Shown piece after piece: positions 1-64,000 of a DNA stretch of 64,000 nt; positions within the stretch are counted from its first letter, which is position 1; each line of letters opens with the position of its first letter. Made by a program: the position numbers and the translations under genes. The notes beneath the pieces are model-generated. The model made no database searches. It had not been told where the DNA came from and worked only from the letters and a program-made list of their open reading frames with translations. The stretch covers positions 558,001 through 622,000 of the forward strand of contig NZ_RKKE01000001.1 in NCBI RefSeq assembly GCF_003797125.1. The letters run 5' to 3'. Source of the stretch: Shewanella frigidimarina (GTDB lineage: Bacteria; Pseudomonadota; Gammaproteobacteria; Enterobacterales; Shewanellaceae).

Positions 1-1154
1 CGCGGAGACCCACCAGCATTAGTGGTGAAATCAAACAGTTTTTTGGTGCGACTAAAACCTGACATCATGATGCCGGTAAGTGAGAATTTGCTGCTGTCAT
101 GACGCACCCAAGGCAACAACTCTTGACGTTCATTTTCAGTCAATACACTTATTTGATTATGGAATCGACCTAGGAAGTCGTACACATCTGCAGCGGTATG
201 GCCTGACAATAATGACCCAGACACAATGCGCGACTGTCGCTGGTCAATTTCACCATTTACCCATTCGCTTAACTTTGCGCCTAACTGGGTACGCACTAAA
301 CGAGGCTTTAATACATTAGGCCCGCCTAGCGCGACGATACGGTCGGTATACAATTCACCGGTTAAAAACAGTTTGCCGAAGGCAATCACGTCTTGATAAC
401 CCACATGCCACACCTGGCGTTCAATACTGGCTGGTAATAGGAAATGAATGTGAGTACCGACTAATCCAGCTGGGTGCACGCCGTTAAAGCGCTGCACACT
501 GACTTTCGATAAGTCGTATTCACTGCTAGCATCTGCCAATAACGAAGCGCCATCATCTTGGCATAAATACACTTTTTCGGTGGTCAAAAACGTTAGGGCA
601 AATAATCCGGCTTGGAAAGCCTGTGGTTGAGTGGCAATAATGACACGCGGATCGGGCGCAAGAGGATTAGTATCAATAGCAGTAACAAATATCCCTGCAG
701 GCGCTACATCTAATTGGGGTACGCGAGAAAAAGGACGCGTACGCAGCGCAGTCCATAAGCCACTGCGGACTAAACCATCTTTAACTGCTTGATGTGATAG
801 CGCATGAATATCCACTGATTTGAGAATAATGGCAGGTTCTTGCGTGGCATCACAATCAATCACTACCGACTGCAGTACACGACGCTCTCCGCGATTAATC
901 GCGCAAACAACTCCGCTTGCTGGCGCAGTAAACAACACGCCAGGGGTTTTCTTGTCTTCAAACAGCACTTGGCCTTTGACGACATGATCACCTACTTCAA
1001 CCGACATTGTTGGCTTTAAGCCGACATATTCTTCACCAATTAACGCCACTTGGGTCGTTTTAGGTGCGTCATCTATTTGCTGCAGTGGTTCTCCAGCAAT
1101 CGGGATATCAAGTCCGCGCTTAATAGTTATTACTGGATTGTTAGCACCAGCCAT
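1..1154 (-). CDS. nqrA: Na+-translocating NADH:quinone reductase subunit A (3' end off window)
   Basis: I translated this by hand from the reverse strand. After MAGANNPV it reads ITIKRGLDIPIAGEP, then VALIGEEYVGLKPTM, VLFEDKKTPGVLFTAPASG and INRGERRVLQSVVID, which are hallmark NqrA stretches. Later come SGLWTALRTRPFSRVP and VGYQDVIAFGKLFLTGELY. NqrA is the peripheral cytoplasmic subunit of the sodium-pumping respiratory NADH dehydrogenase. About 384 residues are present; the family is near 446, so the C-terminus and nqrB-F lie beyond the left edge. An in-frame ATG four codons upstream (1166) is possible, but GGTGA sits well for the ATG at 1154. The N-terminus is a few residues longer than the Vibrio-type protein, so this may be the second Nqr copy that some Shewanella carry (inference). 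Confidence 0.93.
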   Translation of the reverse strand, partial: MAGANNPVITIKRGLDIPIAGEPLQQIDDAPKTTQVALIGEEYVGLKPTMSVEVGDHVVKGQVLFEDKKTPGVLFTAPASGVVCAINRGERRVLQSVVIDCDATQEPAIILKSVDIHALSHQAVKDGLVRSGLWTALRTRPFSRVPQLDVAPAGIFVTAIDTNPLAPDPRVIIATQPQAFQAGLFALTFLTTEKVYLCQDDGASLLADASSEYDLSKVSVQRFNGVHPAGLVGTHIHFLLPASIERQVWHVGYQDVIAFGKLFLTGELYTDRIVALGGPNVLKPRLVRTQLGAKLSEWVNGEIDQRQSRIVSGSLLSGHTAADVYDFLGRFHNQISVLTENERQELLPWVRHDSSKFSLTGIMMSGFSRTKKLFDFTTNAGGSP

Positions 1155-1512
1155 CACATTCACCATCTAAAAAAATTCGATAGCTCATGTTATATGTTTG
1201 CAACTACTAATATAGTAACTAAGATCACACTCCGAGTGAGGACTGTAATTTTGGAACACAACCGAATGCCAGATTTGTGAAGCAGGTCAATATATTGTCT
1301 CGAGATAAAACTATTTATGTAATTTACGTGTCAAAAGGGTTGTTACATTCCGGCAGTATTAGCGGTACATGTTATAACCAATAATCGATAAAAAAAGCCG
1401 CGACTAGGTTGATTAGCACCTACCGATTAAGCTTGATTACACCGCACCCAAAACAGCCATAACTTATGTTCTATCGCGCTAGGCTAAGAGTTTACTCTGT
1501 TGATTGTTTAAT
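1155..1512. other. Intergenic region between cydC and nqrA
   Basis: No gene is supported here. A short plus-strand ORF (1050-1280) mostly overlaps nqrA antisense and resembles no protein. The stretch should hold the nqrA promoter on minus; a TATATT lies in a suitable place near 1205 but no convincing -35 was found. A 12-nt palindrome AGAGTTTACTCT just past the cydC stop lacks a U-tract, so I do not call it a terminator. Confidence 0.5.
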
Positions 1513-3246
1513 TTAATCCGCTAACTGTTGAATTAGTCGACCTTGCTGAAAAAGGTACACGCAATCCATTTGCTCTAACGCGGTCAAACGATGACTTATC
1601 ATTAACAGGGTTTTATACTCAGCAAAATCGAGCAACACGTTAAGGATTTCACGCTCGGTACGTTTATCTAATCCTTCAGTCGGTTCATCGAGCAATAACA
1701 AAGGAGCGTCACGCAATAATGCCCTTGCGACCCCAATTCTGCGCTGCTCACCACCCGATAATTGTCGGCCGCCCTCACCTATCCAGCAATCTAATGGTTT
1801 ATCGCCCTGCAACAAGGTTTGTAAGCCAACACGCTGTAATACTTCTATTAAACGGTGATCATGAGCTTTTTTGGCTTCATCTGGCAAATAGGCCAACGCC
1901 AAGGCTAAATTGTCACGTAAGGTGCCAGAAAACAGATAAACTCGCTGGCTCACCACTGTCATCGCCGCACGAAGATTGGCATCGCTGTAGGCATTTATTG
2001 GTTCGCCATCAAGCGTAATAGACCCTTGTTGCGGCGCCCAATCACGAGTAATGAGCCCCAACAAGCTGGATTTCCCACAACCTGTGGGGCCTAAAATAGC
2101 CACTTTGTCACCGGCTGTAATAGTCAAATCTACACCTTGTAACACTGGTGAATGGCTATGATAACCAAAGTGAACACCACTGAGCTGCAAGGCGCCTTGG
2201 TTTGCTTGCAAGTGACTGTTAGCATTAAATTTAACACTCGGTGTTTGTTCAGTTATTTCAGTCACCCTTCGGGCGGCAAGTACAGTGCTAGACAAATGTT
2301 GAAATGCACCCGCTATTGGCATCATCATTTCAAGACTAGCCATAGTGGCAAACACCATTAAGGCCATTAGCGGCCCCGGAGGCGAGGCATCTCCAACGCT
2401 TTGACCTGCTAAATACAACATAAACACCACCGCACAGCCATTGATTAGTATCAATAAGGCTTGGCTCAGCCCAGTAATATTAGCCATGGTGGTTTGCTGA
2501 CTAAATAAAGCCCGCTGTGCTTGTTCCAGTTGCGCTAAATAACGTTTATTAGCACCAAATAAACTTAATTCGGCTTGCCCCTGAATAACATCAAACAACT
2601 CAACTCGATATTGCCTTTGCGCTTGCATCAATGCTTGCCCAGGAGACTTACCTAAGTAATAAAATACTAACGGTAAAATAAACCAAGCTGCTAATAATAA
2701 TGCACATAAACTCAAGGCTAAATGGTTATCAAACCACCCGAGAAACACCAACAATACCCCAATCATCATCAAAGATGCGGCCATTGGCGTGAGTAAGCGT
2801 AAGTAGAGATGATCTAACGTATCAATGTCGGCAACTAAACGATTGAGTAAGTCGCCTCTGCGCAGACCTTGTAAGTTAGCTGCACTCAACGGCAGCAACT
2901 TATTCCATGCCCAAATACGCAGTTGAGTCAGCAATTTAAAGGTCGCTTCATGAGTTGCTAAACGCTCGCCGTAACGACTTGCTGTTCTGGCGATGGAGAA
3001 AAATCGAACGCCTCCTGCCGGGGTAAAAAAGTTGAACGTTTGGGCCGTCACCACGGCTAAGCCTGCTACCGCACTGGCTGATAAGAACCAACCAGATAAA
3101 GACAACAGACCAATACCGGTGAGTAACGTGGTAAACGTAAGCAATAAGCCGACTAACATCATCAGCCACTGGCGGCGGAACAAAGCAATAAACGGCCGTA
3201 ACACCTGAATAATGTTACGCGGCGCGGCATCAACGGGTTGCGACAT
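1513..3246 (-). CDS. cydC: Heterodimeric ABC exporter subunit CydC (glutathione/cysteine export, cytochrome bd assembly)
   Basis: This is the second half of the CydDC transporter in the inner membrane, needed for cytochrome bd and periplasmic redox balance (known for the family: thiol export, haem-linked activity). It has an N-terminal six-helix ABC membrane domain (about residues 15-320). The nucleotide-binding domain has Walker A GPTGCGKSS (about 385), signature LSGGEQRR and Walker B LLLLDEPTEG. Its ATG at 3246 overlaps the cydD stop (TGATG) and is preceded by GGAGGTG at good spacing. A GTG two codons earlier is possible but weaker. Translation is almost certainly coupled to cydD. Length is normal for the family. 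Confidence 0.95.
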   Translation of the reverse strand: MSQPVDAAPRNIIQVLRPFIALFRRQWLMMLVGLLLTFTTLLTGIGLLSLSGWFLSASAVAGLAVVTAQTFNFFTPAGGVRFFSIARTASRYGERLATHEATFKLLTQLRIWAWNKLLPLSAANLQGLRRGDLLNRLVADIDTLDHLYLRLLTPMAASLMMIGVLLVFLGWFDNHLALSLCALLLAAWFILPLVFYYLGKSPGQALMQAQRQYRVELFDVIQGQAELSLFGANKRYLAQLEQAQRALFSQQTTMANITGLSQALLILINGCAVVFMLYLAGQSVGDASPPGPLMALMVFATMASLEMMMPIAGAFQHLSSTVLAARRVTEITEQTPSVKFNANSHLQANQGALQLSGVHFGYHSHSPVLQGVDLTITAGDKVAILGPTGCGKSSLLGLITRDWAPQQGSITLDGEPINAYSDANLRAAMTVVSQRVYLFSGTLRDNLALALAYLPDEAKKAHDHRLIEVLQRVGLQTLLQGDKPLDCWIGEGGRQLSGGEQRRIGVARALLRDAPLLLLDEPTEGLDKRTEREILNVLLDFAEYKTLLMISHRLTALEQMDCVYLFQQGRLIQQLAD

Positions 3247-5036
3247 CAGCACACCTCCGGTTGTTGATTCTGTTGCTGATTGAGCATTTGTGCTAATAAT
3301 CCATCAGCCTGCTGTAAATCATTTACATGGCCTTGCTGCACTACCATTCCGTTATCCATCACCAATACGTAATTCATGTTGTGTAGATCATCTAATTTAT
3401 GGGTAACAGTTAATGCTGTTGTCGACTGCATCGCACGGTACAACGAGGTCAGCACTGATTGCTCGCTTTGGGCATCTAAGCTAGCAGTAGGTTCATCTAA
3501 TAAAAACAATTTTGCGGGTTGAGCCAATGCACGTGCTAAAGCAAAACGTTGTGCCTGGCCCACTGACACACCTGCACTTTGGTCGCTTATCACTAAATCG
3601 AGGCCTAATGGTTGTTGCTTTACAAATTCACTGATATCAGCTTGTTCTAGCAACGTCATAATCTGCGCATCGTTTAATTGCGGATTGGCCAACGCAACAT
3701 TTTCTCGCACCGTGCCATGAAACAATTGCGGATCTTGTCCTAACCAAGCCAAATGTTGACGCCACTGGGCCACATTAAGTTGTGACAATTCCTGACCATT
3801 AATGAGCAACGATCCCTGATAAGGTAAAAAACCTAGCAACGCATTCAGTAAACTGGTTTTACCCGCGCCACTCGGGCCCACAATAGCCCAATGCTCACCT
3901 GCGGGTAATGTAAATGAAATAGGCCCAGCTAAACGCTGTCCATCTAAGCTAAACACTTCAACCCCAATCGCTTGAATGTTTATACTTTCGGCTGCGAACG
4001 CCATATTTAGTGATGTTGAATGGATTTTAGCGGGTGTATTAACTTGATAATCAAGCAGCTCAACCAGCGCTTCTGCTGCACCAATTGCTTGAGCTTTGGC
4101 GTGGTAATGAGTGCCTAAGTCTCGCAGGGGTTGGTAAAATTCTGGCGCTAAAATCAACACAAACATGCCGGTAAACAAACTTACCTGTACGCCATAGTGA
4201 CCAAAATCTAAATGACCTAAGTAACTAAAGCCAAAGTACACCGCCAATACGGCAATCGACACCGCGGCAAAAAACTCTAATACCGCGGAGCTAAGAAAGG
4301 CTAAGCGTAATACCGACATCGTCCGGGCACGAAAATCTTCTGAAGCATATTCAATATTCACTAACTCTGCTTCGCCGCGATTAAACAACTTTAACGTTTG
4401 CAGGCCTTTTAGGCGATCCATAAAGTGGCCGCTTAAACGCGACAACGCCTGCATATTTTTACGATTAGCATCTGCGGCGCCCATACCCACTAAAATCATA
4501 AATAACGGAATCAATGGTGCCGTTGTCATTAAAATGATCCCAGCGGCCCAATTAAGCGGAAACACACAGGCTAATATCAGTAAAGGAATAAACCCCGCCA
4601 ACATCATCTGCGGTAGGTATTTAGCATAAAAGTCATGCAAATCTTCAACTTGCTCAAATACTAAGGTTGCCCATGCCCCTGCAGGTTTGCCTTTAATAAA
4701 CACCGGCCCTAATGCGACTAATTTATTGAGTACCGCTTGGCGTATATCGGTGCGTAAACGTTTGCCCGCCTCAAAGCTTATCCGTTCACGTACTTGCGCC
4801 AATAAGGCTCGGACAAATAACAAACCAATAAGGGCAAAAAATTGAAGGCTTAATGCTGCGGGAACAAGGTTATCAATAATGACACCCTGTAAAATCTGGG
4901 CAATAAAATAGGCCTGCGCCACCATGGCGATGCCATTGAGCACACCACATAACACCGATAGTTTGAGAAAAATACCACAAGAAGATTGTTGGCTTTTAAG
5001 CCATTTGGCTAATGACTTTTCTAACGACTTGTCCAT
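3246..5036 (-). CDS. cydD: Heterodimeric ABC exporter subunit CydD
   Basis: This 596-residue protein is the first gene of the cydDC operon. The N-terminal membrane domain (about 20-320) is followed by a nucleotide-binding domain with Walker A GPSGAGKTS (about 385), a signature region reading SVGQAQRFALARAL in place of the canonical LSGGQ, and Walker B KLFLLDEPTAS. CydD normally has a slightly degenerate signature, which matches. It pairs with CydC to export glutathione and cysteine to the periplasm. The start ATG at 5036 fits the family's N-terminus; a ribosome-binding GGAGCTTC lies just upstream. It is the only pair of ABC exporter halves here, so the assignment is secure. Confidence 0.94.
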   Translation of the reverse strand: MDKSLEKSLAKWLKSQQSSCGIFLKLSVLCGVLNGIAMVAQAYFIAQILQGVIIDNLVPAALSLQFFALIGLLFVRALLAQVRERISFEAGKRLRTDIRQAVLNKLVALGPVFIKGKPAGAWATLVFEQVEDLHDFYAKYLPQMMLAGFIPLLILACVFPLNWAAGIILMTTAPLIPLFMILVGMGAADANRKNMQALSRLSGHFMDRLKGLQTLKLFNRGEAELVNIEYASEDFRARTMSVLRLAFLSSAVLEFFAAVSIAVLAVYFGFSYLGHLDFGHYGVQVSLFTGMFVLILAPEFYQPLRDLGTHYHAKAQAIGAAEALVELLDYQVNTPAKIHSTSLNMAFAAESINIQAIGVEVFSLDGQRLAGPISFTLPAGEHWAIVGPSGAGKTSLLNALLGFLPYQGSLLINGQELSQLNVAQWRQHLAWLGQDPQLFHGTVRENVALANPQLNDAQIMTLLEQADISEFVKQQPLGLDLVISDQSAGVSVGQAQRFALARALAQPAKLFLLDEPTASLDAQSEQSVLTSLYRAMQSTTALTVTHKLDDLHNMNYVLVMDNGMVVQQGHVNDLQQADGLLAQMLNQQQNQQPEVC

Positions 5037-5357
5037 GAAGCTCCGGCAGAGTTATCGATGACCACTTTAATCACGCAGTATCGCAGTACTGGCATCGAGT
5101 TAACACCTAAAACAGTGTAAATGTTATCTGATTCACATTTTGCTAATAAAGCCTTATTTAAAGATTAAATTTAGCCACTATCAGCTTGAAACTTATCAGA
5201 TTCAATAAAGTGCATCTTTTACAAATAACATTGTTAATTGCGACACAATATTACAGTGTTCAGCGCAAACATGTTGAGCGACTAAACCAAACTAATGTGT
5301 GAAAAGAACCAAAAGGAGGCAATACGAGTGAAGGTAATTTACTGCGGGTAATAACAT
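5037..5357. other. Intergenic region upstream of cydDC
   Basis: No gene is seen. The stretch is AT-rich and must contain the cydD promoter. I looked for FNR-type TTGAT-N4-ATCAA and found none. A strong plus-strand Shine-Dalgarno (AAGGAGG, 5313-5319) is followed by GTG and only seven codons before a stop at 5351, with no plus-strand gene beyond it. Confidence 0.4.
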
Positions 5358-6416
5358 TTATTGACCAGTACTCTCCCCGTATTTTACCAATACGTGCCAG
5401 AGTAGCTTTAAGTCTTGTCGTTTTTTAGAATGTGCGCCACGCTCACTCCATGAAGCGGGTTGTTTTTGCAATTGATAGGCCGCTCGGCCAATAATCTCTG
5501 CATTAATCAACTCATTTTCGGCAAGGCTTTGCGCCAAAATAGGCATCGCTGCACCACGAAAATCATCTGGTATTTGTGCCACATTAATCTGACGTCCTTG
5601 ATGCCAATGCAACTCAATTCCGTACTCGTGACACAAGGCGATTAATGAATCGCCAATAGCTGTGCCCATATAAGATGGATCTGCCACTAATATAGCAATA
5701 TCTTGGTCCAGCGACACATCACCATGAATTTGAGCTTCAATATAATGATCTAAATTACCGCTAGGGGCCAGATCAAAACGGCGACTAATATCATCGGTTA
5801 AATGCTGACTAAAATGTTCAATCAACTTACTCGGTTTAAGCCCAGAAACCCCCAAGGCATATTGACGCTCAAAACTTTCACTGAGTAATGCCGCTAAAAT
5901 CGCATCAAAACACTTTATGGTACCCTTTTCTTTGGGCAACCGATGTGAGTCCATGTAACTAAAAGTACATCGAGACAATATTTGAGGGTGTGTGATTAAA
6001 TAACAACTGCCAAAACGAGGTGCGGGGCCTAAGGGGCACAAACCAAAATCTAACGCACCGTATTTAGGCCGATGTTTAATCCCAGAATAGCTGTGACCAA
6101 ATAATTGGTTTTCCCAATGGTCTCGTGAACCGCCTAGCTCGGGTGATAAATGACCATTAGAAACATGGGTTTCAAACTGGCTTTTATACACCCCATCACG
6201 CAATAAACCATCAATGACGGTGAGGCCTCGGTTATCAATTTGATCGGGATGAAAATGTAACGCCACTCGGCTATGTTGGGCTAACTCACGCATAGCGAGT
6301 TGAAGAGATAAGGTTGAAATATTAGACATTAACAGCACATTTTTGATCACGGCATGAGCATGATCACGCAGCTCATACGCCATTTTCTCAATATGTATTT
6401 GTGCCGTTAATTTCAT
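5358..6416 (-). CDS. DUF3626 domain protein, function unknown
   Basis: This 352-residue soluble protein matches what I recall of the DUF3626 family: VALHFHPDQ near residue 55, then DGVYKSQFETHVSNG, a SRDHWENQLFG block, RPKYGALDF, PRFGSCYL, SRCTFSYMDSH, and later EAQIHGDVSL with VADPSYMGT. No signal peptide or membrane helix is visible. The function is not established. The conserved R, S/T and E-x-Q spacing loosely recalls ADP-ribosyltransferase folds, but that is only an impression. The gene stands alone: cydD is upstream of its 3' end with a 320-bp gap, and the divergent rhlE is more than 330 bp away. The start ATG at 6416 is preceded by AAGGTGTCTCTTACTG. Confidence 0.8.
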   Translation of the reverse strand: MKLTAQIHIEKMAYELRDHAHAVIKNVLLMSNISTLSLQLAMRELAQHSRVALHFHPDQIDNRGLTVIDGLLRDGVYKSQFETHVSNGHLSPELGGSRDHWENQLFGHSYSGIKHRPKYGALDFGLCPLGPAPRFGSCYLITHPQILSRCTFSYMDSHRLPKEKGTIKCFDAILAALLSESFERQYALGVSGLKPSKLIEHFSQHLTDDISRRFDLAPSGNLDHYIEAQIHGDVSLDQDIAILVADPSYMGTAIGDSLIALCHEYGIELHWHQGRQINVAQIPDDFRGAAMPILAQSLAENELINAEIIGRAAYQLQKQPASWSERGAHSKKRQDLKLLWHVLVKYGESTGQ

Positions 6417-6752
6417 CAGTAAGAGACACCTTAAGTTAAGTAACCTCAGCTAAGTCGCTGAATATTTAGATAGAAAACGAGTTACCATTTTATTGTATGT
6501 AATAAGTCGACTTTTAGCACTGATTCTGGTCTTTAGATTAACACGATTTCATTAAATCACTGTATTTGGCGATCATAAGCGATACATTTCCACCATTAAA
6601 TAGCCGATTATTAATAACAATCAAAGAGTATATATCGTTGCCCACACAGGGATTTGATAGCACTCAAAGAGGTTTTCAGGTAAGCTTCACGGCCGCCGTT
6701 ACTGGCTACCTTTTATTCAAAGCAACAATGCGTTGCCCAAAGAGATTTTTCT
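6417..6752. other. Divergent intergenic region, probable rhlE leader
   Basis: No gene is supported. A 78-codon plus-strand reading frame across 6566-6802 overlaps the rhlE start in another frame and has no recognisable protein. The space may serve as a promoter and long 5' leader for the RNA helicase, as seen for cold-inducible helicase mRNAs (inference). A small hairpin GCAAC-AATGC-GTTGC lies about 15 nt before the rhlE start. Confidence 0.35.
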
Positions 6753-8180
6753 ATGAGTTTTTCCTCACTTGGTCTGAATGCTGCTATTTTAAAAGCGGTT
6801 GAAAAACAAGGTTATGACACCCCATCTCCAATTCAAGCACAAGCAATTCCAGCTGTTTTAGCCGGTCAAGATGTAATGGCAGCAGCACAAACTGGGACAG
6901 GAAAAACAGCTGGTTTTACCCTGCCAATTTTAGAATTATTATCTAAAGGTGAACGAGCGCAACGTGGTCAAGTCCGTGCGCTAGTATTAACACCAACACG
7001 CGAGCTTGCCGCGCAAGTACAAGAAAGCGTCGCAACTTACGGTGTAAACTTACCGTTAAAATCAGCTGTAGTATTTGGTGGTGTGTCCATCGTGCCACAA
7101 CTAGCTGCACTCAGAAATGGTGTCGACATTTTAGTCGCAACACCAGGCCGTTTACTCGACTTATGCCAGCAAAAAGCCATTAGCTTTAGCAAATTAGAAA
7201 TTCTAGTGTTAGACGAAGCAGACCGCATGCTAGACATGGGCTTTATTCGCGACATTAAAAAAGTATTAGCATTATTACCCGCTAAGCGTCAAAACTTAAT
7301 GTTTTCAGCAACATTCTCGAATGAAATTCGTGAACTTGCGAAAGGATTGGTTAACAATCCGGTAGAAATTTCAGTTACACCGCGTAACGCAACAGCAAAC
7401 ACTGTGACCCAGTGTGTGTATCCAGTAGATAAAACCCGCAAGTCAATGGCGCTAATCGAACTGATTAAAACCAATGATTGGAAACAGGTGTTAGTGTTTT
7501 CTCGTACCAAACATGGTGCCAACCGTTTAGCGAAAAGCCTTGAAGCTGCTGGCATCAAAGCCGCTGCCATTCATGGTAATAAAAGCCAAACAGCACGTAC
7601 TAAAGCATTGGCAGATTTTAAAGCCGGTGCAGTACAAGTCATGGTTGCAACAGATATTGCCGCACGTGGTATCGACATCGATCAACTGCCATTTGTGGTT
7701 AACTTTGACTTACCTAACGTACCTGAAGATTACGTGCATCGTATTGGCCGTACCGGCCGTGCTGGTTCAACAGGTCAAGCAGTATCATTAGTGGGTCTTG
7801 AAGAAGTTAAATTACTGCATGATATCGAGCGTTTAATCAATCGCGTTATTGAACGTAAGCAACTTGCTGGTTTTGAAGCACCATTCACTATCCCTGAAGC
7901 GAGTAGCAGATCTGGCGGTAATAGCGCTAAAAAGCCAAACCCGAATCGCAGTAAACATGCTCAACAGCATGCAAATGATGGCGCTCATGGTGATAAACCA
8001 GCGCGTAAACCTGACTCTCGCCAACCATCACGCAGTCACGATAAGCCTGTAGATCCTAAAGCAGAAGCTAGAGCGAATGGTAATAAACCACCACAGCGTA
8101 ATCGTCCACCACGTCGCAGTGGCACTGCACCAGTAGTTTCAAGCAGTAATCCTTATGCCAACGCTAAAGTTAAAAGCTAA
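6753..8180 (+). CDS. rhlE: DEAD-box ATP-dependent RNA helicase, RhlE type
   Basis: Motifs are complete: Q motif ([10 protein letters not shown], about 25-34), motif I AQTGTGKT (45-52), [20 protein letters not shown] in [13 protein letters not shown] (about 154), SATFS, and [10 protein letters not shown] (about 329). The core is followed by a roughly 90-residue basic, Ser/Asn/Pro/Arg-rich tail (385-475) typical of RhlE and probably RNA-binding. RhlE unwinds short RNA duplexes in ribosome assembly and RNA turnover, often induced in the cold. The ATG at 6753 begins [13 protein letters not shown], the usual RhlE start. A bidirectional terminator follows immediately. Confidence 0.93.
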
Positions 8181-8194
8181 CTAGCGATAGGGCA

Positions 8195-8232
8195 TAAAAA
8201 AGCCGGTGAACATTGTTCAGCGGCTTTTTTAT
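8195..8232. terminator. Bidirectional intrinsic terminator between rhlE and dbpA
   Basis: AAAAAAGCCG pairs with CGGCTTTTTT, and inside it TGAAC pairs with GTTCA around a 3-nt loop. The A-run on one side and U-run on the other let it stop both convergent genes. Confidence 0.88.
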
Positions 8233-8294
8233 TATTCAGGCATAACCAATCGATTATCAATCGATGGCTACCCTGCAGATAGCAAAAGATTCAG

Positions 8295-9698
8295 TTACAT
8301 GAACCAAGCACGATAGCTACGGCCTTTCAACTTACCTTTACTGATGATATTCATCGCTTGTTTCGACACATTGCTTTTTACGGCAAAGTAAGCGCGAAAA
8401 TCAGTCACTTTAATTTTACCAATATCGTTAAAATCTAAACCATTACCACCCGTTAATGCCCCAACAATGTCACCTGGACGGATTTTTTGCTTTTTACCAG
8501 CTTCAATCTGAATGGTGATCATTTCAGCAGCAAGCGGTTGTTTGTTTAGCGCACTCATTGGCGGTAAAGGCTCACTGACGACATCTTTGTTCATGGCTTC
8601 TTCAATCATCGCCATTTTGTAACCGTCTTCTTCACCAAAGAAAGTATATGCGGCTCCAGAACTGCCAGCACGGCCAGTACGGCCGATACGGTGAATATGC
8701 ACTTCAGTATCGTAAGCAATATGATAGTTAAATACTGCGTCTAACTCATCAATATCCAAACCACGTGCTGCTACGTCGGTAGCAACTAAAATACGCGCAC
8801 TACGGTTAGCAAACTGCAATAACATTTGATCGCGATCGCGCTGCTCTAAATCACCATGTAACGCTAGTACGCTAAAGCCAAACTCATGTAATGAGTCTGC
8901 CACTTGTTGGGTTTCACGCTTGGTATTACAAAACACGACTGCGCTTCCAGGCTGCTTATCTAATAACAATAAACGCAATGCCTCAAGACGGCCTTGGTTA
9001 TCTTCAATACGATAAAAATGCTGATCGATAGTGAGGTTATCGTGCTTAGCTTCAACTTTAACCATTACCGGTTTATACAGAATTTGATCGGCAATCGCTT
9101 GGATTTGATCTGGGAAAGTGGCACTAAACAACAATGTTTGGCGCTCACGAGGTGCCGCGGCAATGATTTGATCAATATGCTGTTGGAAGCCCATTTCTAA
9201 CATGCGGTCGGCTTCATCTAAAATCAGCATGTTCATGTTACTTAAATCTAAACGGTTGCGATCTAAATGATCAACAATACGACCAGGGGTACCGACAATG
9301 ATGTGTGCACCGTGCTCTAATGAACCAACTTGCGGTCCCATTGGTACGCCACCACACAGTGTCAGCACTTTAACGTTATGAATACCACGGGCCAAGGTAC
9401 GAATGTCTTTCGCTACCTGGTCGGCTAGCTCACGCGTTGGACATAGCACCATGGTTTGGATGCGAAAACGTTTTACATCAAGTTTATTGAGCAGTCCTAA
9501 ACCAAAGGCAGCTGTTTTACCTGAACCCGTCATCGCTTGGCCGATAACATCTTCACCGGCCAAAATAGGCGGTAAGCTCTCAGCTTGGATCTGAGTCATC
9601 GATTCAAAACCCATAGTTTGGAGGTTTTCAAGCAATTCAGGTTTTAATTTAAGTGATGTAAAAGCCGTGTTAACGACCGGTTCTGTAGACTGACTCAA
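8295..9698 (-). CDS. dbpA: ATP-dependent 23S rRNA helicase DbpA
   Basis: This is a DEAD-box helicase with the C-terminal DbpA RNA-binding domain. Motif I is MTGSGKT (about 55), [14 protein letters not shown] is near 158, and [10 protein letters not shown] follows. The last 85 residues (GDIVGALTGGNGLDFNDIG...) are the DbpA module that recognises 23S rRNA hairpin 92 during large-subunit assembly. No ATG lies in the right place. TTG at 9698 (giving M-SQSTEPVV) is preceded by AGAGGA at good spacing and gives 467 residues, close to the family length. The longer open frame to 9782 adds a non-homologous hydrophobic stretch and is unlikely. Confidence 0.9.
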   Translation of the reverse strand: MSQSTEPVVNTAFTSLKLKPELLENLQTMGFESMTQIQAESLPPILAGEDVIGQAMTGSGKTAAFGLGLLNKLDVKRFRIQTMVLCPTRELADQVAKDIRTLARGIHNVKVLTLCGGVPMGPQVGSLEHGAHIIVGTPGRIVDHLDRNRLDLSNMNMLILDEADRMLEMGFQQHIDQIIAAAPRERQTLLFSATFPDQIQAIADQILYKPVMVKVEAKHDNLTIDQHFYRIEDNQGRLEALRLLLLDKQPGSAVVFCNTKRETQQVADSLHEFGFSVLALHGDLEQRDRDQMLLQFANRSARILVATDVAARGLDIDELDAVFNYHIAYDTEVHIHRIGRTGRAGSSGAAYTFFGEEDGYKMAMIEEAMNKDVVSEPLPPMSALNKQPLAAEMITIQIEAGKKQKIRPGDIVGALTGGNGLDFNDIGKIKVTDFRAYFAVKSNVSKQAMNIISKGKLKGRSYRAWFM

Positions 9699-10023
9699 GG
9701 CAAATATCCTCTGATATCGAAAGGTAAAAAGCAGGTAAAAGCTGCAAAAATATATACCAATGCCATTACATAAATGAGCCAATAACGTGCAAAATTATCA
9801 TTAAATAGCGGAACAAAATTAGCATATACAATGATGTTATATGAAAAATGCTTACCGCTATTTGCGAACGATTTATCTTGCCTGAAGGAACAGATAATAA
9901 ATAAGATTGGTGTGAGCAAAGGCCTTAAAACAAACCTAAGCCAGATGTCAGCTATTGTAGCAATTTTATTCCTAGTTCGCTGACAAATATTTATCGATAA
10001 TTCAGCTTATTTTGAGGTTAACG

Positions 10024-10890
10024 TTAGGCAATTTGGCCAAAGTGACCTTGTTGATAATCGCGTACAGCTTGTTCGATCTCTGCCTGGGTATTCATAACAA
10101 ACGGCCCCATGTGAACAATTTTTTCGTTAATCGGCTTGCCTGCTAATATTAACAATCCAGTTCCAGTGGCCTCGGTTTGAAAATGACAGACTTCAAGTGC
10201 ATCTAAAGCTAAAAACTGCCCTGCTCTTGCGGTTTCTCGCAAACCTTGTGCATCAATATAGTTAAGCTCACCTTGATACACATAAACGCAAACGGTTTGA
10301 TGTTCGGCAAGATTCAGCGTGCCATGACCATATTCAGTTAACGTTAAATCCGCAATAGCACCATGGCCAGCTAAACCTTGAATCGTTGAGGTAATCTTAT
10401 GTGGCTCATGATTAAAACCCCAACTCCCCGCCAAGGCAATAAGTGTTGCGCCGTGTTCGTTTTCTACACGTGGGTTAGCCTGTTTGCTGGTGTCTTGATA
10501 AATAGGTGGACGCATTTTGTGTTTTGCAGGCATATTGATCCAAATTTGAAACCCATGCAGCCCTTCTTTGGCATCTGTTAATGGCATTTCAGAATGCACC
10601 ACGCCACTGCCAGTACTCATCCACTGCACGTCACCCGCACGAATAGGTTTAACATTGCCCATTTGATCGCGATGTTCAAATCCGCCTTTACGAATATAAG
10701 TAAAAGTCTCTACACCTCTATGTGGGTGCGGCGGAAAACCACCAATAAAATCTTGTTCATCATCAGACTTAATCTCATCGATCATTAAATATGGATCAAA
10801 ACGAAGCTTATCAAAGTCGGCAACACGATTGATGTTCACGCCATCACCGTCCATTGCGGGTAAGGCGCTAAAACGCTGTAATACTTTCAT
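10024..10890 (-). CDS. Pirin family protein (YhhW-like bicupin)
   Basis: This 288-residue bicupin has pirin metal ligands in place: H55 and H57 in PPHPHRGVETFTY, then H99 and E101 in GSGVVHSEM. Family members bind Fe(II) or other metals; some bacterial ones are quercetin dioxygenases and others act as redox-linked regulators, so the substrate is not assigned. The ATG at 10890 (MKVLQRFSALPAMDGDGV) has GAGG five bases upstream. The open frame extends 33 codons further, but that extension is not pirin-like. It is monocistronic, 134 bp before the start of the divergent gene's leader region. Confidence 0.9.
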   Translation of the reverse strand: MKVLQRFSALPAMDGDGVNINRVADFDKLRFDPYLMIDEIKSDDEQDFIGGFPPHPHRGVETFTYIRKGGFEHRDQMGNVKPIRAGDVQWMSTGSGVVHSEMPLTDAKEGLHGFQIWINMPAKHKMRPPIYQDTSKQANPRVENEHGATLIALAGSWGFNHEPHKITSTIQGLAGHGAIADLTLTEYGHGTLNLAEHQTVCVYVYQGELNYIDAQGLRETARAGQFLALDALEVCHFQTEATGTGLLILAGKPINEKIVHMGPFVMNTQAEIEQAVRDYQQGHFGQIA

Positions 10891-11111
10891 AAAAACCTCG
10901 GCGATAAAAATAATGATGTAATCATAGCAGTCAGTTAACTGAATAAATATTGCATAATAGTGTGATTTTCTTTCGATAAAATCGACCAATTAACAGAGTT
11001 TTTGCCTTTTTCTCAAGCAAGATACATTTATCCACATCAATTTATGAACTTTACGTTCTGTTAACAATCAAAAAAAGGACTGATAATACTGCGATAAAGT
11101 GATTGATATAA

Positions 11112-12047
11112 ATGGAAGTAATAACGGTTGGCTGGGAGCCACATCACTCTCGATCTTCAACACACTCCTCTAAAGAAGTATATTGGCTTAAGCCTGTACT
11201 CACGGCATTCATCATCCATGTATTATTGATTTATGTGCTGATTGCGTTTTGGTACCAAGACACGACGCAACGAGTGTCAGCTTTAGTGGTTAAACCTTCG
11301 ACAACCGCAATAAAAAGCTATCTCATAACTTCAACGCAATACGAATCAATGACCCAAACAAGTTTACCACCCAAGCTTAATGACATAAAAAATGCCCCAC
11401 ACGTACAGAGTAAACCACCCATTGTTGATATAAATGCTGATATTGATGTTGATGTTGATATTCAAATTGATATTCAAATTGACGAGAGCCCATCAACGCC
11501 CATAAAGACTACAGAGACGCAGACCTCCTTAAATAAAGACAACACCCTCGATAACGTGATGCCATCAAACAATAAGCCCAACAACATACAATCGACTGCG
11601 AGTGCAAAAATACCTAATGCATTGCCTAATCAAATAAAACCAGACACGACCACTGACGTAAACAAATCTGCGCCTTCATTCGCGTCAATACAACAAGCCA
11701 CTAGTCATTTTATACAACAAAATAATATTGCAGCATTAGACACTCTCATAGGCTCACAAACTGCATTACAAAATAAGCCGACAGGCACTATGAGTGAAAT
11801 GGACTCTAACCTTGATTTTATAGAACTCGCACCAGAAATTGATATCAGCCAACCGCATACTTTTAATCATAGGCTAGACCCTAACAGAATCGTAAAACAG
11901 GGTGATTATTGTTACCGAGTAGTTGAATTGCCAACTCAAGTGAATCCACACGGATGGGGACTCGGATTTGCAGAATTTTGTGGTGAGGACCAAATAAAAA
12001 AACAATTAACAGAAGCAATTTACAATAGAGTTAATCGCATAAAATAA
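11112..12047 (+). CDS. Hypothetical single-pass protein with TonB/TolA-like N-terminus
   Basis: I do not recognise this 311-residue protein. Residues 1-25 are polar. Residues 27-47 form one membrane helix (VLTAFIIHVLLIYVLIAFWYQ) with an embedded histidine, as in TonB and TolA anchors. A long Thr/Asn/Gln/Pro-rich region without structure follows. Near residues 105-125 is a striking alternating stretch (DINADIDVDVDIQIDIQID). The last 60 residues look folded and hold two cysteines (YCYRVVELP, FAEFCGED). This layout suggests a periplasm-facing spanner or anchor, but no TonB C-terminal signature is seen. It stands alone between pirin and a chemoreceptor. The ATG at 11112 has only a weak ribosome site. 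Confidence 0.65.
   Translation: MEVITVGWEPHHSRSSTHSSKEVYWLKPVLTAFIIHVLLIYVLIAFWYQDTTQRVSALVVKPSTTAIKSYLITSTQYESMTQTSLPPKLNDIKNAPHVQSKPPIVDINADIDVDVDIQIDIQIDESPSTPIKTTETQTSLNKDNTLDNVMPSNNKPNNIQSTASAKIPNALPNQIKPDTTTDVNKSAPSFASIQQATSHFIQQNNIAALDTLIGSQTALQNKPTGTMSEMDSNLDFIELAPEIDISQPHTFNHRLDPNRIVKQGDYCYRVVELPTQVNPHGWGLGFAEFCGEDQIKKQLTEAIYNRVNRIK
11422..11486 (+). repeat. Imperfect in-frame repeat encoding alternating Asp/Ile/Val
   Basis: Degenerate six-base units of the GATATT/GATGTT type and a twelve-base unit GATATTCAAATT (twice) run in frame through the TonB-like gene. They give an acidic-hydrophobic alternating peptide. The DNA repetition suggests expansion by replication slippage. Confidence 0.7.
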
Positions 12048-12232
12048 CAGCGCTAACTCAATAGATAATAATACTTATTGTGTGGCTCATTATGTTAATG
12101 ATGGCACGCTTGAAGATTTGCATTTCCTCATCACGACACTATTTTGAATGGCTACAGTACAAATGAGCAACATTACCTTTGTTAGAACCATAGTGAATGA
12201 TTCACTTTTACTGCGATGGCGATTCGAAAAGG

Positions 12233-13783
12233 TTAATTAAATTGATTTACCAACTCTGTTTGACGTATACCCTGACCACTAATTTCTTGACTATGTATTG
12301 CTGCATTTTGGCAATTTTGTTCGAATTGATTTATGCCATCTTGTAATATCATCGCATTGCTATAAATTTGATTAACAACAGCGGCTTGCTCTTCTGCCGC
12401 TACGGAAATCTGTTCGCCATTACTTTCGATAATACTCATCACTTCACTAACCGAAATCAGGCTTTTCTCGAGCATGTTGCCAGAATCAATACTCTTATCT
12501 GTTAACACATGGCTTTGTTCCATTTGTGCAACGGCTTCTGCAGTTGTGCGGCTAAGTGAATTTATAATAGCGTGTATTTCATGAGCAGAAGTTGCCGAGC
12601 GACTTGCCAAGTTACGCACTTCATCCGCGACCACAGCAAACCCTCTACCAGCCTCTCCAGCCCTAGCGGCTTCAATGGCGGCATTGAGCGAAAGCAAGTT
12701 AGTTTGCTGTGCAATACTCTCGATCACCTCAACAACTTGGTTTACATTTTGACATTGCTTATTCAGCGAAGAAATAGCAACACGGGATTCTTCCAATAAG
12801 TGATTAATTTCCGTAGTCGCGATTTGACTGTTGGCCAATGCCATCTTAGTTGACTCTATTTGTTCAACTAAGTGATGAATTTCTGTGGTTGAATTTGTCG
12901 TATTTTTAGCTATATCAGTAACAGACGTGCTCATTTGGCCGATGGCGGTGACAACTTGTTCAAGATTTTGTGACTGGGTTACCAACTGATTTTGATTGGC
13001 CTGATTTTGCTGTTGATGCTCTTCTAAACCTTGCTGTAATTCCTCACCACTGTCTTTTATACGTCCAACCACAGCCAGCGTTTCAGCTTTTTGCATCCGT
13101 AGACTTAATTCTATGTGAGAAAGCTCATCGGTATAACCGGTGTAAACAAATTGATTTAGTGGATTATCATGTATTTTTTCACTTAACATCAACATGTTAC
13201 TAAAACGCTGTTTAAGAACATAAAGAGGCCGACAAAAACAGATAATGGCAACAATAAATGCGACTACGGTGAAAAAACCACTTGAGTAAGGTAAGGACAT
13301 CAGTAAACCAACAGATAGCAACCAAGCCAAAAAAAGTTTCGTAATAATACTTGCACCAAACTTAGGCTTAGCAGCTTTGCCAGCATTAATGGCATCGTAA
13401 CAGGCTTGAGCACGTTCAGTGAGCTCTGCTTCTGGCTGAGTTCTTACCGACTGGTACTCGCAAATAATACCGTTACGTTTAATCGGGGTCACATAAGCGT
13501 TAACCCAATAATACTGACCATTCTTGCAGCGATTTTTCACCAATCCCATCCAGCTTTTCCCTTGCTTAATGGTGTCCCATAGGTCACTAAATGCAGCTTT
13601 AGGCATATCTGGGTGGCGTACAATATTATGGGGTTTATTAATTAGCTCATCTTCTTTATAACCACTGACTGCTAGGAAGTCATCGTTAACATGAGTAATA
13701 ATACTGTCTAAATCGGTTGTTGAAAGGATCATATAATCCGACGGATAAGTGACTTCTTCATCGATGATATCTTTTGTGGTCAT
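12233..13783 (-). CDS. Aer-type PAS chemoreceptor (methyl-accepting chemotaxis protein)
   Basis: This 516-residue protein has no periplasmic domain. Residues 15-125 are a PAS domain with the Aer-like run [16 protein letters not shown] and later [25 protein letters not shown]; in Aer this region binds FAD and senses redox state or oxygen. A hydrophobic hairpin lies near 145-190. The C-terminal cytoplasmic signalling domain carries the conserved tip [20 protein letters not shown] followed by [16 protein letters not shown]. It most likely mediates aerotaxis or energy taxis through CheW/CheA, which are not in this window. The C-terminus has no CheR-tethering NWxxF pentapeptide. The start ATG at 13783 lies just downstream of a strong inverted repeat. 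Confidence 0.9.
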
Positions 13784-13809
13784 GTTGATATAATAAACGT
13801 CGTTGAGTT

Positions 13810-13844
13810 AAATAATGCTGATTATTAAACAATCAGCATTATTT
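13810..13844. promoter_or_regulatory. Perfect 14-bp inverted repeat upstream of the chemoreceptor gene
   Basis: AAATAATGCTGATT and AATCAGCATTATTT are separated by 7 nt. It lies 27-61 bp before the chemoreceptor ATG (minus strand), where an operator or 5'-leader hairpin would sit. It could also end transcripts of the 14.0-15.0 kb operon read toward it. Confidence 0.55.
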
Positions 13845-14005
13845 GTATGTGATGACTCACGACTTTAATCAGTTAATAATTAACATCTTTGAAATATTTG
13901 CGATTGGTCACACTGCCACTTATTCAGACTCACAACAGTTCAAAGTATTAACTCGATCATATAATGGGCAAGAAAATGGCTATCATCATGATTTATTGAT
14001 TGGTT

Positions 14006-14275
14006 TTATTCTTGAGGTTTTGAATTGCGATATTGTTCCGCATAATTAAAGCTTAGAGAAGCTAAAGGATAAAGAGATCTAATGTTTTTTCTAAACCTGG
14101 CAAAAACAAAAGTGGCTATGGTGACACCAACCGTGACCCCAAAAGGATGTTTTCGAGTCTGCTTTTTAACAGAATGGAATAATAAATTAAGTGTTAACTC
14201 GCACTGTCTAACAGAGTCTTTCCCCTGCATGCGTGTTAACTTAATCGAATGATTTAGATGCTTTAGAGATGACAT
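14006..14275 (-). CDS. Small protein, third gene of YqjD/YqjE-like operon (YqjK-like position)
   Basis: This 89-residue basic protein has one probable membrane segment (HPFGVTVGVTIATFVFARF). Its ATG at 14275 lies 35 bp inside the 3' end of the preceding gene and has an excellent AAAGGAGGG ribosome site, which supports it being real and translationally coupled. Position after YqjD- and YqjE-like genes matches yqjK in the enteric yqjCDEK cluster, but I cannot confirm sequence similarity. Function unknown. Confidence 0.6.
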   Translation of the reverse strand: MSSLKHLNHSIKLTRMQGKDSVRQCELTLNLLFHSVKKQTRKHPFGVTVGVTIATFVFARFRKNIRSLYPLASLSFNYAEQYRNSKPQE

Positions 14276-14723
14276 CGATACCCTCCTTTAATTGGGAGAC
14301 TGTCTCTTTGAAGCCAAAAAAACGAATCAGCCGTTTTTGCCAATACAGTAAACCGACTAAAACCAACATCATTGCGAGCAAAAATCCCCCTACCCCAATA
14401 AGTATGTTGAGAGTAATGCTGTAAAGCACAATCCCGGTGCAAACACATAAACTGAAGATAAAGAGAACTAATAACGGAATAAATAAAAGTTGGCAAACAA
14501 AAAACTGTTTTGCTGCGGCAACATTTCGTAATACTTCCATGAAGAAAAGTTGGACTGTAGACTCTGACCACTGTCCAACCTCTTGAGCTAATTTCGATAC
14601 TTTATTAAAAATATCTTTAATTTCTTCAACGTTAACGTTCATTTCATCTGAGTTAACATGAGGCTCGCTCTGCGTGCCATCGGAGATTTTATCTTTGCTG
14701 CACACATCATCTGTGTTTTCCAT
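14241..14723 (-). CDS. YqjE-like phage-holin-superfamily membrane protein (DUF1469 type)
   Basis: This 160-residue protein has an acidic N-terminus (1-40), an amphipathic helix (about 40-65), and two strong membrane helices (about 78-100 and 106-128) separated by a short turn, then a basic tail. This matches the PF07332/YqjE layout, often found next to DUF883 proteins and linked to envelope or ribosome-to-membrane association in stress. GGAGGG lies at good spacing before the ATG at 14723. It sits 24 bp after the DUF883 gene and overlaps the next gene, so the three form an operon. Confidence 0.7.
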   Translation of the reverse strand: MENTDDVCSKDKISDGTQSEPHVNSDEMNVNVEEIKDIFNKVSKLAQEVGQWSESTVQLFFMEVLRNVAAAKQFFVCQLLFIPLLVLFIFSLCVCTGIVLYSITLNILIGVGGFLLAMMLVLVGLLYWQKRLIRFFGFKETVSQLKEGIDVISKASKSFD

Positions 14724-14747
14724 AATAAAATCCCTCCGGCCGCTGTG

Positions 14748-14996
14748 TTATTTTATCAGTTTCGAAATTGCCCACCCGGCTAAAAAAGCACATCCGACAC
14801 TTAATAAAGGATGCTCCTTAATCATATTTTCCGTTTGAGTTGTTGCCGATTTAACTTTTTCAGAGCCTTCATTTAATGATTCTTTAGCTTTATCTTTCAA
14901 AGAATTAACAGCCTCTGATGTCGCTTCTTCAGCTAAATGATAAGCATCTTCAATTTTCTGCTGTGGATCTTGATTTTTTGCCTTTGTTGTAGCCAT
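14748..14996 (-). CDS. DUF883 family tail-anchored protein (YqjD/ElaB-like)
   Basis: This 82-residue protein has a charged helical N-terminal region (EDAYHLAEEATSEAVNSLKDKAKESL, about residues 14-39) and a single C-terminal membrane helix (EHPLLSVGCAFLAGWAISKLI). The motif H-P-L-x-S-V followed by a G-rich helix is diagnostic of DUF883. YqjD/ElaB proteins are C-tail anchored, bind ribosomes and accumulate in stationary phase. The ATG at 14996 has AAGGAGA six bases upstream. The frame can extend to 15017, but that adds an unrelated heptapeptide. First gene of the three-gene operon. Confidence 0.85.
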   Translation of the reverse strand: MATTKAKNQDPQQKIEDAYHLAEEATSEAVNSLKDKAKESLNEGSEKVKSATTQTENMIKEHPLLSVGCAFLAGWAISKLIK

Positions 14997-15399
14997 TTCT
15001 AATCTCCTTAAATACAAAATTTATAGAGTGATATCACGCTGAAATAAATAGGGGCAATAAAAACTGTCCAATTAACACATTATTACGATAAATAGATTGG
15101 GTCAATTTATATTACATTAATAAAAAAATACGCCTAAATATTTGTTACCCTATTTTATAAAGCGAAAAGCATGCCACATTTAAACTAAATCAACAAAAAC
15201 GCAAGCAACTGATAAAAGTAAGATTTATATTTAATGGTGAGAAGTTAAGATATGTTTACATAATTATTTTTGTAGTTTTTACAGATGATGATGTTTTATC
15301 GTGTAAAAGTTACTTATGAAAATATTACTAAGTTCTCGTTATTAGCGGTACCAATAGTATTGGTGCCGCTAATAACGAGAACTTAGTTTATTCTTTAAT
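14997..15399. other. Intergenic region between PepSY gene and DUF883 operon
   Basis: No gene is seen. The right part should carry the DUF883 promoter on minus. The left part holds the large palindrome at 15328-15386. The rest is AT-rich with no recognised element. Confidence 0.45.
15328..15386. repeat. 59-bp near-perfect palindrome after the PepSY gene
   Basis: Arms of 29 bases (15328-15356 and 15358-15386) pair with one G-U-type mismatch around a single central base. It begins 14 bp past the PepSY stop and has A/T-rich flanks on both sides, so it can act as a bidirectional terminator. Its length is well beyond a usual terminator stem, so a mobile-repeat origin is possible. Confidence 0.9.
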
Positions 15400-16989
15400 T
15401 TACTCCGTAGCGGTTGTTAACGGTAAAGCCCATATGCTATTACGTTCACCATAATAAACACGCTGTTTAGTTTTAATCGCACCATAATAAAATACACCCG
15501 AAAAAACTAACGCAATAAACTCAACGACCATGCTCGGAAAGTAAATGGGTACCCACAGCCCTAAGCTCGGCATAATAAAAGACACAACTGAAGTGATTGG
15601 TATTAATAAACAAGCCACAAATAATAGGTATTGTAAGTAAATAGCACTTTTAGCCGCACCAACAACAAAACTATAAATTAATGCGCTAAAAAATACTACG
15701 TAATAACAAATAAGATAATTGTTATTAACCTGAGCACTAATGAGATACAACCATTTACTTGAAAGCATCGTTATCATTACGGCTAATATTGAGCCTAAAC
15801 ACATACCCACGGTCAAAGATGCCATAAAACGGCTGGATTTATTCTGTATTGGTTGTTTTTGTCGACGCTTTTCTAACCATAATAAATTACCACTATAGAA
15901 TAAAAATGCCCCAAGTAAGCCCAAAGAAAAATAAACCCAACGACCTAAATCTCCAGCATAGCCGCCAAAATGTAGCGAAAAAAAGCTAGCAACCATTGGA
16001 GTATAAATATCATTATCTTTCAACGGAATACTACTGTAGCCAACATCATAGGTATAAGGGTTCATGTAAATAAAATCGCCAGAATTGACACGCATCATTT
16101 CACGTTCGTTAATAATGGTAATGCCAACCATTGGATTTGTTGTTGATAAATCAGAGAAAGCCATTGATTCCACATGGTAACCGTCGGTCATTTCATTAAC
16201 TTTCTGAAGATAGCTTGAAATAGGCGGAAGCTGTTCAATTGAGTACTCTATTGTTGATCTCTCACCACGCTCGAACATGGGTTCATCGCCATATACCAGG
16301 CTTAAACCACCATAAAGAACATCATGAAAAGCAAACACAATCACAGTCCAAGCAATAATCAAATGGAACGGTAAGCTAATAATACCGACTAAATTATGGC
16401 TATCGAGCCAAAAACGATTTACGCCTTTGTTCTTTCTTATCGCTAAAAAGCTATTAACTAACGTCGGTAATAAAAAAATAACACCAGACACTAATGCTAA
16501 AAAATATAGCACTGATGCCCCCCCTAAAACGAGAACACCAATATCTTCATGCCCGGCTTTTCCTGCTATGCCAGCCGTGCGATGAAGCATATCAATCAAC
16601 TCTCCGAGTTCATTCGTGGGGTTAACTTGGGTAACTAACGCCCCTTCATCTGACAAGGTCGCGTGCCTCATGACATTATTTAAATGTAAACCACGGCCAC
16701 CGCCCTGTTCAAACCATGTAAGCGGCGATAATTGTTGATTAAAGTTAACCGTAAAACTTTGCTGGGCTTTATCAAAATTTGTTGATGCTTGTAAGATTAA
16801 TTGATCAAACTGTTCTTTTGGTACTTGTGGTAATTGATGGCTTGGCGGTGTCGCCCATTGAGTAATTTCTTCCTTAAACATCGTCAATGAACCAGCATAA
16901 AAACCAATAAAGAGTACTAAACCGGCAATAATACCTGTCCATGTATGGATGGATTGATATGTACGTAGAATATCTCCGCGAACTCTCAT
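15400..16989 (-). CDS. PepSY-associated transmembrane protein, putative siderophore-iron reductase
   Basis: This 529-residue inner-membrane protein starts with the PepSY-TM signature (YQSIHTWTGIIAGLVLFIGFYAGSLTMF). It has further membrane segments near 160-190, 205-235, 340-365 and three more at the C-terminus, with histidines (SIHTWTG, LHLNNVMRHA, DMLHRTAG, DSHNLVGI) placed as in the haem-binding family. Relatives reduce or release iron from ferrisiderophores in the periplasm or inner membrane. The ATG at 16989 overlaps the preceding stop (ATGA), with GGTGG upstream. It is the last gene of the TonB receptor operon, which supports an iron role. Confidence 0.85.
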   Translation of the reverse strand: MRVRGDILRTYQSIHTWTGIIAGLVLFIGFYAGSLTMFKEEITQWATPPSHQLPQVPKEQFDQLILQASTNFDKAQQSFTVNFNQQLSPLTWFEQGGGRGLHLNNVMRHATLSDEGALVTQVNPTNELGELIDMLHRTAGIAGKAGHEDIGVLVLGGASVLYFLALVSGVIFLLPTLVNSFLAIRKNKGVNRFWLDSHNLVGIISLPFHLIIAWTVIVFAFHDVLYGGLSLVYGDEPMFERGERSTIEYSIEQLPPISSYLQKVNEMTDGYHVESMAFSDLSTTNPMVGITIINEREMMRVNSGDFIYMNPYTYDVGYSSIPLKDNDIYTPMVASFFSLHFGGYAGDLGRWVYFSLGLLGAFLFYSGNLLWLEKRRQKQPIQNKSSRFMASLTVGMCLGSILAVMITMLSSKWLYLISAQVNNNYLICYYVVFFSALIYSFVVGAAKSAIYLQYLLFVACLLIPITSVVSFIMPSLGLWVPIYFPSMVVEFIALVFSGVFYYGAIKTKQRVYYGERNSIWALPLTTATE

Positions 16990-17285
16990 GTTAACCACCT
17001 TAGTAAAAAGAATACGTTACACACCACAACATTCGCTAATGTTAAATAAACGATGGCATGTAAACCCGTTTTAAATAAATAACTAAACGCCAACACTAAT
17101 AACCAAATGGGACTCACCATCCACATGTTAAATTGCACTTTTACAGGGGCATTAATACCGCCATAACCATACCAAGCAAAAATACCAACACAGGCATACG
17201 CCAACGTTAGTCCCAATATTGAGCCGGCTAATGTTTTTAGCCACCAATGAGGCTGGATTTTTTCATCCGCTGTAAGCCTAGTCAT
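16986..17285 (-). CDS. Small membrane protein of siderophore-uptake operon (DUF3649-like)
   Basis: This 99-residue protein has three membrane helices (about 18-40, 55-75 and 78-96). Its position between a DUF3325-like gene and a PepSY gene, behind a TonB receptor, is that of the DUF3649 'iron uptake' protein; the sequence match is from memory and moderate. ATG at 17285 overlaps the upstream stop (TGATG); the TTG one codon earlier is less likely. Its stop overlaps the PepSY start, so all three small-to-large genes are translationally linked. Confidence 0.65.
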   Translation of the reverse strand: MTRLTADEKIQPHWWLKTLAGSILGLTLAYACVGIFAWYGYGGINAPVKVQFNMWMVSPIWLLVLAFSYLFKTGLHAIVYLTLANVVVCNVFFLLRWLT

Positions 17286-17557
17286 CAATCATTCCTTTTG
17301 GGTTTGACTAAATATCCATTTATACTCAATAAAGGAATACAAATAACAAATATGATAATGGTGAATAACCAAATAAAAACTGCAGCACTCATGGTGTATA
17401 GTTTCAACCAGATCAACAATGCTAATAACCAATAAATTAAGGTTCCAAATCGCCAAGCCTTAACCAATGGTTTTTGTATAAACTGTTGATTTTTGTTAGT
17501 GAGATAAATAAGCATTGCGCCGATAACAGTTAATAATAATGCCAACAAAGGCCACAT
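17285..17557 (-). CDS. Small membrane protein of siderophore-uptake operon (DUF3325-like)
   Basis: This 90-residue protein has three hydrophobic helices (about 2-20, 38-53, 57-80) with charged links. It follows the TonB receptor gene by 188 bp and precedes the DUF3649-like gene with a one-base stop/start overlap. The order receptor, DUF3325, DUF3649, PepSY recurs in gammaproteobacterial siderophore loci (known association). Specific function is not established. Confidence 0.6.
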   Translation of the reverse strand: MWPLLALLLTVIGAMLIYLTNKNQQFIQKPLVKAWRFGTLIYWLLALLIWLKLYTMSAAVFIWLFTIIIFVICIPLLSINGYLVKPKRND

Positions 17558-17745
17558 TTAATAAATCCTCGCAATAGATGTAAAACTAACTCATTTCAGT
17601 AGCCGATATCGCATTACAGCAATATGTTAATAGGTTAACGGTTAATCAATATGAGTTTACATAGCGTTATTTTAGACCGATAAAAGTAGTCAATTAACGG
17701 CCATTGATATGTTAATAATGAAGTGATTAACATATTGTGTAATGC

Positions 17746-19881
17746 TTAAAAACTCATCTTTACTTTAACAGCAAAACTACGAGGTTCACCGATACGCAAT
17801 GCACCATAAGCATCACCCGCTGCCCAAAACTCTTCGTCGAATAAATTATCAACGGTACCAATAATGGTTAGCGTTTTGTCGTCAATCACCGTGCTATAGC
17901 TAACACCGGTGTAAAACAAAGTATAAGCAGGTAATTCCCAGGTATTATTAGAATCTAATGTTGTTTCACCAAAGTATTTGGCGCCTAAATTAACAGCTAA
18001 ACCAGGCACGGCATCGACCTCATAGTTAGTCTGCAAGCTAAACTGTTGACTTGGTGTACCAGCAACGTCATTGCCTTCCACCGCTGAATTTGTTTTGTCA
18101 TAGGTGGCATCCAATAACATCAAGTCACCGTATAGAGATAAATTATCAGTGACTTCCCATGCTCCACTAAATTCCAAACCTTGATAAATGCTAAGTCCAT
18201 CCTGTACTAAATAATTATCACCAGTAACCAGTGTGGCGCCTCGTTCGATGCGAAATAGTGCCGACGTTAAAGACCAACCATCACCAGCAGTTTTAACACC
18301 CAATTCATATTGCTTACTTTCTAATGGTTCTAGTAGCTCATCAGCGTTTGCGTAAGTCTCGCCAACATACGACGTTGTCCCCTCAAACGATTCAACATAG
18401 CTGACATAATATGTTGTTTTATCATCAGGTTTAAACATCAATGCAGCAGTAGGACTTAGGGCGCTGTCTTCATTGTAAGCTTGGTATGAAGAGAAATATT
18501 CGCTTGGCGTATGTTCAATTTGATTAGATCGAATACCGAGTAAGACTTCCCATTGATCGGTTAGCGAAATAAAGTCACTGAGATAAACCGATTGTTGTTT
18601 ATCAATCCAAGCCATAGATAGATTATCTTCTAAGGTTGAATTATAGGTTGGAAGCTCAACAGGATTAAACAGATTATCGGTTCCATAACCCCACATTACT
18701 ACGCGATGCGGATCATTCCGATACGTTGTAGACTTCTGATATGACGCACCTAACAACAGGTTGTGTCGAATGCTACCGGTTTCAAACTCACCGTTAATCA
18801 CAGCCTGAATTTGATCATAATTAACATCAAAATACTGGTCATATAAAGAAATATTAACATCACCATCACTATTGAGTAAGTAGGCTAAGCTTTTTACCCA
18901 ACGAGTCTCATTCTTAGAATAATCATACTCAAGACGAGCACTCCAGTTATCATTAATGTCCCAATTTAGGCTGGTTAACGCTACGATATTTTTGTAATCA
19001 TCGAAGGTACCGTCAGCTCCAATACTGCGAGTACCGCTAACGGTATCAGGAAGCAAATCAGTACTGTCTAACGAATTATTCATTGTAGTCCATGAATTTT
19101 CAGTTAAGCGATCGTTATAAATAACATCAACAGTCCAATAAAGTGAATCGGTTAATTGTGCGTCAAATGCTAAAGCTGCAGTATTACGATCAATTGTGCC
19201 ATCTTCTAAATACGTGTCGCCCGACTCTTTAACAAGGTTGACCCTAACACCATACTCATCGTTATCACCTAAACGCTTACTGGCATCAATATGGCCACTA
19301 AATACACTGTCACTGCGTATGCCAACATCAACAATAAATTTATCGTCTGTTGCTTTTTTGGTCACATAGTTAACAACTCCACCAGGTGCAGCCATCCCAT
19401 ACATGAAGCCAGAGGCTCCTTTTAGTAAGGTAACTTGCTCGAAGGCTTCATAGGGAAGTTCACCACTAAAATTATTGATAGACATACCATTAATTTTAAA
19501 ACTATTGGTATAGTCTAAAGGTAAGCCACGAACACGAATAGTTGAGCCAAAGGTACTGTAAGCACTACCATCAACCGATACAGACGCTTCTCTACTAAAA
19601 AGACTATCCAGAGTATTAACCTGGCGGATTTCTATATCTTCAAGTGAAATAACATCTACTGAAAAAGGGGTTTCTAATAAGGTTTTATTACCCAAGGCTC
19701 CACCATTATTATTAGAACTCAGCTCGGTCAGTTTATGGCCCACCACACTAATGGTTTCAATACTGCCTTTCGTCTCTTCTACGTTTTCCTCCCCTATAGC
19801 AGAGTAACTATTCAAAGAGAGTGCAGAAGCACATACAACAGCCAATTTACATTTATTAAACTGTAAAGTATTGATTTTCAT
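17746..19881 (-). CDS. TonB-dependent ferrisiderophore receptor
   Basis: This 711-residue outer-membrane receptor has a signal peptide (about 1-30) and a TonB-box-like ETISVVG. The plug domain (about 60-165) has IRVRGLPLDY, the siderophore-type EQVTLLKGASGFMYGMAAPGG and VNYVTKKA. The 22-strand barrel region ends with the expected terminal Phe (VKMSF). The ligand cannot be read from sequence. The ATG at 19881 (MKINTLQF) has GGA at workable spacing; the ATG at 19893 lacks a ribosome site. A putative Fur box lies about 100 bp upstream. It heads the operon with the two small membrane proteins and the PepSY reductase. Confidence 0.93.
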   Translation of the reverse strand: MKINTLQFNKCKLAVVCASALSLNSYSAIGEENVEETKGSIETISVVGHKLTELSSNNNGGALGNKTLLETPFSVDVISLEDIEIRQVNTLDSLFSREASVSVDGSAYSTFGSTIRVRGLPLDYTNSFKINGMSINNFSGELPYEAFEQVTLLKGASGFMYGMAAPGGVVNYVTKKATDDKFIVDVGIRSDSVFSGHIDASKRLGDNDEYGVRVNLVKESGDTYLEDGTIDRNTAALAFDAQLTDSLYWTVDVIYNDRLTENSWTTMNNSLDSTDLLPDTVSGTRSIGADGTFDDYKNIVALTSLNWDINDNWSARLEYDYSKNETRWVKSLAYLLNSDGDVNISLYDQYFDVNYDQIQAVINGEFETGSIRHNLLLGASYQKSTTYRNDPHRVVMWGYGTDNLFNPVELPTYNSTLEDNLSMAWIDKQQSVYLSDFISLTDQWEVLLGIRSNQIEHTPSEYFSSYQAYNEDSALSPTAALMFKPDDKTTYYVSYVESFEGTTSYVGETYANADELLEPLESKQYELGVKTAGDGWSLTSALFRIERGATLVTGDNYLVQDGLSIYQGLEFSGAWEVTDNLSLYGDLMLLDATYDKTNSAVEGNDVAGTPSQQFSLQTNYEVDAVPGLAVNLGAKYFGETTLDSNNTWELPAYTLFYTGVSYSTVIDDKTLTIIGTVDNLFDEEFWAAGDAYGALRIGEPRSFAVKVKMSF

Positions 19882-19893
19882 TACATATTCCAT

Positions 19894-20462
19894 TTAGTAT
19901 TTATAAAAGATATTCACGCTTCTACAATAAGCGTCCTTTCAACTTATCTACATTTAGCGACAAACAAGCTAATACTAATAACAACGATTATCAATCGCAT
20001 TTACAAAATGTATTGATTATTTACTCTAAAACTTGAGTTATGAATAACAATTGGACGCAAAATTCACCTCGCGATGAGTTTGTTGGCAATGAAGTGATTT
20101 GAATTCAGACACATCAAGTGATAGCACTCTTGTGCTTCTTTATAGAGGGTTTTGAAATCGTTGTAATACCAAATTTATGTCATATCAAATCTTTGTAACA
20201 TTAAATATGAGCACTGTATTTTTTTCACCCTTGAAGCACAACCGTCACACCAATACATGATAGTGTTTGTGACTAAATCGAGACCCTTAGCTGGAGAACC
20301 TTCGATGAGTAAACAATGACTCTGATTCATCTGGGGCCGTATATGGCTATATTGACAACTGAATAGACAATATTAATTAGCACGCTTGATGTGTGCTAGA
20401 TAACGTTAAATTATTCAATGAGCTGTATAATTGTGGTTAATTAATGATTGGTGGAAGATAAC
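19894..20462. other. Intergenic region between TonB receptor and the 124-aa membrane protein
   Basis: Divergent promoter region. It holds the Fur-box-like sequence at 19980-19998. TTGACA at 20352-20357 with TAATTA 16 bases on could serve the plus-strand gene. No ORF is supported. Confidence 0.45.
19980..19998 (-). promoter_or_regulatory. Putative Fur box upstream of TonB receptor
   Basis: Read on minus it is GCGATTGATAATCGTTGTT, agreeing with the 19-base Fur consensus at about 13 positions, including the central TGATAATC. A TTGTAA with TGTTAT 17 bases downstream would place the box across the promoter, as expected for iron repression. Confidence 0.6.
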
Positions 20463-20837
20463 GTGCTAACAAAAATTTTAGTCACAATATTGGTAATACT
20501 TGGCGCTATTGTCTACTTGCGCCGTGGACGAGGACATAAAGTTAATCGCATCGCAGAAATGGCAAATGCACAAAAATCGCCACTTTTTAGTCGAGTCATT
20601 ATTTACACTATGATTGCGGTGTCGATGTTAGCGTCTGCAGGCTATTGGGGCTGGAGTTGGTATGACGATAACACCGTCGTTGAAGTTACGATTACATCCC
20701 CCATTGAAGCGATGACAGACAGCTACAAAGTGCGTAAAAAAGATATTGAAGCCCAGCGAATTACGACTGTTGACGGCATTCAAATTCGTTTATCGAATCA
20801 AGAGAGATTAACGGTAAAAACATTAGTAACAGAGTAA
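20463..20837 (+). CDS. Hypothetical small inner-membrane protein
   Basis: About 124 residues. A short N-terminal helix (LTKILVTILVILGAIVYLRR), a basic linker, a second helix (VIIYTMIAVSMLASAGYWGW), then a periplasm- or cytoplasm-facing domain of about 60 residues (NTVVEVTITSPIEAMTDSYKVRKKDIE...). I do not recognise a named domain, though the composition is coherent. No ATG fits; GTG at 20463 has GGAAG five bases upstream. A TTG at 20448 is possible. Monocistronic. Confidence 0.65.
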   Translation: MLTKILVTILVILGAIVYLRRGRGHKVNRIAEMANAQKSPLFSRVIIYTMIAVSMLASAGYWGWSWYDDNTVVEVTITSPIEAMTDSYKVRKKDIEAQRITTVDGIQIRLSNQERLTVKTLVTE

Positions 20838-21013
20838 TAGTCATTGTTCAAAAGTGTTAAAAGTTAGTTTTCGCAAAGCTTGGAGAGCACAAACAAAGTA
20901 TTAAAAAGCACAAGCGTTTAGTCATGTTCAACTGCATAAAGTAGCTTTATTAAACGCCCCCATAAGACTTCGTAATAGCCGGTTTATCTCAAAAATCGAA
21001 TAGTTCAACAGGG

Positions 21014-22093
21014 CTAATCAGTAAGAGTCTGCACTTCGATGCTAGCCTCTGTGTTAATGGTTGGCTGTTCATTTAAAGTAGTAATCACTTTATTTCGTCC
21101 TAACGTTTTTGCTTGATATAAGCGCGCATCGGCAGTTTTATAAATTTGCGAAAAATGTGCACCGTCTTCAGGCCAACGTGATACCCCAATACTAATGCTA
21201 AGGTTTAGCTCACTGCCATCAATTACGGTAACGAGCTCAACAGCCTTGCGTAAACGTTCCGCTATTTGACCTGCTTGCTGTAAATTTGAATCAGGAATTA
21301 GCATACAAAACTCCTCCCCGCCTAAACGAAAAGCCCAGTCATTTTGACGCCGTACACTATTGATAATACGCGACACCTCTACCAGTACTTTATCACCGAC
21401 ATCATGACCATATTGGTCATTGATCCGTTTGAAATGGTCAAGATCAAGTATTAACACCGATACGGATTGATGCTGCTCGGGTAAACTTTCACACAACATG
21501 TCGAAGATAGAATCTAACAATAAACGATTATTTAGCCCAGTTAACGGGTCAAGTGATGCCATCTTTTGTAACCGTTCAACGGCTTCAGCTCGTTTATATT
21601 CATAACTAAAAGACAAAGCCCAAATAGCAGCCAAACATAAAACAATATTGGCGATAGTAATTGGGTAAATTTTTGCAATATCTAACAACAAAGCATTAAC
21701 CAAAATACCCACACCACCTATCATATACACACAGGTGTATAGGGTACCTAGCTTTATACCCAGCAACAGATACGACAAAACAGGAATAATAAACAGCCAA
21801 GTAAATAGCCCGGAATTAAATGAAGCACTGTAAATGCCAATTAAAATAACGCTGTAAAGTGCAAACAAAAAAACCAAGCACCACAATGTGAGGTTTGGGG
21901 TGGTTTTATGAATAAAAAGAATGCCAATACAAAGACATACCACCGCTAATTCAACCATGGCATACAATTTAAAATCATTAAACCAGTTATTAACCACAAA
22001 TATACCGCCAGCAACAATAATGACAATTAACACTGCCTTTAATACTGTACGACGATACTCAAGCTCACTTGCCCATAAATTGGAAATGGCCAT
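21014..22093 (-). CDS. Membrane-bound GGDEF diguanylate cyclase
   Basis: The N-terminal half (about 15-175) has six membrane helices with short loops, then SLDPLTGLNNRLLLDSIF opens the GGDEF domain. The active-site loop is GGEEF (about 258-262), an active variant, with LDLDHFKRINDQYGHDVGD for metal and substrate binding. It should make cyclic di-GMP from GTP. An inhibitory-site RxxD before the loop reads RQND (RRQNDWAFRLGGEEF), consistent with feedback control. ATG at 22093 was chosen; a TTG at 22126 adds 11 residues. A 15-bp tandem duplication lies upstream. Confidence 0.9.
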   Translation of the reverse strand: MAISNLWASELEYRRTVLKAVLIVIIVAGGIFVVNNWFNDFKLYAMVELAVVCLCIGILFIHKTTPNLTLWCLVFLFALYSVILIGIYSASFNSGLFTWLFIIPVLSYLLLGIKLGTLYTCVYMIGGVGILVNALLLDIAKIYPITIANIVLCLAAIWALSFSYEYKRAEAVERLQKMASLDPLTGLNNRLLLDSIFDMLCESLPEQHQSVSVLILDLDHFKRINDQYGHDVGDKVLVEVSRIINSVRRQNDWAFRLGGEEFCMLIPDSNLQQAGQIAERLRKAVELVTVIDGSELNLSISIGVSRWPEDGAHFSQIYKTADARLYQAKTLGRNKVITTLNEQPTINTEASIEVQTLTD

Positions 22094-22150
22094 TAATGCT
22101 GTATTCCTATGCTGAAGCAACAACAACTCACACTTTGAGTAGCCATATTT

Positions 22151-22180
22151 TTAACTACAATATCTTTAACTACAATATCT
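22151..22180. repeat. 15-bp tandem duplication upstream of GGDEF gene
   Basis: TTAACTACAATATCT occurs twice head to tail, followed by a partial third copy (TTAAATCT). It lies 58-87 bp before the diguanylate cyclase start codon, in its likely promoter. Confidence 0.85.
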
Positions 22181-22418
22181 TTAAATCTGAATGTAAAGAT
22201 TAGAACAGATATGAATCATTTGCCAAAATATTAAAAGGTTACGTATTACTATAAGCGTAAATCAACCACACACTTTTTAAGCAAAGATCATCATAACTGA
22301 CTGTCTATTACCATAAATACGGCTGTCACGATCATTAGTTAATCGCTATCTCGATATTGTTCAGACATATATCGGGTTACAATAGATATACAATGTATAA
22401 ATCCGGATTATGCGCTAA

Positions 22419-22670
22419 ATGGCTAAACCTAACAAAAAAGGCCCTTCGCGCACCGTCGATGTTTTTTGCGCTAAGTGTAAAGCCCAACTGTTTAAATATC
22501 GTAAGGGTGGTAAAGGCGCCTTAATCAAATGTTTCAAGGAGCGGATTGTCGAAGACAACACCAAGATTCCTTGCACATGCCCAGAATGCGGCCAGATATT
22601 TGCCAGAGATACGTTAGTGAGAGGCGCACCAGCATTTAAAATGGTCGGTGGAAAAGTTACCTTTAAGTAA
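22419..22670 (+). CDS. Conserved Zn-ribbon protein
   Basis: This 83-residue basic protein has paired metal-ligand motifs: CAKC (residues 17-20) and CTCPEC (about 52-57), with the C-terminal tail GAPAFKMVGGKVTFK. The spacing suggests a zinc ribbon, so nucleic acid or protein binding is likely, but the function is unknown. It stands alone, with no clear ribosome site before the ATG at 22419. Confidence 0.75.
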   Translation: MAKPNKKGPSRTVDVFCAKCKAQLFKYRKGGKGALIKCFKERIVEDNTKIPCTCPECGQIFARDTLVRGAPAFKMVGGKVTFK

Positions 22671-23006
22671 TTCTGTAGCGTCATGACTGACACAAGTACG
22701 CGCCAACAACAAGATTGTTAGTCATTGTATTTACAAATGAATAATAAAAATCATGCTCAAACGTATACTCATGAAAAATGAACTACAGTACTGATATTAG
22801 ATAAAAATATTAGCAATATCGCGAAATTCACATGCTATATACAACCCCTCTAAACATCACTTCAAACCTAAATTTTCTCGACCTGTTATTTGTAATTAAA
22901 GGCATAATTTCACACGAGTTCGGGCTTGTCTAACTTTCGGGATAGAACGTAGTATTGCTCGGGCTATCCTTATTCGTTAGGTTTAGAGGGCTATTTACAC
23001 TTTGCT
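22671..23006. other. Convergent intergenic region
   Basis: No gene, terminator hairpin or repeat that I can support lies between the Zn-ribbon gene and the DUF2306 gene. Confidence 0.35.
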
Positions 23007-23651
23007 CTATGTACTCAATGTATTATCAATAGTACGTTGAACTGAATAACTAACACGTTTGGTTTTTAGTAAATATAATTGTGCTACTAATACATTTGGA
23101 ACCCAGGCAACCCAAGAAATTGCAATGTAAGACGTTATAAAGTCGACATTAAATAACCATGGAAATGATGGTAGATACAATCTAAGGGTAATTGCTGAAC
23201 AAGTTAAAGAGTAGTTTATTATCATCCAATAGCGATGTGCATTCACGTTACCTTTTTTTATTTGAACAAATGCCATGCTTACAGTAAAAAGCCATAAAAA
23301 AGCCATAGTACCAAAACCGAAATGAGCAACAATACCACCCATAGAATTGGTAGCTAAGTATAAACCAGCAGAACCGGAGAGTAATACGGCGGTAACGTAG
23401 ACTTTACCAAGCGTTCGATGAAGTTTGATACTTTTCGCTCTCATGCGACTATTTAACTGAAATGCGCCAATGGTTAACGCTATTGAGCCTCCGACCATAT
23501 GTAGATACATCGCCAATGGTGTTAATGAAAACTTTTCTTTTAAATATTCTGAGCCAACCCAATCAACGGTTACAAACAGAATGGCATAAATGCTAACACC
23601 AAGAGCTAAGGCATAGAAAATACCGTATCCACACTTTTTAAATACTTCCAT
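23007..23651 (-). CDS. DUF2306 membrane protein
   Basis: This 214-residue protein has six or so membrane helices and the DUF2306 signatures: YLHMVGGSIALTIGAFQL, KLHRTLGKVYV, GFGTMAFLWL and NAHRYWMIINYSLT. The conserved histidines resemble haem-binding b561-like proteins, but function is not established. AAGGA lies before the ATG at 23651. A 54-codon membrane-protein ORF ends 87 bp upstream on the same strand, so the two may be cotranscribed. Confidence 0.8.
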   Translation of the reverse strand: MEVFKKCGYGIFYALALGVSIYAILFVTVDWVGSEYLKEKFSLTPLAMYLHMVGGSIALTIGAFQLNSRMRAKSIKLHRTLGKVYVTAVLLSGSAGLYLATNSMGGIVAHFGFGTMAFLWLFTVSMAFVQIKKGNVNAHRYWMIINYSLTCSAITLRLYLPSFPWLFNVDFITSYIAISWVAWVPNVLVAQLYLLKTKRVSYSVQRTIDNTLST

Positions 23652-23738
23652 ATAAGACTAATCCTTATTAAAAATCTAACGCGACACTAACAAGTGAGCT
23701 CTGTGCTGGCTAGGGTCAATATATGCTGGCATTGAACG

Positions 23739-23903
23739 CTATGATCTGTGCTTATAAGCTCCAGCAACGCCAAACCCAATGGCAGCAACAAGTATGATCA
23801 TATCTAAGTAGTAAACTGGTTTTTGGATCGAAAGAAGAGTACCAATAGTCGTTAGTAAAAGGCTTGTGTTGGCATAAGTGTTACTTTTAATGCTTTTTTC
23901 CAT
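23739..23903 (-). CDS. Possible 54-aa two-helix membrane protein
   Basis: Reverse-strand ORF beginning MEKSIKSNTYANTSLLL and ending VAGAYKHRS. It has two hydrophobic stretches (about 13-26 and 34-49) separated by a polar turn, and a positive C-terminus. It lies upstream of and codirectional with the DUF2306 gene. The ribosome site is weak, and no family is recognised. The codons and composition look coding, but it is too short for certainty. Confidence 0.45.
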   Translation of the reverse strand: MEKSIKSNTYANTSLLLTTIGTLLSIQKPVYYLDMIILVAAIGFGVAGAYKHRS

Positions 23904-24235
23904 ATTTCAAATTTTCCATATTATGAATTATGTACATATATTTTATGTGCATGCTGATGAACCGGTAGAATGCCACCGTTAAATTTAACAATACCATAAC
24001 ACTAAGTGGCTTTGCTGAGGCATTTAAATGAAATGGCTGTTTTCGTTGATAATTATGCTGAACACAATTTAAGGGTGTGAGAAAGGGTATGGTCAGTGAT
24101 TTAGTTAAATATTGTGATGATTTATTGCCAATTCAAGCCTTATCATTAATCTCCCAAGCAATATTAAGTACAAATGAGACGCGCGTTTTCGAAGATGTTT
24201 CTGATACAAATCCTTCAACACTGACTTTTTATCAA
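23904..24235. other. Intergenic region right of the 54-aa ORF
   Basis: It contains the probable minus-strand promoter for the small membrane genes. A plus-strand frame (24077-24334) runs into the 3' end of the binding-protein gene antisense; its translation resembles nothing I know. Confidence 0.35.
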
Positions 24236-25087
24236 TTATGGATAAATCTGTTTCCAGTGTTTTACTTTGGGATTAACAATACCAGACTCCTCAAAAGCCC
24301 TAGAAATAGTGCCTTCCAAACGCAGCTTTTTTAAACCGTCTTGCAACGCCTCAAAAACCTTTTCAGCATTTGGTGCCTTTTTAGAAACAACAAAATGGCG
24401 AGACCCTTTTAAACCCACTTTAATATTAGGAACCGGAACTAACCTTACTCCGGCTATTTCCATACTGAAATCATCTTCTGAAGAAAATTCATTTAGAACA
24501 AAATCAGCTCGTCCCACATTAATAAATTTGAACATAAGATGCAGTTTCGGCATGCTATGTGTCTTCACCCCCATAGCTTTCAACGTTGCCCAGTCAACTA
24601 CCCAACGATCAGAAGAAACGCCTTTAAACTTTTTAAGTTCATCAAGTGAATTGATTTTCATTATATCAACGTTTGTTGGTAGAGCGTATATGCCCACTTC
24701 GATCGTCCCTGCTTCAAATATAGCATCGCTGACATAAAAATCAGCCTCATCAATTTCAATTCTCCAGGCTGTTTCTGCTGGCATAGTGACAACCCCTTTT
24801 TCAGCCTCTATCAAAGCGCGGCTATAATTGGGCATTTCTTTTAGCTGTATATCAGGCTTCAACCCTCCAAGATTTAGCGCTTTGCATATCAACACTAATT
24901 CAACTACGCCACGATGAAGATTCATTTCCCTAAAATCATCAATATCGTTGCAGTTTTTTTTATCTGCCCATCCCTTGAATGAATCATAAACCACTTTATT
25001 AGCTGAAATATCAACCACTTCGGCGCAAAGATTACTGGTTCCTAATAAGGCCACCCAACTTGTAATAAGTATAAATAATTTTCTCAT
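24236..25087 (-). CDS. Periplasmic substrate-binding-like protein (SBP family 3 type)
   Basis: This 283-residue protein has a signal peptide (about 1-22, ending LCAEV). The body resembles family-3 solute-binding proteins: PAETAWRIEIDEADFYVSDAIFE, then the domain-hinge region SLDELKKFKGVSSDRW, and a second lobe with RADFVLNEFSSEDDF and LRLEGTISRAFEESG. In Shewanella and Vibrio such orphan proteins often lack transport partners. No permease or ATPase is adjacent here, so it may be a sensor component or remain orphan. ATG at 25087. Confidence 0.75.
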   Translation of the reverse strand: MRKLFILITSWVALLGTSNLCAEVVDISANKVVYDSFKGWADKKNCNDIDDFREMNLHRGVVELVLICKALNLGGLKPDIQLKEMPNYSRALIEAEKGVVTMPAETAWRIEIDEADFYVSDAIFEAGTIEVGIYALPTNVDIMKINSLDELKKFKGVSSDRWVVDWATLKAMGVKTHSMPKLHLMFKFINVGRADFVLNEFSSEDDFSMEIAGVRLVPVPNIKVGLKGSRHFVVSKKAPNAEKVFEALQDGLKKLRLEGTISRAFEESGIVNPKVKHWKQIYP

Positions 25088-25733
25088 TCATCCTACTTGT
25101 AGTGGTTAGATGAATTACCGCTATCATAATTTATCCACATAACCAAAATTGAATCAAAAAACTAAAGCATTGATTTAAAGCAATTTTAATTGAACAATAT
25201 AAAGCCTGAGTCATTGTGAGTTAAGCTGCTTTTTAAGGCGGAAATTGTTTTTTATTTGGCGGATGCTACGGCCACATTCATCAGTATAATTTATGTTATA
25301 GGAATTTGTTTTTTTTAGGTAATTAATTTTTGTACAATATTCCTACTAATTATATGTTCTGATTACAGCTTTTAAAGTGATTGTTGAGGTTTATCTGATA
25401 TTCCATTAAATTTGTGGCCACTTTTTACTTATAAACTGAAGTAAACTAGAAGTGTTCTGAATAAAAAATATCTTGACTAATGTAAACAAGAAACCATTAA
25501 CAAGTGATTGAAAAAGGTTAATCTATACTGCTCAATAGCTTTTAGGCCATTCCGACTTAAAAACAACTGAAATCTATACCCATGTTATAGGTTCTCGTTT
25601 TAGTCATGCCACTAGACCAATAGATCGATAGATAACGCCCACAAAAAAGGACTCTTGCGAGCCCTTTTACACGTAGATTGTGACAACCGATTTGTGAGCG
25701 GTTTATCTATTGCAAGACTAGGCTACTACAGAC
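25088..25733. other. 646-bp gene-free region
   Basis: It carries the terminator of the ABC exporter operon (25643-25669) and the promoter side of the binding-protein gene. The centre is very AT-rich, with no ORF or repeat that I can support. An unannotated short gene or decayed sequence cannot be excluded. Confidence 0.4.
25643..25669 (-). terminator. Intrinsic terminator of the ABC-2 exporter operon
   Basis: On minus, AAAAGGGCTC pairs with GAGTCCTTTT (one mismatch) around GCAA, followed by a U-run. It lies about 65 bp past the permease stop. Confidence 0.75.
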
Positions 25734-26504
25734 TTAACTACGCAACCCAATTCCACGCGATATCAAATAGTAAGCCAGAGTCCATAAGCTGACACAAAAA
25801 CCAATCATAATAGCTATTGATAACGGTACGCTTAAGTCAGCAAAGCCTAAAAATCCATAGCGGAATACGTTGATCATATACACCACAGGGTTTAAGGCTG
25901 ATACGCCTTGCCAAAAAGGTGGCAATAACGATAACGAGTAAAACACCCCACCTAAGTAGGTTAACGGCGTGAGAATAAAGGTTGGAATAATACTGATGTC
26001 GTCAAAGCTTTTGGCAAATACCGCATTAATTAACCCACCCAGTGAAAATAACACAGAGGTTAAAAACATGGTTAACACCACCAAGCCAACATGATGTAAG
26101 GAGATATCAACAAACATCATCGCCACTGTGGTAACAATTAAACCAACACTTAACCCACGGGCGACGCCGCCGCCGACATAACCGGCTATCATCACGTAAT
26201 GTGGCACTGGGGCAACCATGATTTCTTCAATGTTACGTTGAAACTTGGCGCTGTAAAACGATGAGGCCACATTAGAGTATGAGCTAGTTATCACCGACAT
26301 CATGATTAAACCTGGGGCGATAAACTCCATGTAGGTAACGCCGCCCATTTCACCAATGCGACTGCCGACTAAATTACCAAAAATTAAAAAATATAAAGTC
26401 ATGGTTATGGCTGGCGGCACCAATGTTTGGATCCAAATACGGGTAAAGCGATTAATTTCTTTGGTTAAAATACTTTTAAAAGCCACAAAATACAGACTGT
26501 TCAT
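25734..26504 (-). CDS. yadH: ABC-2 type exporter permease (YadH-like)
   Basis: This 256-residue permease has six membrane helices and ABC-2 motifs (TLYFLIFGNLVGSRIG, MEFIAPGLIMMSVI, PVPHYVMIAGYVGGG, LGGVFYSLSLLPPFWQ). The length matches E. coli YadH exactly, and the adjacent ATPase and hpt gene reproduce the yadGH-hpt neighbourhood. The substrate is unknown. Its ATG overlaps the ATPase stop (TAATG), so the two are coupled. Confidence 0.87.
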   Translation of the reverse strand: MNSLYFVAFKSILTKEINRFTRIWIQTLVPPAITMTLYFLIFGNLVGSRIGEMGGVTYMEFIAPGLIMMSVITSSYSNVASSFYSAKFQRNIEEIMVAPVPHYVMIAGYVGGGVARGLSVGLIVTTVAMMFVDISLHHVGLVVLTMFLTSVLFSLGGLINAVFAKSFDDISIIPTFILTPLTYLGGVFYSLSLLPPFWQGVSALNPVVYMINVFRYGFLGFADLSVPLSIAIMIGFCVSLWTLAYYLISRGIGLRS

Positions 26505-27439
26505 TATTTTGACTCCTTGGCTTTTTCGACCAGTTCTACAAATAATTCTTCTAAGCGGTTAGCTTTGTTGCGCATTGACAACACTTCGATATTGGCGGCG
26601 GTTAACTGGGTAAATAATTCATTAATGTTGTTCGATTTGGCCACATCCACTTCTAATGTGTGAGCGTCAGTTAAACGGCAATTCATGTTGCTCAATTGTG
26701 GTGCTACGTCGAGATCGTGTCGTAAATCGAAAATAAAGGTTTCAACATCTAGCTTGCTCAACAATGCCTTCATGGTGGTGCATTCCACCAGCAAACCGGT
26801 ATCGATAATACCAATGGTGCGGCACAGCATTTCGGCTTCTTCAAGGTAGTGAGTGGTTAAAATAATAGTCACGCCTTGTTTGTTAATTTGTTTTAAAAAT
26901 TCCCACATTGAACGGCGCAGCTCAATGTCTACGCCAGCTGTTGGCTCATCTAAAATTAATAATTTAGGTTCGTGCATTAACGCGCGGGCAATCATTAAAC
27001 GGCGTTTCATACCGCCAGACAGTTCGCGGGCTTGGGCGTGACGCTTTTGCCATAAATCAAGTTGGGTGAGATATTTTTCAGCGCGCTCTAATGCAACCGC
27101 TTTTGGCACGCCATAATAACCCGCTTGGTTAACGACTATTTGTTGCACGGTTTCGAACTGATTAAAGTTAAATTCTTGCGGCACTAACCCGATACATAAC
27201 TTGGCATGTTCGAGCTGCTTATCAATATCAAAACCAAATACCGACACTGTTCCTGCGGTTTTCTGTACCAATGAGCTGATAATGCCGATAGTGGTAGATT
27301 TACCCGCACCATTGGGGCCAAGCAGGGCAAAAAAGTCACCTTGCTTTACCGTCAAACTGATCGACTTTACGGCTTCTACGCCACCTTTATAGGTTTTTTT
27401 AAGGTTTTCGATCACCAATGCATTGTTGGTGTTGCTCAT
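26504..27439 (-). CDS. yadG: ABC exporter ATP-binding protein (YadG-like)
   Basis: This 311-residue ATPase has Walker A GPNGAGKST, Q-loop VPQEFNF, signature LSGGMKRRL, Walker B LLILDEPTAGVD and switch histidine in TTHYLEEAE, followed by a C-terminal extension typical of DrrA-type exporter ATPases. The ATG at 27439 (MSNTNNALVIENL) has AGAGGT at proper spacing; the open frame continues to 27538, but that part is not homologous. It drives the YadH-like permease. Confidence 0.88.
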   Translation of the reverse strand: MSNTNNALVIENLKKTYKGGVEAVKSISLTVKQGDFFALLGPNGAGKSTTIGIISSLVQKTAGTVSVFGFDIDKQLEHAKLCIGLVPQEFNFNQFETVQQIVVNQAGYYGVPKAVALERAEKYLTQLDLWQKRHAQARELSGGMKRRLMIARALMHEPKLLILDEPTAGVDIELRRSMWEFLKQINKQGVTIILTTHYLEEAEMLCRTIGIIDTGLLVECTTMKALLSKLDVETFIFDLRHDLDVAPQLSNMNCRLTDAHTLEVDVAKSNNINELFTQLTAANIEVLSMRNKANRLEELFVELVEKAKESK

Positions 27440-27540
27440 TGTCATACCTCTAATCCATGAATTGCGAATCAAACATTTTCTAATACGTGCTTCTAAAGAC
27501 GTAATGTAAATGAAAAAGACGCAGAAATATTTAGACACTT

Positions 27541-27569
27541 AAAACAAAACTCCCGCCTATAGCGGGAGT
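27541..27569 (-). terminator. Intrinsic terminator after hpt
   Basis: ACTCCCGC/GCGGGAGT stem with a five-base loop, followed on minus by TTTTGTTTT. It lies about 20 bp past the hpt stop. Confidence 0.9.
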
Positions 27570-27589
27570 CTATCAATAAAAAGCCCCAC

Positions 27590-28120
27590 TTAATCTAATG
27601 GCACTACTTTAGCGATGTAAGGCAAGTTGCGATACTGCTCTGCGTAGTCGATACCATAACCCACAATAAACTCGTCTGGGATGGTTATACCAATAAAGTC
27701 GACATAAACGTCTACTTCACGGCGTTCAGGTTTATCTAATAACGTACAAAGCGCTAGGCTTTTTGGCTCACGCAGCAATAACATCTCGCGCACTTTGTTT
27801 AATGTGTTACCTGAGTCGATTAAGTCTTCAACGATTAATACGTCACGACCGGCGATGTCAGACTGTACATCTTTAAGCACTTTCACATCACGCGAGCTGT
27901 TCATGGTGTTACCGTAGCTCGATACAGACATAAAATCGATTTCAACATGGCCTTTAATACGGCGACACAAATCGGCCATAAACACTACTGAACCTTTTAA
28001 AAGGCCAACCATTAATAAGCGTTCACTGTCGGCATAATGGGCATTAATACGTTCAGCTAATTGGTCTAGGGTTTTATTGATTTCTTGTTCAGAAATCATC
28101 ATTTCAATGGTGTGCTTCAT
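27590..28120 (-). CDS. hpt: Hypoxanthine phosphoribosyltransferase
   Basis: This 176-residue purine-salvage enzyme converts hypoxanthine (and guanine) plus PRPP to IMP or GMP. The PRPP-binding motif [14 protein letters not shown] lies at 94-107. [14 protein letters not shown] and [19 protein letters not shown] complete the type-I fold. The ATG at 28120 gives the family length; the frame extends 14 codons into ubiX without homology. It starts 8 bp after the ubiX stop, suggesting coupled expression with ubiX and mpl. Confidence 0.95.
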
Positions 28121-28127
28121 AAATCTC

Positions 28128-28787
28128 TCAATTGTCGATGTCGTGTGACTGAGTATGTCCATATCCCCAGCGACTCGTTAAGTCGTGTTCAATTCCCAAA
28201 TGATCAAGTATTCGGGAAACCATGAAGTTTACCAGATCTTCTACTGATTTGGGATTATGATAAAAGCCTGGTGCCGCTGGCATGATAGTCGCGCCATTAC
28301 GGGTTAGGCTTAACATATGCTCTAAGTGTATGGCGCTAAAAGGAGTTTCCCGCGGAACAAGAATCAATTGCCCTCTTTCTTTTAATACTACATCTGCTGC
28401 TCTTTCGAGCAAATGATTACTCATACCCGTTGCAACAGCAGCCAATGTGCCTGTTGAGCATGGACAAATGACCATTTGTTTAGGCGCAGCGCTGCCAGAT
28501 GCTGGCGGCGAAAACCATTCATCTTTGCCTAATACCACTAATTCACCTTTTAACGGTTCATCAACGTTATGCAGTTGTTCGAGTAATTGTGCTTTCGCTT
28601 TGTCTGGGTTCGCGCTTAATTGCAAACCGTGTTCTGTTGCTAACACCACCCGTGCGGCACTGGATATCATTAAAAACACTTGGTAATCGGCCGCAAGCAA
28701 ACATTCAAGCAATTTAATGCCATAAGGCGCGCCAGATGCGCCCGTCCAGGCTAGGCTAATTGCTTTGGCTTTTTTGGCATAGGCCAT
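28128..28787 (-). CDS. ubiX: Flavin prenyltransferase UbiX
   Basis: This 219-residue enzyme makes prenylated FMN, the cofactor of the UbiD decarboxylase in ubiquinone synthesis. Hallmarks: [15 protein letters not shown] (about 14-28), [45 protein letters not shown] and [17 protein letters not shown] lies before the ATG at 28787. It is sandwiched between mpl and hpt on the same strand, with short gaps. Confidence 0.95.
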
Positions 28788-28813
28788 GTTGTATCCTCTA
28801 TCGGTTAAAGCCG

Positions 28814-30253
28814 TTACGCTAAAGCTTTAATCATTTTTTGGTGAATACCATTAAAACCACCATTACTCATGATAACTACGGTATCACCTTGATTTGCGGT
28901 AGCGGCAACTGCGTTAATAATATCTTCAATGTTGTTAAACACAGTCACAGGGATTGGCGCATTAGACATACTGGCTTTGATGTCCCAGTCAATATTGTCT
29001 GCTTGATATAAGTAGACCACATCGGCTAATACCATCGAGTTGGCAAGAGTATCTTTATGTACTCCGCTTTTCATGGTGTTTGAGCGGGGCTCTAACACCA
29101 CAATAATGTTGCCATTAGCATTGTCGCTGGAAGCTACTTTAGCTCGTAAGCCTTGTAAAGTAGTGGCAATAGCTGTGGGATGATGAGCAAAATCGTCATA
29201 CACAGACACGCCATTTACGGTCGCTAATAGTTCTAAACGACGCTTTGGTGGGCTAAATTGTGCCAACGCCTCAATAGCATGACTTGGCGCTACGCCCACA
29301 TGACGAGCAGCCGCTATTGCCATTATGGCGTTTTCAATATTATGCTGACCTATTAATGCCCAGTTTACTATCCCTTGCGACTCGCCATTAAACAGTACTT
29401 CAAACTCATGGCCATCGTCTGCAATAGTACGCGACTGCCAAGCATTGGGTTCACCTTGGTTCGCCGAAACATTAACAGAATGCTCGGCTAAATTAGTGGT
29501 GAAGCTTGCTGCTGTAGAATAGATTTCTTGCTCGCTCCAACAGCCCATATCAATCACTTGTTGCACGGCTTCAACGTCGCTAGGCCAAATCACCTTGCCC
29601 TCGCCCGGCACAGTACGAATAACGTGATTAAACTGGCGTTGGATCGCCGCTAAGTCGGCAAAAATATCGGCATGATCAAATTCAAGATTATTGATCACTA
29701 AGGTGCGAGGATGGTAATGAACAAACTTAGAACGTTTATCAAAAAAGGCACTGTCGTATTCGTCGGCTTCTACTACAAAAAATACTGAGTTACCTAAACG
29801 AGCTGACACGCCAAAATTTTGCGGCACACCGCCAATTAAAAAACCTGGCTCGTAACCACAGTATTCTAAAACCCACGCTAGCATGCTGGAAGTAGAAGTT
29901 TTACCGTGTGTACCCGCTACAGCCAATACCCAACGGTCTTGCAAAATATGTTCAGATAAAAACTGCGGCCCAGATGTATATTTTATGCCGCGATTTAGTA
30001 CCGCTTCTACACACGGGTTACCACGACTCATGGCGTTACCAATAACCACTAAGTCTGGTTGATTGTCGCCTTCTTTGCCTAATTGGGCTGGATCAAAACC
30101 TTGGATTAACTCGATACCTTGTTGCTCAAGCTGGGTGCTCATCGGTGGATAAACGTTGGCATCACTGCCGGTCACCTTATGGCCCATTGCGCGGGCAAGT
30201 AGGGCTAAACCGCCCATAAAAGTGCCACAAATACCTAAAATGTGTACGTGCAT
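28814..30253 (-). CDS. mpl: UDP-N-acetylmuramate:L-alanyl-gamma-D-glutamyl-meso-diaminopimelate ligase
   Basis: This 479-residue Mur-ligase-family enzyme reattaches the recycled murein tripeptide to UDP-MurNAc. The N-terminal [17 protein letters not shown] matches Mpl. The ATP loop [10 protein letters not shown] is at 114-123. [18 protein letters not shown] and the C-terminal [10 protein letters not shown] complete it. It is followed by ubiX 27 bp on, a conserved neighbour pair. Start ATG at 30253. Confidence 0.95.
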
Positions 30254-30350
30254 ACTTAACTCTAATTGATCCGTAATATGGCGGTTATTCTAATCTATTG
30301 TGCAACAGAATGTCAGTTAACAATGATTGAAATTAATCTAGGGTCTGTTG

Positions 30351-30653
30351 CTAATACAAAATAAAAAACAGTCCCATACTGAGTACGGTTGTGAGCAAGG
30401 TATTGCGGGTAACATAAGCCAGCACTGTGGCCACCAGCGCACAAGTTAAATAAGGATTATGCACACTAATAGCTAGCTGGCCTTCTGGTACAAATACAAT
30501 AGGGGCTAATATGGCAGTTAATACCGCAGGTGCTGAATAGCTTAAAAACGTTAAGGTGTTTTTACTTAAGCGAATAGGCAATTTAGGTTCTAGCAATAAA
30601 TGTCGGCTGACAAATACCACTGCCGCCATTGATAAAATAATCAACCAGGTCAT
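30351..30653 (-). CDS. azlD: AzlD-type small subunit, branched-chain amino acid exporter
   Basis: This 100-residue protein has four hydrophobic helices and the AzlD landmarks SRHLLLEPKLPIRLSK and LTFLSYSAPAVLTAILAPIVF. Together with AzlC it exports branched-chain amino acids or analogues. Its ATG overlaps the azlC stop (ATGA), so it is translationally coupled. Confidence 0.87.
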   Translation of the reverse strand: MTWLIILSMAAVVFVSRHLLLEPKLPIRLSKNTLTFLSYSAPAVLTAILAPIVFVPEGQLAISVHNPYLTCALVATVLAYVTRNTLLTTVLSMGLFFILY

Positions 30654-31510
30654 ACGTTTTTATCCTTATGCGCGGCTACCGAACGCGAAGTATCTGAATG
30701 CGCTGTAACCGAATGAGCGTGTTCTGAACTAGCACTGTCTGAATGATCATTCTTTGAATTAGAGGCGGCTGATACCTTACTGTCCTCATTGGTAAATTTA
30801 GCGTAGCCCATGCCTGCTGCCATACCCGATATTGCCGCAATTAACAGCCCTGCTTGGATCGCGAACACTGCGCACACCACTGCTAACGTAAGCGACACTA
30901 CAACGCAGACTAATATTGACGGCTTTTTTACTGTCGGTACTACTAAGGCGATAAATGTGGCGGCGATGGCAAAGTCGAGCCCAAGTTCGCCTAAATTATC
31001 GATAGACTGCCCTGCGACAATGCCGAGTAAGGTGGCAATATTCCAGCCGATATAAAAAGTTAGCCCACCACCCAAAGCGTACCAGCGATCAAACTGGTGT
31101 TGGATTGGTTTATCGCCATGGTGAGCTTGATTAGCAATAGCAAAGAGTTCATCTGTGAGTAAAAAACCCAGCCCTAAACGCCATTTTAGCGGCAACGGGC
31201 TAATATGAGTACGCATGGCCATGGCATACAATAAATGCCTTGAAGTAATTAGTAAGGTAGTTATCAGAATACTGCCGATACCAATACCAGCTTTTATCAT
31301 GCCGAGCGCAACTAACTGGGCGCTGCCAGCAAAGATAATGGCCGACATCGCTTGGCTTTCAACGGCTGTAAGGCCAACTTCAAGGGCGAACGAGCCTGCT
31401 AAAATCCCCCAAGGGATGACTGCTATTGTTAGCGGCATAACGGCAAGCCCGCCCGCTAAAAATGATTTGGTTTTAGTGGTAGTCACACTGATAGATTCGG
31501 TTGCGCTCAC
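30650..31510 (-). CDS. azlC: AzlC-type branched-chain amino acid exporter with His/Ser-rich tail
   Basis: This 286-residue permease shows AzlC motifs (MPLTIAVIPWGILAGSFAL, AMSAIIFAGSAQLVALGMI, SRHLLYAMAM, LTDELFAIA) over about 235 residues and seven helices. It then carries an unusual hydrophilic tail of about 45 residues rich in Ser, His, Ala and Asp (SSEHAHSVTAHSDTS). Such tails are not standard and could bind metal or simply be a linker. GTG at 31510 has GGAGAT upstream, and the ribosome-site segment is tandemly duplicated. Confidence 0.88.
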   Translation of the reverse strand: MSATESISVTTTKTKSFLAGGLAVMPLTIAVIPWGILAGSFALEVGLTAVESQAMSAIIFAGSAQLVALGMIKAGIGIGSILITTLLITSRHLLYAMAMRTHISPLPLKWRLGLGFLLTDELFAIANQAHHGDKPIQHQFDRWYALGGGLTFYIGWNIATLLGIVAGQSIDNLGELGLDFAIAATFIALVVPTVKKPSILVCVVVSLTLAVVCAVFAIQAGLLIAAISGMAAGMGYAKFTNEDSKVSAASNSKNDHSDSASSEHAHSVTAHSDTSRSVAAHKDKNV

Positions 31511-31511
31511 A

Positions 31512-31553
31512 TCATCTCCTTATTCTGCACTGTCATCTCCTTATGCTGCACTG
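31512..31553 (-). repeat. 21-bp tandem duplication of the azlC ribosome-binding segment
   Basis: Two 21-bp copies (31512-31532 and 31533-31553) differ at one base and each holds AAGGAGATG. The upstream copy is correctly spaced from a GTG (31530) that opens a seven-codon ORF whose TGA overlaps the azlC start (GTGA). This may couple mini-ORF and azlC translation. Confidence 0.8.
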
Positions 31554-31570
31554 ATAACGCTAACGCGCCA

Positions 31571-31591
31571 AGTGACAAGTGACAAGTGACA
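31571..31591. repeat. 7-bp microsatellite, three units
   Basis: AGTGACA repeats three times, directly upstream of the azlC leader. A slippage-prone tract that could alter promoter spacing. Confidence 0.85.
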
Positions 31592-31720
31592 AGAAGATTA
31601 GCTTAACGTGAATAAATGAATAAAGCCCTTGAAAATTGATCATTATGGAGAAATTTCAAGCGATGTTGTTGGTCGAGCACTTTAATCCATTAACGAAAAA
31701 TGCTATTGACATCCAGTGCT

Positions 31721-31758
31721 AAAACGAAAAATGCCGCTCACATTAAGTGAACGGCATT
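31721..31758 (-). terminator. Intrinsic terminator after fkpA-like gene
   Basis: On minus, AATGCCG pairs with CGGCATT enclosing a TCAC/GTGA inner stem, then TTTTTCGTTTT. It lies about 60 bp after the FKBP stop. Confidence 0.88.
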
Positions 31759-31820
31759 ACGCTAAAGCGTCTTTTTAATATCTAATTAACAGTCATTTTA
31801 CAACTGAAGCAATGTTGATA

Positions 31821-32573
31821 TTACTTGGTTTCTACTGCTGCAGGTGTTTTCTCTACTGAAATTAGTTCAACTTCAAAAACCAATGTTGAGTTAGCAGGAA
31901 TAGTGCCAGTATCACGTTCGCCATAAGCTAATTCTGATGGGATAACAAACTTATACTTAGCGCCCACAGGCATTAACTGTACGCCTTCAGTCCAACCAGG
32001 AATAACACGGTTAAGTGGAAACTTAGCGGTTTCACCACGTGCGTATGAACTGTCAAATTCAGTGCCATCAGTTAACGTGCCACGGTAATGAACTTCAACA
32101 GTATCTTCTGCGGCAGGCTTGTCACCACTACCAGCTTCTAATACTTCATACTGTAAACCAGACTCAGTCGTGGTTACGCCTTCTTTGGCTTTATTGTCTT
32201 CTAAGAATTTTTTGCCATCTGCAATTGATTTAGCAGCTAAAGTTTCAGCTTGCTCTAAACGCTTATCGTTTAGTTTTTTATCTAGGTTTTGTAATACAGT
32301 CTGCATTTCTTCTTCAGTTAACTGCATTTCTTCGCCTAAGCCATCGCTAAAGCCTTTAATCACCATAGCGCGGTCAACAGCAAAGCCTAATTCTTCTTGC
32401 TCTTTAATGTGGCCAGACATGTACTTACCAATTGAACCACCAACACTATATGCTTCTTTTTGAACGTCAGTTGTTAATTCAACTTTCTTTTGAGCAACGT
32501 CTTGTTCTTGATTACACGCAGTAAGGCCAACAACGGCTAATGCAACTAACGATAATTTGTAAATAGATTTCAT
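31821..32573 (-). CDS. fkpA: FKBP-type peptidyl-prolyl isomerase, lipoprotein (FkpA-like)
   Basis: This 250-residue protein has a lipobox (VGLTAC, Cys20). It has the helical FKBP dimerisation domain (about 35-130, with YSVGGSIGKYM), then the isomerase domain (about 150-245): VEVHYRGTLTDGTEFDSSY, VIPGWTEGVQLMPVG, IPSELAYGERDTG. It catalyses proline isomerisation and chaperones envelope proteins. FkpA of E. coli is soluble in the periplasm; the lipobox here suggests membrane anchoring. ATG at 32573 with GAGGAAGC upstream. Confidence 0.92.
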   Translation of the reverse strand: MKSIYKLSLVALAVVGLTACNQEQDVAQKKVELTTDVQKEAYSVGGSIGKYMSGHIKEQEELGFAVDRAMVIKGFSDGLGEEMQLTEEEMQTVLQNLDKKLNDKRLEQAETLAAKSIADGKKFLEDNKAKEGVTTTESGLQYEVLEAGSGDKPAAEDTVEVHYRGTLTDGTEFDSSYARGETAKFPLNRVIPGWTEGVQLMPVGAKYKFVIPSELAYGERDTGTIPANSTLVFEVELISVEKTPAAVETK

Positions 32574-32741
32574 TAAAGCTTCCTCAGCATCCTATAGTGG
32601 TTACAATAACCTTAATACATTCAATCAATGAGATGTTTAAGTGGTCATGTTCTTTTGCCACTTTATACTAGTTAAAACGGTTATACCATTGGGTAAACCT
32701 TATATGACAAGGTTTAGGACAATAATTCAAGGAGCAAGTTC

Positions 32742-33710
32742 ATGATACGCGTTCCAATGCTGTTTTTTTGGCCAACTCTAGCCCTGATAAGCCTATTATC
32801 TGCATGCCAACCAACAGCGACTAAAGTTCAGGTCATCACTACCGATGCCAGTTACAGTGCAAGTCTGTCAAATGATGCAACCATTGCCTTGGTTAGCACG
32901 GCTCATAATGGCGTACAGGTATGGGATCTTACTGACTCAACGTTGTTTTACCAATGGCTCCAAGGCCAACAACAAAATACCAGTAACGTCATTGATACCG
33001 CGATATCAGCTAATAATCTGTATGCCGCAACCATTAGCAGCCACTCACTTGCGATATGGCGATTAACCGATGGTTCATCTGTTGGATGGTGGTCTTTGCC
33101 TTCTTATGCGCAAAGTGTCGCAATTGCTAATACAGGGCAAACCCTTGTTGGCTTAGTCGATGGATCTGTGATGTCATTGTCACCTGAAAAATCACGCTTA
33201 ATTCAGTTTTTAGGCCATCATGAAAAAGTGAATAGTGTGTCCATTAGTGCCGATGGCAACACCGCATTGAGCGGCGGTAATGATGGTAAAGTATTACTTT
33301 GGCAAGCCCAAACCGGTCAACCATTACAACAATGGCAGCTAGCGTCCCGCATCACTAAAGTGGCGATTAACGATTCAGCGACTCTCAGTTTTGCAAGCGA
33401 TATCACCGGAAATGCCACCCTGTGGCAGTCGGATACAGGTAATCCAATAAGTCATCTCGATATTAATCGACGACAAATGAATTTTTCAAGTGCTCGCTTT
33501 GTGGATAATGACCAGCAATTGCTCACAGGTACCCCATCAAGAGAAATATTTTTATGGCAAATAGACACCGGTAAACGACTTTCTCGCTGGGAAGTTCAAT
33601 TGAGTAAAAACACCCAAAACAAAGGCGCTGTAGTATACTCTGCCGCAATGATAGCGCCTGGCTCAATCGTCAGTATTAGCAGCCAAGGTTTAGTTGAATA
33701 TTGGCAGTAA
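32742..33710 (+). CDS. WD40-repeat lipoprotein
   Basis: This 322-residue protein has a lipoprotein signal (LLSAC, Cys22). At least five WD40-like blades follow; the clearest is KVNSVSISADGNTALSGGNDGKVLLW near residues 165-190, with others at GVQVWDL, LAIWRL, ATLWQ and IFLWQI. It is probably a periplasmic seven-blade propeller for protein contacts; no catalytic motif is seen. AAGGAG is optimally placed for the ATG at 32742. It precedes slyX by 35 bp, suggesting cotranscription. Confidence 0.85.
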   Translation: MIRVPMLFFWPTLALISLLSACQPTATKVQVITTDASYSASLSNDATIALVSTAHNGVQVWDLTDSTLFYQWLQGQQQNTSNVIDTAISANNLYAATISSHSLAIWRLTDGSSVGWWSLPSYAQSVAIANTGQTLVGLVDGSVMSLSPEKSRLIQFLGHHEKVNSVSISADGNTALSGGNDGKVLLWQAQTGQPLQQWQLASRITKVAINDSATLSFASDITGNATLWQSDTGNPISHLDINRRQMNFSSARFVDNDQQLLTGTPSREIFLWQIDTGKRLSRWEVQLSKNTQNKGAVVYSAAMIAPGSIVSISSQGLVEYWQ

Positions 33711-33745
33711 TAACTCAGTAATAAATTAAGTAATAAGAGGTCAAC

Positions 33746-33958
33746 ATGGAAAGCGTTTTACAAAAGATTGATGATCTTGAAATGAAACTATCATTTCAAG
33801 ATATCTCCATTGAAGAGTTAAACCAAGAAGTGATAAAACTCAATGCATTAGTTGCCAGACAGCAACAGCAAATGCTATTAATGGTCAATAAACTGCATTC
33901 TATTGAGCCAAGTAACATGGCGTCTTCTGCCGAAGAGACTCCGCCACCCCATTACTAA
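33746..33958 (+). CDS. slyX: SlyX family protein
   Basis: This 70-residue coiled-coil protein matches SlyX: a leucine-heptad N-terminal half ([20 protein letters not shown]), [11 protein letters not shown] and the characteristic C-terminal PPPHY. Function remains unknown. In enterics slyX lies beside fkpA, which is the case here (one gene between). GAGGT precedes the ATG. Confidence 0.93.
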
Positions 33959-34001
33959 AGCCTTGCGACTATAAAACATATTTTAGGATATTTTGGCTGT
34001 C

Positions 34002-34033
34002 ATCATATTCAGCTGATATTCAGCAAATATGAT
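34002..34033. repeat. Two-part hairpin between slyX and def paralogue
   Basis: ATCATATT pairs with AATATGAT outside, and GCTGA pairs with TCAGC inside around TAT. There is no clear U-run, so it may be a weak terminator or an RNA structure. Confidence 0.45.
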
Positions 34034-34182
34034 ATAGACTGTCATTTAAACCAAGTGAATAGTCAGTACGATAGCATGAGACTATGCAAGCAATAACCTT
34101 GCTTGCCCATAACGATTTACACCATAAATTAGATTATTCTAGGTCGTCATCTAACGTAAATAACTAAGGACAGCCGTCACCT

Positions 34183-34695
34183 ATGCAGCCAAAGCCACTA
34201 CTCAGCATTGCTACCACAGGCGAACAGATACTGACTCAAATTGCTGAGCCAGTGACGGTGTTTGACGACGCATTACATACCTTAGCCGATAACATGCTCA
34301 GCACTATGCTAAATGCAAATGGCGTCGGTATTGCGGCAACGCAAGTGTTCAGCAACGTAGCAATGTTTATCATGGCGTCAAATCCAAACGAACGTTATCC
34401 CGATGCGCCATCAATGCCTCCAACGGTAGTCATAAACCCACAGATTCTATCGGCATCTGCCGCAACAGAAGCTGATGTAGAAGGTTGCTTATCCATTCCA
34501 GGTCAGCGGTTATCTATTGCACGACACAGCGAAATAGAAGTACAGTATCAATCGCTTGATGGTCAGTTACATCAACAAACATTAACGGGATTTGTTGCGC
34601 GTATTTTTCAACATGAATATGACCACCTGCAGGGTATTACTTTACTTGAACGGGTCAACATCATGACACCTCAGATACTGGTGCCACAATGTTAA
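34183..34695 (+). CDS. Peptide deformylase paralogue
   Basis: This 170-residue metalloprotease-fold protein has all three deformylase motifs: GVGIAATQV (canonical G-x-G-I/L-AA-x-Q), EGCLSIPG (Cys102) and QHEYDHLQG (His144, Glu145, His148). It should remove N-formyl groups from nascent peptides. The essential def normally sits with fmt, so this is probably a second copy. Its place ahead of two envelope lipoprotein genes, overlapping the first by 7 bp, is not explained by housekeeping. Confidence 0.88.
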   Translation: MQPKPLLSIATTGEQILTQIAEPVTVFDDALHTLADNMLSTMLNANGVGIAATQVFSNVAMFIMASNPNERYPDAPSMPPTVVINPQILSASAATEADVEGCLSIPGQRLSIARHSEIEVQYQSLDGQLHQQTLTGFVARIFQHEYDHLQGITLLERVNIMTPQILVPQC

Positions 34696-36059
34696 GAACA
34701 TTCTGTATTGGGTTGACTATCAGTCTTGGCCTATCTGGTTGTGCCTTTAATAGTGTGTTTGTTAACTATCCATCGCAAATAGCGCCATACAAGCAACAAC
34801 TCAATAGCGATTCACCAACAGCAAAAATCACTGATTTGGCCGACAATATTAGCGGCAATGATGGCTTACTTTACGCCCAAGAATCTGGGCGTATTATGCA
34901 GATTGCGGGTGACTTTACTGGCAGTAAAACCTATTACCAGCAAGCCATTGACGATTACCAGATTTTCGATGATAAAGCCATCGTGAGTGCGAGTAAGTTA
35001 GGCGCTGGGGCAAGCAGTATTTTACTCAACGATAATGCCATTCCTTACCGAGGCCCAGGTTATGAGCGCATTATGTTGCATCAATATCAGGCGTTTAATT
35101 ATTTATTTAGTGGTGATGCTCAAGGGGCATTAGTAGAAGTTCGCCGAAGTAATGAACTGCAAAGCATGGAACAAGCACGCTATCAGAAATCACAAAAGTC
35201 AGTGCAAGACATGGCCAATGGCACCATTGACGCGCAAGTAGCCCAATTAAGCAAAGAAGCCGGCAATGTCACCAGTTCATTTCTAAACGCTTACAGCTAT
35301 TACACTACTGGTTTGTTGCACGAACTCGCCAGCGAGCCTAATGATGCGTTTATTGATTACCGAAAAGCAGCACAAATTACCCCAGACAATGTGTATTTAC
35401 AGCAAGATTTAGTCCGTTTAGCTAAACAACTGGGGATGCCTCAATACGACGAGTTTAAACGTCGTTGGGGAGATGCGGTAATGCCTACACCCGATCAAGG
35501 CCAAGTTGTATTTATTATTGAACGTGATTTTGTACCAGAAAAACAGAGTATTACGGTACCTTTTCCACTTAACGGTAATATTCAATCAGCGTCATTAGCG
35601 ACCTATCAGCCACAACGTCTGTTAATGAATAACAGCCAAATCCAAGGATTAGGCACGCCACTAACAGCACAAACCATTGCTAACATTGACGCGCTAGCAA
35701 TTAATGCATTAAAAGAAGATTTACCTGCTGCGCTGTTTAGACAAGCAGCAAGAATTTATGCTAAATACCAAATGAATCGCAGTGTACAAAGCAGCAGCCA
35801 ACGAGCCAACAATCAAGTAGATGCTGCTGCGATGGTAATGCAAATATTTAATGTTATCACCGAGCAAGCCGACCGTAGAAGTTGGTTAACCCTGCCTCGC
35901 CAGGCTCAAATTGCTCGACAATTTATCGATGCCGGCAGCTATAATGTTCGCTTAAATAGCAGCCAAAATGTAAATATTGACGTAAAACCAAACCGTACAA
36001 CATTAATTTGGGCAATAGAGACTGGAAATCGTACCCGTTTTTATTCGATAATCATCTGA
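34689..36059 (+). CDS. TPR-containing outer-membrane lipoprotein (COG3014 type)
   Basis: This 456-residue protein has a lipobox (LSGC, Cys18). Helical TPR-like repeats run over about 50-260 (GDFTGSKTYYQQAIDDY, SGDAQGALVEVRRSNELQ, EPNDAFIDYRKAAQITPDNVYLQQDLVRLAKQLG). A beta-rich C-terminal part follows (VVFIIERDFVPEKQSITVPFP). In Shewanella and Vibrio such a protein precedes the LpoB-like gene; a role with peptidoglycan synthesis is inferred. The ATG at 34689 overlaps the deformylase stop. Confidence 0.8.
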   Translation: MLRTFCIGLTISLGLSGCAFNSVFVNYPSQIAPYKQQLNSDSPTAKITDLADNISGNDGLLYAQESGRIMQIAGDFTGSKTYYQQAIDDYQIFDDKAIVSASKLGAGASSILLNDNAIPYRGPGYERIMLHQYQAFNYLFSGDAQGALVEVRRSNELQSMEQARYQKSQKSVQDMANGTIDAQVAQLSKEAGNVTSSFLNAYSYYTTGLLHELASEPNDAFIDYRKAAQITPDNVYLQQDLVRLAKQLGMPQYDEFKRRWGDAVMPTPDQGQVVFIIERDFVPEKQSITVPFPLNGNIQSASLATYQPQRLLMNNSQIQGLGTPLTAQTIANIDALAINALKEDLPAALFRQAARIYAKYQMNRSVQSSSQRANNQVDAAAMVMQIFNVITEQADRRSWLTLPRQAQIARQFIDAGSYNVRLNSSQNVNIDVKPNRTTLIWAIETGNRTRFYSIII

Positions 36060-36108
36060 TAGATGATAATTGCTTATCAACTGTCACTCATCACCAATGG
36101 AATTTACT

Positions 36109-36702
36109 ATGAAAAATTTGAAACTGATATTTGTATTAGCTGCAGTAATGGGGCTGAGCGCCTGTCAATCTAAAGTAGAGTATGGTGACGCGACGGAAGT
36201 CGAAACCGTTAACGAAAACTTCGGTTCAACTGATCTGCAAGTCATCGCCGCAAAAATGGTCGACAGCATGATGGCATTCCCACCAGTAGTGGTAATGACA
36301 CAGAGCAACCGCCCGATTGTATTTGTGGACAAAATTAAAAATAAAACTTCTGAGCATATTGATACAGAATCAGTGACCGACACCATTAGCAATAAGCTAT
36401 TACGCTCTGGTAAGTTCCGTTTTATTGATATGACTAAGGTTGATACTGTACGTAAACAACTTGATTATCAAAACAATGCTGGCATGGTAGACCCATCTAC
36501 GGCAATTAAATTTGGCCGTCAAATTGGTGCGCAATATATGCTTTATGGCAACTTATCAAGCATCGTTAAACAAGATGGCAGCACCAAAGATGTTTACTAC
36601 AAAATGACCATGCGGTTAATGGATCTTGAAACTGGCCTAATTGAATGGTCAGATGAAAAAGAAATCCGTAAAATGAAATCAAAGTCTTTTTTAGGCTTAT
36701 AA
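36109..36702 (+). CDS. LpoB-like penicillin-binding-protein activator lipoprotein
   Basis: This 197-residue lipoprotein (lipobox LSAC, Cys19) has the LpoB/CsgG-related fold: LQVIAAKMVDSMMAF, VVVMTQSNRPIVFVDKIKNKTSEHIDT, KLLRSGKFRFID and GAQYMLYGNLSSI. In E. coli, LpoB spans the periplasm and stimulates PBP1b. This protein lacks the long Pro-rich linker after the lipobox, so the partner is uncertain. The ATG at 36109 has GGAA six bases upstream; the longer frame to 36070 adds a non-signal segment. It is followed by a strong terminator. Confidence 0.85.
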   Translation: MKNLKLIFVLAAVMGLSACQSKVEYGDATEVETVNENFGSTDLQVIAAKMVDSMMAFPPVVVMTQSNRPIVFVDKIKNKTSEHIDTESVTDTISNKLLRSGKFRFIDMTKVDTVRKQLDYQNNAGMVDPSTAIKFGRQIGAQYMLYGNLSSIVKQDGSTKDVYYKMTMRLMDLETGLIEWSDEKEIRKMKSKSFLGL

Positions 36703-36720
36703 ATCACTACTCATAGCACT

Positions 36721-36746
36721 AAAGCCGACATTGTTGTCGGCTTTTT
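36721..36746 (+). terminator. Intrinsic terminator after lpoB-like gene
   Basis: AAAGCCGACA pairs with TGTCGGCTTT, followed by a U-run. It ends the def-TPR lipoprotein-LpoB operon 19 bp after the last stop. Confidence 0.93.
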
Positions 36747-36778
36747 CATACATCTAATAAAAAGTTAGGAACACTAAC

Positions 36779-39442
36779 GTGAAATTGTTATCCACTGAAT
36801 TGTTTAGTCCTCGGGTCATCAAAACCAGTCTCATTGCATTATGTTGTGCTAGCGTTGTCAGCTGTAGCAGCTCACTTTCAACAGCATCCTTACAACGGGA
36901 TGGCTCTGCCTATATCAGCCAGGTGCAAGCACAAGCAAGATCCAGCGTAGTATCAAATGCACAATATGAGCTAACTTTCTTTTTAAGTGAGCACAGTCAA
37001 TTTAGTGCAAAGTCAATTGTCCACTTTGACTTAAGCAGCGTGCCAAAATCACTCACCCTCGACCTTAACAAAGCCAATATTAAGCAATTTATTGTTAACG
37101 GAACCAAGGTATATCCTAATTACAATGGCGCTTATATTGTGTTAAATCAAAGTCTATTGGTTGATGGTCACAACACTGTAGAAGTTGAATTTACTAGAGA
37201 ACACAGCACCAATGGCGAAGGCTTACATCGTTTTGTCGACCCAGTAGACAGTAAAGTTTATTTGTATTCACATTTTGAACCAGCAGCCGCTCAACAAATG
37301 TTTGCAGTATTTGATCAACCGGATCTTAAAGCAAGTTATCAAATTAATGTCCATGCACCCAAAGATTGGCAAGTAATCAGTGCCATGCGTGAAACCAATG
37401 TGGTTGACCAAGGCGATACTAATTTATGGACCTTCCCTGCTACACCCAAATTAAGCCCATATAACTTCTCTATGCATGCTGGTCCATATCATGTTTGGGA
37501 AGATAACTCAGGCCGTTATCCGATGCGTTTATTTTCGCGTCAGTCTGTTGCCAACCAAGTCACCCCTCAAGATTGGTTTACCTATACCAAACAAGGTTTA
37601 GACTTTTTTGATCGCTACTTTGGCATTGCTTATCCGTTTAAAAAATACGACCAAGTATTGGTGCCAGACTTTTTATACGGCGCCATGGAAAACGCAGGAG
37701 CAATCACTTTTTCTGAAGACCGTTTCTTATTTAATGCCAAGATGACGGCCGAACAAAAAGAACGTTTAGCTGGCGTTATCATGCACGAAATGGCGCACCA
37801 ATGGTTTGGCGACTTAGTCACCATGAAGTGGTGGAATGGCTTATGGTTAAATGAAAGCTTTGCCTCATTTATGGGCACCCTTGCTACCAGTGAAGCCACT
37901 GAATTTAGTCATGCATGGCGCACCTTTTATGCCTCTGGTAAACAAGCTGCATATCATCAAGACAGCTTAGTCACGACTCACCCAATTGAAGTGCCTGTGG
38001 CCACCAGCCAAAATGCCTTTGATAATATCGACGCCATTACTTATCAAAAAGGCGCATCGACTATCAAACAATTGCGTCATTTACTCGGCGAAGAAACCTT
38101 CCGCCGTGGAGTGAGCCAATATTTACAACAATACAGTTATCAAAATGCTGAGCTTAATGACTTTATCGACAGTCTAGCCAAAGCCAGTGGCCGTGATTTG
38201 TCTTTATGGACCAAAGAATGGTTGTACGCAGCGGGGGTGAATACCATCAAAGCTCAGTACACATGTCAGCGAGGTCAAATTGACTCATTTGGTTTAGTGC
38301 AAACATCTGATGATGAAGAACATCCAACACTACGTGAGCAACGAGTACAACTAGGGTTGTTCAATAAAACTCGATATGGACTAGAAAAACAACAAGTGAT
38401 TGCAGTGACATACAAAGGCGCTTATACCGGGGTTGATGAGCTAATTGGCGAGGTTTGTCCTGATTTAGTTTATCCAAACTATGATGACTGGGGATTTGTG
38501 AAAGTAGCACTAGACTCTAGCTCATTTAACACCGCCAAGCAGTCTCTAGGCCAAGTTACCGATCCGCTATTACGCTCTATGTTGTGGCAAAGCATGTGGG
38601 ACAGCGTCATTGATGGTAATACATCATTGGATCAGTTTTTAAATATCGCGTTAATTAATGCGCCACTTGAAAAAGACTACACTATTTTAGGTCAAGTACT
38701 TGGTAATATGCAGCGTGCTAAGAACTATCTCGATTTAATGGCGCCAGCTAATGCCGCTTACAACAGTAAGATATCTAAGGCGCTTAGCCAAATGAGCCTG
38801 CGGATGAGCATGGAAAGCTACCGTAATAGTGATTTCCAACGCCGCTGGTTCGATGCTTATATTAGTTTATCTAGCCATGGTGATGCGTTAAAACATATCC
38901 AATCGTTACTACAAAGCAAGAGCCATATTAAAGGGTTAAGCATAGATCAAGACTTACGCTGGGCGATGATCCGCCAGTTAAGCCGTTATGATTACGGTGA
39001 TGCTCAGGCGCTACTTGCCAAGGAAAAGCATCTTGATCAATCTGACTCTGGTGAAAAAGCCGCGATTGCAGCCGAGGTTATCCGTCCGCAGTCATCGCTT
39101 AAACGCCATTGGTTAAATACCATTGAAAACAATGACAGCATGGCGTTCTCGAAAATTCGTGTCGCAATGTACAATATCTATCCAGCTGAACAAAAGCTAT
39201 TAAGTGCGGCAACCGCAGAGCAACGCTTTGCCAACCTAGCGTTAATGGACGATAAAGGTCCGGTGTTTATGCGCAGTTTTGCGGCGCAATTAATTCCAAC
39301 CGATTGTAGTGCAGCAAATATAGATGCTATTAGTCAGGTTTTAGATACACAAACAGGTTTATCAAAACTGGCAAGACGTGCGCTACTTGAAACTCGCCAA
39401 CAAGAACAACGCTGCGTGAAGATCAAACAAACATTACAGTAA
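36779..39442 (+). CDS. M1 family aminopeptidase, lipoprotein (PepN-like)
   Basis: This 887-residue zinc aminopeptidase has a lipobox (VVSC, Cys29), so it faces the periplasm or outer membrane rather than the cytoplasm like E. coli PepN. The substrate-binding motif GAMENAG is near 301. The zinc site is HEMAHQWFGDLVTMKWW (His336 and on) with the distal glutamate in WLNESFA, all intact. A C-terminal helical domain (from about 540) completes ERAP-type architecture. It probably trims peptides during nutrient uptake. GTG at 36779 has AGGA at good spacing. Confidence 0.92.
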   Translation: MKLLSTELFSPRVIKTSLIALCCASVVSCSSSLSTASLQRDGSAYISQVQAQARSSVVSNAQYELTFFLSEHSQFSAKSIVHFDLSSVPKSLTLDLNKANIKQFIVNGTKVYPNYNGAYIVLNQSLLVDGHNTVEVEFTREHSTNGEGLHRFVDPVDSKVYLYSHFEPAAAQQMFAVFDQPDLKASYQINVHAPKDWQVISAMRETNVVDQGDTNLWTFPATPKLSPYNFSMHAGPYHVWEDNSGRYPMRLFSRQSVANQVTPQDWFTYTKQGLDFFDRYFGIAYPFKKYDQVLVPDFLYGAMENAGAITFSEDRFLFNAKMTAEQKERLAGVIMHEMAHQWFGDLVTMKWWNGLWLNESFASFMGTLATSEATEFSHAWRTFYASGKQAAYHQDSLVTTHPIEVPVATSQNAFDNIDAITYQKGASTIKQLRHLLGEETFRRGVSQYLQQYSYQNAELNDFIDSLAKASGRDLSLWTKEWLYAAGVNTIKAQYTCQRGQIDSFGLVQTSDDEEHPTLREQRVQLGLFNKTRYGLEKQQVIAVTYKGAYTGVDELIGEVCPDLVYPNYDDWGFVKVALDSSSFNTAKQSLGQVTDPLLRSMLWQSMWDSVIDGNTSLDQFLNIALINAPLEKDYTILGQVLGNMQRAKNYLDLMAPANAAYNSKISKALSQMSLRMSMESYRNSDFQRRWFDAYISLSSHGDALKHIQSLLQSKSHIKGLSIDQDLRWAMIRQLSRYDYGDAQALLAKEKHLDQSDSGEKAAIAAEVIRPQSSLKRHWLNTIENNDSMAFSKIRVAMYNIYPAEQKLLSAATAEQRFANLALMDDKGPVFMRSFAAQLIPTDCSAANIDAISQVLDTQTGLSKLARRALLETRQQEQRCVKIKQTLQ

Positions 39443-39481
39443 GCTTATCCAAAACAATGGTAAATCAATTGAGTTAAACCA

Positions 39482-39512
39482 AAAAAGCGCTGATATTTAT
39501 CAGCGCTTTTTA
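39482..39512 (+). terminator. Intrinsic terminator after M1 aminopeptidase gene
   Basis: AAAAAGCGCTGAT pairs with ATCAGCGCTTTTT around a short AT loop. The symmetric A and U runs make it usable for the convergent nuclease-family gene too. Confidence 0.93.
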
Positions 39513-39600
39513 TTAGCATTTATAGAATGGGCTCATCGCACTGCGCGTTAGTAGCCATCAAGTTCAATAGCTCATGAATAAGCATCACCATTACCACTCA

Positions 39601-40734
39601 CTAAGTGCGCACGCAAAAGCTCATCATCACTGGAGCATGGTCGGTACTGTCGCTGTCGCGTTCATAGTCAGGCCGAACTAGATGACGATCAAATGTTTTA
39701 TAATCAATGATATGAGCGAGGTTTTGCTGCTGAGTCGGATTAAACTCACTTGAGACTAATATATAATCGAGCACCGAACCACTGTTGCCATAGTAATGTG
39801 TCGGCTGTCTCGCTGGATGCGGTTGCTCATCCACTAATGCGCTTGACTCAAATTCATCTTGGGCCAATGTTGCATTACATTTGGTCGCGTCGATAAACAA
39901 CTCATAGCTGTCAAACAAACTGCTTTGCTGTAACTCAGCCATCAATGAGGTTTCACCCAGCTTAGCCAGCCCAGGGTCTTCAATATCACTGCGATACACG
40001 CGTAATTGATTATTAAATGCCGCTAACAGTTCGCTGCCCATGGTGTCATTAAAATCCCCCATCAGCATAAAAGGCTGCTGAGTTTGTTGTCGTCTCATCA
40101 GCATTTGATGGCACAGCAATGCTGATTCACTGCCGCGCTGTAAACTGGATGCCCAACGTCCTAAGACTTGCCGTGCAACAAAATCAGCACCGCCATGTAA
40201 GCCACTTTCACTGATATCGTCACGACTCACGCCACTGCGTTTAGACTTAAGATGAATGACATAGCAATCGCATGGACCAAACACCGGTAACTGTATGGTT
40301 GCTCTTAACGGCTTACGACTAAAACTAAATGACTCAGCTAGACCTAACTGGTTGATCCATTGCGGATCGGGGCTAACATTAGCCGAATCAATAATAGGAT
40401 ACTTCGATGCTATCGCGACCACTGGGCTACGATACACATAGTCACTGACGACCTCTGGTAAATCTAGCGCCACAAAATATTTATAACCCAAAGACTCAGT
40501 CAACCTAGCTAATGCATCAGGGCTAAACACTTCTTGGAAAGCAATAATGTCAGGTTGGTTGTGGCTAATAAACTCACTTAACCATGCACATTTTTTTTGC
40601 CATTGCTTATCACTGTAGATGTTTTCAAAATCGTAGTAAGCGTAAGGTGGTTCAATAAAGTTAAATAAATTAATGCTTACGACACTGAATGTAAGCTCGG
40701 GGGATGGAGCGGTTGATACATCGTTTACGTCCAA
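39601..40734 (-). CDS. Endonuclease/exonuclease/phosphatase family protein
   Basis: This 377-residue protein has the EEP-fold catalytic residues: N in VVSINLFNF, E in DIIAFQEVF (about 65), VIHLKSKR, GDFND (about 230) and DH in STDHAPVMMSF near the C-terminus. Metal-dependent phosphodiester hydrolysis is expected; the substrate (DNA, RNA, phosphoinositide-like) cannot be told. No signal peptide is visible. No ATG fits the N-terminus, and TTG at 40734 is the best available, with only a weak AGAGAG upstream, so the start is uncertain. Confidence 0.85.
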   Translation of the reverse strand: MDVNDVSTAPSPELTFSVVSINLFNFIEPPYAYYDFENIYSDKQWQKKCAWLSEFISHNQPDIIAFQEVFSPDALARLTESLGYKYFVALDLPEVVSDYVYRSPVVAIASKYPIIDSANVSPDPQWINQLGLAESFSFSRKPLRATIQLPVFGPCDCYVIHLKSKRSGVSRDDISESGLHGGADFVARQVLGRWASSLQRGSESALLCHQMLMRRQQTQQPFMLMGDFNDTMGSELLAAFNNQLRVYRSDIEDPGLAKLGETSLMAELQQSSLFDSYELFIDATKCNATLAQDEFESSALVDEQPHPARQPTHYYGNSGSVLDYILVSSEFNPTQQQNLAHIIDYKTFDRHLVRPDYERDSDSTDHAPVMMSFCVRT

Positions 40735-41056
40735 AATATTTTGCTCTCTGTAAAACTTATATTAAGGGTACTGACAACATTGCTATTTGTCGAATTTAAC
40801 TCCCTATCAACTAGGGATAATGCACATAGATAAAATAACCTAAAAATAACTGAACCTACTTTCACAAATACGCGTAATGCATAACAGTTACAGCTTAAAT
40901 AACATCTGATTGATCACCTGATACAGCAAGACCCGATGTACTAGTACAATCATCCTCCGTAAGACCCTTTTGGCTTATCCCTCACCCTGATAAGCCATTT
41001 TTTTACGGCATTGTTTATAGCGCATGCGCTTATCGAACTATATTGAATAGGAGTAT
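40735..41056. other. Intergenic region with orphan terminator
   Basis: Divergent region between the nuclease-family gene and the CIA30 gene. No ORF is supported. A strong plus-strand terminator (40971-41004) lies 53 bp before the CIA30 start with no plus-strand gene upstream. TGTACTAGTACA (40937-40948) is a perfect 12-bp palindrome overlapping a TACAAT -10-like sequence. Confidence 0.5.
40971..41004 (+). terminator. Orphan intrinsic terminator (small RNA end or attenuator)
   Basis: TGGCTTATC pairs perfectly with GATAAGCCA across a 9-nt loop, followed by seven Ts. No plus-strand gene precedes it, so it ends either an unannotated small RNA or a leader upstream of the CIA30 gene. Confidence 0.85.
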
Positions 41057-41662
41057 ATGATGGTGTCACACAATGCAAAGAACAGACATGTCTGCCGAAC
41101 AATACAAATAGGCATTGCTGCTGGGGTTTTATTTTTAATTGGCCAACCCGTTTGGAGTGCCAGTGAGGACAACATGCTATTTCACTTTACTGATCCAAGC
41201 CATTTTACAGAGTGGAACATCAATAATGACACTGTGATGGGCGGTATTTCGCAAAGCCAGATTAAGCAGAATAAGCAGCAATCGTTAATATTTTCTGGGC
41301 ATGTTTCCTTGGCAAATAATGGCGGATTTGCATCGACAGAATCAACCTTTTTACATCAAATTGCCAGTGCATCATTACTCACTCTCACGGCTAAAGGCGA
41401 TGGAAAAACATATCAAATCCGGTTAAAAACACCGAATTTGTCTTATGGTGAAGCCTATGTGGCTAACTTTGATACTCAAGCTGATACACTCACTCAACAT
41501 ACTTTTACCCCGGCAGACTTTACTGTCAACTTTAGAGGGCGAGCGGTCACGAATGCACCATCATTAAACTTTGAAGATATTGATCGTATTGGTTTTCTCG
41601 TTGCACAAAAACAACAAGGTCCATTTATAATTGAGTTACACTCGGTACAGTTTGACCGATAA
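41057..41662 (+). CDS. CIA30 (complex I intermediate-associated 30-like) domain protein, exported
   Basis: This 201-residue protein has a signal peptide (about 1-35, IGIAAGVLFLIGQPVWSAS). The body is a galactose-binding-like beta domain with CIA30 landmarks: WNINNDTVMGGISQSQ, NGGFASTES, KTYQIRLKT, and the closing IDRIGFLVAQKQQGPFIIELHSVQ. In eukaryotes the domain assists complex I assembly. The bacterial exported form is uncharacterised and probably binds carbohydrate or protein. TAGGAG lies at ideal spacing before the ATG at 41057. The HAD gene follows 25 bp on. Confidence 0.83.
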   Translation: MMVSHNAKNRHVCRTIQIGIAAGVLFLIGQPVWSASEDNMLFHFTDPSHFTEWNINNDTVMGGISQSQIKQNKQQSLIFSGHVSLANNGGFASTESTFLHQIASASLLTLTAKGDGKTYQIRLKTPNLSYGEAYVANFDTQADTLTQHTFTPADFTVNFRGRAVTNAPSLNFEDIDRIGFLVAQKQQGPFIIELHSVQFDR

Positions 41663-41687
41663 ATGCGTTAATACATAAGGGTATTCA

Positions 41688-42293
41688 TTGAATTTACCAA
41701 TACACATAAAAGGAATTATTTTCGACTTAGACGGCACCTTAGTTGAGTCCAGTTTAGACTTTGACTTAATTCGCCAACAAATTGGTTGCCCTAATGGTAT
41801 AGACCTCCTTAAATACGTCGACGAGTTAAGTTGCAAAGCCACTAAAGCCAACGCAAACAAGATTATTCTTGAGCATGAATATCAAGATGCTATTAGCGCC
41901 AAACCAATCAAAGGCATGACCGAACTAATTAACGCTATTGAAGCGGCAAAATTACCCACTGCCATAGTGACTCGTAACAGTCTTGCAGCCAGTGCAATGA
42001 AGGTAACACAAAATAATATTGCTATAGATAATGTACTAACCAGAGAACACTTCCCAGCTAAGCCCGCACCCGATGCGTTACTGGCCATAGCAACAGAATG
42101 GCACATTAATCCGCAGCATATAATCTATGTTGGTGATTACTTGTACGATATTCAAGCGGCTAATAACGCGGGCATGATTGCCTGTTTAATTAATCATGGC
42201 ATTGAACGTGATTATCAATATTTAGCCGATATAGTCATCGAAGAATTGAGCCAACTGCAGACATTATTAATCAATAACTCAACGAGCGATTAA
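41688..42293 (+). CDS. HAD-superfamily phosphatase (phosphoglycolate-phosphatase-like)
   Basis: This 201-residue enzyme has motif I FDLDGTLVES (Asp13, Asp15), motif II in AIVTRNS, and motif III/IV in KPAPDALLA and VGDYLYDIQAANNAGM, with a small helical cap between I and II. It is a small-molecule phosphatase; the substrate is unknown. No ATG is available. TTG at 41688 has AAGGG seven bases upstream. It is the second gene after CIA30 and is followed 40 bp on by a TIGR02450 gene, so the three may form an operon. Confidence 0.88.
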   Translation: MNLPIHIKGIIFDLDGTLVESSLDFDLIRQQIGCPNGIDLLKYVDELSCKATKANANKIILEHEYQDAISAKPIKGMTELINAIEAAKLPTAIVTRNSLAASAMKVTQNNIAIDNVLTREHFPAKPAPDALLAIATEWHINPQHIIYVGDYLYDIQAANNAGMIACLINHGIERDYQYLADIVIEELSQLQTLLINNSTSD

Positions 42294-42333
42294 CGCCAGT
42301 AATAACGTTAATAATACTTAAGAGTGACACAAT

Positions 42334-42561
42334 ATGAATATGAATATGAACCCAATTCACCCTAAAAAATTATTGAATAGTAAGTGGACCAAAGTTAACG
42401 TGGTTCAAAAATTGAAGCATTTTACTGTGGCTAAAGTGGAGTATGACGAGCAACAAAACGTGGTTGAATGTTTTATCCGTGCAGAAATGAATGCCGAAGA
42501 ATTTTCAATTGACTGGCGCGATCTTAAAGATCCGCAACTGTGGAAAATTGGCTGGCAATAA
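42334..42561 (+). CDS. TIGR02450 family small Trp-rich protein
   Basis: This 75-residue protein shows the TIGR02450 pattern: LLNSKWTKVNVVQKLKHFTVAKV, then VVECFIRAEMNAEEFSIDWRDLKDPQLWKIGW. Function unknown. The start could be any of the first three Met codons; the first, at 42334, is used. It follows the HAD gene. Confidence 0.85.
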   Translation: MNMNMNPIHPKKLLNSKWTKVNVVQKLKHFTVAKVEYDEQQNVVECFIRAEMNAEEFSIDWRDLKDPQLWKIGWQ

Positions 42562-42601
42562 TCTACTGTAAACGATGATGTTCGTAATGCTAACTTGTAA
42601 T

Positions 42602-42637
42602 AAAAAAGTGACTCAAGCAGTTAGTCTTGAATCACTT
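42602..42637 (-). terminator. Intrinsic terminator after Sel1 gene
   Basis: On minus, AAGTGATTCAAG pairs with CTTGAGTCACTT (one mismatch) across 8 nt, followed by TTTTTT. It lies about 60 bp past the Sel1 stop and may also slow the converging TIGR02450 transcript. Confidence 0.75.
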
Positions 42638-42696
42638 CAATAATATCGCATTAGTTGTTAATACATGAGCGTAGGCTTATTCCGGCCTTAATATTT

Positions 42697-43566
42697 CTAT
42701 TCTATTAATCTGAACTGTAGCGTTTCCAAACCCCAATCAGATAACATTACATCCTGAATTCGTTGGCCATCGCCTTCGCTGCTGCACCCCCACATTCTAG
42801 CACACGTCTGCCCAGCGATATTTGATCCGGTACCTTTTGAAGTGTCAGGTAGCATATGATTTAATTGTGCGATATGTGAGCCAAACATGTCTTCAAATGT
42901 ATCCATCTGCACGTCAATAGTTTCCATTTCACCTTGAGGAAAAACAACCGCTGCCGTTTGTATATTTTTATCAGTACCTTGAGGATTTAATTGAACAACA
43001 TCCTGCGAAATCAAAGCGTAAAGTTTGCTAAACGGTAAATCTTTAGTTGATTCATGTAAGTAAAGTATTTGCCCATAATTTCTGGCTGCTAAATTATTTT
43101 CTTCATAAGCTCTAGCAAGGTATTGATCTGCAAGTGCCAAATCTTGTTCTACCATGCCACCACCTAAATATATTTTACCTAGCAAAAATGACGACTGTGC
43201 GTGACCCAGTTTTGAAGCATACTTTAAAAAATCGATACCCTCGTCGACATCTTTCAAAGGAGTATCTTGTAAATATAAAACACCCGCCTTATATTTTGCG
43301 TCCAACACACCATACTTACCTGCACGTCGGTACCATTTCAACGCCATGTCTAAATCTTTATCAGTACCATAACCAGAGTAATATAATTCACCTAACATGG
43401 CCATTGCTGAGGAATGGCCTCGTTTAGTTAAAATGCGGTAGGCTTTAAAGTATTCAATACATTCAGACGTGTTGCACTCAGGCAATTGGTTTGCTTGGCT
43501 TTTAAATGGAGCGAAAGCGAGAAAGCTTAATATTAAGCTCAAAATAATAGCATTTTGTTTCATCAT
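42697..43566 (-). CDS. Secreted Sel1-repeat protein
   Basis: This 289-residue protein has a signal peptide (about 1-25, cleaved near SQANQ). It carries about four Sel1-like repeats (residues 36-175): AMAMLGELYYSGYGTDKDLDMALKWYRRAGKYG, AKYKAGVLYLQD, AQSSFLLGKIYLGGGMVEQDLALADQYLARAYE. The C-terminal 110 residues hold three cysteines (QTCARMWGCSS) and no recognised fold. Probably a periplasmic scaffold. AAGGA lies at good spacing before the first ATG. Confidence 0.85.
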   Translation of the reverse strand: MMKQNAIILSLILSFLAFAPFKSQANQLPECNTSECIEYFKAYRILTKRGHSSAMAMLGELYYSGYGTDKDLDMALKWYRRAGKYGVLDAKYKAGVLYLQDTPLKDVDEGIDFLKYASKLGHAQSSFLLGKIYLGGGMVEQDLALADQYLARAYEENNLAARNYGQILYLHESTKDLPFSKLYALISQDVVQLNPQGTDKNIQTAAVVFPQGEMETIDVQMDTFEDMFGSHIAQLNHMLPDTSKGTGSNIAGQTCARMWGCSSEGDGQRIQDVMLSDWGLETLQFRLIE

Positions 43567-43802
43567 GTTAAGTCCTTTTTATATACGATTCATTACTATT
43601 AGCATTTATATATAAAATGTCTATAGTAATTATGTCTATAAAAATAACCGTACGTTATATCTAATATTATCAGTCAATTATCAAGTTGTTCTGCAAAGCA
43701 ATCTAATACTTCAATAATATCAACTTCCAAATTGCGATTGAAATCAGCCCACGGCTGGTGAATATGCTCAAATTAGATCAATTTACCGCACACATCAATT
43801 GT

Positions 43803-44828
43803 TCAACCAAATCGAGTGGCTTCAAATCGATTTAATAACCGATGCATCACATAACACAGTAATAATGTTGCCACGATAGCGACTAAGATACTGCTTATTC
43901 GGTACAACGCACTAAAAACTAAGTCATTATCTGGAGTTAAATATTGACCAAATAATATCCCTAAGGTGGTCATAGCACCGAATCCCACACCAGAGCCACT
44001 CGCTTCTCTCACGTGTACTTGGCTAAACAACATTAAGCCTATCCACAATAGTGGTATCACAAAAATCAATAATCCGGACCAATCATAGAGTAACCCTTGT
44101 CCCACTAAGCCAAAAGTCACGCCAAACAAGGTGCCGATAGCTCGTTTGCGGGCATAACCGAGTGCACCATTCCAATGCATTGGGAATAACAATAACAAGG
44201 TGGTGGCTTGAGCAGACATAGAATCACGTAAGTTAAAGACCTGAAAAACCACAAATGATGCAGTTGCAATAGATGCTCCGAGTAACGCTTCATGGCGCAT
44301 ACGGTTAGGCACTTTAACCACCGCAGCAACTGGCGTTCTTGGTTCAACATCGGGCCATAGAGCCGTCATAGCATAAGCAATGACGACTGATGCTGCCGTC
44401 GCCCAAAAATTACTAAAAATGAGATTATTAATATCGACACTTGGATAACTGGCAAAGTGCAGCATAATGCTTAAGCTGATAACCCCATTAGCGCCAAATA
44501 AAAACAAGCTACCGCGTGACATTGCTGCAAAACGATACAAAAAAAGCACAAACACAATAGGTAGTATCACCCCTGGGTGAGCACCAAATAAACCGCCTAA
44601 AATTCCTACTTCAATCCCAGACATTACAGATGATGCCAACAATTGCCTCATCGCATGGGCATTCATCACAGGGACTAAACCGAGCAATAACATTGGAGTG
44701 ACGGTAAAAAACACACCATAACTGAGATCGAAAAACTTGCATATCGCAAACCCTAGCGTGGCGCCTGTTGCAATGCGTAAACATTGACGTAAATCGTTTT
44801 GAGTCAAAGGACTATGGCGTAATAACAT
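43803..44828 (-). CDS. DUF2955/FUSC-like membrane efflux component
   Basis: This 341-residue protein has about ten membrane helices in two similar halves, beginning RQCLRIATGATLGFAICKFFDLSYGVFFTVTPMLL and with the second half starting RHEALLGASIATASFVVFQ. This is the DUF2955 pattern, related to fusaric-acid/AaeB transporters but shorter. It probably pumps aromatic or acidic compounds using the adjacent HlyD-type adaptor. A 120-bp gap separates the adaptor gene from it, still in the same direction. Confidence 0.83.
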   Translation of the reverse strand: MLLRHSPLTQNDLRQCLRIATGATLGFAICKFFDLSYGVFFTVTPMLLLGLVPVMNAHAMRQLLASSVMSGIEVGILGGLFGAHPGVILPIVFVLFLYRFAAMSRGSLFLFGANGVISLSIMLHFASYPSVDINNLIFSNFWATAASVVIAYAMTALWPDVEPRTPVAAVVKVPNRMRHEALLGASIATASFVVFQVFNLRDSMSAQATTLLLLFPMHWNGALGYARKRAIGTLFGVTFGLVGQGLLYDWSGLLIFVIPLLWIGLMLFSQVHVREASGSGVGFGAMTTLGILFGQYLTPDNDLVFSALYRISSILVAIVATLLLCYVMHRLLNRFEATRFG

Positions 44829-44948
44829 ATGAAAAACCTAGGGCATTGATACAAGATACAGCACGCTAAATGAATAACCTGCTGCATTGTCTTGAGTGTG
44901 ATTTGATATAGTGATTAGTAACAAGCAATATTGAGCTTAATGGCGACG

Positions 44949-46019
44949 TTAATAAATATAATGCAGTGTGCTGATAACCTTGATTTGAACCTTAGCTAAG
45001 AAGCCAAGCAAACCACTATTGGGGACTAATTGCACCGTTGCACGTGCTCCAGCAGGTAATGCATAAACGCCTTGGTGGTCAAGTTCAAGGTGTAAACGTA
45101 AACGCTGAGCATCACGTACCCAACGTACAGACTCTTGCGGATCAGCTAAACGGCCATTTGCATCAAATTGCCCGGCACTCACACCAGCATCTACGGTACT
45201 CACTTTGGCATGATACAAACGCCCAGGTTGACCATCAAAAGCAATAAGTGCAGTTGATTGTGGCTCAATACCTCGTAAACTTTTTTCTCTAAAGTCAGCA
45301 ATAATATCAACGGTTTCTGACACCACAGCCAATAGCGGCTGACCGACAGTGGCAAAGCTGCCGACTTCTAACTGTAAGTTGGTTACCACCCCATTTTGAT
45401 CGGCGCGAATTTGAGTGTAGGACAGGTTTAACTCTGCTTGAGCCAAACGGTTTTTAGCTTGACGCACTTTTAAATTATCTTCGCCATTGCGTCCACGGCT
45501 TACTACTAGCTTAGTTAAGCGTGCTTTGGCGGCAAGTAAGTTAGCTTTAGCCGTAACGGCATCACTTTGAGCTTGATCGGTTAACTGCTGCGATACACCT
45601 CGAGAAGCGTACAATGCATCAAGGCGTTTTGCTTCACTGTTTCTCTGCTGTGCACTACTTTGATTTGCCTGAACATCTGCTTTGGCAGCAAGTATCGATG
45701 CATCAAGTTCGGCGTTATCTTGTTTTGCTTGCTCTAACGCCAATGTAGCCTGCTCAGCCGCTAACTCATAAGGGGCTGAGTCGATGCTAAATAACACATC
45801 ACCTTTAGCCACTAATTGGTTATTTTCGACTGCAATAGAAGCAATTTTACCACTGACTTGCGGTGTTACTTTAGTGACCATACGTGTTGCCATGGCTTGC
45901 GGTGTCATTGGCATTACAGCGTCGGCAAACATAAAGTAACCAAACACCAACACAAACATAAAAATTGCGATTTTAACGAGTCGTGCAAATTGTTGATCTG
46001 GGGTCATATTGTTTCTCAT
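44949..46019 (-). CDS. HlyD/EmrA-type membrane-fusion adaptor
   Basis: This 356-residue adaptor has one N-terminal membrane helix (VKIAIFMFVLVFGYFMFADAV), a biotinyl-lipoyl barrel half (VTPQVSGKIASIAVENNQLVAKGDVLFSID), a long coiled-coil hairpin (about 85-190) and a closing beta region (ADQNGVVTNLQLEVGSFATVGQPLLAVV). It bridges the DUF2955 pump to an outer-membrane channel. Its ATG overlaps the MarR stop (ATGA), so regulator and adaptor are translationally coupled. Confidence 0.88.
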   Translation of the reverse strand: MRNNMTPDQQFARLVKIAIFMFVLVFGYFMFADAVMPMTPQAMATRMVTKVTPQVSGKIASIAVENNQLVAKGDVLFSIDSAPYELAAEQATLALEQAKQDNAELDASILAAKADVQANQSSAQQRNSEAKRLDALYASRGVSQQLTDQAQSDAVTAKANLLAAKARLTKLVVSRGRNGEDNLKVRQAKNRLAQAELNLSYTQIRADQNGVVTNLQLEVGSFATVGQPLLAVVSETVDIIADFREKSLRGIEPQSTALIAFDGQPGRLYHAKVSTVDAGVSAGQFDANGRLADPQESVRWVRDAQRLRLHLELDHQGVYALPAGARATVQLVPNSGLLGFLAKVQIKVISTLHYIY

Positions 46020-46501
46020 TCGTGAATTTTTTTGTCTTGTTCAGTGTTCTTATGCAGCGCAGCAAGAGCGTTATCACTGATCAGACTGATGACACGTTCA
46101 AATTCACTTAATTCTTGGCTGCTAATACCGGCTAATAAATCACGACGAACCAACATAATGCGGCTTTCCATCTGCTTAAGCATCTCAATCCCTTCAGAAG
46201 TTAAACTGACAATGCGTGCCCGTTTATCTTTTTCGCAGCAACGGCGTTGCACATAGCCTTGCTCTTCTAATTGATTAAGGGTGCGCATTAATGATGGCAA
46301 TTCAATTTCTAACGCATCTGCAAGCACCTTTTGGCTAACGTTATCGCCTAAGCGCAGCAACTTCCACAGTGCAGTCCAGCGAGGGTGAGTTAACCCTAAT
46401 GGTACGAGCTCCGCATCTGCAACTGTGCGCCATAAGCGGTGCAATCGACCTAAATTTTCAGCTAGAGACAGCTCTTTTAATCGCTCTAATTCTTTATACA
46501 T
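46016..46501 (-). CDS. MarR/SlyA family transcriptional regulator
   Basis: About 161 residues from ATG 46501 (MYKELERLKELSLAENLG). It aligns with SlyA: RLHRLWRTVADAELVPLGLTHPRWTALWKLL, the winged helix LADALEIELPSLMRTLNQLEEQGYVQRR and the wing EKDKRARIVSLT. It is the first gene of an efflux operon and likely represses it, released by a small aromatic ligand. An alternative ATG at 46534 would put one of two operator palindromes inside the gene, so the shorter start is preferred. Confidence 0.87.
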   Translation of the reverse strand: MYKELERLKELSLAENLGRLHRLWRTVADAELVPLGLTHPRWTALWKLLRLGDNVSQKVLADALEIELPSLMRTLNQLEEQGYVQRRCCEKDKRARIVSLTSEGIEMLKQMESRIMLVRRDLLAGISSQELSEFERVISLISDNALAALHKNTEQDKKIHE

Positions 46502-46518
46502 AATCAATGGCCATTTAG

Positions 46519-46530
46519 TTAGCGTGCTAA
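46519..46530. promoter_or_regulatory. MarR operator 1 (TTAGCGTGCTAA)
   Basis: A 12-bp near-perfect palindrome of the same form as operator 2, lying 18-29 bp before the MarR start codon. The two centres are 25 bp apart. Confidence 0.75.
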
Positions 46531-46541
46531 GCATTGTAACA

Positions 46542-46557
46542 ACTTAGCATGCTAAGT
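46542..46557. promoter_or_regulatory. MarR operator 2 (ACTTAGCATGCTAAGT)
   Basis: A perfect 16-bp palindrome 41-56 bp upstream of the MarR gene, sharing the core TTAGCRTGCTAA with operator 1. MarR-family dimers bind such sites, usually in their own promoter. Confidence 0.8.
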
Positions 46558-46724
46558 AAATAGTTGATATTAATTATTCCATCAAACCTCTGCAGAGTGA
46601 AACTAATTTATTGATAACTGAGACTAAAAATGATCAGTTTTGATTACATATTCTATAAAGAATAAATCTTAAATAGGTATGAGTGTTATTTAGACAAGGA
46701 TGACTTACATCACGTTATTAATGT

Positions 46725-46735
46725 GTCATTTTAAC
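46725..46735 (+). promoter_or_regulatory. Putative NorR enhancer site 1
   Basis: GTCATTTTAAC fits the NorR GT-N7-AC consensus. Its centre is 18 bp from site 2, and it lies about 110 bp upstream of the -24 element of norB. Confidence 0.72.
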
Positions 46736-46742
46736 ACTTAGT

Positions 46743-46753
46743 GTCTTTTTAAC
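46743..46753 (+). promoter_or_regulatory. Putative NorR enhancer site 2
   Basis: GTCTTTTTAAC fits GT-N7-AC and repeats site 1 with one change within GTGTCWTTTTAACA. It forms the left arm of the inverted repeat with site 3. Confidence 0.72.
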
Positions 46754-46767
46754 AGCTATCTACAACT

Positions 46768-46778
46768 GTTAAAAAGAC
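46768..46778 (+). promoter_or_regulatory. Putative NorR enhancer site 3 (inverted)
   Basis: GTTAAAAAGAC fits GT-N7-AC and is the reverse complement of site 2; together they make perfect 16-bp arms (46740-46755, 46766-46781). Three sites match the NorR hexamer assembly seen at E. coli norVW. Confidence 0.72.
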
Positions 46779-46842
46779 ACTTCTCGAGTAGAGGAGAAAA
46801 ACAAAACAATATAATATCAACAGTTTACAATAAACCAAAAGT

Positions 46843-46858
46843 TGGCACGACTTGTGTA
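46843..46858 (+). promoter_or_regulatory. Putative sigma-54 promoter of norB
   Basis: TGGCACGACTTGTGTA keeps the -24 TGGCACG fully and the -12 as TG-T instead of TTGC, with GG and GT ten bases apart. It is 46 bp before the norB ATG and downstream of the NorR sites, as an enhancer-dependent promoter requires. Confidence 0.65.
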
Positions 46859-46904
46859 ATGCTCTGCTCATCTGTATAAAAATGACTTTGCGCTAAGAGG
46901 ACTT

Positions 46905-49193
46905 ATGAGCAAAAACAAACTCACCGGCATTGCACTACTCATCGTGCTTGTGGCTTCCTTCACTGTATTACTCAGTTTAGGTAGTGGCATATATCGAGAA
47001 AAACCCCCTATTCCAACGGCGTTTACTGACACCAGTGGCCAACCAATATTTACCGAAAATGATATTGAGCAAGGCCAACTTGTATGGCGCTCAATGGGCG
47101 GTCATCAATTAGGATCTATTTGGGGTCATGGCTCTTATGTGGCACCAGACTGGACTGCTGATTGGTTGCACCGTGAAGCACAAGCTTGGTTGTCTATTAC
47201 GGCTAAAGCACGTTTCAATCGTGATTTCGCAGAACTCGACTCTGAACAGCAAGCAGGGTTAGAAAAAGCCCTCAGAAATGATATGCGCCATAATACGGTT
47301 GTCGAAAGTGCAGAGGATAAAACCTATGTTACGCTTTCAAACACCAGAGTTGCGGCGATAAATGAAGTGACTCAACACTATTTATCACTTTTTGGTGACG
47401 ATCCTGCACTGTCATCACTGCGCGAACAATATGCAATGAAAGAAGGTACTATCACCGATGCTAGCCATCGTGAACTGCTAAATGCTTTCTTATTTTGGGG
47501 CTCATGGGCAGCGGTAACCGAACGTCCTGGTTACGATTATACTTACACCAATAACTGGCCATATGACCCACAGATAGGTAATTTACCGACTTCAGATAAC
47601 ATAGTTTGGTCGGTGTTGAGCGTAGTGACATTGATTCTTGGTATTGCCATGTTGATTTGGCACCATGCTTGTTGCAAAGAAGAAGCATTACCAGAACCCG
47701 CTAAAGATGACCCATTATTTTTCACTAAACCTACGCCATCGCAAAAAGCAGTAGGTAAATACTTTGTCACTGCGATTGGACTGTTTTTACTGCAAATACT
47801 GCTTGGTGGAATTACGGCACACTACGCGGTTGAAGGCCAAGAGTTTTATGGTTTCCCTTTATCTGAAATTCTGCCTTATTCGGTCACTCGAACTTGGCAT
47901 ACTCAACTTGCAGTATTTTGGATAGCCACAGCTTGGTTAGGCACTGGCTTATACATTGCCCCGGCACTCTCTGGTTACGAGCCGAAGTATCAACGCCTAG
48001 GGGTGAACATTCTTTGGGGCGCGTTAGTTGTTATCGTGCTTGGCTCTATGGCCGGAGAGTGGTTGGGTGTTCAGCAGTATTTTGATCTAGACATGAACTT
48101 CTTGTTTGGTCACCAAGGATATGAATACATCGATTTAGGCCGCGTATGGCAAGTATTGTTGCTGGCAGGTTTATTAATTTGGTTAGCGTTAGTCACTGCT
48201 TCAATGCGCCCAGCGTTAAAAGTCAGCAACGACATGCAACCGGTTATTTGGGTGCTATACGCTTCTTGTGTCGCCATTGGCTTATTTTATGGTGCAGGCC
48301 TGTTTATGGGCAAACACTCTAACCTAGCGATTGCAGAATACTGGCGTTGGTGGGTGGTCCACTTATGGGTTGAAGGCTTCTTTGAAACATTTGCGACATC
48401 TGTAATAGCATTAATGTTAGTTCGCTTAGGGCTTATCCGTGCTCGAAGTGCCAATGGTGCGGTATTGTTCTCAACCGTGGTGTTTTTAACCGGTGGCCTA
48501 ATCGGTACTTTGCATCACTTATACTTTACCGGTACTCAAACATCAGTCATTGCTTGGGGAGCGATTTTCTCAGCACTTGAAGTTGTGCCGTTAGCATTAA
48601 TTGGTTTTGAAGCGATGGAAACCTATCGTTTACGTAAAGCCAGCCCTTGGATGGAGCGTTATCACTGGGCGATTATGTTCTTTGTGGCGACTTCGTTCTG
48701 GAACTTAGTGGGCGCTGGTGTATTAGGTTTCTTAATTAATCCACCTATCTCGCTATACTTTATCCAGGGCTTAAACACCACGGCAACCCATGCTCACGCG
48801 GCATTTATGGGCGTGTATGGCATGCTAGGTATAGGGTTGATGTTATTCTGTTTACGCGGATTAACAGGTAATATGCAATGGAACCACAAATACCTTAAAG
48901 GCGCATTTTGGACCTTAAACATCGGTTTAGCAGCAATGGTGTTTATGTCGCTACTGCCTGTTGGTATTGTGCAATTCTTTGCTGCAATCGATCACGGTTA
49001 CTGGTATGCCCGTTCACCTGCTGTTATCCATAGCGACTTAGTTGAAAACCTCGTGTGGATGAGAATGTTCGGCGACATTATCTTCAGTATTGGTGGATTA
49101 TTAATGGCGGCGTTCTTATTTGACCTTATTAAGAAGGCCATCGTCAGCAAAGGTGCTAAAGCGAAGCAAGCTGGTGCATTAACGATTAACTAA
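46905..49193 (+). CDS. norB: Quinol-dependent nitric oxide reductase (qNOR)
   Basis: This 762-residue fused NorB/qNOR has an N-terminal helix, a periplasmic cytochrome-c-like domain without haem-binding CxxCH (about 35-215), then about 13 membrane helices of the haem-copper oxidase fold. Histidine-containing helices such as SVTRTWHTQLAVFWIATAWLG, GGLIGTLHHLYFTG and TTATHAHAAFMGVYG carry haem and Fe-B ligands. It reduces two NO to N2O with quinol electrons; in non-denitrifiers it detoxifies NO. AGAGGA lies at good spacing before the ATG. NorR-type enhancers and a -24/-12 promoter lie upstream and norR downstream. Confidence 0.95.
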   Translation: MSKNKLTGIALLIVLVASFTVLLSLGSGIYREKPPIPTAFTDTSGQPIFTENDIEQGQLVWRSMGGHQLGSIWGHGSYVAPDWTADWLHREAQAWLSITAKARFNRDFAELDSEQQAGLEKALRNDMRHNTVVESAEDKTYVTLSNTRVAAINEVTQHYLSLFGDDPALSSLREQYAMKEGTITDASHRELLNAFLFWGSWAAVTERPGYDYTYTNNWPYDPQIGNLPTSDNIVWSVLSVVTLILGIAMLIWHHACCKEEALPEPAKDDPLFFTKPTPSQKAVGKYFVTAIGLFLLQILLGGITAHYAVEGQEFYGFPLSEILPYSVTRTWHTQLAVFWIATAWLGTGLYIAPALSGYEPKYQRLGVNILWGALVVIVLGSMAGEWLGVQQYFDLDMNFLFGHQGYEYIDLGRVWQVLLLAGLLIWLALVTASMRPALKVSNDMQPVIWVLYASCVAIGLFYGAGLFMGKHSNLAIAEYWRWWVVHLWVEGFFETFATSVIALMLVRLGLIRARSANGAVLFSTVVFLTGGLIGTLHHLYFTGTQTSVIAWGAIFSALEVVPLALIGFEAMETYRLRKASPWMERYHWAIMFFVATSFWNLVGAGVLGFLINPPISLYFIQGLNTTATHAHAAFMGVYGMLGIGLMLFCLRGLTGNMQWNHKYLKGAFWTLNIGLAAMVFMSLLPVGIVQFFAAIDHGYWYARSPAVIHSDLVENLVWMRMFGDIIFSIGGLLMAAFLFDLIKKAIVSKGAKAKQAGALTIN

Positions 49194-49230
49194 GTATGCA
49201 TTGATAAACGCGCTTTAATAAACATCATCA

Positions 49231-49255
49231 GGGGCCTTTATGGCCCCCTTTTTTA
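49231..49255 (+). terminator. Intrinsic terminator after norB
   Basis: GGGGCC pairs with GGCCCC around a TTTAT loop, then CTTTTTT. It separates norB from norR, so norR has its own promoter. Confidence 0.92.
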
Positions 49256-49295
49256 TATACAATTTGGCCTTTGCCCTTGTTGTTATATTCACACT

Positions 49296-49308
49296 TGTCA
49301 TAATGACA
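49296..49308. promoter_or_regulatory. Putative NorR site before norR (TGTCATAATGACA)
   Basis: A perfect palindrome containing GTCATAATGAC, which fits GT-N7-AC. It sits 28-40 bp before the norR start, where bound NorR would block transcription, suggesting negative autoregulation as known for E. coli NorR. Confidence 0.65.
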
Positions 49309-49335
49309 TCAATTTATTGTTAACTGGATTTTGAC

Positions 49336-50886
49336 ATGGCATTGAGTCAAGCAGACTTAACCCGTATCGCACTTGATATTACCGCTAACTTATCTAATCG
49401 AGACCGTTTTTCACGTTTATTAACCACGGTAAGAGAAACGCTCGATTGCGATGCTGCGGCGCTATTATCATTCCAAGGTCATCAATTTACCCCTTTAGCA
49501 ATTGATGGGTTAAGTGCTGACGTACTTGGACGGCGGTTTATTTTAAACGAACATCCGAGGCTTGAAGCCATTGCTCGAGCAGGAGATATTGTCCGTTTCC
49601 CTTCCGATAGCGAGCTTGCGGATCCTTACGATGGCTTAATCCCCAATGTCGACGGCGACTTAAAAGTGCATGCCTGTATCGGCTTACCGTTATTCGCTAA
49701 CGAGCAACTCATTGGCGCACTCACCATCGATGCACTCGACCCAAACAAATTTGATCAATTCACCAATAATGATTTACGCAGTTTTAGTGCTATTGCTGCG
49801 GTTTCTTTAAACAATGCATTACTGATAGATAAACTCGAAAAACAAGCCAACAATTTTACGATTCCGGATACTAAACCATCAGGGCAACTGCATGAAGAAA
49901 CTGAAATCATCGGTCAAGCGGATAACCTTCTATCTCTGCTTAATGAAGTCAATGTCGTCGCAGCAACAGAGCTCAATGTATTGATTTTAGGAGAGACCGG
50001 TACCGGTAAAGAACTAATAGCTAAAGCCATTCACCAAAACTCTGTGCGAGCCAATAAGCCGCTAGTATATTTAAATTGTGCCGCGCTGGCTGAATCCGTT
50101 GCCGAAAGCGAACTCTTCGGTCATGTCAAAGGGGCCTTTACAGGCGCAATTAGCCATCGTAGCGGCAAATTTGAAATGGCCGATAAAGGCACCCTATTTT
50201 TAGATGAAATTGGCGAATTAGCACTTAATTTACAAGCTAAATTGTTGCGAGTACTGCAATACGGGGATTTACAAAAAGTCGGTGATGATCGTAGCTTAAA
50301 AGTGGATGTTCGTATTATTGCTGCAACCAATAAAGATCTTAAAAGCGAAGTATTAGCCGGACGATTTAGATCTGATTTATATCATCGTTTAAGCGTGTTC
50401 CCGGTTATGGTTCCGCCGCTAAGAGAACGTCAACAAGATATCCATTTGTTAGCCGGATTCTTTATCGAGCGCTATCGGCAACAATTACACTTAGCCCATT
50501 TGGGGTTAGAGCCTTCATCACTGCAATTACTCGAGCAATATGATTGGCCTGGTAACATTAGAGAACTTGAGCATGCCATCCATCGAGCTGCGGTATTAGC
50601 CAAATCACAAAGCCAAAAAGACGGTATATGCATCATTAAAAATAGTCATTTTGAATTTGCACAGCCATCGTCCACTGCTATACATTCAAACAAAAATCTT
50701 CAGCTTAAACAGTCGGTAACATCTTTACCACAAACAAGCTTACGTGATGCAACAGACCAGTTTCAAAACCAATTTATCCAACAGATATATAGTCAACAAG
50801 GGAGTAATTGGGCTGCAACCGCACGCCAATTGCAAATCGACTCGGGTAACTTACATAGGCTAGCTAAACGCTTAGGATTAAAATAA
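49336..50886 (+). CDS. norR: Nitric-oxide-sensing sigma-54 activator NorR
   Basis: This 516-residue regulator has an N-terminal GAF domain (about 20-165) with the NorR-type segment [10 protein letters not shown] and VHACIGLPL, whose Asp and Cys match residues that bind the non-haem iron in E. coli NorR. The AAA+ domain follows: Walker A GETGTGKE (about 219), sigma-54 contact loop GAFTGA (about 266-271), Walker B FLDEIGE, and [11 protein letters not shown]-terminal Fis-type helix-turn-helix ends it ([25 protein letters not shown]). NO binding to iron should relieve inhibition and activate norB upstream. ATG at 49336. Confidence 0.95.
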
Positions 50887-51050
50887 AAAAAGTGAAAAAA
50901 ATCAGTTGAAATATTAGACGTAATAAGTGACGATGCGCCCTAACCATCTATACAAATGATCTGTACTAATTATTTGTACTAAATAGTCAAACTTAGCAAG
51001 ATATTGTAGTCTGACTAATATGACGCCTGTTTTGGAATGATATAATCCTT

Positions 51051-51968
51051 ATGATAAATTCGTTACGCTCTACTTTACTTGCTGCGACAGCCATTGTGTT
51101 AAGTTTTTCGAGTGCTGCTGTTGAATATCGCCTACCTGCTGAAGGCAGTAATTTAGTAGGTGAAAATCAATATTATGTTGTTCCTGAGGGGAAACTAACC
51201 TTAGAGCAAATTGCTTCACAGTTTCAGCTAGGGTTGACTAATTTATTAGAAGCTAATCCAGGTGTTGATCCATTTCTACCTAAACCGGGTAGCACATTAT
51301 TGATCCCGCATCAGCTAATTCTACCTAACGCTAAAAGAGAAGGTGTGGTCATTAACTCTGCCGAGATGCGTTTGTATTATTATCCGAAGGGTAAAAATAC
51401 TGTCGAAGTATTGCCTATTGGTATTGGTCAAATTGGTAAAGACACCCCTGAAAATTGGGTAACAACAGTACAACGTAAACGCGCTAATCCAACTTGGACA
51501 CCTACGGTTAATATTCGTAAATCATACGCGGCTAAAGGGATAACATTACCGGCTGTATGGCCAGCAGGCGCTGACAACCCAATGGGTTTATTCGCCCTTT
51601 ATGTCGGTAACTTGTATGCGGTTCACGGTACTAACGCCACGTTTGGTATTGGTTTACGGGTAAGTTCTGGCTGTGTTCGTTTACGCGATGAAGACATTGA
51701 ACATTTATATAATAGCGTACCGGTTGGCACACGTGTTGAGTTTATTAACCAACCGATTAAAGCCACTGAAGAACCTGATGGTAACCGCTATTTAGAAGTT
51801 CATGAGCCACTGTCACGAACTCAAGCTGAATTTGATTCGTTAGAACCAGTAGCACTATCATTCGATAAAGCCATGACTCGCTTTGTTGCTCACCCAGACA
51901 CTGACTCATTTACATTAAAACGATTACTTGAGCAACGTACTGGAATGCCAACTCGGATTAATCCATAA
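51051..51968 (+). CDS. L,D-transpeptidase (YkuD/ErfK family)
   Basis: This 305-residue exported enzyme has a signal peptide (about 1-23), a LysM-like module (about 40-88, [40 protein letters not shown]) and the YkuD catalytic domain (about 98-233). The active site is [24 protein letters not shown] with Cys near 208. It resembles E. coli ErfK/YbiS/YcfS, which attach Braun's lipoprotein to peptidoglycan, though 3-3 cross-linking cannot be excluded. A C-terminal extension (about 235-305) is longer than the catalytic domain needs. ATG at 51051; the ribosome site is weak. Confidence 0.92.
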
Positions 51969-52016
51969 GCATTAATCCATAAGACATAAAGATGTTTGGA
52001 TTTATGCAAACATAAC

Positions 52017-52069
52017 AAAAAATGGCTTTGTTAATTCAGTAAACACTGTGATTAACAAAGCCATTTTTT
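52017..52069. terminator. Strong bidirectional terminator
   Basis: Perfect 19-bp arms (52017-52035 and 52051-52069), rich in the core AATGGCTTTGTTAAT, with a CAGT/ACTG inner stem in the loop. It ends with A-runs and T-runs, so it serves both the L,D-transpeptidase gene and the converging bactofilin gene. Confidence 0.93.
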
Positions 52070-52113
52070 ATATTAGCTTGATAGTTATTCTGAACTCGAA
52101 ATAAGAAATCTGG

Positions 52114-52908
52114 TTACTTATCGGGTGTAGTTATCGTCGACCCATTCTGCTCAATATTATCGCTATCACTCACATTCTGGCTATCCCCCAATGCTTCACT
52201 GGTTTGTGCTAATGCATGTAAGTCTTCCATCGCAACGTTAATATCACTCTGACCAGCATTAATTAGCTCCTCGGCTTGTTCAGAAAATGAAGTCTGTTGA
52301 TCCATTTCTTGCAGTAACGCGGCGGCATTTTCTTCTGTCACGCTCGATTCTGCAAACGGATATTGCTGGGTATTTGCTTGATTCATGTCAGTAGATGCTG
52401 CTTGAGTGCGATTTAACGCAGAGCTGATTGTCGGCTGCATAATCATAGCGGTAATAATCACAATAGCTGCTGCCGCCAAGCTAAGTTTACCTCTAGAAAT
52501 TGGCGTTTTGTTATCCGACATTGAAGACGTTTTCCCTTGACTGGCTAAACGCTCGCTATCAACTTGAGGTAACCCCGACGATTCAGGCCCTTTAGTGCGC
52601 ATGCCGATAAATTGACCGCCATCATAAATCTCCATTTGATGGCTCGACACCTCACCTTCAACAATACCTGAACTGACAATAATGAGTTTATTACAATGTA
52701 ATTTACCTTTAAATAAACCAGACACTCGCAGCTCTTGGCAAAAAACTTCACCTTCAACAACACCACTAGGCTCAATTTTTATTTGATCGGTTGAACTGAT
52801 TTTACCCTTAGTTTGGCCCGCTATCATTGCAGGGCCCTGGAGGTGCATATCACCTTCCAACGCCATATCGACACCAATATAGGTCATGCCCTTATTTTTA
52901 TTATTCAT
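52114..52908 (-). CDS. Bactofilin-domain protein with C-terminal membrane helix
   Basis: This 264-residue protein opens with a bactofilin beta-helix (about 8-105): TYIGVDMALEGDMHLQGPAMIAGQTKGKI, EPSGVVEGEVFCQELRVSGLFKGKLHC and VSSGIVEGEVSSHQMEIYDGGQFIG. A linker leads to one membrane helix (about 140-162, LSLAAAAIVIITAMIMQPTI), then an acidic tail of about 100 residues rich in Gln, Ser, Asp. Canonical bactofilins are soluble; a membrane helix and long tail are less usual. It may scaffold envelope enzymes; it converges on the L,D-transpeptidase. AAGGA precedes the ATG. Confidence 0.87.
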   Translation of the reverse strand: MNNKNKGMTYIGVDMALEGDMHLQGPAMIAGQTKGKISSTDQIKIEPSGVVEGEVFCQELRVSGLFKGKLHCNKLIIVSSGIVEGEVSSHQMEIYDGGQFIGMRTKGPESSGLPQVDSERLASQGKTSSMSDNKTPISRGKLSLAAAAIVIITAMIMQPTISSALNRTQAASTDMNQANTQQYPFAESSVTEENAAALLQEMDQQTSFSEQAEELINAGQSDINVAMEDLHALAQTSEALGDSQNVSDSDNIEQNGSTITTPDK

Positions 52909-53019
52909 TTTGGGTCCTTGTTAGGGGTAGTACTCTAGGTTAATACTTTTGGTTAATCGATTGTTATTTTTATCACCAGAGCTTAAAGGAAATGCACTTC
53001 ATAATAAAGTAAGTCGTTA

Positions 53020-54228
53020 ATGGTATACTACCCAGATCAACAATTTACCCTAAGTACTATGTCGCCATTACAAGTTTACCAACAACGTCTTCAGCAAAAT
53101 ATTGTTGATGATCCTGCGCAGCAGCAAGCCATACTCGCGCTAGATGTGCTTTATCAGCAATGCCTATCGGTTAGTCAAAATAGCCGTGGCTTATATTTAT
53201 GGGGCGATGTCGGCCGAGGGAAAACCTTTTTGATGGATCTGTTCTATCAAAGCTTGTGTAGCCAGAGTCTGTGCGATCAAAATATCCCTAACTCAAAGCC
53301 TCAAGCAGATAAAACCGTATTACGCCTGCACTTTCATCGTTTTATGGCCATGATTCACCAGCAATTAAATCAAACATCGGGGATCCGTGATCCATTAACT
53401 TACATTGCTAAGCAAATTGCGGCTAAACATTCTGTTATTTGTTTTGATGAGTTTTTTGTTGCAGACATCGGTGATGCTATTTTACTCGGTCGATTATTTG
53501 AAACCTTATTTCAATCAGGCGTCACCTTAGTCGCAACCTCAAATGTACCGATTATTGACTTATATAAAAATGGTTTACAGCGCGATCGTTTTTTACCCAC
53601 TATCGATCTGCTCTTGCAATATACCCAATCGATTCATTTAGACGGTCAAATCGATCATCGCTTACACTCTAGCGCCGCAACGTCAACAACATCAGCCCAC
53701 TGGTTAACATTACCGTCGACAATAACACCTCAAGCGGTGTTTACACTTTTGTGTCAACGATACCCACAACCTAATGCCAGCATAGCAAATACATCTGACT
53801 CAATTAAAATTTGTCAGCGTGCTATTGCCATTGAGGCTCAATATGGACAACTTGCCTGGTTTGAATTTTCAGCGTTGTGCCAAGGGCCGCGTTCGGCATT
53901 GGATTACATTGAATTAGCCGGACGATTTAGCCATGTATTACTCAGCAATGTGCCTAGATTAGGCGGTGAAGTACGCAGTTGGATTAAAGCTCGCGGCACT
54001 GAAGATGGCGCACTAGCAACCACCACTGGCGAGCGACAACTGGCGTATGCCAGTGAAGACGATCCGGCTCGCCGCTTTATTAGTTTAGTGGACGAACTGT
54101 ACGATCAAAAAGTGATGTTAATCCTCAATAGCGACTGCAACTTAGAAGATTTATATGTCGATGGGGCATTACAGTTTGAATTCAGACGCACTTATAGTCG
54201 CCTTATTGAAATGCAACAATGGGCGTAA
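53020..54228 (+). CDS. zapE: AFG1/ZapE-type AAA ATPase
   Basis: This 402-residue ATPase has Walker A WGDVGRGKTFLMDLFYQS (about 62), Walker B in VICFDEFFVADIGDAILLG and sensor VATSNVP, with LHFHRFMAMIH and the C-terminal FEFRRTYSRLIEMQ, all matching ZapE (YhcM). ZapE associates with the FtsZ ring; mitochondrial AFG1 helps clear misfolded subunits. Shewanella may carry a second copy near rplM, so this could be a paralogue. ATG at 53020 gives the longer N-terminus; ATG at 53059 (MSPLQVYQQRLQ) is an equally good start by homology. Confidence 0.87.
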   Translation: MVYYPDQQFTLSTMSPLQVYQQRLQQNIVDDPAQQQAILALDVLYQQCLSVSQNSRGLYLWGDVGRGKTFLMDLFYQSLCSQSLCDQNIPNSKPQADKTVLRLHFHRFMAMIHQQLNQTSGIRDPLTYIAKQIAAKHSVICFDEFFVADIGDAILLGRLFETLFQSGVTLVATSNVPIIDLYKNGLQRDRFLPTIDLLLQYTQSIHLDGQIDHRLHSSAATSTTSAHWLTLPSTITPQAVFTLLCQRYPQPNASIANTSDSIKICQRAIAIEAQYGQLAWFEFSALCQGPRSALDYIELAGRFSHVLLSNVPRLGGEVRSWIKARGTEDGALATTTGERQLAYASEDDPARRFISLVDELYDQKVMLILNSDCNLEDLYVDGALQFEFRRTYSRLIEMQQWA

Positions 54229-54281
54229 ATAGGCCTGCGGTACTGAAATAAAGCGCTTAACAGGCCACTCTGTGATGTAGC

Positions 54282-54566
54282 TTATGCTGCTTGATAGTTT
54301 TCAACGTCACTAAATCGACGCAAAAAGTTGTCAAGAGCATCATTGGTTGGATAATCGAATTGGTACTTATTGTGAAAAAATACCGTCAAGCTAACCTGAG
54401 CATCAGCTAAGGTAATGGTATAACCATCGTGATCCGTTTGCGCACTAATACCGCATAACCAATAATCATGACCATGATGACCGTCTTCAAGCGCCCGCTT
54501 TTCACCATATTGCGTGACTTTGTTAAACACTTTCAATGCGCGGTGAATATCAATTTCATTTTTCAT
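54282..54566 (-). CDS. DUF3081 family protein
   Basis: This 94-residue acidic protein matches DUF3081: HRALKVFNKVTQYGEKRALEDGHH, then YWLCGISAQTDHDGYTITLADAQVSLTVFFHNKYQFDYP. No domain of known function or membrane segment is seen. Confined, as far as I know, to Shewanella, Vibrio and relatives. It converges on zapE with no clear terminator. Confidence 0.85.
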   Translation of the reverse strand: MKNEIDIHRALKVFNKVTQYGEKRALEDGHHGHDYWLCGISAQTDHDGYTITLADAQVSLTVFFHNKYQFDYPTNDALDNFLRRFSDVENYQAA

Positions 54567-54793
54567 ATCATGCTCTGCTATTAATGTTTTGCATTGTCAT
54601 TCAAGGATACTATACGCCAATTGCACTTAATAGATCAGCGAAGAACAACATGATAGATCTGCAAAGCACAAAACAATAGATCAACCCTGAGTCGGTCAGT
54701 CTACTTCGGCAGTATTTTTTCGCTGAAAACATTTCCCTTTGTTAACACAACAAGGCAGAATCGCGATACTTTATAACAGACAGAACCTATACC

Positions 54794-55747
54794 ATGCCTG
54801 ATATTGTGATTGCCTTTTTTGCCCTCGGTTTGCTTGCCGGGTTGATAAAGTCTGATTTAAAAGTCCCTAAAGCGACCTACGAAACCCTATCTATCTTGCT
54901 TATGCTGACGCTAGGACTAAAAGGTGGCATGGCACTGCATGGTGAAACAGCCAATTTAGCAATCTCCGAATTACTGTCTGTTATTGCACTTGGGTTCATT
55001 ATCCCGCTTAGCCTTTATCCTCTACTGCGAAAATTAATTCAATTACCGCAAAAAGAGGCCATTAGTATTGCAGCCCATTACGGCTCAGTGAGTGCGGGAA
55101 CATTTGCCGTGGTGATGACTATGGTCGATCAATCTCAGTGGCCTTTACGACCAGAAACAACGCTGTATCTAGTACTCCTCGAATTGCCTGCAATTATTAT
55201 CATGCTATGGCTACACCGTTACCTACAAGCGAAGGTAGCTGGTGATAGCAAGCACTCTTCGGCTGGCAGCGTATTGCACGAAGCACTGACAAGCCGCGGA
55301 GTCGTATTACTCTGTGGAGGGGTGATAATAGGCTGGATATATGGCACTAGCGGCATGGCACCGCTCACACCAATGTTATTGGGTGGTTTTAAAACGTTAT
55401 TAGCACTGTTCTTATTAGAAATGGGGATTAGTACCGCCAAAGTATGCTTTCCCATCCCTTACAAACAATGGCGCTTATTGGTATTTGCTGCGGTAATTCC
55501 ATTTGTTCTAGCATGGGCGGGTATCGGCTTAGGGGTGTTACTTGATTTACCATCTGGCAGTATATTGGTGCTTGCAGGCCTTAGCGCGAGTGCGTCTTAC
55601 ATTGCAGCACCGGCTGCAATTAAGGCAGCAATACCAGATGCTAATATTGGTTTAGCGATGTTGGCATCACTTGGGATAACCTTCCCGATAAACGTATTAA
55701 TTGGCTTACCTATCTATCAAATGTGGATAGAACAGATACTAAGTTGA
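54794..55747 (+). CDS. SbtA-family sodium-dependent bicarbonate transporter
   Basis: This 317-residue membrane protein has ten helices in two inverted halves, with SbtA signatures LTLGLKGGMALHG, AAHYGSVSAGTFAVVMTM and the second-half counterpart LAGLSASASYIAAPAAIKAAIPDANIGLAMLASLGITFP. In cyanobacteria SbtA imports bicarbonate with Na+. In Shewanella its substrate is unproven, but the core binding signatures are intact. ATG at 54794. No SbtB (PII-like) partner is adjacent. Confidence 0.88.
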   Translation: MPDIVIAFFALGLLAGLIKSDLKVPKATYETLSILLMLTLGLKGGMALHGETANLAISELLSVIALGFIIPLSLYPLLRKLIQLPQKEAISIAAHYGSVSAGTFAVVMTMVDQSQWPLRPETTLYLVLLELPAIIIMLWLHRYLQAKVAGDSKHSSAGSVLHEALTSRGVVLLCGGVIIGWIYGTSGMAPLTPMLLGGFKTLLALFLLEMGISTAKVCFPIPYKQWRLLVFAAVIPFVLAWAGIGLGVLLDLPSGSILVLAGLSASASYIAAPAAIKAAIPDANIGLAMLASLGITFPINVLIGLPIYQMWIEQILS

Positions 55748-55784
55748 ACATTAATACACTTATAACCGTGCCGGTAAATCGATG

Positions 55785-55836
55785 TTAACGGCTGTTGTTA
55801 ACGGCTGTTGTTAACGGCTGTTGTTAACGGCTCTTG
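55785..55836. repeat. 13-bp tandem repeat, four units
   Basis: TTAACGGCTGTTG repeats head to tail at 55785, 55798 and 55811, and the fourth unit (55824) differs by one base. It lies in the 250-bp space between the SbtA-like and GAF-GGDEF genes, both of which end there. No gene overlaps it. Confidence 0.95.
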
Positions 55837-55995
55837 TCAACAATGGTTGTTAGCGTTGATTTAATTCGCGACGGATGTGCAAATGAATAATGGTTGCGGC
55901 AAGTGTATTATCTGCAGCAGCTTAGCGTTCTTATCGCTTATCGAGTAATTTTCATATGAATGATAAGTAAACCAATATCATCAGCCGAATCATCG

Positions 55996-56985
55996 CTATT
56001 TCACATCAATTTGAGTTCTCTGGTGATGTTTTTCTTTATCGACAAACATGGCTTTATCCACCTTAACCAAATAATCATTTAACGATAATGACTGCCTGGC
56101 TTGTCGATGTGCCACGCCCTTACTGTACCTTAAATGGTATGGTTTACCGCTTTGCAAATTATGTTGATTAATGCACTGTTGAAAACGCTGTAATACACTA
56201 TTAACGCTGACTTCATCGCTTTGGCTCAGCATGACCACAAATTCATCACCAGCAAAGCGGGCAATAATATCCGATTCGCGAAAGCTGTCGATCAATAAGC
56301 CAGCAAAAGTCTTCAAGGCTGTATCACCTTCTTCATGGCCAAACTGGTCGTTAATTGCTTTAAAATAATCTAAATCAAAGAAAATTAAACACGTTTCAAA
56401 ACCAAGCCTATCACCGTAAGCAATCGCTTTATGAGCAAGTAATTCAAAGCCGCGACGATTAGAAATACCGGTTAGCGCATCTAAGGTATTTTGCTGTATC
56501 GACAGTAGCTCTTCTGCGACAATTTTACCCAAGTCTTCTAAAGCAGCTTCATCATCTTTAGAGAAGGATCTCGGCTTGTCATCAATAATGCACAAAGTTC
56601 CGACCCTCACACCATTGGGCATAGTTAACGGATAGCCGGCATAAAATCGAATATTAGGTGCCGCCAACACAAGAGGGTTATCGGCAAAACGTTCATCTTT
56701 TAGCGCATCTGGCACAACTAATACATGTTGTTGATTAATAGCATGGCCACAGAATGAAATATCACGCCGTGTTTCACATATATCCAACCCCTGCACAGAC
56801 TTGAACCATTGGCGCTCGGAGTCGATTAAACTCACCACACTAATCGATACTGAAAACAATCGTTTAGCCAACCGAGTGATACGATCAAAACGCTCTTCAG
56901 CGATCGTGTCGAGTACGTTCAGCCCTCGAAGTGTTTCGAGTCGAGTGTATTCATTGTCAGGTATCGGTCCAGCAGCATTAAACAA
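55996..56985 (-). CDS. GAF-GGDEF protein (probable diguanylate cyclase)
   Basis: This 329-residue cytoplasmic protein has a GAF domain (about 20-160) with the widely shared form VSLIDSERQWFKS, CGHAI and AGYPLTMPNGVRVGTLCIIDDKPR, then a GGDEF domain from TLDALTGISNRRGFELL. The signature loop is AGDEF (about 245-249) rather than GGDEF; several active cyclases use this form, so activity is likely. FDLDYFKAINDQFGHEEGD is intact. The start is unclear: only TTG at 56985 fits, with AAGTAGG abutting it, so translation may be weak or the start different. Confidence 0.85.
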   Translation of the reverse strand: MFNAAGPIPDNEYTRLETLRGLNVLDTIAEERFDRITRLAKRLFSVSISVVSLIDSERQWFKSVQGLDICETRRDISFCGHAINQQHVLVVPDALKDERFADNPLVLAAPNIRFYAGYPLTMPNGVRVGTLCIIDDKPRSFSKDDEAALEDLGKIVAEELLSIQQNTLDALTGISNRRGFELLAHKAIAYGDRLGFETCLIFFDLDYFKAINDQFGHEEGDTALKTFAGLLIDSFRESDIIARFAGDEFVVMLSQSDEVSVNSVLQRFQQCINQHNLQSGKPYHLRYSKGVAHRQARQSLSLNDYLVKVDKAMFVDKEKHHQRTQIDVK

Positions 56986-57064
56986 CCTACTTAATCAAAA
57001 TAATAGTCCTATAATCAAAGCAGTTAAGTGACTAAATATCAACCTATGCTCTTTTTATTAATGT

Positions 57065-59914
57065 TTAAATCGCTAAAATTTCATTATAAATTTCAATTAC
57101 ACTGTCCGTTTTTTGCTGCACACTTTGTGTGGGTAATTTGCCAGGCAACTGTTGTAATGTCAGTTCATGATTCTCGTCACGCAGCCAGCAATAGGTTTGG
57201 GTTAAATGCTGGGCTTGCATGATAGGCAATAACTCCAGCTCCGCCAACACTTCAAAAATGCGTACATTATCAGACCAAATAGTTAATTCATGATATTGAT
57301 GAGCATTCGCTAGCACTAAGTATTGAGCAATAAACTCTATATCGGCAATACCACCAGCACTCTGTTTTAGATCAAATTGCCCTGGCTCCACTTGCAACAA
57401 ATGCTCGCGCATTTTTATGCGCATGTCTTTGACGGCTTTAGCCAATACCTGTTTATCACGCTCTATTTGTAATACTTGCGCGCGTAAATCACTAAAACGA
57501 CCTGCAAGCGAATAATCACCAAACACAAAACGTGACCGCACTAATGCTTGATGCTCCCAGGTCCACGCTTCTTGTTGTAAATAGGCACCAAAATGCTCAA
57601 TCTCACTCACCAATAAACCAGAAGCACCAGACGGACGTAAACGCATGTCTACTTCATATAACTCACCGGATGTTGTGCGGGTAGCAAATAAATGCACAAT
57701 ACGCTGAGCCAACTTCAGGTAGAAATGGCCATTATCAATAGGACGCTTACCATCGGTGGTACCCGAACCGGTGTGGCCGTGTAAAAAAACCAAATCTAAA
57801 TCAGAACCGTAACCCAGTTCAATCCCACCTAACTTACCGTATCCAATGACGGCAAATCCCATGTTACTTGGACTCGTTTCTGCCGGTATGCCATGGCGAG
57901 ATGCCACCTGATGCCAAGCTTGTAACACCACTTGTTCAATAATGGCTTCAGCTAAAAAGGTTAAATGATCGCTAACCTGCATAACCGGTAATACCCCAGT
58001 AACATCAGCGGCCGCAATCTTCAGCTGCTGAGACAGTTTAAACTGCCGCAACGCTTCCATTTGCTGTTCCATGTCATCTTCGGGTACACGCAACAAATAC
58101 TGACGTAATTCGCTCGGGTAATCATCAATCGAGGTAATGTCATACAATTGCGACGGATCAATCAACTCATCGAGCAACATTGGAAAATTAGCCAGCTCGC
58201 GGGCAATCCAAGGGCTTGCACAACACAAACTCACTAATTGTTGTCTAGCACCTGGGTTTTCACATAAAAGCTCTAGATAGGTGGTACGGGTTAAAATTTT
58301 ATCCAGCACTTTGGCTACCGGTTTAAACGCTTGGCTCGGTTTAGTTTGAGTCACTAACTCTTCAAGCAACTTAGGCATTAACTTGTCTAAAGTCTCACGC
58401 CCTCGCGGTCCGATAGAACGTTTAGACACAGTTTGACGCCACTCACTCAGCAGCTGCCATAATTCTGCATCATCGACTTGTTGCTCTTGCAGCAATGCTT
58501 TAGCATGTTCATCTTGCTGCACATTCCAAAATAAAGCAGTCCAATGGTCATTATGTTCATGACTATCAGTACCACCGACCGTGGCATTGAAATGGCCATG
58601 AATAGTGACCATTGCTTGATTAATTTTTTGACGAAGTTCGACTTCATCAGCCATGTCTAGCGGATAACATAAACGCTGCCAATCGAGCTCATTATTAGGC
58701 AGAGTTTGCGTTTGTTTATCATCAATGGCTTGCAACAAGTTTTCCACTCGGCGCAATATAATATAACTGTGTTTAAGCTCATCAACGGCTAAGTATTCCA
58801 ACTGCCCTAAGCTGTATAAGGTATCAATAGCACCAAATAGACTTTGCTGACGCAATGCAGGTTCGCGTCCACCACGTATCAACTGAAAACTCTGCACCAC
58901 GAATTCGACTTCACGGATCCCGCCGGCACCGAGTTTAATATTGTCGGTTAATTGTCGACGCCTGACTTCTTGGGCAATAAGTTGCTTCATTTTACGCAAT
59001 GATTCAATCGCAGAAAAATCAATATAGCGACGATAAACAAAAGGTCGCAGTAAATCATGCAACTCATCGCAATAGCCAGACCAAGGTCCAAGCACTCGCG
59101 CTTTGACCATGGCATAACGTTCCCAATCACGGCCTTGTTCTTGGTAATAGTCTTCTAAACCACTAAAACTGACCACTAAAGGACCACTTTCACCATAAGG
59201 TCGTAAACGCATGTCGACACGGAACACAAATCCATCAACGGTGACTTGGTCGAGTAAATTCACCAAGCGTTGACCCATACGGATGAAAAATTGCTGATTT
59301 GCCTGAGTGCGTCGACCACCAACGGTCTCACCATGTTCTGGAAAGGTAAAAATTAAGTCGATGTCTGATGAAAAGTTAAGTTCACGGCCACCCAGTTTAC
59401 CCATGCCTAAAATCAGCAACGGCTGTGGATTGCCTTCAGCACTTGTTGGCGTACCGTATTGCTGACACATCTCTTGATACAGCCAATCTCGCCCAGCAAT
59501 CACCAATGCTTCAGCCAGTGCAGATAAGTCGAGAAGTGATTCTTCTACTGGGGTGTAATTTAAGAAGTCACGCCATGCTAAGCGCACCATTTGCAGATTA
59601 CGATAACGACGTAAGGCAGACTTAACCAGCTCTTCTTGTGTCAAGTCCGCTATCAGCGAATGTAACTGCGCATCAAACTCACTGCGCACCACATCATCTA
59701 ATAGGCCATCAAATAACTGCACAATCCATTCTGGATGACGACAAAGCTGCTCACCCATATAGTCACTTAACCCAAACACGGCCGTTAACTCTTGCTGTTG
59801 CATGGCTGTCAGTGCTGTTTTAGCTTCCGGCCAAACGTCACAGAGTCTTAACCAGTAACGATCTGCGCTGTCTAACATCGCTGCAGATAATACTTTGTTA
59901 CCTTGGTTTTGCAT
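57065..59914 (-). CDS. glnE: Bifunctional glutamine synthetase adenylyltransferase/deadenylase
   Basis: This 949-residue enzyme controls glutamine synthetase by adding and removing AMP under PII control. The N-terminal deadenylase half has [24 protein letters not shown] (about 170-193) and the C-terminal adenylylase half has [21 protein letters not shown] (about 690-711), each with its nucleotidyltransferase Asp pair. [11 protein letters not shown] and [11 protein letters not shown] linkers are present. Full-length for the family. ATG at 59914. A 13-bp palindrome lies 34-46 bp upstream, at the divergent promoter of the yjf-type operon. Confidence 0.95.
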
Positions 59915-59944
59915 GGCAATAATGACCCCTAAAGAAAATGAACA

Positions 59945-59974
59945 TTGGACATATTATGTCGTGAATGGTATATC
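59945..59974 (+). promoter_or_regulatory. Putative promoter of the lipoprotein-DUF350-SpeE operon
   Basis: TTGGAC (59945-59950) and TATATC (59969-59974) are 18 bp apart. The -35 overlaps the palindrome at 59948-59960, so a bound regulator would block it. The untranslated leader would be roughly 100 nt. Confidence 0.5.
59948..59960. promoter_or_regulatory. Palindrome GACATATTATGTC (copy 1)
   Basis: A perfect 13-bp odd palindrome in the glnE/lipoprotein divergent region. The same sequence occurs twice before the DUF2170 gene at 63736 and 63770, and nowhere else that I noticed. Confidence 0.78.
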
Positions 59975-60077
59975 TATCAGTCAGTCAAATGATCAGATTA
60001 ATATCATTGACACTAAGATTACTATAACCTGTGTCATATTGAATTAGCACATGAAAAATCTACATTTTGGAGAAAAC

Positions 60078-61040
60078 ATGGTAGGTCACCTCCCCCGTGT
60101 ACTCACATTGATAACGGTATTGTTTGTCACGCTAGCCCTTGGCGGTTGCGGTGACGACAGACCGGAACAAATTGCTAAGTACCAGCAACTGACCCAACAA
60201 CGACTTGATCTGTTGGCTAGTTCGCTCGACAACAATCAGTTACGCAATGCGACGTTACTCAAACAATACACTCGAGTTCTCGCTCAGCGTCAATCCGACT
60301 TAACCCCATTACTAGAAGAATTGGCTAAAGATGCCAGCACTGAAGGACCAATGTTTAAGTCATTAACGCGTCGTTACAAAGACTTAAACGACAGCGCTAA
60401 TTTTATTGATTTAGACCAACAGTTAGCTGAAGCACAGAATATTTATCAAGCCGCTGACACCAGCTTGTATAACGATATGCTGTCCGACCCAGTCAATGTT
60501 GTTGCCGATATGTCTAAAGGGCAACTCGCCAGAGTGAATGCGATCAGTCGTGAAGCTGAAGCGCTTGCTAATGGAACCGACGGTAGCGGTGCAGGCAGTC
60601 AGCTGGTGGGTAACCCAGCTTATGGTAGCTGGCAAAACAATTCTAGTGGCACGTCGATTTGGGCTTGGTATGGCATGTATGCGATGTTTTCTAACTTCAC
60701 TCGCCCAATAGGTTACGACCGTTGGTCGGGAAATCGTGGTTACAGCTATTATAATGATGTAGGACGTTACCGTTATACCTCACCTAAACAAGCGACATCA
60801 CAAGCCAAAACCTTTGAACAAACCAAGAAACGTTTTAACAGCCAAGGGAAGCGATTCGACAGCCCTTATGCAAAAACTCGAACAGGTTCTACAAGCTTGT
60901 CGCGTCAAAGTGCTAGCGCACCTAAAGCCAGTAGTACCACTCAGAGCGCGAGTCGTAAATTCCGTTCGAGCTATTCAAAAGACAGCAGTTTCCGTAACTC
61001 AAGCAGCCGCACTAGTCGCGGTGTTAGCCGTGGAAAATAG
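60078..61040 (+). CDS. Putative lipoprotein of the yjf-type (DUF350/SpeE) operon
   Basis: This 320-residue protein has a lipobox (LGGC, Cys24). A helical region (about 30-170) is followed by a Gly/Tyr-rich stretch (SWQNNSSGTSIWAWYGMYAMFSNF, YDRWSGNRGYSYYNDVGRYRY) and a long basic Ser/Arg/Thr-rich tail with many SSR/SRK-like pairs. It resembles the lipoproteins found next to DUF350 genes (YjfM position). Function unknown; a surface or outer-membrane role is inferred. The ATG at 60078 has GGAG upstream and gives a proper signal peptide; the ATG at 60051 does not. Confidence 0.8.
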   Translation: MVGHLPRVLTLITVLFVTLALGGCGDDRPEQIAKYQQLTQQRLDLLASSLDNNQLRNATLLKQYTRVLAQRQSDLTPLLEELAKDASTEGPMFKSLTRRYKDLNDSANFIDLDQQLAEAQNIYQAADTSLYNDMLSDPVNVVADMSKGQLARVNAISREAEALANGTDGSGAGSQLVGNPAYGSWQNNSSGTSIWAWYGMYAMFSNFTRPIGYDRWSGNRGYSYYNDVGRYRYTSPKQATSQAKTFEQTKKRFNSQGKRFDSPYAKTRTGSTSLSRQSASAPKASSTTQSASRKFRSSYSKDSSFRNSSSRTSRGVSRGK

Positions 61041-61053
61041 GTAAGGACTCACC

Positions 61054-61953
61054 ATGACATTTTTTCAAGAATATGGCTTAACTCAACATTTGGCGATTAT
61101 TTTAGCCATTGATTTAACCATCGCCATCGTTTTACTGGCGCTAATGCGTTATTTGCAAGGCTGGAGTATTAAAGTCAACAGCAGTGCAGAGCTAGCAGAA
61201 CGTGACAATTTTGCATTTGGTATCAGTACCGCTGGTGCAATTGCTGCATTAGGGATTGTGCTTACAGGCGCCATTACCGGCGAGGCTGCACCGTCTTATT
61301 TAACCGAAGCTATTGGCATGTCCGCTTACGGCTTGTTTGGCTTAGTATTGATTAAATTAGGTCGCTTTTTGCATGATAAAATCGCCTTAAATGAATTTGC
61401 TAAAAATGCTGAAATTCTTAAAGGTAACGTGTCTGTTGCTGTGGTTGATGCCGCTGCAGCTATTGCTACAGCAATTATCATTCGCGCGGTCTTAATGTGG
61501 GCCGAAGACATTACTTTAGATACCTTCATTGCTATTTTTAGTGCCTTTTTGATCTCACAACTGATGTTAGTGATACTCACTCGATTACGTGAAAAACGTT
61601 ACGCTAAACGTAATCAAGATGCCTCAATGCAGCAAGCCTTAACTCAAGGTCAAACGGCATTAGCATTGCGCCATAGCGGCTACATGATAGCCATGGCGTT
61701 AAGCTTCAATGCGGCAAGCCATTTTATTGTTTATGACCCTACAGCCTATGTAACCAACATTATCGGTTGGTGTGTATTCTCATTGATAATGCTAGTGGTG
61801 TTATCGCTGCTGATCGCCTTAGTGAAAAAATTGGTGTTAGCCGGAATTAATCTTGCTGAGGAAGTCGAAAAGCAACACAACATAGGTATTGCAGCCGTTG
61901 AAATGGCGATTAGTATTGCCGTTGCTCTTATTCTTACGGCGTTAATGGCTTAA
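61054..61953 (+). CDS. yjfL: DUF350 family membrane protein (YjfL-like)
   Basis: This 299-residue protein has eight membrane helices in two DUF350 units. The first has FGISTAGAIAALGIVLTGAI and the second has LALRHSGYMIAMALSFNAASHFIVYDP. Most YjfL proteins are half this size, so this is a duplicated or fused form. DUF350 proteins cooccur with PspA, SpeE-like and glutathionylspermidine-synthase-like genes. AAGGA precedes the ATG. It is 13 bp after the lipoprotein gene and 3 bp before the SpeE gene. Confidence 0.87.
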   Translation: MTFFQEYGLTQHLAIILAIDLTIAIVLLALMRYLQGWSIKVNSSAELAERDNFAFGISTAGAIAALGIVLTGAITGEAAPSYLTEAIGMSAYGLFGLVLIKLGRFLHDKIALNEFAKNAEILKGNVSVAVVDAAAAIATAIIIRAVLMWAEDITLDTFIAIFSAFLISQLMLVILTRLREKRYAKRNQDASMQQALTQGQTALALRHSGYMIAMALSFNAASHFIVYDPTAYVTNIIGWCVFSLIMLVVLSLLIALVKKLVLAGINLAEEVEKQHNIGIAAVEMAISIAVALILTALMA

Positions 61954-61956
61954 TTT

Positions 61957-63717
61957 ATGACAACACCTTTGCTCGATGAACTTCCCACCAATACAACACT
62001 GGGGGACTCGCAGCAAAGTCCTCTATCATCCCGTCAAGTATCGAAGTTTGATGATGCCTTATTACTCGGCATCATGGCTTCGCTGGCGGGATGTGGCCTT
62101 ATCTATGAATATTTACTGTCACACTATGCCGGTCGAATTCTCGGCGCACTAGAAGCTGCCATTTACACCATGATTGGGTTAATGATTGTGTCTATGGGTG
62201 TGGGCGCATTTGCTGCCCGTAAAATAAAATGCGCGTTTACAGGCTTTGCCATGCTCGAATTAACCGTGGCACTGTGTGGCTCATTTGCCATTATCGTTAC
62301 CGCTGCCGTGATTGGATTTGGTCAACAACTTCCATTAACTATCGCCAATACATTGGGCTTGCCGCCCGATCATTTACCCAATGGTGGCTTTATTGCCAGC
62401 CTGCAAACCCTTAGTGAATTCTTACCTTATGTGTGGGGAGTATTGCTTGGGTTAATGATTGGCATGGAGATCCCACTTATTGCTCGAGTTCGGCAATCCT
62501 TATCTGAAGCACACTTACTGCATAATGCCGGCACCATATATGGTGCCGATTACATTGGTGCTGGTATCGGCGCCGCTATCTGGGTTGGTTTTATGTTGTC
62601 GATTGATGTTCAATTAGCAGCGGCATTAACCGCCAGTGTTAATTTACTCGCTGGGCTTGTATTTATTTGGCGATTTTGGGCACAGATCCGTCACGCTAAG
62701 TGGTTACTAATAGGCCATATTATTGCCAGCGTTGTGATTGGCTTACTCGCGGTAAAAGGCCCTAGCTGGGAACAGCATTTTAATAATCTATTATATAAAG
62801 ATCATGTGGTTTACGCTAAAGCAACACGGTTCCAGCAGCTCAACTTTACTGAACGTTTGCGCGGTGGCGAATTACCTCCGGTTTATAATTTATACATTAA
62901 TGGTCGTCTGCAATTTTCGAGCAGCGACGAGCATATTTATCACAGCTTCCTAGTGCATCCCACACTGGCTGCCAGCGCACGTCACGATAACGTGTTAATT
63001 ATTGGCGGTGGTGATGGCTTGGGGCTAAAACAAGTGCTCAAATGGCAACCAAAAGCCGTTACCTTAATGGATTTAGATAAAGACTTGCTGGCACTGTTTA
63101 AATCGCCTCCGGCAGATATGCCTAAGCACTTAAGAGATGCATTACTGGCGTTAAATGGTGATGCGTTAAACGATCCTCGCTTAACGCTTATGGTCGACGA
63201 TGCGTTTAACGGTGTCGATAAGCTAATTCAAAATGGCAAAATGTTTGATGCCATCATTGTTGACTTACCCGACCCAAGTCATCCAGACTTAAATAAACTT
63301 TATTCAGATTTATTTTATCGCAAGCTCAACGAGTTACTCAGCGCTGATGGCGTGATCACGGTGCAATCAACCTCACCTTACCATGCCCAAAAAGCATTTA
63401 TGTCGGTCGGAAAAACACTGACTGCGGCTGGATTTAATGTAAAGCAGTATCACCATAATGTCCCTAGCTTTGGTGAATGGGGCTGGAGCATTGGCAGTAA
63501 AATGGGTAAAAACCCGCAGCAACGATTGGCTGCAATAGATGAAATTCCGGTACCAGAAGAGTGGCTTACCCCAGGGCTTATCCACGCTTCATTTGAGTTT
63601 CCAAAGCACTTCTATGGCGATATAGACAACATTAAAGTAAATGAAATTGGCTCACTACAGCTGTATCACTACCATTTAGCGGCTTGGTCAGAAAACGAAG
63701 TAATTAATCTTTTTTAA
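61957..63717 (+). CDS. Membrane-anchored spermidine synthase-like protein
   Basis: This 586-residue protein joins about seven membrane helices (35-275) to a C-terminal polyamine aminopropyltransferase domain. The SAM-type site is VLIIGGGDGLGLKQVLKW (about 347-364) and the catalytic-loop counterpart is FDAIIVDLPDPSHPDLNKLYS (about 430). GGGDG and DLPDP are intact, so aminopropyl transfer or a related reaction is plausible, but the substrate and direction are not proven. It is nearly twice the length of cytoplasmic SpeE. The start ATG lies 3 bp after the DUF350 stop, so they are tightly coupled. Confidence 0.88.
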   Translation: MTTPLLDELPTNTTLGDSQQSPLSSRQVSKFDDALLLGIMASLAGCGLIYEYLLSHYAGRILGALEAAIYTMIGLMIVSMGVGAFAARKIKCAFTGFAMLELTVALCGSFAIIVTAAVIGFGQQLPLTIANTLGLPPDHLPNGGFIASLQTLSEFLPYVWGVLLGLMIGMEIPLIARVRQSLSEAHLLHNAGTIYGADYIGAGIGAAIWVGFMLSIDVQLAAALTASVNLLAGLVFIWRFWAQIRHAKWLLIGHIIASVVIGLLAVKGPSWEQHFNNLLYKDHVVYAKATRFQQLNFTERLRGGELPPVYNLYINGRLQFSSSDEHIYHSFLVHPTLAASARHDNVLIIGGGDGLGLKQVLKWQPKAVTLMDLDKDLLALFKSPPADMPKHLRDALLALNGDALNDPRLTLMVDDAFNGVDKLIQNGKMFDAIIVDLPDPSHPDLNKLYSDLFYRKLNELLSADGVITVQSTSPYHAQKAFMSVGKTLTAAGFNVKQYHHNVPSFGEWGWSIGSKMGKNPQQRLAAIDEIPVPEEWLTPGLIHASFEFPKHFYGDIDNIKVNEIGSLQLYHYHLAAWSENEVINLF

Positions 63718-63733
63718 TTGGATCAGATAGCGC

Positions 63734-63784
63734 TTGACATATTATGTCTAGATGCTATCTTTACTCACAGACATAATATGTCAA
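63734..63784. promoter_or_regulatory. Double palindrome upstream of DUF2170 gene
   Basis: Arms TTGACATATTATGTCT (63734-63749) and AGACATAATATGTCAA (63769-63784) are perfect reverse complements 19 bp apart. Each contains the 13-bp palindrome (63736-63748 and 63770-63782). TTGACA at 63734 and TATCTT at 63756 could be the promoter, placed relative to the palindrome as in copy 1. Confidence 0.82.
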
Positions 63785-63796
63785 TTAAGGACGAAT

Positions 63797-64000
63797 ATGA
63801 ACATCCATACTATTGCAGGTCACCTAAACGGACTGTGCGATCAAAGCAAAACCGGTTTTCAGTTTGATTGTTATCCAATTGACGGTGATGTTGAAGTGTT
63901 ACAAGTCAATATTGTCGGCCGAGAAGAAATTCCGGTGTTTGTATCAGTAACTGACAACCAAATATTGTGTATCAGTTATTTGTGGGGCGAAAACGAAGTA
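63797..64000 (+). CDS. yjfI: DUF2170 family protein (YjfI-like), 3' end off window
   Basis: The first 68 residues (MNIHTIAGHLNGLCDQSKTG, then FDCYPIDGDVEVLQVNIVGREEIPVFVSVTDNQILCISYLWGENEV) match DUF2170. In enterics yjfI heads yjfIJKLMC with a PspA-like YjfJ, so a PspA homologue is expected just past the right edge. AAGGA lies at good spacing before the ATG at 63797, with the double palindrome directly upstream. Confidence 0.87.
   Translation, partial: MNIHTIAGHLNGLCDQSKTGFQFDCYPIDGDVEVLQVNIVGREEIPVFVSVTDNQILCISYLWGENEV

Follow-up and report, generated by a model that had tools for sequence, protein, structure and literature searches.

The two promoters and the genes behind them

Towards its end, the window, by which we mean the whole 64-kb stretch of DNA that was analysed, holds two promoters that share a 13-bp palindrome, GACATAWTATGTC. 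The first serves an operon for a lipoprotein, a DUF350 protein and a protein with a polyamine-synthase domain (lipoprotein-DUF350-SpeE), and the second an operon that runs out of the window (Table 1). Read on past the window, the order of genes is DUF2170, PspA, a DUF4178-like protein, a 111-aa protein, and then an ion channel; the PspA/IM30 protein is recognised by Pfam (PF04012, E=7.7e-41), the DUF4178-like protein scores under the Pfam cut-off, and the genome has a second PspA-family gene besides the one of this operon. The lipoprotein gene gave no match in a Pfam search and probably starts, to judge from a GGAG at 60069-60072, at the ATG at 60078 and not at 60051.

The first-pass annotation had read the palindrome once before the lipoprotein-DUF350-SpeE operon and twice before the DUF2170 gene, and these exact copies are confirmed, as are the two 16-bp arms around the latter pair (63734-63749 and 63769-63784), which are exact reverse complements, and the matching register in which a -10-like hexamer starts 21 bp (TATATC, 59969) and 20 bp (TATCTT, 63756) past the start of the site. 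Both hexamers are preceded by TGN, no sigma54-like site was found at either promoter, and the divergent gene glnE begins 33 bp from copy 1.

Table 1. Promoter elements, palindrome copies and genes at the two promoters, in window coordinates
Feature	Position	Strand	Evidence	Remark
-35-like hexamer TTGGAC	59945-59950	+	sequence	overlaps operator 1; alternative TGGACA one base later
Operator copy 1 (GACATATTATGTC)	59948-59960	.	exact match	upstream of lipoprotein-DUF350-SpeE operon
Extended -10-like element TGG-TATATC	59966-59974	+	sequence and consensus of named loci	
Lipoprotein gene	60078-61040	+	open reading frame; called "lipoprotein" by inspection and after Ravi et al.	
DUF350 membrane protein (YjfL-like)	61054-61953	+	PF03994, E=3.4e-38	
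Membrane protein with C-terminal spermine/spermidine-synthase domain	61957-63717	+	PF01564, E=1.8e-32	
-35 hexamer TTGACA	63734-63739	+	sequence	overlaps operator 2
Operator copy 2 (GACATATTATGTC)	63736-63748	.	exact match	
Extended -10-like element TGC-TATCTT	63753-63761	+	sequence and consensus	16 bp past the -35
Operator copy 3 (GACATAATATGTC)	63770-63782	.	exact match	at or just past the predicted transcription start
DUF2170 (YjfI/BacA-like) gene	63797-64000, continues beyond the window	+	PF09938	first in DUF2170-PspA-DUF4178-RHH operon
Predicted ribbon-helix-helix (RHH) gene	65594-65929 (contig C1:623594-623929)			1.6 kb beyond the window, locus L014

The conservation of both promoters was followed in what we call the named loci, the best 80 of 264 relatives of the 111-aa protein in named genomes, all Shewanella or Parashewanella by title. 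Shewanella also provides the closest named proteins and loci, by which the bacterium belongs to this genus. Conservation before orthologous operons, which the first-pass annotation had made a condition of its reading, was borne out: the exact doublet stands at the DUF2170 promoter in 80/80 of the named loci (spacing 34 bp in 67, 33-38 bp in the others), and the exact site at the lipoprotein promoter in 76/80, the gene being present without the site in the tested stretch in three, of which L241 carries an exact copy further upstream, and not being found in one. In a consensus built from 77 first-promoter sites and the 67 DUF2170 doublets spaced 34 bp, a TGNTAT extended -10 and the site stand out at both promoters; a script that chose the best single -10 hexamer gave a less clear picture, with an offset of 20 in 40/80 doublets and of 21 in 19/77 first-promoter sites. 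A loose sigma54-like site was seen at the DUF2170 promoter in 5/80 named loci.

Rarity of the palindrome and its other targets

Exact copies of the palindrome number six in the 4.78-Mb genome, three of them in the window, where 0.12-0.28 per genome of this size and 0.002-0.004 per 64 kb would be expected by window composition, and a reversed control pattern has none; on these counts chance was rejected as the source of the exact sites. With one mismatch the genome gives 13 sites against 3 for the reversed control, and with up to two mismatches the window gives four, which is unremarkable (shuffle mean 1.96, four being reached in 12 of 100 shuffles). Because the one-mismatch version of GACATWWWATGTC gave 30 sites against 22 in the control, exact sites alone were counted, except for variants read at the operon itself. 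Throughout the genus, each of the 60 genomes searched, drawn from a larger group, carries 4-9 exact copies, 363 in total against two control hits.

Beyond the window, one copy precedes the protease gene htpX by 46 bp, another an nfeD-slipin operon by 24-60 bp (the choice of start codon decides), and the third a gene for a small predicted membrane protein by 96 bp. To these were added 80 further loci, comprising the sites listed for 12 Shewanella and 16 other genomes away from the DUF2170 locus, plus a duplicate DUF2170 locus (L099), which makes 83 site loci among the sites listed, and more sites exist. The rarity and placement on which the first-pass annotation had staked its reading were borne out, with six exact copies in the genome and a start codon within 250 bp of the site in 77/83 of these loci. 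Three of the six loci without a near start are two htpX genes under antisense open reading frames (L154, L176) and the DUF2170 copy L099; for L111, L117 and L156 no target was found in reach of the site, that of L117 falling inside an open reading frame of 1196 aa and L111 having no start within 250 bp. The genomes behind L156, L173 and L174 lack the RHH gene.

The most frequent target is htpX, at 21/83 site loci (19 found by clustering and two, L154 and L176, by tblastn), followed by nfeD at 17/83 (16 and L115), and once more behind a 73-aa open reading frame (L136), with a band-7 slipin directly downstream of the site in another three. A protein of 169-194 aa without a Pfam match is the target in seven, and a Na+/H+ antiporter (NhaA) and an M16 peptidase in four each; the Pfam check was made on one member of each class. 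Among the Shewanella genomes viewed, the site stands at htpX in 13/13 and at nfeD in 12/13, the thirteenth (G037) having one site outside those listed, and in another genome (G215) one of two sites lies 117 bp before a PspA-family gene outside the DUF2170 operon (L147). Thus, with htpX and nfeD-slipin as the other recurring targets, the theme of the regulon would be the inner membrane and not mainly polyamines.

The promoter of htpX reads TTGA-N16-TATTAT in 21/21 cases, 19 by script and two (L097, L112) by eye, the script having picked a nearer TTGAA in these, and its -10-like hexamer lies inside the site, in the TATTAT orientation. In other words, the position over the -35 proposed in the annotation holds at both window promoters but not as a rule of the regulon, as the htpX site covers the -10. 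A sigma32 reading of this promoter was suggested by CCCTTGAA. Against it speaks the spacing to GGACAT, about 11 bp where the published Shewanella consensus has 13-15 bp; in its favour, htpX of S. oneidensis (SO2728) is listed as predicted under sigma32, with the stretch taken in another register (PMC3168786, Table 1). We lean to a sigma70 promoter, given a sequence kept in all 21, and dual control with sigma32 is possible.

Distribution of the putative operator and of a predicted ribbon-helix-helix gene

The first-pass annotation had stated that the regulator is not in the window, which is correct; its likely gene lies just past the window end, in the DUF2170 operon itself, and encodes the 111-aa protein. 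Both AlphaFold2 models of this protein (mean pLDDT 73, pTM 0.56-0.58; residues 14-24 with strand 1 under 50 in the second) show a strand-helix-helix unit twice, with moderate confidence. Foldseek searches with the models gave no significant match (best E 0.27): the top structural matches of a second look were TraY, single-chain Arc and AvtR, none significant, which leaves room for other families, and the list of the second model has helix-turn-helix chains on top with RHH chains among them, again without significance. Searching the sequences of solved structures brought no usable match, and against Pfam the protein stays under every cut-off. When six relatives, preselected for a precomputed match (6/120 listed), were compared with the profile of NikA, an RHH protein, one passed and five fell just under the cut-off. 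Residues Q22 and R66, which lie within the predicted strands or next to them, are invariant in 72/72 aligned relatives down to 33% identity, S70 varies once, and no sensor domain was recognised in so short a protein. Some relatives are named ribbon-helix-helix in UniRef, and the final gene of such operons has independently been called RHH in some cases (Ravi et al., 2024, PMC11237479). On the models, the 111-aa protein is predicted to be a tandem RHH DNA-binding protein.

The presence of this gene and that of the site were compared in the same 247 genomes of the order; 77 carry the gene, 74 at least one exact site and 58 at least two. Two or more sites occur in 56/77 genomes with the gene and 2/170 without (Fisher 3e-35, ignoring relatedness; 14/16 against 1/71 when counted by genus), and one or more in 61/77 and 13/170. 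In one family (f6) two or more sites are found in 7/7 genomes with the gene and 0/11 without, one of these 11 having a single site, and in another (f7) the only genome with the gene, G177, is also the only one with sites, two of them, at its DUF2170-RHH operon. The 21 genomes that have the gene with fewer than two exact sites belong to families f11 (17) and f25 (4). As for the exceptions without the gene, no relatives of regulon genes surround the site pair in G139, and in G166 the contig ends 150 bp past pspA, so that the RHH gene may be simply unassembled. The same tendency appears in a sample of 369 genomes of the class, with the gene in 13, the site in 13 and both in 9: at least two sites occur in 7/13 genomes with the gene against 0/356 without, and at least one in 9/13 against 4/356.

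Where the exact site is lacking, variants of it could be read. In f11, 16/17 genomes have no exact site, and GACATTWAATGTC occurs exactly once in 10/10 genomes searched, 17-20 bp before DUF2170, sitting between the -10-like element and this gene in the 6/6 loci read, with TTGACATATAATG upstream; judged by its sequence, the f11 operon promoter keeps the common layout, although the letters of the site have shifted. In f25 there is one exact site per genome, at htpX (4/4), and one-mismatch sites lie near DUF2170 or PspA in both loci read. Four gene-bearing genomes of the class sample have no exact site: two, of f102, carry two copies of CCCATAWTATGTC at the operon, and the stretches taken from the remaining two yielded no DUF2170 gene. 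Among 11 genomes from other orders with sites, 13 places were opened, of which seven are at a DUF2170-PspA-RHH operon and six are unrelated; DUF2170 was called in six of the seven, PspA and the RHH protein alone being called in the GC-rich L314, and in L302 the RHH gene lies on another contig. In all, an exact, one-mismatch or variant operator stands at the own operon in 16/20 families with the RHH gene, none being seen at the operon in f17, f23, f59 and f144, where the contig ends or DUF2170 is outside the stretch taken. The exact pairs in other orders are all at the DUF2170 gene (5/5, spaced 15, 18 or 46 bp), which suggests operon autoregulation as the older state; probably, then, autoregulation of the DUF2170 operon came first, and htpX, nfeD and others would have joined later in Shewanella and some relatives.

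The site could also be a true shared operator bound by a factor encoded elsewhere, the RHH protein doing something else. The gene and its operon are inherited together, so that the profile identifies a class of operon rather than a single gene: DUF2170 is present in 106/247 genomes of the order, including all 77 with the RHH gene, and the 29 that have DUF2170 but no RHH gene, of which one has at least two sites (G166), are a weak control, since in the six that were read in addition to G166 the operon is of another class, and the RHH gene is therefore not separated from the rest of its operon. Against this, the RHH gene is the sole gene of its operon with a predicted DNA-binding fold, the site tracks it down to the single f7 genome and through the variant operators, and the mark of autoregulation is seen both in the f11 variant, once per genome at the RHH operon, and in the pairs of other orders, all of which makes a factor encoded elsewhere improbable.

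A predicted inner-membrane regulon and known systems

We consider it very probable that GACATAWTATGTC is the operator of the predicted tandem RHH protein and that this protein would repress DUF2170-PspA, lipoprotein-DUF350-SpeE, htpX and nfeD-slipin as an inner-membrane stress regulon. The first-pass annotation had spoken of one repressor for a polyamine-synthase/DUF350/YjfI regulon; of this, the shared operator is strongly supported, the polyamine theme gives way with the entry of htpX and nfeD-slipin, and the repressor now has a candidate in the RHH protein, repression being deduced, as it was there, from the positions of the sites.

The regulation could have the following parts: (i) each GACAT half-site would be held by one RHH chain, with two chains per palindrome, the simplest arrangement because the half-site is asymmetric and so is the strand pair of one chain; (ii) the bound protein would keep RNA polymerase off one promoter element or another, namely the -35 in the DUF2170 and lipoprotein operons, the transcription start where the second DUF2170 copy lies, and the -10 of htpX; (iii) the DUF2170-PspA-DUF4178-RHH operon would be autorepressed; (iv) and finally, as the least certain step, membrane damage would relieve repression via PspA or the chaperone-like DUF2170 protein. 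In the bacA mutant of Pseudomonas aeruginosa the levels of the remaining Bac proteins go up 6.1- to 13.5-fold, by which the DUF2170 protein acts negatively on its operon (PMC10948618), and DUF2170 or PspA would thus be the foremost candidates to relay the signal.

Some RHH proteins, such as AmrZ, can activate, and the RHH protein might bind the site and do so here, the DUF2170 and lipoprotein copies over the -35 being close to the position of a class II activator; yet activation poorly fits the htpX copies on the -10-like hexamer (21/21) and the second DUF2170 copy at the predicted start, and registers that differ, each covering another promoter element, fit a repressor and would not be tolerated by an activator, so that this reading is less probable still. 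A role of the perfect 16-bp dyad as a dispersed repeat, or as an RNA hairpin or terminator in the gap from SpeE to DUF2170, can practically be dismissed, as no run of T follows it, single 13-bp copies with differing flanks stand upstream of other genes, the predicted start at the second arm keeps the hairpin out of the transcript from the DUF2170 promoter, and in 14/80 Shewanella/Parashewanella doublets, whose central bases are not T then A, the dyad is imperfect, which makes the perfect dyad a by-product of two palindromic sites.

If the repressor reading is followed further, a wider picture can be drawn, which we offer tentatively as a possibility somewhat short of even: a second, sigma54-independent kind of Psp response, in which an RHH repressor that arose together with the DUF2170-PspA operon and spread over about 20 Gammaproteobacteria families would be titrated by the membrane-sensing PspA or the secretion-chaperone-like DUF2170, and which in Shewanella and its kin would have drawn htpX, nfeD-slipin and nhaA, along with further membrane genes, into a single quality-control regulon. 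The widespread and little-studied DUF2170-PspA systems of Gammaproteobacteria gain a likely dedicated regulator and an operator, PspA, HtpX and NfeD-slipin are joined in one predicted regulon, and the function of DUF2170 becomes a direct question, that is, whether DUF2170 or PspA releases the repressor. The prediction is cheap to test, as the operator is short and exact and has few sites per genome.

Among tandem RHH proteins, TraY of the F relaxosome, AvtR and single-chain Arc have no significant sequence or Foldseek similarity to the 111-aa protein, and their targets and roles differ from those proposed here.

The operon with its RHH gene is already in print: the CesT/Tir(DUF2170)-PspA operon of Ravi et al. 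(2024, PMC11237479) has the same gene set as the one described here (examples AAN56744-AAN56747), placing a spermine-synthase-like protein, DUF350, a lipoprotein, DUF4178 and an RHH gene with DUF2170-PspA. In the main text of that article "htpx", "nfed", "palindrom" and "operator" are absent, "binding site" occurs in a reference only, and no description of a regulon was found; in open-licence PubMed Central, searched by operon, motif, locus tags and regulon, no report of the operator or the regulon was found. The bac operon of P. aeruginosa shares the DUF2170-PspA pair (BacA = DUF2170, BacB = PspA) but differs in its control, as a sigma54 site is proposed there and "ribbon", "RHH" and "repressor" are absent from the main text (PMC10948618). 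Finally, the Psp system of Escherichia coli (PspF, sigma54, pspABCDE) likewise places a PspA-family effector under dedicated control (see also PMC10948618), whereas here no activator gene is recognised in the operon, the promoter is TTGACA-16-TATCTT, the regulator would be a likely repressor instead of an enhancer-binding activator, and htpX and nfeD-slipin are included.

Further candidate targets and a second operon class

In the window, the divergent glnE starts 33 bp from operator 1, the palindrome copy before the lipoprotein-DUF350-SpeE operon, and a divergent 950-aa ORF adjoins this operon in the f11 and f12 family loci as well; glnE could be a further target of the predicted regulator. 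The genome under study has two PspA paralogues together. In another genome (G215), 1.1 kb separates two exact copies of the site at locus L147. A gene of the PspA family that is not part of the DUF2170 operon lies 117 bp beyond one of them, and the predicted regulator may control this gene as well.

In DUF2170-PspA operons that lack the ribbon-helix-helix (RHH) gene, a small gene lies divergent to DUF2170, similar between loci L298 and L299 (KGIKYQDLS/KGVQYKYLS), and is a candidate regulator of this other operon class.

Positions of the features discussed (bare coordinates refer to the window)
Feature	Position	Remark
glnE side of operator 1	57065-59947	divergent to lipoprotein-DUF350-SpeE operon; PF03710
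Second PspA-family gene, own genome	G000:C13:858717-859361	L293
Small gene divergent to DUF2170	L298:7945-8202	
Small gene divergent to DUF2170	L299:6518-6793	
Closely paired palindromes	L303:3886-3913	
Closely paired palindromes	L306:5159-5189	
f102 variant operator copies	L328:4209-4254	CCCATAWTATGTC
f102 variant operator copies	L329:3410-3455	CCCATAWTATGTC
One-mismatch palindrome copy	18403-18415	GACATAATATGTT; within ORF (L008)

Spacing and sequence variation of the palindrome

The ORF around the one-mismatch copy resembles, by inspection, a TonB-dependent receptor, and this copy is probably a chance match. Whereas Shewanella palindrome pairs are mostly spaced at 34 bp, those of two loci from other orders (L303, L306) nearly adjoin, at 15 or 18 bp start to start, so that the predicted repressor pair would need to tolerate widely unlike spacings. 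In family f102 one half-site is altered, identically in both copies, which offers a handle on the specificity determinants of the predicted RHH protein.
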